Shown piece by piece: positions 1 through 25,778 of a DNA stretch of 25,778 nt (its first letter is position 1; every line of letters begins with the position of its first letter). The notes beneath the pieces were generated by a model, which searched no databases, was not told where the DNA came from, and was given only the letters and a program-made list of their open reading frames with translations. The stretch comes from a virus, in IMG/VR virus record IMGVR_UViG_3300008339_000420, positions 1 to 25,778 of that record, one strand, 5' to 3'. The translations under genes were made by a program, and so were the position numbers.

Positions 1-2
1 AT

Positions 3-1148
3 GAGACTGAAGACCGTGCAGTAAATCAGTCTGCACCTGCATACATGAGGGCTGCTGCTCGTCGTGGTCTTGAATACTATGAGCAGGGCTTGGGTGGCGA
101 TGGTCTGGTTGACCGCACTATCCGTGAGGCTCGTGAGATGGCTTCTGGTGAAGTTTCTGACGATAAGTGGATTCGCATTGCTGCGTGGATTGCACGACAC
201 CTAGTAGACCTTGACTCGCCTGACGCAGACCCGTCATCAGACAACTATCCGTCTGCTGGTGTGGTTGCCCACTTGCTGTGGGGTTCAGGGCCGAGCAAGC
301 GAGCAGCGCAAAGAACTTTGGCGTATGCGGAATCTGTGGTTGCTAGAATTAGAGCAGAGCAAGAAAGAGATGCTATGACTGACACAGTAGTTCGTAACAA
401 GTGGCACGATGTCGCTTATGCGATTAAGAACCGTCTTGACGGTGTGGGTGAGGGGCGTTCTGTTCCAGCCACCGAGCAGCGTGTAAACGTTGCCGATTTT
501 CAGATTCGTGAAACTGGTGACGGCATGACCTTCGAGGGTTACGCTGCCGTGTTCAACTCTGACTCTGTGCCTTTGCCGTTCGTTGAACGCATTGCGCCGG
601 GTGCTTTCAAGCGTTCGTTGCAGTCACGCAACGAGGTCAAACTGTTGTGGAATCATGATGCTGGTGAGCCGTTGGCTTCGGTTCGTGGTGGCACTCTGCG
701 TCTAACTGAGGATGCTCGTGGACTAAAGGTTCAGGCAACGTTAGCCAACACAACTCGTGGTCGTGATGTTTCGGAACTTATCCGCTCAAAGGTTATTGAC
801 TCAATGTCGTTTGGGTTCTCAGTCATAAAAGATACTTGGTCGAACGATGGTGGCACTCGCACTCTTGAGGCTGTCAGATTATTCGAGGTGTCAATCGTTA
901 GTAGCCCGGCGTACGAAGGTACTGCTGGAACTATTGCTGTGCGTTCAACCGAAACTGGTATTGATGCAGACACTTTGGCTGACGCTTTGATGCGTCTGGA
1001 GTCGGGTGAAGAACTTGACCCTACTCAGGCTTCATTGATTACTGACGTTGTGGCTAAACTTACCAAGACCGAAGAAGTCGAGGAAGTTCAGGGCGACATC
1101 CTTGCGCTGAAGAAAAAGAAACTAGACCTACTACTAAAGGAAATCTGA
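3..1148 (+). CDS. Prohead (capsid maturation) protease with extra N-terminal domain, 5' partial
   Basis: HK97-family serine protease that trims capsid and scaffold during head maturation. The frame is open to the left edge; the first ATG (45) lacks a ribosome binding site and conserved-looking sequence (SAPAYMRAAARRGLEYYEQG) starts before it, so the true start lies outside the window. Counting from that Met, residues 1 to about 105 form a helical domain and about 145-310 the protease domain, with likely catalytic His204 in LLWNHD and Ser255 in SMSFGF. A charged tail rich in Glu and Lys follows. The next gene overlaps at TGATG, and the capsid gene lies just downstream, the classical order portal-protease-capsid. 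Protease assignment is firm; the role of the N-terminal domain is unknown. Confidence 0.88.
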   Translation, partial: ETEDRAVNQSAPAYMRAAARRGLEYYEQGLGGDGLVDRTIREAREMASGEVSDDKWIRIAAWIARHLVDLDSPDADPSSDNYPSAGVVAHLLWGSGPSKRAAQRTLAYAESVVARIRAEQERDAMTDTVVRNKWHDVAYAIKNRLDGVGEGRSVPATEQRVNVADFQIRETGDGMTFEGYAAVFNSDSVPLPFVERIAPGAFKRSLQSRNEVKLLWNHDAGEPLASVRGGTLRLTEDARGLKVQATLANTTRGRDVSELIRSKVIDSMSFGFSVIKDTWSNDGGTRTLEAVRLFEVSIVSSPAYEGTAGTIAVRSTETGIDADTLADALMRLESGEELDPTQASLITDVVAKLTKTEEVEEVQGDILALKKKKLDLLLKEI

Positions 1149-1306
1149 TGTTTACCAAAGAAGAAATCGAGATTGCTATAAAGGTAATCAACGAGACCGC
1201 AGGCGAGCCTGACTCTGGCGTTATCGCCGACTTGGTGCGTGACCTCAAGAAAAGTTCAGCCCCAGTTAAAGAGAATCGGGTGACTGAACCAAAAGAAACG
1301 AGATAA
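1148..1306 (+). CDS. Small hypothetical protein between protease and capsid
   Basis: A 52-residue ORF, starting MFTKEEIEIAIKVINETAG and ending KETR. Its ATG overlaps the protease stop codon (TGATG), implying translational coupling. It is charged, probably helical, with no membrane segment and no motif I recognise. It is the last gene before a strong terminator and so closes the upstream head operon. Position would allow a head assembly role, but nothing in the sequence proves that. Confidence 0.6.
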   Translation: MFTKEEIEIAIKVINETAGEPDSGVIADLVRDLKKSSAPVKENRVTEPKETR

Positions 1307-1322
1307 TCTCATCTCTCGTTTG

Positions 1323-1364
1323 CCCCACCGCCTTTACTCCCTTTCGGCGGTGGGGTTTTCTTTT
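1323..1364 (+). terminator. Rho-independent terminator upstream of the capsid gene
   Basis: Perfect 10-bp inverted repeat CCCCACCGCC (1323-1332) and GGCGGTGGGG (1346-1355), 13-nt loop, followed by TTTTCTTTT. It separates the protease operon from the capsid transcription unit. Confidence 0.92.
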
Positions 1365-1386
1365 ACAGGGTGTTCCACACTCTCAG

Positions 1387-1392
1387 TAAACT
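1387..1392 (+). promoter_or_regulatory. Candidate -10 element of the capsid promoter
   Basis: TAAACT lies 23 bases after the terminator, inside a 13-nt block (1382-1394) that matches the block at 6887-6899 at 11 positions, also just after a terminator. The capsid gene needs a promoter here because a strong terminator precedes it. No convincing -35 box is visible, so this is an inference. Confidence 0.35.
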
Positions 1393-1483
1393 TGTATGTA
1401 GGTTGAGCGTTAGCGCCACCGTTTCTGTTCTGTGTTATTCACGGCAGAGTTCCCTGTTTATCCTTACACTGAAAGAAGACAAA

Positions 1484-2635
1484 ATGTCTGAATTTATCAA
1501 GGGTCAGGCAGAAGTTCGCAACAACCTAGTTGCCCAGATGCGTGAGGTCATTGACCTCGCTGAGTCTGAGAAGCGTGGACTAACTGCTGAAGACCTACAA
1601 AAGATTGACCGCATCGAGGCTGACATTGCACAGCGTGATGCTGCTATTGCTACCGCAGAGAAGGTTGCACAGCGTTCGGCTGAGGCTGCTGCTGCTGCTG
1701 GCTCATTTGCACCAGAGGTCGCACCGACTTCTTCTGACGCAGATGTTTTGCGTTCGATTGCTCGTGGCGAACTTCGCTCATACGAGTTCAACCGTGAAAC
1801 CCGTTCACCGCTAGTTCCATCTAGCAACACCGTTCCAACTTCGTTCTATGACCAAGTTTTCCAGATTGCGACCCTTGTTGGCCCAATGCTTCAGACTTCT
1901 GAGGTATTCAACACCGCATCAGGTGAGAACCTAGTCATCCCAACCGTTACTGCACTAAGCACTGCTGGTTCAGTTGCTGCTGCTGGAACTGTTGCAGAGT
2001 CAAACCCGACCTTCTCAAGCATCACTCTTGGTGCAATCAAGTATGGCGCAATCGTCAACTTGGCAAACGAGTTGGTTGCTGACGCTGGCTTCGACATCAC
2101 TGGTTACATTGCACAGCAACTAGGTACTTCGCTTGGTGTGCAGACTAACACTGCACTAACCGACAAGTTGGTTTCTGCTGCTGGTTCAGTTGTTACTGGT
2201 GGAACTGGTGTTTCTGGTGCTGCTACTTACGAGAACTTGATTGACCTCGTTTACGGCATCGCTGATGGCGCTCGTGTTCTTCCGGGACTTGGCTTCATGA
2301 TGGCTAAGTCTGGTATTGCCGCTGCTCGTAAGTTGAAGGATGGTTCAGGTGCTTACATCTGGACTGACTCTGCTGTTGCTGGTCAGCCAGCATCGTTGCT
2401 TGGTTACTCGGTTTACGAGAACCCTGCAATTCCTGCTGTTGCTGTTGGTGCGAAGTCGGTTCTATTCGGACACCTTCCATCATTCAAGGCTCGTGTTGCT
2501 GGTGGCGTTCAGGTTGCAACTTCAACCGATTTCGCTTTCAACACAGATGTTACGGCATATAGAGGTCTGATTAGAGTTGACGGTGGATTGACACACGCCA
2601 GCCACATCGGCTTCTTCAAGGGTGGCGCAAGTTAA
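1484..2635 (+). CDS. Major capsid protein (HK97 fold)
   Basis: A 383-residue protein that forms the icosahedral shell. The ATG at 1484 is preceded by GAAAGAAG; an in-frame GTG at 1370 would add 38 residues that look like translated leader and begin next to the terminator. Residues 1 to about 75 are a charged, Ala-rich helical region typical of the delta (scaffold) domain that the protease removes. The rest, from the conserved VPSSNTVPTSFYDQV region on, resembles HK97-type capsid proteins, with the usual YGAIVNLANELVAD segment. Codons ending in C and the Leu codon CTA are more common than in neighbouring genes, as expected for very high expression. Terminators on both sides make it monocistronic. 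Confidence 0.9.
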   Translation: MSEFIKGQAEVRNNLVAQMREVIDLAESEKRGLTAEDLQKIDRIEADIAQRDAAIATAEKVAQRSAEAAAAAGSFAPEVAPTSSDADVLRSIARGELRSYEFNRETRSPLVPSSNTVPTSFYDQVFQIATLVGPMLQTSEVFNTASGENLVIPTVTALSTAGSVAAAGTVAESNPTFSSITLGAIKYGAIVNLANELVADAGFDITGYIAQQLGTSLGVQTNTALTDKLVSAAGSVVTGGTGVSGAATYENLIDLVYGIADGARVLPGLGFMMAKSGIAAARKLKDGSGAYIWTDSAVAGQPASLLGYSVYENPAIPAVAVGAKSVLFGHLPSFKARVAGGVQVATSTDFAFNTDVTAYRGLIRVDGGLTHASHIGFFKGGAS

Positions 2636-2656
2636 TCCTTAGCCGACAAATAGGCT

Positions 2657-2697
2657 GAACACCCCTCGTATGCGTAGATACGGGGGGTGTTCTTTTA
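2657..2697 (+). terminator. Rho-independent terminator after the capsid gene
   Basis: A 15-bp inverted repeat (2657-2671 and 2678-2692, one T-G wobble), loop GCGTAG, then TTTTA. Very stable; it ends the capsid transcript. Confidence 0.92.
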
Positions 2698-2698
2698 C

Positions 2699-2704
2699 TA
2701 TGAT
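2699..2704 (+). promoter_or_regulatory. Candidate -10 element for the glycosyltransferase operon
   Basis: TATGAT, an excellent TANNNT match, starts two bases after the capsid terminator and 28 bases before the glycosyltransferase start. A ribosome binding site GAAAGG follows at about 2720. There is no recognisable -35 box. Inferred from position and motif only. Confidence 0.35.
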
Positions 2705-2731
2705 TAGTTATACCTACTACGAAAGGTTCTA

Positions 2732-3910
2732 ATGCTAAAGGGAACAATCACTTGGTTTAGCAACTCGCCCACAGCACCTACTGGCTATGGTGTTCAGTCG
2801 CAACAGGTTTTGAGTCGCATGGTTCGTGATGGCCTTGATGTCGCAATTCAGTCGAACTATGGGCGTGAGGGTGTTAATGGCACTTGGGATTCTGGTCACG
2901 GTCTTGTGCCTGAATATGCTCGTGGCGCTGATGCATATTCGCAGGATGTTACTGCCATCAATCACCTGAATCACAAGGCTAAGGTTGAGAAAGAAAAAGG
3001 CAAGCAAGCCGACTTGTTGATGACTTTGTATGATGTTTGGATTTTAAAGAAGGACAAATACAAGGACATCCCGATTGCTTCGTGGACTCCGATTGACCAC
3101 AACCCGATACCGCCTTTGGTTATGCAGTGGTTGAGCAATCCTAACGTCACACCTATTGCCATGTCTAAGTGGGGTCAGCGCCAGATTGAGGCTGCGGGTA
3201 TTGAGTCGCTTTACATTCCTCACGCTGTTGATGACGTGTTTAAACCTACGCAGATGATTGAGGGCAAGACTGCTCGTGAGTTTATGGGCATCCGTGATGA
3301 CCAGTTTGTTGTGGGCATGAACTTTGCTAACAAGTCTTCTGGTGCTATTCACCGCAAGGCAGTTGGCGAGGCTTTGTTGGCTTTTGGTATTTTTGTGAAA
3401 AGACACCCTGACGCTTTGTTGTATTTACACACCGATATGTTCGGCGCTTACGGTTGGCGTTTGGCCGACTTGCTGACTTCGTGTGGTGTGCCTGCTGAAA
3501 ACGTTTTGTTCTGCGACCAGTTGCAGTATCGTTACGGCTATCCGCAGGAAGTGTTGGCTGCTCTTTATACCGCTATGAATGTGTATTTGGGCGTGTCTTA
3601 TGGCGAGGGTTTTGGTGTTGGCACGATTGAGGCACAAGCCTGTGGTGTGCCTGTAATTGTTTCTGACATTTGTGCAAGCACAGAACTTGTTGGCGATGGT
3701 TGGTTGGTTGAGTGTCAGCCGTTGTGGGATGAGTCTCAGAAGTCTTGGTTTAGCATCCCTAACATTCCGCAAATTGTTGAGGCCTTGATGCAGGCTTATG
3801 AGCGTGGTCAGGGCGTGTCTGAGAAGGCGTTGGCGTTTGCTGAGGGTTACCGGGCTGAGAAGGTTTGGCAAGATTACTGGATTCCTACTTTGGGCAAGTT
3901 GCTTAAATGA
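2732..3910 (+). CDS. GT4-type glycosyltransferase
   Basis: A 392-residue GT-B fold sugar transferase, expected to act in the host cytoplasm on a nucleotide-sugar donor. The N-terminal Rossmann half begins TITWFSNSPTAPTGYGVQSQ; the C-terminal half carries the GT4 donor-site signature GEGFGVGTIEAQACGVPVI with the EX7E pair Glu292 and Glu300. Acceptor and sugar cannot be read from sequence. It has its own upstream terminator and candidate promoter and overlaps the next glycosyltransferase by four bases (ATGA). Its place between capsid and connector genes suggests that it decorates the virion or alters the host surface; this is inference. Family assignment is strong. Confidence 0.85.
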   Translation: MLKGTITWFSNSPTAPTGYGVQSQQVLSRMVRDGLDVAIQSNYGREGVNGTWDSGHGLVPEYARGADAYSQDVTAINHLNHKAKVEKEKGKQADLLMTLYDVWILKKDKYKDIPIASWTPIDHNPIPPLVMQWLSNPNVTPIAMSKWGQRQIEAAGIESLYIPHAVDDVFKPTQMIEGKTAREFMGIRDDQFVVGMNFANKSSGAIHRKAVGEALLAFGIFVKRHPDALLYLHTDMFGAYGWRLADLLTSCGVPAENVLFCDQLQYRYGYPQEVLAALYTAMNVYLGVSYGEGFGVGTIEAQACGVPVIVSDICASTELVGDGWLVECQPLWDESQKSWFSIPNIPQIVEALMQAYERGQGVSEKALAFAEGYRAEKVWQDYWIPTLGKLLK

Positions 3911-4554
3911 TTCCAGTTCTGGGCTTTGCGACCCTGAAACGTTTTGACCTTGCTGACAGGTTGCTTGCCAGCATTGATTACCCTGTTGAAAATCTGGTCA
4001 TCGTTGACAACTCTGGTCAGGCTTCATGGAATCCAGTCAAGCCCGACTGGGTGGTGAATATGTGGGTTATCCGTGTGCCTTACGGTTTGGGGCTTGTTGG
4101 CGCTTGGAATCTGATTATCAAATCAACACCGTATGCCCCGTATTGGTTGCTGGTGAATGATGACTGCTGGTTCGCCCCTGAGACGCTCTCTAAGGCCGCA
4201 CAAGGCGTTTTGACGGATGCCGTGAACTTCTTTGACTGTGTACCTCACTGGTCTGCGGTAGCCTTTGGTGAGGGCTGTATAGAGAAGGTGGGTTTGTATG
4301 ATGAACGATTTTATCCTCTTTATTTTGACGATAACGATTTGGAACGCCGTATTGATTTCTGTAATGTTCCGAAGAACTTTATTGATGCGAAAGTTCATCA
4401 CGACAATTCGTCAACGCTCAACAGTGGTTTTCAGGCGCAAAATTCTCGCACCTATCAGGCGAATCACAGACTCTTTGAGGAGAAGGTGGCACAAGGCGAT
4501 TATTCAGAGGGCGCTTGGTCGTTGTCGGTGCGTAGGGCTAACCGATGGGATTGA
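3907..4554 (+). CDS. GT2-like glycosyltransferase
   Basis: A 215-residue protein resembling short family 2 (GT-A fold) transferases: N-terminal IPVLGFATLKRFDLADRLLASI, a VIVDNSG strand end, then the metal and nucleotide-sugar binding motif LLVNDDCW (Asp85, Asp86) and a later YFDDNDLERR element typical of rhamnosyltransferase-like GT2 enzymes. No membrane segment, so it should be cytosolic. It is shorter than full GT2 enzymes but both key motifs are present. It overlaps both neighbours (four bases upstream, ten downstream), so the three genes are surely co-expressed. Substrate unknown. Confidence 0.75.
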   Translation: MIPVLGFATLKRFDLADRLLASIDYPVENLVIVDNSGQASWNPVKPDWVVNMWVIRVPYGLGLVGAWNLIIKSTPYAPYWLLVNDDCWFAPETLSKAAQGVLTDAVNFFDCVPHWSAVAFGEGCIEKVGLYDERFYPLYFDDNDLERRIDFCNVPKNFIDAKVHHDNSSTLNSGFQAQNSRTYQANHRLFEEKVAQGDYSEGAWSLSVRRANRWD

Positions 4555-4982
4555 GGGTTTACACAGGTGGAACGTTCGACTTGTTTCACGCAGGCCACGT
4601 CAGGTTGTTGGCTCGGTGCGCCGAGTTGGGTGCTGTGACTGTTGCCCTGAACACGGATGAGTTCATAGCCGAATACAAGGGCAAGTCGCCTGTGATGAGT
4701 TTTGATGAGCGCCGTGAGGTTCTTGAGGCTTGCAGGTTCGTTGATGATGTTGTGGCGAACATTGGTGGTGCGGATTCTCGACCAAGCATTGAGATGGTGA
4801 AACCTGATTTGGTTGTAATCGGTTCGGACTGGGCTAAGAAAGATTACTACAAGCAGATGCAATTCGACCAAGATTGGTTAGACCAGCGAGGTATTGGTCT
4901 TTGCTACATTCCTTACACGTCAGGTATCAGCACCACTGACATAAAAGCCCGTATGCGGTTTAGCGGTAGAATAGACTCATAG
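4545..4982 (+). CDS. TagD-like cytidylyltransferase
   Basis: A 145-residue nucleotidyltransferase that joins CTP to a phosphorylated small substrate, releasing pyrophosphate. The fold signature is complete: GGTFDLFHAGH with HXGH at His15-His18, and ISTTDI at 128-133. Length and motifs match glycerol-3-phosphate cytidylyltransferase (TagD), giving CDP-glycerol; a related ADP-sugar enzyme such as the HldE C-terminal domain or an ethanolamine-phosphate enzyme is possible. It overlaps the preceding glycosyltransferase by ten bases, which suggests that it makes an activated donor for the same modification. A TTG at 4551 is an alternative start. Biochemical substrate is inferred. Confidence 0.82.
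   Translation: MGLRVYTGGTFDLFHAGHVRLLARCAELGAVTVALNTDEFIAEYKGKSPVMSFDERREVLEACRFVDDVVANIGGADSRPSIEMVKPDLVVIGSDWAKKDYYKQMQFDQDWLDQRGIGLCYIPYTSGISTTDIKARMRFSGRIDS
4967..4972 (+). promoter_or_regulatory. Possible -10 element before the connector gene
   Basis: TAGAAT inside the end of the cytidylyltransferase gene, 25 bases before the TTG start of the connector gene. It resembles the TANNNT boxes found after the terminators, but no -35 is visible and no terminator precedes it, so it may be chance. Confidence 0.2.
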
Positions 4983-4996
4983 ATTTAGGAGTCATT

Positions 4997-5608
4997 TTGG
5001 CTATTTCAAATGGTTACTGCACTTTGGCTGAGGTCAAGGCTGCTTTGCGTATCCCAAATGCGGATACTGTTGACGACACCATCCTTGAGGGCAACGTTGA
5101 GGCTGCTTCTCGCCTGATTGATGGTTACACGATGCGTTCGTTCTACAACGCTGGAACCGCTGTGCGCTACTTCGCACCAGATAACGCTATTTACTTGCCG
5201 ATTGATGACGCTATCAGCATCAGTGAGGTTGCAACTTCTAGCGACATTGACACTACCTATGACGTGATTTGGGCTTCTACCGACTATCAGAAAGAGCCAT
5301 TAAATGGTCGTGTTGATGGTTTAGGTGGTTGGCCTACGACTGGTATTCGTGCGATTGACAACTACGACTTTTATGTGAACAACGGTCAGGCTTTGGCTCG
5401 TGTGACTGGTGTGTGGGGTTGGTCTGCTGTTCCTATCGCCATCAAGCAGGCAACGATTATTCAGGCAAGCCGTATCTTCAAGCGTCTCGATTCGCCGTTG
5501 GGGGTTTTGAGTTCACCAGACATGGGCTTTATCCGTGTCGGTCACAAACTTGACCCTGACGTGCAGATGCTTGTCAGTTCTTACCGTTTGATGAGAAATC
5601 TAGCATGA
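4997..5608 (+). CDS. Head-tail connector (adaptor) protein
   Basis: A 203-residue protein beginning with TTG, supported by TAGGAG eight bases upstream. The N-terminus (YCTLAEVKAALRIP followed by DDTILEGNVEAASRLIDGYTMRSF) is the helical pattern of the gp6-like or gp15-like adaptors that sit under the portal ring and link it to the tail. Location after capsid and before tail completion and tail tube agrees. The middle part is beta-rich with an inserted loop, common in this family. The next gene overlaps by four bases (ATGA). Function rests on pattern and synteny rather than a catalytic motif. Confidence 0.72.
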   Translation: MAISNGYCTLAEVKAALRIPNADTVDDTILEGNVEAASRLIDGYTMRSFYNAGTAVRYFAPDNAIYLPIDDAISISEVATSSDIDTTYDVIWASTDYQKEPLNGRVDGLGGWPTTGIRAIDNYDFYVNNGQALARVTGVWGWSAVPIAIKQATIIQASRIFKRLDSPLGVLSSPDMGFIRVGHKLDPDVQMLVSSYRLMRNLA

Positions 5609-6009
5609 CCACTCTTGGCAGCATCAAGGCTGGCTTGGCTGCTAACCTCGCCACTATTACTGGTATGCGAACTTCTTTGCAGATACCTGAGCAACCTCAG
5701 CCACCCGTGGCGATTATCACGGTCAACTCGATAAACTATGACACAACTTTTGGTCGTGGCTTGGATGAGTATATGTTTACCGTGACTGTCATTGTGAGCA
5801 GGGCTGATGGGCGTAACGCTCAGAACTTGCTTGACCCTTACTGTGCTAGTTCGGGAACACTCTCGGTCAAGAGTGCGATAGAATTAGACCGTTCACTTGG
5901 CGGTAGTGCAAACGACTGTCGGGTAACCGGGTTATCAACGTATGGTAATCTGACAATAGGTGAAACAAACTACCTAGCAGGCGAATGGTCTGTGACGGTT
6001 TTCGCATAA
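5605..6009 (+). CDS. Probable tail completion or terminator protein
   Basis: A 134-residue alpha/beta protein: an N-terminal helix (LGSIKAGLAANLATI), then strands ending in GEWSVTVFA. Size, fold pattern and position between connector and tail tube match the tail terminator or neck proteins (gpU or gp17-like) that cap the tail and join it to the head. No specific motif is recognisable. It overlaps the connector gene by four bases and is followed by the tail tube gene with a TAGGAG site. Confidence 0.55.
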   Translation: MTTLGSIKAGLAANLATITGMRTSLQIPEQPQPPVAIITVNSINYDTTFGRGLDEYMFTVTVIVSRADGRNAQNLLDPYCASSGTLSVKSAIELDRSLGGSANDCRVTGLSTYGNLTIGETNYLAGEWSVTVFA

Positions 6010-6022
6010 GTAGGAGAATAAA

Positions 6023-6439
6023 TTGGCTAAGTTTCTTGCCACACAGTTTCAGGTAACCCTTAACGGCGTTAACCTGACTGACTCACTTCACGCCGTCACT
6101 CTCGATGTGTCGTCTAATGAAGTAGACACCACCACCTTCGGAACTGCCTCAACTGTCTACAAGACTGTTGTTGGTGGCATCGTTTCTGGTTCAGCAAAGT
6201 TGGACTTCTATCAGGACTACGCTGCTGGTTCGGTAGATGCAACCATCTTCCCATTGGTTAACACAATCGGTACTTTGGTTATCAAGCCTGCTGGTACTGC
6301 GGTTTCGGCTACGAACCCGTCATACACGGCACTCTGCTTGATAAACGCATATAGTCCAATTTCGGGCAGCATCGGCGACCTCAGTTCATTCTCAGTGACT
6401 TGGCCTACAAGCGGCACAATCACTAGAGCAACTGCATAA
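6023..6439 (+). CDS. Major tail tube protein
   Basis: A 138-residue beta-rich protein starting at TTG, with TAGGAG nine bases upstream. Text such as VTLNGVNLTDSLHAVTLDVSSNEVDTTTF and the final SFSVTWPTSGTITRATA is typical of siphovirus tail tube proteins with the gpV or Hcp-like fold, where rings of six stack along the tape measure protein. It stands directly before the tail-assembly chaperone, as nearly always in siphoviruses. The length is at the short end of the family, so there is no extra C-terminal Ig-like domain. Confidence 0.8.
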   Translation: MAKFLATQFQVTLNGVNLTDSLHAVTLDVSSNEVDTTTFGTASTVYKTVVGGIVSGSAKLDFYQDYAAGSVDATIFPLVNTIGTLVIKPAGTAVSATNPSYTALCLINAYSPISGSIGDLSSFSVTWPTSGTITRATA

Positions 6440-6447
6440 GGAAAATA

Positions 6448-6699
6448 ATGAAAATCAATCTACGCATTGAATTGAATACTGGTGAAGCAAAGGAAGTAAC
6501 TTGTTCGGCTGCCGACCTTGTTGCTTTTGAAACTAAGTATGACGTGTCAGTTACCACTTTGGAATCTGGTGTGAAGTACACTCATTTGCTCTTTTTGGCT
6601 TGGACTAGCGAAAAGCGCCGCAAGGAAACTACTAAGGACTTCGAGTCTTGGGTTGAGGATGTCGCCTCTGTTGGGGCGAGTGAAACAGACCCAAAATAA
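6448..6699 (+). CDS. Tail assembly chaperone, short form (gpG-like)
   Basis: The 83-residue unshifted product (MKINLRIELNTGEAKEVTCS at its start, SETDPK at its end) corresponds to lambda gpG, which keeps the tape measure protein soluble and recruits tail tube subunits. RBS is AAGGAAA before the ATG. The last sense codons are CCA AAA, followed directly by TAA, and are part of the slippery heptamer CCCAAAA at 6690-6696. Position between tail tube and tape measure is diagnostic. The longer shifted product is listed separately. Confidence 0.85.
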   Translation: MKINLRIELNTGEAKEVTCSAADLVAFETKYDVSVTTLESGVKYTHLLFLAWTSEKRRKETTKDFESWVEDVASVGASETDPK

Positions 6700-6854
6700 A
6701 GGGTCTGGGCGAAACTTCAGCCCACTGGCACATTGCGGCTTTGGCTTGCGAGACTGGTATCGCTCCTTCTGTGCTTATGCAGGAGTCTGACCGTATGTTG
6801 TTCACGATGACTCGTTATCTGACGGCTAGGGCGCAGGCTCAGTCTTCTAAATAA
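6448..6854 (+). CDS. Tail assembly chaperone, -1 frameshifted long form (gpGT-like)
   Basis: If ribosomes slip back one base at CCCAAAA (6690-6696, read C-CCA-AAA in the zero frame), translation bypasses the TAA at 6697 and continues to TAA at 6852, giving 135 residues: 83 from frame zero and 52 from the -1 frame. The added part, including ETSAHWHIAALACETG and QESDRMLFTMTRYL, looks like the usual chaperone T domain that contacts the tape measure protein. The -1 ORF has no good start of its own. A small hairpin at 6706-6724 begins nine bases after the heptamer, the right spacing for a stimulator. Known in most siphoviruses; efficiency cannot be judged. Confidence 0.85.
6690..6696 (+). promoter_or_regulatory. 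Programmed -1 frameshift slippery site
   Basis: CCCAAAA, a canonical XXXYYYZ heptamer in the correct phase, with the zero-frame stop immediately after it. Stem TGGGC/GCCCA (6706-6710 and 6720-6724, nine-base loop) follows after nine bases. Confidence 0.85.
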
Positions 6855-6858
6855 AGAG

Positions 6859-6885
6859 ACCACCCGTAAGGGTGGTTTTCTTTTT
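6859..6885 (+). terminator. Rho-independent terminator after the tail chaperone
   Basis: Perfect stem ACCACCC (6859-6865) and GGGTGGT (6870-6876), tetraloop GTAA, then TTTCTTTTT. It separates the connector and tube operon from the tape measure operon. Confidence 0.92.
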
Positions 6886-6891
6886 GCTCGG

Positions 6892-6897
6892 TAGACT
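6892..6897 (+). promoter_or_regulatory. Candidate -10 element of the tape measure operon
   Basis: TAGACT within CTCGGTAGACTTG (6887-6899), which shares 11 of 13 bases with the block ahead of the capsid gene. The A of the ATG at 6904 is seven bases downstream of the box, exactly where transcription would start, so the mRNA could be leaderless. No -35 box seen. Confidence 0.35.
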
Positions 6898-6903
6898 TGG
6901 TGT

Positions 6904-7542
6904 ATGGAAATCAGTAAAATGTATGCGTCTTCTGCCAGCGGTAGAGCATCTGTTTCTTTTACTGATGTGCGTCAAATGATTACAATTCTTGGGCAAATTG
7001 ACCGTGAACACGTCAAGAAACTAAAGGCAAGGGCTCGTGAGATTGCTAAACCCGTTGAAGATGCGGTTAGGCGAGGAATCCCGTCTACCCCACCTTTGCT
7101 AAAGGGTATGACACCTGCGGTAATACCGGGGCGTTTAAGTTGGAACACAGGTTTTCCTGCTAATTCGACTACTATTCAGACACCTCGCATGGCTGTAAAG
7201 AAAAAATACAATTCGATTGCTCGTGTTAGGACTCGTTCTGCTGCTTTGGGTCTTGCTGACATGGCTGGTCGTAGCCGTAAGTACATGAATAAATATGCAG
7301 AAACTAAACCTTATCCTTATTCTGGGCCGGGCAATGTTGGTGGTATGCGTAAGCACAAGAACACGATTGCTCGTTCTACTAAATTTATCCAGAACTTGAA
7401 TAGTGGTCGTGGTGTTGTCAAAAATTCGCCATCTCGTTATGTTTGGCCTAGCGGTCTAAAGGCCTTGCCTATTGCAAGGTATAAAATGGAAATTGCTTTG
7501 AACGAGTATGTGGCTATTGTTAATGCCAGATTGAGAGGCTAG
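6904..7542 (+). CDS. Basic minor structural protein, unknown function
   Basis: A 212-residue, strongly basic protein with many Arg and Lys (for example HVKKLKARAREIAK near residue 38) and a Pro/Gly-rich centre (PYPYSGPGNVGG). It sits where tail completion or minor tail genes precede the tape measure gene and recalls gp10-like neck proteins, but I see no diagnostic motif. The start is uncertain: ATG 6904 would be leaderless relative to the candidate promoter, while ATG 6919 has GGAAA eight bases upstream. The high charge might reflect contact with DNA or the acidic tail interior. It ends two bases before the tape measure start. Confidence 0.6.
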   Translation: MEISKMYASSASGRASVSFTDVRQMITILGQIDREHVKKLKARAREIAKPVEDAVRRGIPSTPPLLKGMTPAVIPGRLSWNTGFPANSTTIQTPRMAVKKKYNSIARVRTRSAALGLADMAGRSRKYMNKYAETKPYPYSGPGNVGGMRKHKNTIARSTKFIQNLNSGRGVVKNSPSRYVWPSGLKALPIARYKMEIALNEYVAIVNARLRG

Positions 7543-7544
7543 TT

Positions 7545-10214
7545 ATGGCTGGCAATATTTACCTACCTATTCTTTCGACCTTTAATGGTGCTGGTGTTAA
7601 GCAGGCTCAGGGCGCTTTGGCTGGCTTGGCTGGCACTGTGCGCTCTTTGGGTGCGTCTTTTAAGGCTGCTGCTATTGGTTTTGTGGCTTTCCAGTCTGTC
7701 AGCGGTTTAGCGAACTTCGCTACTGGAACTATTGTTCAGGCTCGTGACCTTGAACGTAACATTCGTGCTTTGGAACTTGTTTTTGATGATGCCACTGGCA
7801 GGATGAAAGAGTTTGTCACAACGGCAAACACTATGGGTCTTTCTCAGAGTCAGGCTGCTCAGGCTTCAACTTTCTTGGGTTCGGTTTTGCGTGGTGCAGG
7901 TTTTGACACTGCTAAGACCGCTGATGAGACTGAGAAACTTGTTTCTTTAGCGTCTGACCTTGCAACCGTTTATGGTTATGACGTTTCTGAGGCTTTGTCG
8001 GGTATGACGGCGTTGTTCCGTGGTGAGTATGACCCGATTGAGAAGTTCGGTGTTGCTATGAAGCAACAAGAAGTAAACACTATTTTGGCTTCTAGGGAGA
8101 TGGGCAATCTTACTGGTCAAGCATTGTTGAACGCTCAACAGCAGGTTCGTCTTGAATTGTTGTATCAGAGAACTGCTAGGGCGCAGGGTGCTTTTGCTAA
8201 GGGTGCAGGTACTTTGTTTGTTGAGCAGAAGAAACTTGAGAGTGCTTTTAAGGACTTTGAGGCTCAACTTGGTGGGAAACTGACCCCTGTTATTACTGAG
8301 TTTATGATGGCTTTACAGCCGATGCTTGAGGGTGGTGCTGGCGCTGGTTTGAACTTCTTTCAGGGTCTCGCAGACACTATGGATGCGTTGATGCCTCTGC
8401 TAAAACCTGTTGGTGACTTGTTCAACATCATTGTTGATGTTTTGGGTGATTTAATGATTGCCTTTGCACCACTGCTTGAGATTATCTCTATCAGTTTGGG
8501 TGATGCTTTGAACTTCTTGATGCCTGCGCTGGCTTTCATTGGCGAAACCTTTAGCATAATTGCCCGTGTAGTTAGTGCGGTGCTATCGCCTGTGCTTGAC
8601 ATTCTTGCTATTACTTTCAAAATTATTTTGGGAGTTACTAGCACTTTTATGGGAATCTTCAAGCCACTTGTTGACCCGATTATGAGTTTTATTGGTTTTG
8701 TAGTAAACGGGCTTGAGGACTTTGCTAAGGGTTTCCGCAGTGTAACAAAGATGATTGTTGATGGCCCGGAGTTCCGTGCAAAGAGTTCGATTCGTAGCAT
8801 TGAAGGCCCTGACGCAATAATTCCTACAACTGGTGACGATGATGACGATAAGGGCAAAGATTACGTTGCCGATTTTTACAAAAACATTAAAGACGAGATT
8901 AAGAAACAGAACGCCCGTCTAAAACTTGAAAATCTGGGTGCTTCTGAGGCTTTGATTAGCAGCATCCTTAGCGGTGAGGGTTGGGGAACTGTTTACGCCC
9001 GTATAGTCAAGGGTGGGGCTGCTGGTGTTGCCGCTTTGCAGGCACAGTTCAATAAGACTAAGGCTGGCATTGACGAGTTGGCTAAGGTTGCTGAGGAGTC
9101 TGCTAAGGCGTTTGAGGCTATGCAACAGGCGTTGGCTGATGTTGCTGAGGAGATTGTTTCTTTCGGTAATGGCATGATGACTTTGCTGAAGTCGGTTTCG
9201 CCGTTGCCTGCTGTTACTCGTGCTTTGGGCGAGTTTGAGTCTGCGGTTGTTGAGGCTTTTGATGCTATCGCTGACAAACTTGCTAGTGCGGTTGATAACA
9301 AGTTGTTGTTCCAGTCTTCTGCTGATGATTTGATGGCTTATGCTCGTGCCACACAGACTACTTTGGCTGGTATTGCACAGCAGCGTGACGCTATCGCTCA
9401 ACGCATTGCGGATGCTAATGATTTGATTGCTTCGACTAAGAACGCCGTGATGGGTTTTGCGAACATCACTTCGTTGTTGGAGTCGCAGTCTCAGACGATT
9501 GTTGAGACGACCACTTCGGTTGCTGACGGTATTCGGTTGACTTTGACTCGCACTCTTGATGTGCAGGGCATGGTTGGGGATTTGACTGGCAATTTCCAGA
9601 AGGTTTTGGATAAGACTAAGAAGTTTGCGGCTGATTTGCGTGAGTTGCGCCGTCTTGGTTTGGATAAGAACTTGTTTAAGCAGATTGTTGATGCAGGTTT
9701 GGAGTCTGGTGGGGCTACGGCTGCTGCAATTATTTCTGGTGGTGCTGACACTGTTGCCGAGTTGAATAATGTGTTTGCTGAGTTGTCTGATGTTGGTTCT
9801 ATCATTGCTGAGGAAACCGCTCAGGTGATGTTTGGTGCTGGTGTTGATGTTACTAATGGTTTGATTGAGGGGTTGTTGTCGCAGGATAACGCTTTGCGTC
9901 AGGCTGCTCAGACTTTGGCTGATGCGTTTACTGCCACGTTTAATTCTCGTATGGCTGAGTCTATGGGTATTGATGCTTACAATTTGGCTGGTTTGAACCC
10001 GAACATGACTGGTGTTGAACAGCCTGCGACTGTTGGTGCTGGCGGTATTGGTGGCGGTTTGATGTTTACGGCTCAGTCTGCTGGCCCTGCAAAGATTTTC
10101 GAGGTGAACATCAACGCTGGCATGGTTACTGATAAGGCCGAACTTGGTCAGACCATTGTTGATACTATTTCTCGTTATGAGCGCACTAATGGCAGTGTTT
10201 GGGTGAGAGCCTAA
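7545..10214 (+). CDS. Tape measure protein
   Basis: The 889-residue protein is the longest in the window. It sets tail length and leaves the tail during DNA ejection. Long stretches are helical and rich in Ala, Leu, Glu and Lys; several hydrophobic segments lie between about residues 285 and 400, consistent with a membrane-inserting part. The N-terminal 230 residues (LERNIRALELVFDDATGRMK and FRGEYDPIEKFGVAMKQQEV) match the common siphovirus tape measure domain. At 1.5 angstrom per helical residue, tail length would be about 130 nm. A stretch of five Asp followed by Lys (near residue 431) is probably a linker. No peptidase or lysozyme domain is seen. The next gene overlaps at TAATG. Confidence 0.93.
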   Translation: MAGNIYLPILSTFNGAGVKQAQGALAGLAGTVRSLGASFKAAAIGFVAFQSVSGLANFATGTIVQARDLERNIRALELVFDDATGRMKEFVTTANTMGLSQSQAAQASTFLGSVLRGAGFDTAKTADETEKLVSLASDLATVYGYDVSEALSGMTALFRGEYDPIEKFGVAMKQQEVNTILASREMGNLTGQALLNAQQQVRLELLYQRTARAQGAFAKGAGTLFVEQKKLESAFKDFEAQLGGKLTPVITEFMMALQPMLEGGAGAGLNFFQGLADTMDALMPLLKPVGDLFNIIVDVLGDLMIAFAPLLEIISISLGDALNFLMPALAFIGETFSIIARVVSAVLSPVLDILAITFKIILGVTSTFMGIFKPLVDPIMSFIGFVVNGLEDFAKGFRSVTKMIVDGPEFRAKSSIRSIEGPDAIIPTTGDDDDDKGKDYVADFYKNIKDEIKKQNARLKLENLGASEALISSILSGEGWGTVYARIVKGGAAGVAALQAQFNKTKAGIDELAKVAEESAKAFEAMQQALADVAEEIVSFGNGMMTLLKSVSPLPAVTRALGEFESAVVEAFDAIADKLASAVDNKLLFQSSADDLMAYARATQTTLAGIAQQRDAIAQRIADANDLIASTKNAVMGFANITSLLESQSQTIVETTTSVADGIRLTLTRTLDVQGMVGDLTGNFQKVLDKTKKFAADLRELRRLGLDKNLFKQIVDAGLESGGATAAAIISGGADTVAELNNVFAELSDVGSIIAEETAQVMFGAGVDVTNGLIEGLLSQDNALRQAAQTLADAFTATFNSRMAESMGIDAYNLAGLNPNMTGVEQPATVGAGGIGGGLMFTAQSAGPAKIFEVNINAGMVTDKAELGQTIVDTISRYERTNGSVWVRA

Positions 10215-11437
10215 TGCCGATGCCTACTCGCAAGGTCGAACTTGGTTTTGATGAGAATGGCCCGGGTGCTTGGTTCACTTTGGATGACGCTACTGCTGGT
10301 GTTTTAGACAACACAGGCTATACGCTTGCTGGCGCTGTTTATTATGACGTTACTCAGTATGTGAAAAGCGTGTCTATCAACCGTGGTAAGAGCCGTGAAC
10401 TTGACCGTTTCAATTCTGGTTCGTTGACGGTTCAGTTCAATAACCAAAACCGTTTCTTTGACCCGACTAATACTCTTAGCCCGTTTTTTGGTCAGATTGT
10501 GCCTCGCCGTGAGGTTCGTGTGACTGCTGGTACGGCTGTGCAGTTTTATGGGTTGGTTGATGACTGGGATTTGGATTACAACATTTCTGGTTTGTCTGAT
10601 GCGACTTTGGCTGCTTTTGATGGTATGTCTGCGTTGGCTGGTCAGACTTTGACTGCTGGAACGGCTACTGTGCAGTTGTCTGGCGCTCGTATTGATACTG
10701 TGTTGAGTGATGCTGGCGTGAACTGGCCTGCCACTGAGCGCAACATTGATGCTGGTGGTCAGACTTTGCAGGCTGATGTGATTTCTGCTGGCACGAACGT
10801 GATGCAATACGTCAATGTTGTTGAACAGTCTGAGCCGGGTATTTTCTTCATTGATAAGACAGGTAAAGCCACTTATCGTGACCGCAACAGGCTATATCCG
10901 AGTTCTTCGGCTGTTCTGTTGTCTGATGATGGTACTGGTATTCAGTATGGCGACATCAAGGTGAATTATGGGTCGGAGTTGCTTTACAATCAGGCTGAAG
11001 TTAGTCGCCTGAATGGTGGTTTGGCTGTTGCTGATGATTTGACTTCTCAACGGACTTACGGTGTCAGGACTTATGTTGCTGATGGTTTGTTGATGAATAC
11101 TGATGAGGCTTTGGGTCAGTTGGCTATTTATTTGGTCAATCAGTATGCCAACCCTGAGTACCGTTTTGAATCTGTGACTATTCCGTTGAATAAGTTGTCA
11201 ACGTCTCAGCAGAATGATGTTTTGGGTCTTGAGATTGGCTCTATTTGCCAAATCAAGTTTCAGCCCAATAAAGTTGGGGCGGTTATCAATAAGTATGCTC
11301 AGGTCATTGGTGTTCAGAACCAGATGACCATTAGCGACCATAAGGTTACTTTGGCGTTCCAAACCATTGACACGGCTTATTTTGTGTTGGATGACCCTGC
11401 GTTTGGTTTGCTAGACTATAACTCGTTAGGTTTTTAG
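10214..11437 (+). CDS. Minor tail protein (distal tail or baseplate hub type)
   Basis: 407 residues. ATG 10214 overlaps the tape measure stop (TAATG) and has GGGTGAG upstream, preferable to an in-frame TTG at 10199. The N-terminal 130 residues are beta-rich (YVKSVSINRGKSRELDRFNS, LTVQFNNQNRFFDPTN), typical of the minor tail protein after the tape measure gene in actinobacteriophages. Later parts look like a hub protein domain (LLSDDGTGIQYGDIKVNYGS; VIGVQNQMTISDHKVTLAFQ). One protein may thus combine distal-tail and hub roles, since no separate Dit or Tal gene is visible. No enzymatic motif. It ends ten bases before the next gene, whose RBS is AGGAG. Confidence 0.75.
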   Translation: MPMPTRKVELGFDENGPGAWFTLDDATAGVLDNTGYTLAGAVYYDVTQYVKSVSINRGKSRELDRFNSGSLTVQFNNQNRFFDPTNTLSPFFGQIVPRREVRVTAGTAVQFYGLVDDWDLDYNISGLSDATLAAFDGMSALAGQTLTAGTATVQLSGARIDTVLSDAGVNWPATERNIDAGGQTLQADVISAGTNVMQYVNVVEQSEPGIFFIDKTGKATYRDRNRLYPSSSAVLLSDDGTGIQYGDIKVNYGSELLYNQAEVSRLNGGLAVADDLTSQRTYGVRTYVADGLLMNTDEALGQLAIYLVNQYANPEYRFESVTIPLNKLSTSQQNDVLGLEIGSICQIKFQPNKVGAVINKYAQVIGVQNQMTISDHKVTLAFQTIDTAYFVLDDPAFGLLDYNSLGF

Positions 11438-11446
11438 GAGTATTTC

Positions 11447-11977
11447 ATGGCTGGTGCTGGTTGGCGCACATTTAGTGCGGGTGCGGTTCTTACTGCTGCT
11501 CAGGTACAAACTTATTTGCAAGACCAAGCGGTTCAGGTCTATGCGACTACGGCGGCTCGCACGACTGCGCTTGGTACTGCTGTTAGTGCAGGTATGATTT
11601 CGTACATCACCACTGGTCAGCAGTTGGAGTATTACAACGGTTCGGCTTGGACTGGGTTGAACTATACGACTGTTGCTGCTTCAACAGTTTCTGCTTACAC
11701 GGTTACTTCAAACGACCACAACAAAACATTTTTGTCTTCTTCGGCTTCGGCTCAGACCATTGTTGTGCCTGATGTGTTTGAGATTGGTGAGCGTTTTGAT
11801 GTTGTGCGTGACGGTGCTGGCACTGTAAGCATTTCGGCTGGTACTGGTGTGACTACTTGGGCTGGTGCTGGTACGGCTGGTACTGCTAAGTCGTTTGCGA
11901 TGGGTACACAGTATTCGGCGGCTTCGGTTATCAAGGTTGCGGCTAACTCGTACCGTGTTATTGGTGCGGTGGCCTAA
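11447..11977 (+). CDS. Minor tail protein, tail tip
   Basis: A 176-residue Ala/Thr/Ser-rich protein. The N-terminus WRTFSAGAVLTAAQVQTYLQ and the QLEYYNGSAWTGL segment are hallmarks of short tail-tip or fibre-base proteins in siphoviruses of actinobacteria: an attachment helix followed by a beta repeat region. The C-terminal 100 residues are beta-strand rich and low in charge, like a trimeric fibre head. RBS AGGAG precedes the ATG. It overlaps the first of three tail-tip paralogs at TAATG, implying a shared assembly. Confidence 0.68.
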   Translation: MAGAGWRTFSAGAVLTAAQVQTYLQDQAVQVYATTAARTTALGTAVSAGMISYITTGQQLEYYNGSAWTGLNYTTVAASTVSAYTVTSNDHNKTFLSSSASAQTIVVPDVFEIGERFDVVRDGAGTVSISAGTGVTTWAGAGTAGTAKSFAMGTQYSAASVIKVAANSYRVIGAVA

Positions 11978-12540
11978 TGTCACTTCTTCCACTGGGCTTG
12001 CTCAGTCAAGGCGGTGGTGCTAGCGGTGCGATTGGTTTTCAACTTATTTCAACCAGCCTGATTTCAACAACAACAGCGTCAGTTACTTTTAGTGCAATTC
12101 CTTCTACTTTTAAGCATTTGCAGTTGCGTATTGTAGGTCGCAATACTGATGCCGCTACTTTTCGTAGTTTGACGCTGCGTTTGAATGGCGACACTGGCTC
12201 AAATTATGGGTATCAGTCAATGCGTGGTCAAAACACAACAATTTCATCGGCTGCGCCGGGCGCTTATCAAACTTCACTTTTGATTGGTGAAACACCCGGT
12301 GCTGGCTCTGCGGCTAATGGATTTGGCTCATTGTTTGTTGATTTGATTGACTATGCCAACACAACAAAAATCAAAACAACAAAAACTATGGGTGGTAACG
12401 CTGCAACAAATGATGTCATTGCTTTTAACGGAACATGGAATAGCACTGCTGCTATTACTTCAATTTTGGTCAGCGATGCCGTAACTTCAACATCGTTTGC
12501 TGCTGGCACTCGCATCTCACTTTATGGCAGGGGTAACTAA
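11977..12540 (+). CDS. Tail-tip / putative receptor-binding protein, paralog 1
   Basis: 187 residues, rich in Ser, Thr, Ala and Gly, without membrane segments. The pattern SVTFSAIPSTFKHLQLRIVG near the N-terminus and a C-terminal block (TAAITSILVSDAV, then FAAGTRISLYGRG) recur in the two following genes, showing that the three are paralogs with a conserved beta-sandwich frame and variable central loops. It begins with a short hydrophobic, Gly-rich leader (LLPLGLLSQGGGASG) that may be an attachment peptide. Placement after the minor tail proteins suggests receptor binding. Overlaps the next gene by one base (TAATG). Confidence 0.65.
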   Translation: MSLLPLGLLSQGGGASGAIGFQLISTSLISTTTASVTFSAIPSTFKHLQLRIVGRNTDAATFRSLTLRLNGDTGSNYGYQSMRGQNTTISSAAPGAYQTSLLIGETPGAGSAANGFGSLFVDLIDYANTTKIKTTKTMGGNAATNDVIAFNGTWNSTAAITSILVSDAVTSTSFAAGTRISLYGRGN

Positions 12541-13031
12541 TGTCTTTTACCGCTTTGGGCAACATCACGCTTACTAGCGCACAAACAACAATTACTCTTT
12601 CCAGCATCAGTCAGGCTTATCGTGACTTGTATTTGGTCGTGACTATTGCTGGGCTTGGGTCAGGTGGTTCACCGCTACTTAGAGCCAATAACGATGCAGG
12701 GCTAAACTACTCAGGCACTGTTTTAAGGGCTAATGGTACAGTTGCAAATGGTGTAAACCTTACAACTTACAACTATGGTGCAACGTTAGGAATTTATGTC
12801 GCTAACAGTGGCAGCAACGACACTTTTTTTGATGTTTGGATGCCTGATTATGCAACTACTGATAAACATAAGAACATGATGATTAGGGCTAATGGCGCAA
12901 GTTCGGGTGTTGAAATGCAAATAACTAAATGGAATAACACCAGCGCAGTTACTTCTTTGGTTCTCACTTTCGGTAGCGGTCAAACTTGGGGTATTGGCAC
13001 AACTGTTGCGCTTTACGGGGTGACTGCATAA
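12540..13031 (+). CDS. Tail-tip / putative receptor-binding protein, paralog 2
   Basis: 163 residues. Conserved frame: TITLSSISQAYRDLYLVVTI at the N-terminal side, then LRANNDAGLNYSGTVLRANG, and a C-terminal TSAVTSLVLTF with GIGTTVALYGVTA at the end. It lacks the Gly-rich leader of paralog 1. The middle (GATLGIYVANSGSNDTFFDV) differs from both paralogs. No catalytic motif. Overlaps both neighbours by one base at TAATG, so all three copies should be made from one mRNA at similar levels. Confidence 0.65.
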   Translation: MSFTALGNITLTSAQTTITLSSISQAYRDLYLVVTIAGLGSGGSPLLRANNDAGLNYSGTVLRANGTVANGVNLTTYNYGATLGIYVANSGSNDTFFDVWMPDYATTDKHKNMMIRANGASSGVEMQITKWNNTSAVTSLVLTFGSGQTWGIGTTVALYGVTA

Positions 13032-13552
13032 TGTATGGCACTTTGATTGCATCGACAACTGTTGGTGCTGGTGGCAGTTCGAGCATTGACTTTACTTCGA
13101 TTCCGCAAACTTACACTGATTTGTTTGTTATTTTGTCTGCTCGCTTTTCTTCACAAGGTAACTCGAGGCTCAACCTAAATTCATCTGGCTCTGGCTTTTC
13201 TTCAAGGTCTGTTTACAGTTTTGCTACTAATGCGCCGCTTTCTTACACAGACACTGTTGGGCTTGGGCGCTCTACAAGCGACTCAGGCGACCAGACTAAC
13301 AACTTTGGCGCTAATCAGTTGCATTTGCCAAATTATCGTAGTGGCGTATCTAAGCCATTTTCCGCCGATGCTTTTGCGGCCAATTACAATGGCGGTTACA
13401 TTGTTTTGACTGGTGGAGTTTGGGCGAACAATGCGGCGATTACCAGCCTGAGTTTGTTGCCGCCAACTAGCACTACTTTTCTTCAAAACACAACCGCATA
13501 TCTTTACGGCGTATTGGTAGGCACTGGCGGCGCAACAGTCACTAGCGCATAA
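13031..13552 (+). CDS. Tail-tip / putative receptor-binding protein, paralog 3
   Basis: 173 residues from ATG 13031, which overlaps the previous stop (TAATG); an in-frame TTG at 12986 would only extend into that gene. Shared frame: SIDFTSIPQTYTDLFVILSA at the N-terminal side and NAAITSLSLLPPTS with TTAYLYGVLVG near the end. The central Ser/Asn-rich portion (RSTSDSGDQTNNFGANQLHL) is unique to this copy. Probably a second or third receptor specificity, or different subunits of one tip complex; sequence alone does not decide. Confidence 0.65.
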   Translation: MYGTLIASTTVGAGGSSSIDFTSIPQTYTDLFVILSARFSSQGNSRLNLNSSGSGFSSRSVYSFATNAPLSYTDTVGLGRSTSDSGDQTNNFGANQLHLPNYRSGVSKPFSADAFAANYNGGYIVLTGGVWANNAAITSLSLLPPTSTTFLQNTTAYLYGVLVGTGGATVTSA

Positions 13553-13572
13553 CATCTAGCAAAGGAATAAAA

Positions 13573-13803
13573 ATGGCTTTAACTAAAATTGTTGTAAATT
13601 GCGAAACAGGCATTTCTGAAGTTATTGAATTGACGGCTGAAGAAATTGCCCAACTTGAGGCTGACAAGGTTCAGGCAGAATTAGATGATGCTGCTCGTGA
13701 AGTTGAGGCTGCCCGTATTGCTGCGCTGAAGGATTCGGCTAAGGCAAAACTTGTTGCTGGTACTAAGTTGACGGCTGAAGAAGCAGCACTAATCATAGGA
13801 TAA
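13573..13803 (+). CDS. Small acidic helical protein after tail-tip genes
   Basis: 76 residues, with a short beta N-terminus (ALTKIVVNCETGISEVIELT) and a helical, Glu/Ala-rich remainder (ELTAEEIAQLEADKVQAELD), ending LTAEEAALIIG. RBS AAAGGAAT precedes the ATG. Similar small proteins often follow tail fibre genes in phages, where a chaperone or structural role is guessed; I cannot confirm either. Followed by a weak terminator, so it probably closes the tail operon. Confidence 0.65.
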   Translation: MALTKIVVNCETGISEVIELTAEEIAQLEADKVQAELDDAAREVEAARIAALKDSAKAKLVAGTKLTAEEAALIIG

Positions 13804-13820
13804 ACTAGACCTGTAAACGT

Positions 13821-13842
13821 ACCGATTCTGCGCTCGGTTTTT
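13821..13842 (+). terminator. Weak Rho-independent terminator between tail and lysis genes
   Basis: Stem ACCGA (13821-13825) and TCGGT (13834-13838), eight-base loop, then a run of T to 13842. Only five base pairs, so termination may be partial and let lysis genes be read from the tail transcript. Confidence 0.5.
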
Positions 13843-13858
13843 ATAGAAAGACCAAATT

Positions 13859-14065
13859 GTGGATTCAGGAAACGACAAGATTCTTATTCAGTTAGTGCGT
13901 GACATTGCCGAGGTTAAGGCGATGGTTCAGAACTATGCGGACATTGAATTGCGTGTGCGTGAACTTGAGAAGGCTCGTTGGAAGTCTGCGTGGATTACTG
14001 GGTTGTTGTCTGCTGCTGTGTCTAGTTCTGCTGTTGCAATAATTATCCGATTGGTTGTGATGTGA
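13859..14065 (+). CDS. Coiled-coil membrane protein of the lysis cassette (XhlA/holin-like)
   Basis: 68 residues, GTG start with AGAAAG upstream. Residues 5-40 are a helical, charged stretch (LVRDIAEVKAMVQNYADIEL) with heptad-like spacing, followed by Trp-anchored transmembrane segment at about 45-68 (WITGLLSAAVSSSAVAIIIR). This shape, an N-terminal coiled coil with one C-terminal membrane helix, is that of XhlA-type lysis proteins. Direct overlap with the endolysin gene (stop at 14065) supports a lysis role as holin or holin partner. Confidence 0.65.
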   Translation: MDSGNDKILIQLVRDIAEVKAMVQNYADIELRVRELEKARWKSAWITGLLSAAVSSSAVAIIIRLVVM

Positions 14066-14595
14066 TGTCGTGCGTTTATGAACCGTTGCGTATGAAGACT
14101 CGTGAGCGCCGTGACGAGTTGGGTAAGGCAACCATTGGTGATACTGGTAAGCCTCGTAAACGCCCTCACCGTGGCAATGACTGGGGCGACAGGACTGGTT
14201 CGGCTGGTAAGGACTTTTATGCTGTTCATGCTGGCAAGGTTGTTAAGGTTTTGAAGACTGGTGAACTTGGTCACAGCCTGATTGTTGAGCGTATGGGTTG
14301 TGTGAACCCTAAGTGCAAAGGGCGTTTCGATGAGTACAACCACAGCAACCAGCCGACCAAGTTGAAGGTTGGCGACATGGTGACTCACAACACTGTGCTG
14401 AATCAGATGGGTGACATGGGGTCGCCGGGTGCAAACCACTTGCACATGAGTTCGGCTTTTGCCCCTGTGCCTCACGAATCGCCTGTTCCTAAACTTGTGG
14501 ACTTGTTCAAAGACATTGATGCCGCTACTGCCGTTCGCCGTGCTGAGAAGGCTGCTGCCTCTGCACCACTTATTCAGAATCCAGAGGGTCAGTAA
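14065..14595 (+). CDS. Endolysin, M23 (LytM-type) peptidase
   Basis: 176 residues from ATG 14065 (TGATG overlap; GTG 14062 is an alternative). A zinc metallopeptidase cutting peptidoglycan cross-bridges or stem peptides at lysis. The zinc ligands are visible: His35 and Asp39 in HRGNDWG and His127 in NHLHM, with catalytic His125. Between them lies an insert with two Cys (CVNPKCKG), unusual in LytM domains and perhaps a second metal site. There is no signal peptide, so it needs a holin for export. No cell-wall binding domain is visible; the C-terminus is a short Ala-rich tail. Next gene overlaps at TAATG. Confidence 0.82.
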   Translation: MSCVYEPLRMKTRERRDELGKATIGDTGKPRKRPHRGNDWGDRTGSAGKDFYAVHAGKVVKVLKTGELGHSLIVERMGCVNPKCKGRFDEYNHSNQPTKLKVGDMVTHNTVLNQMGDMGSPGANHLHMSSAFAPVPHESPVPKLVDLFKDIDAATAVRRAEKAAASAPLIQNPEGQ

Positions 14596-14885
14596 TGGCT
14601 AAGAGTATAAAAACCCGTGTAAAAGCCATCAGTGCCGTTGTGGGTGCTGTTGTGTGGCGTGGCTTTGGTCTGTTCCTGTTTATTGCTGGTGGCGCTGCTG
14701 GTACTGGTGCGATTGTGACTGGTTCGTGGGTTGATGGTGTTGTGATTGCTTGGGCAACGTTAATGTTGGGTGTGATTGGGGCTATTGGTTATGCGATTGC
14801 TACTACTGGTGAGGCGACTCCCGATGTTGTTGCTAAAGCGTCTCAGGATGCGGTGCAGAAAGCGTCTGACAGGGCTTCTAAGTAG
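14595..14885 (+). CDS. Holin-like membrane protein
   Basis: 96 residues with two predicted transmembrane helices at about 15-41 (GFGLFLFIAGGAAGTGAIV) and 48-69 (VVIAWATLMLGVIGAIGYAI), a basic N-terminus (MAKSIKTRVK) and a polar, helical C-terminal tail. This topology and the overlap with the endolysin stop suggest a class II holin that permeabilises the membrane. The coiled-coil protein at 13859 may be the partner or antiholin. Assignment is from topology and context. Confidence 0.68.
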   Translation: MAKSIKTRVKAISAVVGAVVWRGFGLFLFIAGGAAGTGAIVTGSWVDGVVIAWATLMLGVIGAIGYAIATTGEATPDVVAKASQDAVQKASDRASK

Positions 14886-14925
14886 TTTTATTCGCCGTTT
14901 GTTGACGTTTCAGGCGTGGTTTTTG

Positions 14926-15204
14926 TTACGCTGATTTGTTGTTTTGGAAGAAGTCAATTCCGCCGTAGATGCCGTATTGGGCGTTGGATAGTATCCCAAA
15001 TTCTCGGCATTGTTGTTTGAGTGGGCAGTCGTCACAGATGGCTTTGGCTACTTTGCGTGCCATGCGTTGCATTTCTTGTGATTCGTAGTCTTCTGGGTAG
15101 AAAAGTTCTGGGTTTTCTTCACAGGGTGTGCCACCGTTATCAGATTGTAATTCTAATAGTCGAAATCTTGCGTTTTCTATTAGTTTTTGTCGGCGGTCTG
15201 TCAT
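14926..15204 (-). CDS. WhiB-family iron-sulfur transcription regulator
   Basis: 92 residues. Contains the four Fe-S ligands Cys28, Cys57, Cys60 and Cys66 in WhiB spacing (CDDCPLKQQC), plus the turn motif (YGIYGGID, a variant of GVWGG) that docks to the sigma-A region 4. The 28-57 gap is somewhat long and the acidic N-terminus precedes Cys28. WhiB proteins bind sigma factor and redirect RNA polymerase; phage copies may alter host transcription or septation. It is the only gene on the minus strand, converging on the lysis genes and diverging from the exonuclease gene (33 bases between starts), so both promoters likely lie in that short interval. Family strongly supported; target unknown. Confidence 0.9.
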   Translation of the reverse strand: MTDRRQKLIENARFRLLELQSDNGGTPCEENPELFYPEDYESQEMQRMARKVAKAICDDCPLKQQCREFGILSNAQYGIYGGIDFFQNNKSA

Positions 15205-15236
15205 AGGGTTATCTTACTTCGAGAAAGGGAGTTTGT

Positions 15237-16112
15237 ATGCCTAAATTGTTGGGTAATTTCGAGTCTGGTTCGGCTGAGTGGTTGGCGTTGCGTGAGGGTG
15301 ATGCTGTCGTTACGGGTACTTTGGTTGGTCAGATTTGTGGTGTGAATCCGTGGGAGTCTGCGTTCACTGCGTGGGCTAAGGCGACTGGTCGTATTCCTAA
15401 TGAGGTGAAACCGTCTTTGGCTATGCGTTTTGGTCAGGTGTTTGAGGCTGGTGTTCGTCAGGTTTGGTTGGAGCAGAACCCTGATTACAAGGTGCAGGAT
15501 TCGGTTGGTACTTGGGCTGCTGATGTGCATGACTGGGCTAGGGCTAATCCTGATGGGTTGCTGACTTGGCCTGATGGTACGAAGGGGATTCTTGAGATTA
15601 AGACTTCTCGTTTTCCGTTTGATGAGTTGCCGTTGCATTACAAGTATCAGGTGCTTTGGTATTGCTATGTGATGGGTTTGACTAAGGGCAAGGTTGTTGC
15701 GTTGTTTGCTGGCAGCGAGTTGAAAGAGTTTGATGTCGAGTTTGACCCTTACGAGTTCTCGGCGATGATGGTTGCTGTTATGCGTTGGCGTGAGTGTGTG
15801 CTGAAGGACTCTAAGCCTGAGTGGGATGGGTCAGATTCGACTTATCAGACTGTGCGTGATTTGTCGCCTCGTGACGTGTTGGATGAGCCTGTTGAGTTGG
15901 GTGAGTTGGGTATTCATTTGCAGAACGCCCAGAATGATGCGGATAAGGCTTACGCTCATTTGCAGATGTTAAAGTCTATGGCTTTGGACAATCTTGGTTC
16001 GGCGGGTCGTGGAGTTGTAAATGTCGGTGGTGAGGAGTATGTTGTTTGTACCCGTTCCGTAAATAAGAATGGGGTTGTTTCGTTGACTGTTAAGAAAGGG
16101 AAAAATGTCTGA
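15237..16112 (+). CDS. YqaJ-type (lambda exonuclease-like) recombination nuclease
   Basis: 291 residues, ATG with AAAGGGAG upstream. A PD-(D/E)XK nuclease: SAEWLALREG at the start, MRFGQVFEAGVRQVW, then the catalytic set Asp106 (ANPDGLL), Glu120 and Lys122 (ILEIKTS), and a YQVLWYCYVMG helix. It should resect double-stranded ends to produce single strands for the annealing protein encoded two genes downstream. A C-terminal coiled-coil of about 60 residues (LGIHLQNAQNDADKAYAHLQ) may oligomerise or bind the annealing partner. First gene of the early + strand operon. Confidence 0.85.
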   Translation: MPKLLGNFESGSAEWLALREGDAVVTGTLVGQICGVNPWESAFTAWAKATGRIPNEVKPSLAMRFGQVFEAGVRQVWLEQNPDYKVQDSVGTWAADVHDWARANPDGLLTWPDGTKGILEIKTSRFPFDELPLHYKYQVLWYCYVMGLTKGKVVALFAGSELKEFDVEFDPYEFSAMMVAVMRWRECVLKDSKPEWDGSDSTYQTVRDLSPRDVLDEPVELGELGIHLQNAQNDADKAYAHLQMLKSMALDNLGSAGRGVVNVGGEEYVVCTRSVNKNGVVSLTVKKGKNV

Positions 16113-16284
16113 AGAAAAGAAGCCGTCTGTGTTTGAGATGCAGATGGAGATTAACCAGTTGCTCAGTGACCGCTTGGATTTGATTGTGAAGTGGAACTCT
16201 GAGTTGAACACGATTGTGAAAACTTTGTCGGAGCGTTTGGTTGCTCTTGAGGGTGATTGCGCTTGCAAGAAGGGTGAGATGTAA
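16105..16284 (+). CDS. Small helical hypothetical protein
   Basis: 59 residues, MSEEKKPSVFEMQMEINQLL at its start and DCACKKGEM at its end. ATG has AAAGGGAAA upstream and overlaps the exonuclease by eight bases; its stop overlaps the next ATG (TAATG). Predicted helical with hydrophobic repeats suggestive of a coiled coil, and a terminal Cys-Ala-Cys. Nested in the recombination operon, it may be a small accessory of that system, but there is no direct evidence. Confidence 0.7.
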   Translation: MSEEKKPSVFEMQMEINQLLSDRLDLIVKWNSELNTIVKTLSERLVALEGDCACKKGEM

Positions 16285-16808
16285 TGGCTCGTTTTGATTT
16301 GTCGAAGTATGCGACTGTTGCTGAGAGAATCCAGTTGCTTTATGCGGAGTATCCTGACGCTCGAATCATTACCGAGAACAAGACGACTTTGCAGGACAGG
16401 GCTGTTTCAACTTGGGTTGTCAAGGCTAGTTTGTATTTGTCGGGTGAAGACCAAGCAGAGGGTTTGGTGAAGGCGACAGGTCACGCTTTTGAGGTGGATG
16501 GTGGTTCTGGTGCAAACCAGACTAGCGCCCTCGAAAACGCCGAGAGTTCGGCGGTGGGCAGGTGTCTCGCTTTGGCTGGCTGGTCTGCAAACAAGGACAG
16601 CAATTCTTTGGCTTCGGCTGAGGAAATGCGTAAGGTTGAGCGTGGTGTGACCCCAGTTGGTCGTAATTGGTTGGGCGAGGCTGAGGCTTTGGGTCTTGCT
16701 TACAACGTGGATGGTTTGCTGGCGTTGTATCAGGATGCGGTGGCTGCTCGTGTGCCTGCCGATGTGTTGGCGCAGATTAAAGATTATGGCACTGCCGCCA
16801 GAGGATAA
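16284..16808 (+). CDS. Probable single-strand annealing protein (ERF-like)
   Basis: 174 residues. Residues 1-100 form a compact alpha/beta domain beginning FDLSKYATVAERIQLLYAEY, ending with a helix ENAESSAVGRCLALAGW (84-100). A Gly-Arg near such a helix is characteristic of ERF/Rad52-like annealing proteins, and this family is widespread in actinobacteriophages next to YqaJ exonucleases. It would pair resected strands during phage recombination. The C-terminal 50 residues are a separate helical unit, possibly binding SSB. Identification depends on context plus the motif, so moderate. Confidence 0.6.
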   Translation: MARFDLSKYATVAERIQLLYAEYPDARIITENKTTLQDRAVSTWVVKASLYLSGEDQAEGLVKATGHAFEVDGGSGANQTSALENAESSAVGRCLALAGWSANKDSNSLASAEEMRKVERGVTPVGRNWLGEAEALGLAYNVDGLLALYQDAVAARVPADVLAQIKDYGTAARG

Positions 16809-16992
16809 ACGGATTCTTTTGGCTTCTGTGATTGAGTTGCAGGAGTGCATCAATGATGTTTATTCAAAATTTGGAACTAACGAGTTGTTCATTAGTTTGG
16901 TTAATTTGATTGAGGAAAGGGTTGTGAAATTAAATGACGAAGATACTTACCCCAGACATGGTGATTCAGGAACTGCAACGCCTAATTGGTGA
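16786..16992 (+). CDS. Small hypothetical protein overlapping both neighbours
   Basis: 68 residues (MALPPEDKRILLASVIELQE at its start) that would fill the gap between the annealing protein and the next gene, overlapping 23 bases upstream and 59 bases downstream. The centre (ELFISLVNLIEERVVKLNDE) looks like a real helical protein; the last 18 residues are in the overlap and look less natural. RBS is weak (AGATTAAAG). It is probably translated, but the exact start is not sure. Confidence 0.5.
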   Translation: MALPPEDKRILLASVIELQECINDVYSKFGTNELFISLVNLIEERVVKLNDEDTYPRHGDSGTATPNW

Positions 16993-17278
16993 GTCGGCTA
17001 AAGCGCCTGCCGCTATTTATGATGCGGAGTGCAAGTTGGCTGATTGCGAGTATGAGTATGACCGCATCTACCACACGACTATTTTGAACACTGAGGGTGC
17101 GATTGCGGTTCGTGAGGCTTATGCGAAGTTGGATGCTGCTGAGGCTCGGTTGGCTGCTGACTTGGCTAAGGCTGAGTTGAACCGTATTCGCAATAAGACT
17201 AAGCAGTTGACGGATGCTGGTATGTTGACGGCGACTATGGCGAAACAGGTTGAACTAACCTATAAGCATGGCAATTAG
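16934..17278 (+). CDS. Coiled-coil hypothetical protein
   Basis: 114 residues, helical throughout, with Ala/Glu/Leu repeats (AYAKLDAAEARLAADLAKAE) that should form a coiled coil from about 45 to 105. The ATG directly follows a TAA in the same frame; GAGGAAAGGG lies 14-23 bases upstream, rather distant for an RBS. Two Cys near residues 33-38 (CKLADC) are not part of a recognisable zinc site. Similar small helical proteins sit beside recombination genes in actinobacteriophages; function unknown. Confidence 0.65.
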   Translation: MTKILTPDMVIQELQRLIGESAKAPAAIYDAECKLADCEYEYDRIYHTTILNTEGAIAVREAYAKLDAAEARLAADLAKAELNRIRNKTKQLTDAGMLTATMAKQVELTYKHGN

Positions 17279-17483
17279 CGAATCTTGTTCTTGTGGGGCT
17301 TCTATCGAGTTGGATAGGGCTGATGAGTTGACGTTGCTTTATGAGTGGCGCAAATCGCACAGGTGTAAGGGTCAGGATTCTGCCGAGTTTTTTAGTTCGG
17401 CTGCTCCAAGTATTGAGACTGCCCCAGATTTCACTGACAAGAATTTGCACATTGGTTTTAGGGGTTCTGAGTTTGATGAATAA
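17268..17483 (+). CDS. Small Cys-containing hypothetical protein
   Basis: 71 residues, ATG overlapping the upstream stop. N-terminal Cys-Ser-Cys-Gly followed 20 residues later by HRC (ESCSCGASIELDRADELTLL, then YEWRKSHRCKG) suggests a small zinc site of CXC and HXC type. The C-terminal half is acidic and probably unstructured. Probably a small DNA- or protein-binding factor; no recognised family name. Confidence 0.65.
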   Translation: MAISESCSCGASIELDRADELTLLYEWRKSHRCKGQDSAEFFSSAAPSIETAPDFTDKNLHIGFRGSEFDE

Positions 17484-17492
17484 AGGGAAAAA

Positions 17493-18122
17493 ATGCTCGA
17501 TGAGAAGTTCTACATAGAACGCATCACGAATCAAATGGCAATGGAAGTTGTTGTTGCTAATCACTATTTGCATCGCAGAGCGCCGTGTAGTTGGGCGTTT
17601 GGGATGTTTGACAAATCCAATCATCAGTTGGTTGGTGTTGTGGTTTATGGTGTTTCTGCGTCTTCGACTTTGTTGCGAGGTATTTGTGGTGATGATGAGG
17701 CAAAGAATGTTTACGAGTTGACTCGTTTGTGGATTGACGATGATGTGCCTAAGAATGGCGAGTCTTGGCTGATTGCTAACACGATGGGTAAGACGGACAG
17801 GGAAATCATTGTCAGTTATGCTGACAGTTCACAGAACCATGTGGGTGTGGTTTATCAGGCTGCGAACTTTATTTACACGGGTTTGTCGTCTAAGTTCAAA
17901 GACCCGAAGGTTCGTGGGTTAGAGCATCAGCATCACGCTACTTATGCAAATGGTATGACCAACAAAGAGGTTGTCGAGAAGTTTGGTGACCGTGTGTATT
18001 TTGTCGAAAGACCACGCAAGCACAGGTATGTTTATTTTGCAACTTCTAAGAGTCGGCGTAAGGTTTTGATGGGTAAGTTGCGTTATCCTGTTTTGCCGTA
18101 TCCGAAAGCAGCAAGTGAATAA
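17493..18122 (+). CDS. Mom-like (GNAT-fold) DNA modification protein
   Basis: 209 residues, RBS AAGGGA. The pattern (NHYLHRRAPCSWAFGMFD at 23-40, GVVVYG, YELTRLWIDDDVPKNGESW at 74-92, and SYADSSQNHVGVVYQAANF at 108-126) is that of the Mom-related family, whose Mu member converts adenine to a carbamoylmethyl-type derivative in phage DNA and so blocks host restriction. Order of elements agrees with an acetyltransferase-like fold. The C-terminus is basic (RRKVLMGKLRYPVLPYPK), apt for DNA contact. No Com-like translation activator is evident next to it, although the following gene encodes a small zinc-type protein. Family likely; reaction in this phage unproven. Confidence 0.65.
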   Translation: MLDEKFYIERITNQMAMEVVVANHYLHRRAPCSWAFGMFDKSNHQLVGVVVYGVSASSTLLRGICGDDEAKNVYELTRLWIDDDVPKNGESWLIANTMGKTDREIIVSYADSSQNHVGVVYQAANFIYTGLSSKFKDPKVRGLEHQHHATYANGMTNKEVVEKFGDRVYFVERPRKHRYVYFATSKSRRKVLMGKLRYPVLPYPKAASE

Positions 18123-18447
18123 GAAACAGTTTCAGAAATTTCTTGACCGTGATAAGGGGTGTTGGCATTGTGGCACTACTGATGAGACGCTTGTTCCTCA
18201 GCATCGCAGTAATCGGGGGATGGGTGGTGGTGGCTCTGATGACCCTAGCAATGTCATTGTTTTGTGTGCTGTTGCTAATGGTTTGTTGGAGTCGGATTCG
18301 GCTTTTGCGGCTGTGGGGCGTTCTAACGGGTGGAAGTTGAGTAGGTGGGGTGATTCCCTATCTGAGCCTGTGTTTGACGCTTACAGGGGCGTGTGGGCGT
18401 TTTTGGACAATAATTTTGGGCGTTGGGATACGCACAATCTGAAATAA
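18115..18447 (+). CDS. HNH-like zinc protein
   Basis: 110 residues, GTG start overlapping the Mom-like gene by eight bases. The N-terminal half has CWHCG (Cys17, Cys20), then PQHRSNRGMGGGG and PSNVIVLCAVANGLLESD, which matches the treble-clef HNH fold of small actinobacteriophage endonuclease-like proteins. The third (metal-binding) His of a full HNH motif is not evident, so nuclease activity is doubtful and a DNA- or RNA-binding role is possible. The C-terminal half (GWKLSRWGDSLSEPVFDAYR) is conserved-looking. Confidence 0.6.
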   Translation: MNKKQFQKFLDRDKGCWHCGTTDETLVPQHRSNRGMGGGGSDDPSNVIVLCAVANGLLESDSAFAAVGRSNGWKLSRWGDSLSEPVFDAYRGVWAFLDNNFGRWDTHNLK

Positions 18448-18467
18448 CTAGAAAGAAAAGGGAAATT

Positions 18468-19109
18468 ATGAGTATCGAAGCAATGAATTTGGTTCTAAAT
18501 CACTCGAAAGCGACAGGCCGAGCAAAACTTGTTTTGTTGGGTATTGCGAACCATTTTGGTGATAACGGCGCTTGGCCTAGCATCGAGACTTTGGCTCGTT
18601 ACGCTAACGCATCCGAAAGGTCTGTGAAGCGTGACATTCAGGAACTTGTAGACCTCGGTGAACTGACTGTGGATGTGAACGCTGCCCCGATGAAGTCGCA
18701 ATACAAGACGAATTTGTATTGGATAAATGTTGAGGCAGGGGTGACAACTCAGGTAAGCAGGGGTGACAGTTCAGGTAAATCAGGGGTGACACCTGTTGGC
18801 ACGCAAACCATCATTAAGAACCATAAAGAATCAGATACTAGACCGACACGAATTTCTGAAGATTTTTCGGTTAGTCGTGAGATGCGAAACTGGGCTGCTT
18901 TGAACCACCCAGATGTTGACATTGACAAGGCGACTTTGAACTTTGTGGATTATTGGTTGACAAAACCGAAGAACAACACGAAACTCGATTGGAACAGGAC
19001 TTGGCAGACGTGGATTCGCAACACACGCCCAGAAATCAAAAAGGGCAACAGGGTTGCTGAGAACAAGTCGGTGCTAGATGAGTTTAGGAAGCGTTATGGA
19101 AGCAACTAA
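18468..19109 (+). CDS. Replication initiation protein with winged helix-turn-helix
   Basis: 213 residues from ATG 18468, which has AAAAGGGAAA just upstream (a TTG 45 bases earlier lies before the previous stop is cleared). Residues 1-85 are a winged helix of the HTH_36 type (NHFGDNGAWPSIETLARYAN, ASERSVKRDIQELVDLGELT). After a Ser/Thr/Gly linker, the C-terminal part (FVDYWLTKPKNNTKLDWNRT, WQTWIRN) is the signature of phage O/DnaD-like initiators, which bind the origin and recruit helicase loader and helicase. The next gene starts inside it, as typical of initiator-loader pairs. No iteron array is visible in the gene. Confidence 0.72.
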   Translation: MSIEAMNLVLNHSKATGRAKLVLLGIANHFGDNGAWPSIETLARYANASERSVKRDIQELVDLGELTVDVNAAPMKSQYKTNLYWINVEAGVTTQVSRGDSSGKSGVTPVGTQTIIKNHKESDTRPTRISEDFSVSREMRNWAALNHPDVDIDKATLNFVDYWLTKPKNNTKLDWNRTWQTWIRNTRPEIKKGNRVAENKSVLDEFRKRYGSN

Positions 19110-19452
19110 CACGGCAAGCATTTTAGAGTTTCTGTCGTTGACTGATAACCGCAAAATCACTCAGGAAAACATTTTGGCTTGGCATCAACTCATCGGTCAT
19201 CTGAACTTTGATGTGGCTCGTGAGGCCGCTCACTTGGCGAAGCAGGATGACAAGATTGACTGGGTTGAGCCTAAACACATTCTGGCTAAGGCAAGGGTTG
19301 TTGCTGACCGCTTAGACACTGAGGCTCGCAGGAAACAGTCGCTTGATAAGCCAGAGCCTTTTGTTGGTTCGCCTATACCGCTGTGCAGGCATGGGGAAAG
19401 AATTGTTTTTTGTCAGCCGTGTTGTGTTGAATTGGCAAAGAAAAAGCGTTAG
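19096..19452 (+). CDS. Possible replication accessory (helicase loader-like) protein
   Basis: 118 residues from ATG 19096, with TTTAGGAAG upstream. The N-terminal 80 residues are helical (ILAWHQLIGHLNFDVAREAA and DWVEPKHILAKARVVADRLD), a domain often found right after the phage initiator gene in actinobacteriophages. The C-terminus has CRHGERIVFCQPCC, with CXXH and CXXC spacing for a zinc knuckle. Overlap of 14 bases with the initiator gene argues for a joint role in loading the host helicase; no ATPase motif is seen, so this is inference. Confidence 0.55.
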   Translation: MEATNTASILEFLSLTDNRKITQENILAWHQLIGHLNFDVAREAAHLAKQDDKIDWVEPKHILAKARVVADRLDTEARRKQSLDKPEPFVGSPIPLCRHGERIVFCQPCCVELAKKKR

Positions 19453-19455
19453 TGT

Positions 19456-19767
19456 GTGGTTGTGGATGAAAACCAAGTGCTTTGTTTCAGGTGCGGATTT
19501 GTTTGGGCTGTTGCCCCAAAGAAGCGCCGTGACAGGATGCTTTGTCAGTCGTGTCGGGCTAAACCTGCCACAACAATCCAGTATGGTAAAACTCGTTGTA
19601 TTAGTTGGCATGGACTTTATGCGGCTGATGGTGTGACCCCGATGCTGGATGGTGAACCATTCATGCCGGGTGAACGCACTTGTGGCCACGCAGATTGTGT
19701 GGCTTCAGGTCATCAGGTAAACCGATTATCGGCGGCTACCGATAAAACTAAAAATGAAAGGGTCTGA
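19456..19767 (+). CDS. Zinc-binding HNH-like small protein A
   Basis: 103 residues, GTG start (GTG 19462 possible). Two CXXC pairs near the N-terminus (CFRCG and MLCQSC) and a C-terminal block GERTCGHADCVASGHQ that resembles the C-terminal zinc half of HNH proteins. The gene at 23733 has the same architecture with different sequence (CTSC, CGDC, then RKCGNSDCINPEHC), so the two appear to be divergent paralogs. Likely nucleic acid binding or nuclease; the catalytic His is not certain. Confidence 0.6.
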   Translation: MVVDENQVLCFRCGFVWAVAPKKRRDRMLCQSCRAKPATTIQYGKTRCISWHGLYAADGVTPMLDGEPFMPGERTCGHADCVASGHQVNRLSAATDKTKNERV

Positions 19768-19769
19768 AA

Positions 19770-20078
19770 ATGGCTAAAATTCTGTTGGAATCCGTGAAAG
19801 TTGATAAGGCTGGAAACGGTCACTTTACCGCTATCGAGGAATACACTCGCAACGATGGCTCGATTGGTAAAACCTTCTTTAAGGTTTGGTCAACTGCCGC
19901 TGTTGAGGTTGGCGACTTGGTGAAGGTCACTGGCATTATGTCTGCGAAACCTTCTGTTGATTTCTTGACTGGTTTGGAACGCAAGTGGACTGATAGGGCT
20001 GGCAAGGAACACACCTCGATTGAGGTTCATGTCAACGAGGCTCAGGCCACCAAGTTGTCGGGAAATGACCCGTTCTAA
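19770..20078 (+). CDS. Single-stranded DNA-binding protein (SSB-like)
   Basis: 102 residues, AAAGGG upstream of the ATG. The body looks like an OB-fold (ILLESVKVDKAGNGHFTAIE, then FFKVWSTAAVEVGDLVKVTG). The protein ends GNDPF, closely like the DPF or DIPF tip of bacterial SSB, through which repair and replication enzymes are recruited. It would cover single strands made by the exonuclease and replication fork. Short compared with host SSB because the linker is nearly absent. Stop overlaps the next ATG (TAATG). Confidence 0.72.
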   Translation: MAKILLESVKVDKAGNGHFTAIEEYTRNDGSIGKTFFKVWSTAAVEVGDLVKVTGIMSAKPSVDFLTGLERKWTDRAGKEHTSIEVHVNEAQATKLSGNDPF

Positions 20079-20236
20079 TGGCTAAGGTTCTCGCTACTGT
20101 CATCCAGTTGTGGTCTTGCTACCTTTTTTGGTTGGTGGGCGAAACTGAGCAGTTCTCAGGTTTCGTTCGTGTGTCTGCGATTATGTTGATGGTTCTGTTT
20201 GCTTTTGCAACGGTTAACGTGTGGGTAAAGAAATAA
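20078..20236 (+). CDS. Small two-helix membrane protein
   Basis: 52 residues, starting MAKVLATVIQLWSCYLFWLV. Two hydrophobic segments, about residues 5-20 and 30-48 (GFVRVSAIMLMVLFAFATV), with a basic end (WVKK). ATG overlaps the SSB stop, and its 3' end overlaps the GTG of the RusA gene by 16 bases. Small inner-membrane proteins in early phage operons sometimes act in superinfection exclusion or anti-defence; here the function is unknown. Confidence 0.6.
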   Translation: MAKVLATVIQLWSCYLFWLVGETEQFSGFVRVSAIMLMVLFAFATVNVWVKK

Positions 20237-20668
20237 CGCACGGCGAGGAACGCAAAAGCATCACGCTTTTCGTTGAGGGGCGACCTGCGCCACAAGGCTC
20301 TAAGAGTTATCGTGGCAATGGTCGTTTCTCTGAAGCGTCTAAGTATTTACCTGCTTGGCGTAGCGCAATCGTGTTGGCTGCTAAACAAGAGTTTTTGCGG
20401 TCAGAGTCGGTTGCGATGTTTGACTCACCAGTTAGAGTGAGCATTACTTTTTACATTCAGAAACCGCAGCGACCTAAGTGGGTGTATCCGGCCTCTGCAC
20501 CGGATATTTGACAAGTTGACAAGGGCAGTTTTTGACTCATTGACTCAGGCTAAAGTTTGGGTTGATGACGCTTTGGTTGTTGAGTTGTTTGCCCGTGAGG
20601 TTTGGACTGGGGAAACAACCGACACCCGCCCTGTGAGTGGCGCAACCATCACCGTTGAGGCTTTGTAA
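20221..20668 (+). CDS. rusA: RusA-type Holliday junction resolvase, reading frame split by +1 shift
   Basis: The zero frame runs from GTG 20221 to TGA 20509-20511 and encodes 96 residues (LFVEGRPAPQGSKSY near the start, ending ASAPDI). From GAC 20510 the +1 frame continues the family motif exactly (DKLTRAVFDSLTQAKVWVDD) and ends at TAA 20666. Joined, the protein is 148 residues, normal for RusA, which cuts four-way DNA junctions. The catalytic Asp cluster is divided: Asp95 lies in the first part; Asp97, Asp115 and Asp116 in the second. Skipping the single T at 20509, at ATT-TGA-C, restores the frame. This may be programmed +1 frameshifting, a real inactivating indel or a sequence error. Confidence 0.8.
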
Positions 20669-20762
20669 CAGTTTGATAACGGGGCGTGTCGTAGCCTTGA
20701 TTCTCACTCTCAAAACGAATAATCTTTTGCTGTGACCGAGATACGGTTACGGAAAGGGAATT

Positions 20763-21041
20763 ATGGCTGTTGCAAGAAAAACTGACCCAACAACCTCACA
20801 CGAGGCTGCGGAGTCTGTCGTTGAAGTATCGGACACTCAATACAAGATTTGGTCGTTGTTGCGTAGACCGCTAACTGACGAGCAGTTGGTTGAGGCGTTC
20901 CGTGGCAAGGGATGGATGGGTACTGATTCAGGTATCCGCTCTCGCCGCAAAGATTTGGTTGATTTGGGTGTTGTGGTTGTGAAGTCTTACGCAACTACTC
21001 GTGCAGGTCGCAAGTGCATCGTTTGGGGTCGTGATGCGTAA
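20763..21041 (+). CDS. Winged helix-turn-helix protein
   Basis: 92 residues, ATG with GGAAAGGGAA upstream. TDPTTSHEAAESV at the start, then a helix-turn-helix (LLRRPLTDEQLVEAF, TDSGIRSRRKDLVDLGVVVV) and a short beta wing (TTRAGRKCIVWG). This small wHTH family is frequent in early regions of actinobacteriophages; it presumably binds DNA and regulates phage or host genes. It is preceded by the 94-base gap after rusA, in which I see no clear promoter, only a weak imperfect stem near 20735-20752. Confidence 0.7.
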   Translation: MAVARKTDPTTSHEAAESVVEVSDTQYKIWSLLRRPLTDEQLVEAFRGKGWMGTDSGIRSRRKDLVDLGVVVVKSYATTRAGRKCIVWGRDA

Positions 21042-21312
21042 GTGCGAGATTGACGGTTGCACTAATCAGCACCGTGCCAGAGGGTTCTGCATTGTTCACT
21101 ACAACAACTGGGTTCGTTATGAATCTGGTGCAGGCAAGTTTGAGACTAAGTTTCGTGCTGCCGAGCGTGAGCGCATCATTGGTTTGTTGGAGCAGGCTTT
21201 GGCGAACCACACTAAGGTTTTGGAGTTGCGACCTACACGCTCTGATGGCGATGTTCGTCACACGATTTGTCGCAGTTATCAAGAGGCGATTGATTTGGTC
21301 AGGAACAACTAA
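21034..21312 (+). CDS. Small zinc-finger protein
   Basis: 92 residues from ATG 21034 (GTG 21031 possible), overlapping the wHTH gene by eight bases. N-terminal CEIDGCTNQHRARGFCIVHY has the CX4C ... CX2H spacing of small phage zinc fingers related to HNH-like treble clefs. The rest is helical and basic (FRAAERERIIGLLEQALANH). It may bind DNA or RNA. Its stop overlaps the next ATG (TAATG). Confidence 0.65.
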   Translation: MRKCEIDGCTNQHRARGFCIVHYNNWVRYESGAGKFETKFRAAERERIIGLLEQALANHTKVLELRPTRSDGDVRHTICRSYQEAIDLVRNN

Positions 21313-21506
21313 TGGCTAGTCCTTACACTTTGTTAATGACTGAAGACCAAGAGATTGCTTACGATGCTGGTTTGATTGATGGGCGTGATGCCGAGCGTAA
21401 ACGCATAGTTGATTTGGTTGAGGGTCTGTTTGCTAAATCAGTTCTGCCGGGTTACCAAACTGCGGTTGCGGATGCTGTTGCTCTTATCAAGGGGGAGAAA
21501 AAGTGA
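21312..21506 (+). CDS. Small helical hypothetical protein
   Basis: 64 residues, starting MASPYTLLMTEDQEIAYDAG. It shares with neighbours the sequence GRDAERKRIVDLVEG, recalling ERERIIGLLEQ in the gene before it and AEREKIANWLQ in the gene at 21670; a recurring helical unit of the type (A)ER.(K)I..L. Overlaps the next gene by four bases (GTGA). Function unknown. Confidence 0.65.
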   Translation: MASPYTLLMTEDQEIAYDAGLIDGRDAERKRIVDLVEGLFAKSVLPGYQTAVADAVALIKGEKK

Positions 21507-21679
21507 CTGACAGGACACCAATCTTCACAGGCATTTACGATGCCACCGCTGCTGCCCACAAGAACGGCAAAATGCTAGGCAAACTAGAAATGAAAAAAGA
21601 AATCCTAGACCTACTCAAAGACCGCAAACGCATTGATGAGGCGTTACTGAAAAAGATTGAGGAAATGAAATGCCACTAG
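21503..21679 (+). CDS. Small basic hypothetical protein
   Basis: 58 residues, GTG start with GGGGGAG upstream, beginning MTDRTPIFTGIYDATAAAHK. Helical and charged in the second half (EILDLLKDRKRIDEALLKKI). Leu codons are CTA or CTC, and third positions favour A and C, unlike the TTG-rich genes on both sides, which suggests separate ancestry. Overlaps the next gene by ten bases. Function unknown. Confidence 0.65.
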   Translation: MTDRTPIFTGIYDATAAAHKNGKMLGKLEMKKEILDLLKDRKRIDEALLKKIEEMKCH

Positions 21680-21885
21680 ACATGGACAAAGAAGAACTGA
21701 CTATCAGCATGGCTGAGTTCCTGAACCAGATGAACACGGCAGTAGATAACGGCAAAATCGTTGGCGGTATTGCCGAGCGTGAGAAGATTGCTAACTGGTT
21801 ACAGGATGTTCTGCGCCACCCGAACAAGCCAACATCCAAATGGATTATTGACCGTATCCGGGCTGGCGTTGATGGCGAAGCATAG
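21670..21885 (+). CDS. Small acidic hypothetical protein
   Basis: 71 residues, ATG 21670 with TTGAGGAA upstream. Starts MPLDMDKEELTISMAEFLNQ, and has the AEREKIANWLQDVLRH helix that resembles motifs in the two genes at 21034 and 21312. Acidic N-terminus, mixed helical rest. Possibly a small regulator or a protein partner; unknown. Confidence 0.65.
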   Translation: MPLDMDKEELTISMAEFLNQMNTAVDNGKIVGGIAEREKIANWLQDVLRHPNKPTSKWIIDRIRAGVDGEA

Positions 21886-22015
21886 GGGCGAACCAAGACG
21901 AGTGCCGTTCCGCTGGCGTTTAGCCTTAGCGAACAACTGGCTACTGTTTTTCAGCCCAAGACCTGTTTCAAAACGTTACAAAACACTTAGGAGTTTCATT
22001 GCCAGATTTCACTAA
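21872..22015 (+). CDS. Possible small basic membrane-associated ORF
   Basis: A 47-residue ORF (MAKHRGEPRRVPFRWRLALA at its start) fills the 113-base gap between two better supported genes, overlapping the first by 14 and the second by 17 bases. Very basic ends surround a short hydrophobic stretch (LALANNWLLFFSP). No clear RBS. It may be real or a chance frame; low confidence. Confidence 0.25.
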   Translation: MAKHRGEPRRVPFRWRLALANNWLLFFSPRPVSKRYKTLRSFIARFH

Positions 22016-22193
22016 AAACTATAAACTGTTGTCTGAGGCAGCAAACCTGTTGTCTGACAAGAATCTGGTCTGGGATAAAGACTTTGAGATTGTTAGGAAA
22101 CCATTGGCTGTTTGGTTAGTGAACGAGGCACGTCAGGCTCATGTGGCAGACCCACAGGCTATTAGAATCGCTAAAGCACTTACAAGGGAGTAG
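21999..22193 (+). CDS. Small hypothetical protein
   Basis: 64 residues, TTG start supported by TTAGGAG seven bases upstream. Starts MPDFTKNYKLLSEAANLLSD and ends with a helix (DPQAIRIAKALTRE). Soluble, mostly helical, with conserved-looking Trp residues. Two bases separate it from the next ATG, so it belongs to the same operon. Function unknown. Confidence 0.65.
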   Translation: MPDFTKNYKLLSEAANLLSDKNLVWDKDFEIVRKPLAVWLVNEARQAHVADPQAIRIAKALTRE

Positions 22194-22195
22194 AG

Positions 22196-22426
22196 ATGTT
22201 AGAAGGGTTGACACCACCTGTCAGACAGTTCAGTTGCAAAGCAAAAACTGTGCTGAACGGCTTGGATAGCAAAGACCAGAAGGTTTTGGAGCAGGCTCTT
22301 TTGTCGCCTGATGTTTGGGGCGCAAGGACACTCTCGACAGAACTGAAAAAGCGTGGGTTGTTGTTGTCTGACAACGCCATCTCAAATCACCGTAAAAAAA
22401 CCTGCGCTTGCTTTAGAGTTAACTGA
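22196..22426 (+). CDS. Small putative DNA-binding protein
   Basis: 76 residues. After TPPVRQFSCKAKTVLNGLDS, a helical segment (DQKVLEQALLSPDVWGARTL, STELKKRGLLLSDNAISNHR) has the spacing of a helix-turn-helix, and the end has HRKKTCACFRVN, a His and two Cys that, with the earlier Cys, could bind metal. RBS is likely GGGAG just upstream. Small proteins of this type occur in actinobacteriophages near the metallophosphoesterase gene. Regulator role inferred. Stop overlaps the next ATG (TGATG). Confidence 0.6.
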   Translation: MLEGLTPPVRQFSCKAKTVLNGLDSKDQKVLEQALLSPDVWGARTLSTELKKRGLLLSDNAISNHRKKTCACFRVN

Positions 22427-23595
22427 TGCTAGAAGACTTGAAACCGACCACGAAGATTAAACCGCCAGTAGGTTTTGAACCTGCTCTTGAGTTTGACGGC
22501 ACTAACGGTGAGGCCACACTACCTGCCCTGTCAGATGACGAGAAGCCCGACTTTGAACAGTTCCTTATCGAAGCAGGTTTCGACCCTGCCCAGTATGAGA
22601 TTGTGGGCGTGCCACGCACAAGCCGTTGGCAGGTTGCCAGACCGTTCCCGTTAGACCCTCAGTGGTTGACTTCTTACAAGTTTCGGTTTCAGAAACGCCA
22701 CGCAGCGCATCTGGACTTGCCTACGCTTTACGCTCAGGTCAAGAAAACAAAGAAACCTGTTCGCAAGCCTGTAACATCTGACAAAGTGTTTGTTGCGTGT
22801 TTGGCTGACTTTCAGGTTGGTAAGACAGACCAGCGTGGGGGAACTCCTGAACTGATTGAACGCATCCACGCTTCTTATGCTTTGATTGAGCAGCATTTGA
22901 AGAAGAACAAGTATGAACGCATTTATGCGATTGACTTGGGCGACATCATCGAGGGGTTCGAGAACGCCGCCAATCTCCAACAGTTGCAGGGCAACGACCT
23001 GAGCATCATGCAACAGGTTGATTTGGCTTGTGCGCTTATCTGGGATTTCTTGAAGATGGCAAGCAAGTATGCTCCTATCACTTACGCATCTATCGGCTCT
23101 AATCACTGCCAGTGGCGTGTAAGCAAACAGGCTGTCGGCAAGCCGGGTGTGGATGACTGGGGCATTGTGATTCTGCAACAGGTTCGCCGTCTTGCTGTCG
23201 AGGTTGGGTTAGATGTTGATTTTCTTATCCCGCAACCGCAGGATGAGTCGTTGGCATTTGACGCTTTTGGTGACGGTTTCCATGTTGTCGGTATTGCTCA
23301 CGGTCACCAGTTCAACCGCCCTGAGAACGCTGTGACTTGGTGGCGTGGGTCAACATTTGGTCATCAGCCTGTTGCAGCAGCCTCACTGCTTTTGACTGGA
23401 CATTTTCATCACCTGCGAGTGGTTGAGGTGGGTGAGTCTCACAACGGTGGCAGTCGCTACTGGGTTCAGGCCACAACATCAGACAGCGGGTCGTCTTGGT
23501 TTAGGCGTGTTTCGGGCGAAGACTCGAAGACTGGCATCACCTGTTTGGAACTCCAAAAGGGTGTTCATTTTGGTGGAACTGTAATAAGATTTTAG
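22426..23595 (+). CDS. Metallophosphoesterase (calcineurin-like)
   Basis: 389 residues. The catalytic domain starts around 120 after a 100-residue N-terminal part of its own. All family metal motifs are present: Asp128 (LADFQVGK), DLGD at 170-173, GSNH with Asn226 and His227, HGH at 292-294 and GHFHH at 325-329. These ligands bind two metal ions and hydrolyse phosphodiesters or monoesters. Actinobacteriophages often carry this gene among early functions, with possible roles in nucleic acid processing or cyclic nucleotide signalling; the substrate is unknown. Followed by the structured RNA element. Confidence 0.85.
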   Translation: MLEDLKPTTKIKPPVGFEPALEFDGTNGEATLPALSDDEKPDFEQFLIEAGFDPAQYEIVGVPRTSRWQVARPFPLDPQWLTSYKFRFQKRHAAHLDLPTLYAQVKKTKKPVRKPVTSDKVFVACLADFQVGKTDQRGGTPELIERIHASYALIEQHLKKNKYERIYAIDLGDIIEGFENAANLQQLQGNDLSIMQQVDLACALIWDFLKMASKYAPITYASIGSNHCQWRVSKQAVGKPGVDDWGIVILQQVRRLAVEVGLDVDFLIPQPQDESLAFDAFGDGFHVVGIAHGHQFNRPENAVTWWRGSTFGHQPVAAASLLLTGHFHHLRVVEVGESHNGGSRYWVQATTSDSGSSWFRRVSGEDSKTGITCLELQKGVHFGGTVIRF

Positions 23596-23600
23596 AAGAT

Positions 23601-23629
23601 TCCTTATCAGACTACGCATCTGGTAAGGA
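23601..23629 (+). other. Strong hairpin after the metallophosphoesterase gene
   Basis: TCCTTATCAG (23601-23610) pairs with CTGGTAAGGA (23620-23629) over ten base pairs with one wobble; loop ACTACGCAT. The top of the stem with CTACGCA looks like an anticodon arm with ACG (Arg). No T-run follows, so it is not a classical terminator; it could be an RNA processing or stability element, or part of the RNA below. Confidence 0.6.
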
Positions 23630-23632
23630 GTT

Positions 23633-23712
23633 GGGGTAGGAATGGTGTTGATTAGTTTGTAGAACCTCAAGTGGGAACAACTAAGACCAGAGTTCGATTC
23701 TCTGCTACTCCA
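23633..23712 (+). ncRNA. tRNA-like element (T-arm and acceptor stem, no normal anticodon arm)
   Basis: A perfect T-arm, CAGAG TTCGATT CTCTG (23688-23704), is followed by CTACTCC A (23705-23712), which pairs with GGGGTAG (23633-23639) over seven base pairs with one wobble. In between I find a 6-bp helix TTAGTT/AACTAA (23652-23657 and 23679-23684) closing a 21-base loop, but no 5-bp stem with a 7-base anticodon loop and no standard D-arm. The 80-base element is thus tRNA-like rather than a normal tRNA: a decayed tRNA, a tRNA with inserted or rearranged loop, or a tRNA mimic. Alternative 5' acceptor GGAGTTG (23627-23633) competes with the hairpin upstream. Confidence 0.45.
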
Positions 23713-23732
23713 CGATAAAAGAAAAGGGAAAG

Positions 23733-24083
23733 ATGTATTGCACAAGTTGTTTTAATCCGATTGATGCACAAACTTTGCGGATGAGACGTGGCAAGGCTGC
23801 CGAGAGAACCGATTGCGGAGACTGCGCTACTGCGCTTCGCATCAAAACAAAGTATGGAGTGTGTTTCAGTCATGTGGGCGAATACGATGAGAACGAGATT
23901 CCGATTGGTCGCACTGGTCAACCTATTCTTGCTGGTGTTCGTAAATGTGGTAACAGTGATTGCATTAATCCTGAGCATTGTGTTAGCGAACGTCTCTTAG
24001 AGCGTTTTGACATTAGTTATCGCACGGGCAAGAAACTGTCTGCTGCCGAGTTTTATCAGGTTTTAGAAAGGGAACGCCCATGA
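23733..24083 (+). CDS. Zinc-binding HNH-like small protein B
   Basis: 116 residues, RBS AAAGGGAAAG. N-terminal CTSC, then CGDC about 25 residues later, a central beta region (YGVCFSHVGEYDENEIPIGR), and RKCGNSDCINPEHC, an HNH-type metal half. Same order of elements as the gene at 19456. The C-terminal helix (KLSAAEFYQVLERERP) is extra. Possibly a nicking or structure-specific HNH nuclease, or only a DNA binder. It overlaps the methyltransferase gene by four bases (ATGA), so the two are co-translated. Confidence 0.62.
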   Translation: MYCTSCFNPIDAQTLRMRRGKAAERTDCGDCATALRIKTKYGVCFSHVGEYDENEIPIGRTGQPILAGVRKCGNSDCINPEHCVSERLLERFDISYRTGKKLSAAEFYQVLERERP

Positions 24084-25273
24084 TTGAGTTGGCTAACGCA
24101 AAAGTATTTTTTGGTTCAAACCTTGATGTGTTGCCTACGCTGCCCGATAACTCGGTTGACAGCATTGTGACTGACCCACCTTATGAACTTGGGTTTATGG
24201 GCAAGAAGTGGGATAGCAGCGGTATTGCCTACTCGGTTAAGTTGTGGCAGGAGTGTTTAAGGGTTCTCAAGCCGGGTGGTCATTTATTGTCTTTTGGTGG
24301 TACACGCACTTTTCACCGCATGGCTGTTGCGATTGAGGATGCTGGTTTTGAGGTGCGTGACAGCATTGCTTGGTTGTATGGGTCAGGTTTTCCTAAGTCG
24401 TTGGATGTGAGCAAGGCGATTGATAAGGCTGCTGGCGCAAAGCGAGAAGTTATTGGCCAGCGTTTCGATGGCATGAGCGAAACTGCTATGAAACCTGATA
24501 AAGGCTGGAACGCTAATTCAATGGGTGCGACTGTGGACATTACTGCACCAGCCACAGATGAAGCAAAGAAGTGGGCTGGTTGGGGAACAGCGTTGAAACC
24601 TGCGTTTGAACCTGTTGTTGTTGCTCGTAAGCCGTTGGTGGGAACTGTAGCGGCGAATGTGTTGGAGTGGGGTGTTGGTGGGTTGAACATTGACGGCTCA
24701 CGCATTGGCACGACAGATAAGTTTGGTGGCGGTGCTAAGGGCAAGTCTGGTTTTGCTGCTGGCTATGATGGCGATGGTTGGACTGCTGGCAGTGAGCAGG
24801 GTCGTTGGCCTGCGAACATTATTCTTGATGAATACACGGCAGGGCTACTAGACGAACAAAGCGAAGATGCAAGCCGTTTTTTTTATGTATCTAAAGCCAA
24901 CAAGAAAGACCGCAACGATGGACTAAGCCACCTAGAAATTAAACGCCCAGACACACGCACATCAACAGGCATGGGAACATTTGAAGAAAAAGGCGTTCAA
25001 CCACAACGCAACTTCCACCCAACTGTAAAACCAACATCACTAATGGAATATTTGGTCAAACTTGTAACACCACCAAACGGCACAGTCCTAGACCCGTTCA
25101 CAGGCTCAGGCTCGACAGGTAAAGCAGCGTTGCTAAACGGCTACAAATTTATCGGCATAGAATTGACCGCAGAATACCTGCCTATCATTGAGGGAAGACT
25201 GAAACACGCAGCAGAAACCTATAAGCAGCGTTCGACAGAAGAAGAAGAAAAAGAAAAGGAAACATTGTTTTGA
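24080..25273 (+). CDS. DNA methyltransferase, beta class (N6-adenine or N4-cytosine)
   Basis: 397 residues. Motif IV DPPY is at 32-35 (SIVTDPPYELGFMGKKWD), with motif I much later (VLDPFTGSGSTG, Asp338 start), the order of beta-class amino-methyltransferases. HPTVKPTSLMEYLVKL is the usual segment before motif I. It methylates DNA using S-adenosylmethionine, probably against host restriction or for replication control; no cognate nuclease is nearby, so it appears orphan. From about 24836 to the end, codon choice changes sharply: CTA for Leu, A or C in third positions, in place of TTG and T/G. This suggests recombination inside the gene. Ends in an acidic, Lys/Glu-rich tail. Confidence 0.87.
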   Translation: MIELANAKVFFGSNLDVLPTLPDNSVDSIVTDPPYELGFMGKKWDSSGIAYSVKLWQECLRVLKPGGHLLSFGGTRTFHRMAVAIEDAGFEVRDSIAWLYGSGFPKSLDVSKAIDKAAGAKREVIGQRFDGMSETAMKPDKGWNANSMGATVDITAPATDEAKKWAGWGTALKPAFEPVVVARKPLVGTVAANVLEWGVGGLNIDGSRIGTTDKFGGGAKGKSGFAAGYDGDGWTAGSEQGRWPANIILDEYTAGLLDEQSEDASRFFYVSKANKKDRNDGLSHLEIKRPDTRTSTGMGTFEEKGVQPQRNFHPTVKPTSLMEYLVKLVTPPNGTVLDPFTGSGSTGKAALLNGYKFIGIELTAEYLPIIEGRLKHAAETYKQRSTEEEEKEKETLF

Positions 25274-25386
25274 CGGCTAAAGAGTTGTTGGCTGCTTTGC
25301 AGGCTTACTATGTTGAGTTGTATCAGTTGGGTGCTGACCGTGAGGCTGTTGCTATTAAGCAGTTCATCGAGAAGTTGGACAAGTAG
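25270..25386 (+). CDS. Very small helical protein
   Basis: 38 residues from TTG 25270 (AAAAGGAAA upstream), overlapping the methyltransferase stop by four bases. MTAKELLAALQAYYVELYQL, then a helix ending KQFIEKLDK. Amphipathic helix pair; tiny proteins of this shape are common just before terminase genes in actinobacteriophages. Function unknown. Confidence 0.55.
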   Translation: MTAKELLAALQAYYVELYQLGADREAVAIKQFIEKLDK

Positions 25387-25388
25387 CC

Positions 25389-25568
25389 TTGCCTCTTTAC
25401 GAGTATTTGTGTGAGCAAGGCCACAAGATGACTGAGGTTCGCTCTATTCATGCCCCTGACCCTGATGAGGTCAAGTGCCCTGAGTGTGAAACGCCTATGC
25501 GTCAGGTCGTTGGTTCGGTTGCTGTGTCGTTCAAGGGTTCTGGTTTTTACACGACTGATAAACGCTGA
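25389..25568 (+). CDS. FmdB-like zinc ribbon protein
   Basis: 59 residues, TTG start. PLYEYLCEQGHKMTEVRSIH, then CPEC and a terminal FKGSGFYTTDKR: this is the FmdB family zinc ribbon almost end to end. The first knuckle has one Cys and a His (CEQGH) instead of CXXC, while the second CXXC is intact, so metal may still be bound. The family is linked to transcription regulation, but the phage role is unknown. Start overlaps no gene; stop overlaps the next ATG (TGATG). Confidence 0.78.
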   Translation: MPLYEYLCEQGHKMTEVRSIHAPDPDEVKCPECETPMRQVVGSVAVSFKGSGFYTTDKR

Positions 25569-25778
25569 TGGGTCGTTTCCGTAAACCGTGCCTTGACTGT
25601 GGCGAACTGACCGATGGTGGTAACAGATGTGAGGTTCATCAGCGCCGTGTTGACGAGTTGGCTGAGATGCGTAGGGCTTTGATAAAGAAAACTTTGAACA
25701 CTTATGGTGGCGACTATAAGCGCCGTGCGAAGCAGGTTCGTGATACTGCTGTTGTGTGTCATTTGTGTGGTGAGGGCG
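25568..25778 (+). CDS. HNH endonuclease, 3' partial
   Basis: 70 residues seen; the frame continues past the window. N-terminal CLDCGELTDGGNRCEVHQRR is the family zinc-finger start, followed by a basic helix, YGGDYKRRAKQVRDTA and CHLCGEG, where the HNH core begins. Such nucleases sit directly before the small terminase gene and are needed for terminase-driven packaging in related siphoviruses. This supports that the terminase genes follow just outside the window. The catalytic His and Asn are not included. Confidence 0.82.
   Translation, partial: MGRFRKPCLDCGELTDGGNRCEVHQRRVDELAEMRRALIKKTLNTYGGDYKRRAKQVRDTAVVCHLCGEG

Follow-up and report, generated by a model that had tools for sequence, protein, structure and literature searches.

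The rusA gene of the window (the whole stretch of DNA analysed, 25,778 nt, positions 1 to 25,778 of the viral IMG/VR record IMGVR_UViG_3300008339_000420) is divided at a stop codon into two abutting frames, and it is considered probable that a functional Holliday junction resolvase of the RusA type is nevertheless made from it, through programmed forward frameshifting of the ribosome. In the absence of data on expression, proteome or ribosome profiling, the argument rests on comparison of sequences, in which the split, its recurrence at one codon, a conserved hairpin and, in a close pair of genes requiring a +2 step, selection on the C half can be read. A more specific proposal is put forward with only somewhat more belief than doubt: the D-x-D motif of rusA in actinophages may house a portable, hairpin-driven recoding signal, in which an upstream hairpin would stimulate either a +1 shift (AUU U-GAC) or a programmed +2 shift (GUG or CUG UA-GAC), and a stretch of about 50 nt would have been exchanged between phages.

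Organization of the split rusA gene

The N half, in the zero frame (positions 20221-20508, plus strand), begins with GTG and comprises 96 residues ending in ...SAPDI, among them D95, the first catalytic aspartate; its start context is GTG GGT AAA GAA, compared with ATG GGT AAA GAA in the relative L004. The last codon, ATT for Ile96 (20506-20508, plus strand), is the presumed shift codon in the P site, and the identical codon is found in the relatives L002 and L003. It is followed by the zero-frame stop TGA in the context TGAC (20509-20511, plus strand), the T at 20509 being the base stepped over. When this T is skipped, reading continues with GAC AAG TTG... and the junction PDI-DKLTRAVFDSL is formed. 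The C half, in the +1 frame (20510-20668, plus strand), consists of 52 codons (20510-20665) and a TAA at 20666-20668, and carries D97 and D115/D116. An initial annotation, made from the sequence alone, had already described rusA as cut at ATT TGA C at 20509, and its coordinates and residue numbers hold (open reading frames 20221-20511 and 20510-20668).

Taken separately, the two halves score 14.3 bits (N) and 20.9 bits (C) against the Pfam RusA family (PF05866), both below the family cut-off of 22.8, whereas the joined protein exceeds it with 46.2 bits (E 8.8e-12). The count of 52 further open codons in the +1 frame, given in the initial annotation, holds. The joined protein also matches PHROG 140 (RusA-like resolvase). 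In a phmmer alignment its residues 93-122 are placed on residues 68-97 of E. coli RusA, and D95, D97 and D115/D116 correspond, after the frame change only, to residues 70, 72 and 90/91, which we take to be catalytic. The break thus falls between two catalytic aspartates, since D95 and D97 stand for residues 70 and 72 of the E. coli enzyme, and the claim that Asp95 and Asp97 come from different frames is borne out. A predicted structure of the joined protein (pLDDT 78.8, pTM 0.74, from 18 aligned sequences) gave seven matches in the PDB at E <= 0.001, every one a RusA chain and with a D70N mutant RusA entry among the structure matches; the similarity is modest (TM-score 0.48-0.52 by query, rmsd 5.2-5.9). 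Judged by profile, aspartate motif and modelled fold, the putative joined product meets the criteria for the RusA Holliday junction resolvase family, the cleavage of junctions being inferred.

Occurrence of the split in other viral contigs

The rusA codon divided in the window is also the point of the split in 13 further public viral contigs, which come from 13 metagenome ids. Two of them show the +1 form (ATT T-GAC) and eleven a form requiring a +2 step (GTG or CTG followed by TA-GAC, with the stop TAG). The number is a lower limit, as the pattern scans catch exact matches only. With the N half as query, 113 relatives were confirmed among viral contigs, and among the 80 kept two are split (L002 and L003) and the other 78 read in frame past the site. 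The C half yielded 248 relatives, of which three among the 80 kept are split: those on the contigs of L002 and L003, and L097. L002 and the window are 99.9% identical over 6-8 kb. L097 represents the second type of split, CCG GAT CTG TAG AC, in which GAC is reached past two extra bases. Two abutting frames for one conserved protein are present in several lineages, namely window/L003, L097 and the remaining +2 genes.

The extra bases created an immediate stop every time where the search pattern left them free. A pattern with one free base between PDx and DKL retrieved four stretches of viral contigs, two of them true RusA genes (the contigs of L002 and L003), both with T, creating TGA; L174 and L175 were chance matches and not RusA. 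Two free bases gave six true genes out of six, always with TA, creating TAG. A looser pattern with TA fixed gave eleven out of eleven, which are L176-L185 and the contig of L097. Apart from the contigs of L002 and L003, the pattern CCNGAYATTTGACAARYTNNNNMG found only L083, an unrelated chance match, and three of the six matches of the pattern CCGGCCTC...CCGGAY...GACAARYT were due to chance. A neighbouring gene used as query led to five loci, of which two are distant and the others are the contigs of L002, L003 and L004. Some of the +2 genes are close copies (L177 equals L180 over the rusA stretch compared, and L182-L184 are nearly identical), and the diversity of the group extends down to 52% identity to L179.

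In the phage records that were covered, the split was not met. Neither a megablast search of the window against INPHARED nor a blastn search of phages with the 61-nt site gave a match; in the scan of genome contigs no +2 site was found, and none of 54 stretches matching a pattern there was confirmed as a relative by protein alignment. Among the INPHARED RusA rows inspected (60 of 689, 60 of 513 and 60 of 362), all are in one piece except that of Gordonia phage Spooky, and none is split at this site, though an isolated phage with the site may exist. In Spooky, which was among the 60 of 362 rows, RusA is annotated as two genes (gp91/gp92, L186 1492-1987); the break, at ATC TGA G, precedes a D-x-D that is intact. 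It was rejected as an example of the same site: the break lies elsewhere, the annotation of the sister phage Squiddly has a single open reading frame, and the case is a one-off. A second complete RusA in the same phage was likewise set aside as an explanation, none being seen in the 14 split records (the window and the 13 contigs), all of which may be fragments.

Two further irregularities were observed among the relatives. L009 and L010 read PDLSKL, with serine for the second catalytic aspartate in an otherwise open gene, and L181 has a further frame break in the N half that is absent from its close sisters L182-L184.

History of the site

A tree of 72 rows was built, from which L181 was left out because of its further break in the N half. 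The window and L003 group with the intact L004, and L097 with the intact L098 and L099. Apart from L097, the +2 rows, nine in number, fall into a single clade in which every gene is split (SH-aLRT 90, below the 95 mark). Parsimony requires four changes, three of them forced by well-supported branches. It must be considered that the +2 rows were gathered with patterns demanding the split and the intact rows with window queries, with no search for intact relatives of the +2 clade; the absence of unsplit members may therefore be a sampling effect, and such members are possible.

In the lineage of the window the gene appears to be a mosaic. In two upstream open reading frames and the N half of rusA, L003 agrees with L004 at 86-93%, whereas in a 56-nt stretch at the site it agrees with the window at 94.6% and with L004 at 64%; the C halves of window, L003 and L004 are about 70% alike in all three pairs. 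A short segment with the shift site, at about 20456-20600, is thus common to otherwise distinct lineages. Every base from 20473 to 20515 (plus strand; 14 codons and the extra T) is identical in window and L003. This longest run of identical codons sits on the site, and 27 of 20,000 shuffles reach it; none of 13 synonymous positions is changed in the shared stretch, compared with 39 of 89 elsewhere (p = 0.001). Such identity would be expected from recent exchange as well as from constraint on the RNA. From these comparisons the site of the window lineage seems to have been moved by recombination, and its age there is uncertain. L097 and the intact L098 agree in 99% of protein columns and in 96% of nucleotides (462/482), falling to 79% (50/63) around the site.

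These results bear on what the initial annotation had left to be checked. It held that intact genes in all close relatives would refute recoding, and this is not the case, L002 and L003 having the same ATT TGA C split; conservation of the split in related phages, which it had wished to see, extends to these two, but L004, about as close, is intact. A recent mutation, which it had kept as possible, is unlikely for the +2 genes and remains undecided for the window lineage, where the site apparently moved by recombination. Recoding itself is backed by comparison, the 13 other contigs being split at the same codon, and by no experimental data.

A hairpin upstream of the shift codon

A feature that had been missed in the initial annotation is a hairpin lying directly 5' of the shift codon and overlapping it. 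In the minimum-energy structure of a 33-nt stretch of the window (-10.8 kcal/mol) the 5' arm GTATCCGG (20484-20491, plus strand) pairs with the 3' arm CCGGATAT (20500-20507, plus strand), which spans the codon GAT and the first two bases of ATT, around the loop CCTCTGCA (20492-20499, plus strand). The stem has seven Watson-Crick pairs (TATCCGG/CCGGATA) and a G-U pair. The 33-nt fold has a z of -1.55 against shuffles, 11 of 200 being as stable; over 100 nt the fold of the window is no better than shuffles (z +1.04).

A stem of at least 6 bp directly 5' of the shift codon was found in all 13 split rows tested, TCCGGC/GCCGGA in L097 and, in the +2 clade, CGGG(A/C)G with C(T/G)CC(C/T)G and three inner pairs. 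Such a stem alone is not rare, as 12 of 60 intact genes have one at this place (representatives left after near-identical sequences were collapsed from 82 to 60). Over the 42 nt that end at the shift codon, the minimum free energy of the 13 split rows lies between -11.1 and -15.7. In the 60 intact representatives it averages -6.2 (SD 3.7), and for any one split row between one and five of them fold at least as stably. When 62 nt are folded, L181-L183 adopt a different minimum-energy structure, although the 6-bp stem remains possible. Hairpin and shift codon overlap in the window and are separated by 1 nt in L097 and by 2 nt in the +2 clade, a variation without a trend matching the size of the shift.

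Within the +2 clade the stem was examined in an alignment of seven of the ten +2 contigs (A3); in the hairpin stretch L182 and L183 repeat L181, and L180 repeats L177. All nine pairs are kept in each of these seven rows, which are distinct (63 of 63 pair cells), and when the 3' arm is slid out of register 44-64% remain paired. Pairs changed on both sides are A-U to C-G (L178, L179) and G-C to U-G (L179). In one double change a GAG/GCG difference, which alters the amino acid, goes together with a silent CCT/CCG difference, a coupling that, as far as aligned codons can tell, selection on the protein does not predict. The covariation in this clade is graded as only moderate, because the rows are few, the structure derives from the rows' own folds and two changed pairs were reached in 31 of 500 shuffles. 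What has been observed is the stem in the 13 split rows and covariation in the +2 clade; a role of the hairpin in stimulating frameshifting is inferred.

The absence of a Shine-Dalgarno-like stimulator, remarked on in the initial annotation, stands: by eye GCACCG precedes GAT ATT TGA C, so that the criterion for a prfB-type site is not met, and a hairpin arm lies at that place instead. The stimulator is probably the upstream hairpin. In the +2 clade, AGGAG or GGGAG sequences precede the shift codon, within the stem or 5' of it, with a role that is unexplained.

Selection on the out-of-frame part

In the C half of L182 and L185, both split, dN is 0.024 and dS 0.36 (dN/dS about 0.07), and in the N half the values are 0.013 and 0.21; for the C half of L183 and L185, dN is 0.032 and dS 0.50 (dN/dS about 0.06). 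The two are overlapping pairs of one lineage, and C halves of unequal-length pairs (L176 or L185 against more distant rows), which were ungapped, were excluded from dN/dS. Between L177 and L179 the C half read in the shifted frame has identities of 0.76, 0.84 and 0.33 by codon position. Window and L003 differ in the C half by a dN of 0.25 and a dS of 0.82, with no stop or gap in 52 codons; part of this selection may be older than the split. As estimated from codon changes, the out-of-frame part is under purifying selection in the L182/L185 and L183/L185 pairs, which is less secure in the window lineage because of the recombination there.

Separate initiation of the C half is not a general answer, because its start codons are not conserved. 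In L181-L184 no ATG, GTG or TTG of the C frame is met until codon 55 of 55. A stop two codons upstream closes this frame, so the shift is confined there to GAC CTG TAG. L179 has no C-frame start upstream and its first at C codon 11. Elsewhere TTG stands at C codon 3 (window), ATG 29 codons upstream (L003), GTG nine codons upstream (L176, L177, L178, L180 and L185) or GTG twelve codons upstream (L097).

Proposed mechanism and rival explanations

The translational step, its direction and its purpose are inferred. The ribosome would reach ...Pro-Asp-Ile on AUU with UGA in the A site, where termination at UGAC would be slow. The mRNA just behind the P site would refold into the hairpin beside the E site, and the peptidyl-tRNA-Ile would release and re-pair one base on at UUU; decoding would restart at GAC to give ...PD-I-DKL..., with the catalytic D-x-D restored. 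At +2 sites the peptidyl-tRNA on GUG or CUG would shift two bases (to GUA) past the UA of UAG, with restart at GAC or GAU, and on GUG UAG the same valine tRNA could read GUA two bases on, with a one-base overlap. By codon-anticodon rules, two of three pairs should be retained from AUU to UUU, which the initial annotation had called a poor slip, and one or two from CUG to GUA, a full match being possible for GUG to GUA alone. Non-shifting ribosomes would release a stub of about 90-100 aa without a complete active site, which by inference could modulate the dimer. The shift would set the dose of a potentially harmful resolvase, and a low, set dose is plausible because RusA cuts branched DNA. For phage biology this suggests that the dose of resolvase may be held down during translation.

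Several other explanations have been weighed against this forward frameshift. It is unlikely that the gene has simply been inactivated, indels in the active site having removed resolvase function (for instance in escape from a defence system by which the resolvase is sensed) and the broken allele having spread by recombination. The position of window/L003 and of L097 among intact relatives would fit such a history, as would the signs of transfer at the site, the lack of a split there in the phage records inspected and the fact that no search was made for intact relatives of the +2 clade. It does not account, however, for extra bases that always make an immediate stop where left free (T in 2 of 2, TA in 6 of 6), for C halves that are stop-free across the diverse +2 clade and strongly conserved in the pairs tested, or for a covarying hairpin, which would have no role in a dead gene. 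Less likely still is a slip backwards, by two bases in the window and by one in the +2 class, which would produce D-x-x-D with one extra residue. The same frames would be reached, by inference two of three pairs could form at AUA after a -2 slip on AUU, and phage Mu makes use of -2 shifting (PMC5009743). The extra residue would break the D-x-D spacing, which is invariant in alignment A4 (18 rows; L009 and L010 left out) and matches E. coli RusA 70/72; -1 shifting is attenuated by an upstream hairpin (PMC6321510), and there is no slippery repeat, the -1 re-pairing of GUG at UGU being inferred to be poor.

Two fragments translated separately, through re-initiation coupled to the stop, and assembling as a split enzyme are improbable: although C-frame starts lie near the site in some rows (window, L003, L097, L176-L178, L180 and L185) and CTG, ATC or other rare starts cannot be ruled out, the lack of usable starts in L181-L184 and upstream in L179 opposes a common arrangement, and the first two catalytic aspartates would be on different chains. 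A sequencing or assembly artefact at the hairpin, finally, is barely credible. Hairpins can disturb sequencing and only contigs, no raw reads, were at hand, but 13 contigs besides the window, of several lineages and 13 metagenome ids, carry exactly T or TA; the sequence error that the initial annotation had left open is very unlikely, though some of these contigs are near-copies of one another. Transcriptional slippage was rejected, as the only run is the TTT of the window and no homopolymer is present at the +2 breaks, and so was an altered genetic code, which cannot change frame.

Comparison with known recoding systems

The initial annotation had compared the site with bacterial prfB. The analogy is valid for the forward slip of peptidyl-tRNA on the codon before the stop (UGAC in the window), for a duplex close 5' of the shift codon and for an essential function encoded in the C half, but prfB is not the sole analogue, since eleven contigs need a +2 step. 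In prfB the duplex is formed by a Shine-Dalgarno sequence and 16S rRNA and the slip is CUU to UUU (PMC5009743). In rusA, in contrast, the hairpin is intramolecular, the shift codon is AUU, or CUG/GUG with UAG and two bases, and the product is a phage nuclease and not a release factor.

A further analogue is the system of Huang et al. (PMC6321510), in which a hairpin beside the E site, upstream of CUUUGA, stimulates +1 shifting in an E. coli 70S extract, with about 60% of the effect of an internal Shine-Dalgarno sequence and only without RF2. Both there and in rusA a hairpin at the E site lies 5' of a sense codon and a stop, UGA in the designed site, on bacterial ribosomes; the synthetic site has a designed 12-bp stem and CUUUGA, whereas the natural rusA stems are shorter and are combined with other codons and with UGA or UAG. 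In T4 gene 60 a 5' stem-loop is regarded as a motor that pulls the mRNA back and starts forward movement of the ribosome, and UAG follows the take-off codon (Atkins et al., PMC5009743). That system differs by its 50-nt gap, matched non-overlapping codons, nascent peptide and take-off stem-loop, compared with the 1-2 nt and overlapping codons of rusA. The rusA sites contain the elements named for both published systems: a sense codon, a stop and a hairpin directly behind.

A +2 variety of programmed forward frameshifting has not been found described. The directions in use according to the review PMC5009743 are -1, -2 and +1; in its section on directions no evolved +2 site was found, and in the part of it that was examined RusA, resolvase and Holliday are not mentioned. 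PRFect (PMC10885494) puts RusA/RuvC among the 'False Positives' genes 'known to contain a frameshift'. A rusA site of this type does not seem to have been described already by way of that citation. In open-licence PubMed Central no paper on RusA recoding and no programmed +2 site was found, the latter being weakly tested as the sign '+2' cannot be searched. The resolvase reference among those that PRFect gives there (35-42) is, going by its title, a 1991 ruvC paper. Slips of two bases onto an overlapping codon are reported for tRNA-Val, as +2 hops at GUGUG in hopR mutants, and reportedly in a 1987 paper on 'forward hops', known by title. These cases differ from rusA in that mutant tRNAs or reporters are involved and not an evolved gene site.

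A natural +2 site, if true, would extend the known range of programmed ribosome behaviour. The upstream hairpin is a small system in which to test whether ribosomes are pushed forward by mRNA that refolds behind them, a matter to which T4 gene 60 and the designed hairpins had already drawn attention. For annotation there is also a warning, as such resolvases can appear as two fragments or as pseudogenes.

Host signal and neighbouring genes

A WhiB gene is present in the window, and WhiB was found in 14 of the 16 records searched (the window, the 13 split contigs and the intact L004 and L098); the two records without it are both shorter than 10 kb. In the control set WhiB was matched in Corynebacterium glutamicum only. 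On this distribution, the carriers of split rusA are probably phages of actinobacteria. WhiB matches with a counted stop were not accepted as further recoding, the stops being terminal in those translated.

About 2 kb upstream of rusA, positions 17493-18119 of the window encode a Mom-family protein (Pfam PF25680, E 8.1e-44), likely a DNA-modification gene. Positions 6448-6854 have a layout like that of a tail-assembly-chaperone -1 frameshift: an 83-aa open reading frame ends in DPK TAA at the slippery C_CCA_AAA (6690-6696), and the -1 frame stays open to the TAA at 6852-6854. The chaperone label is presumed from position.
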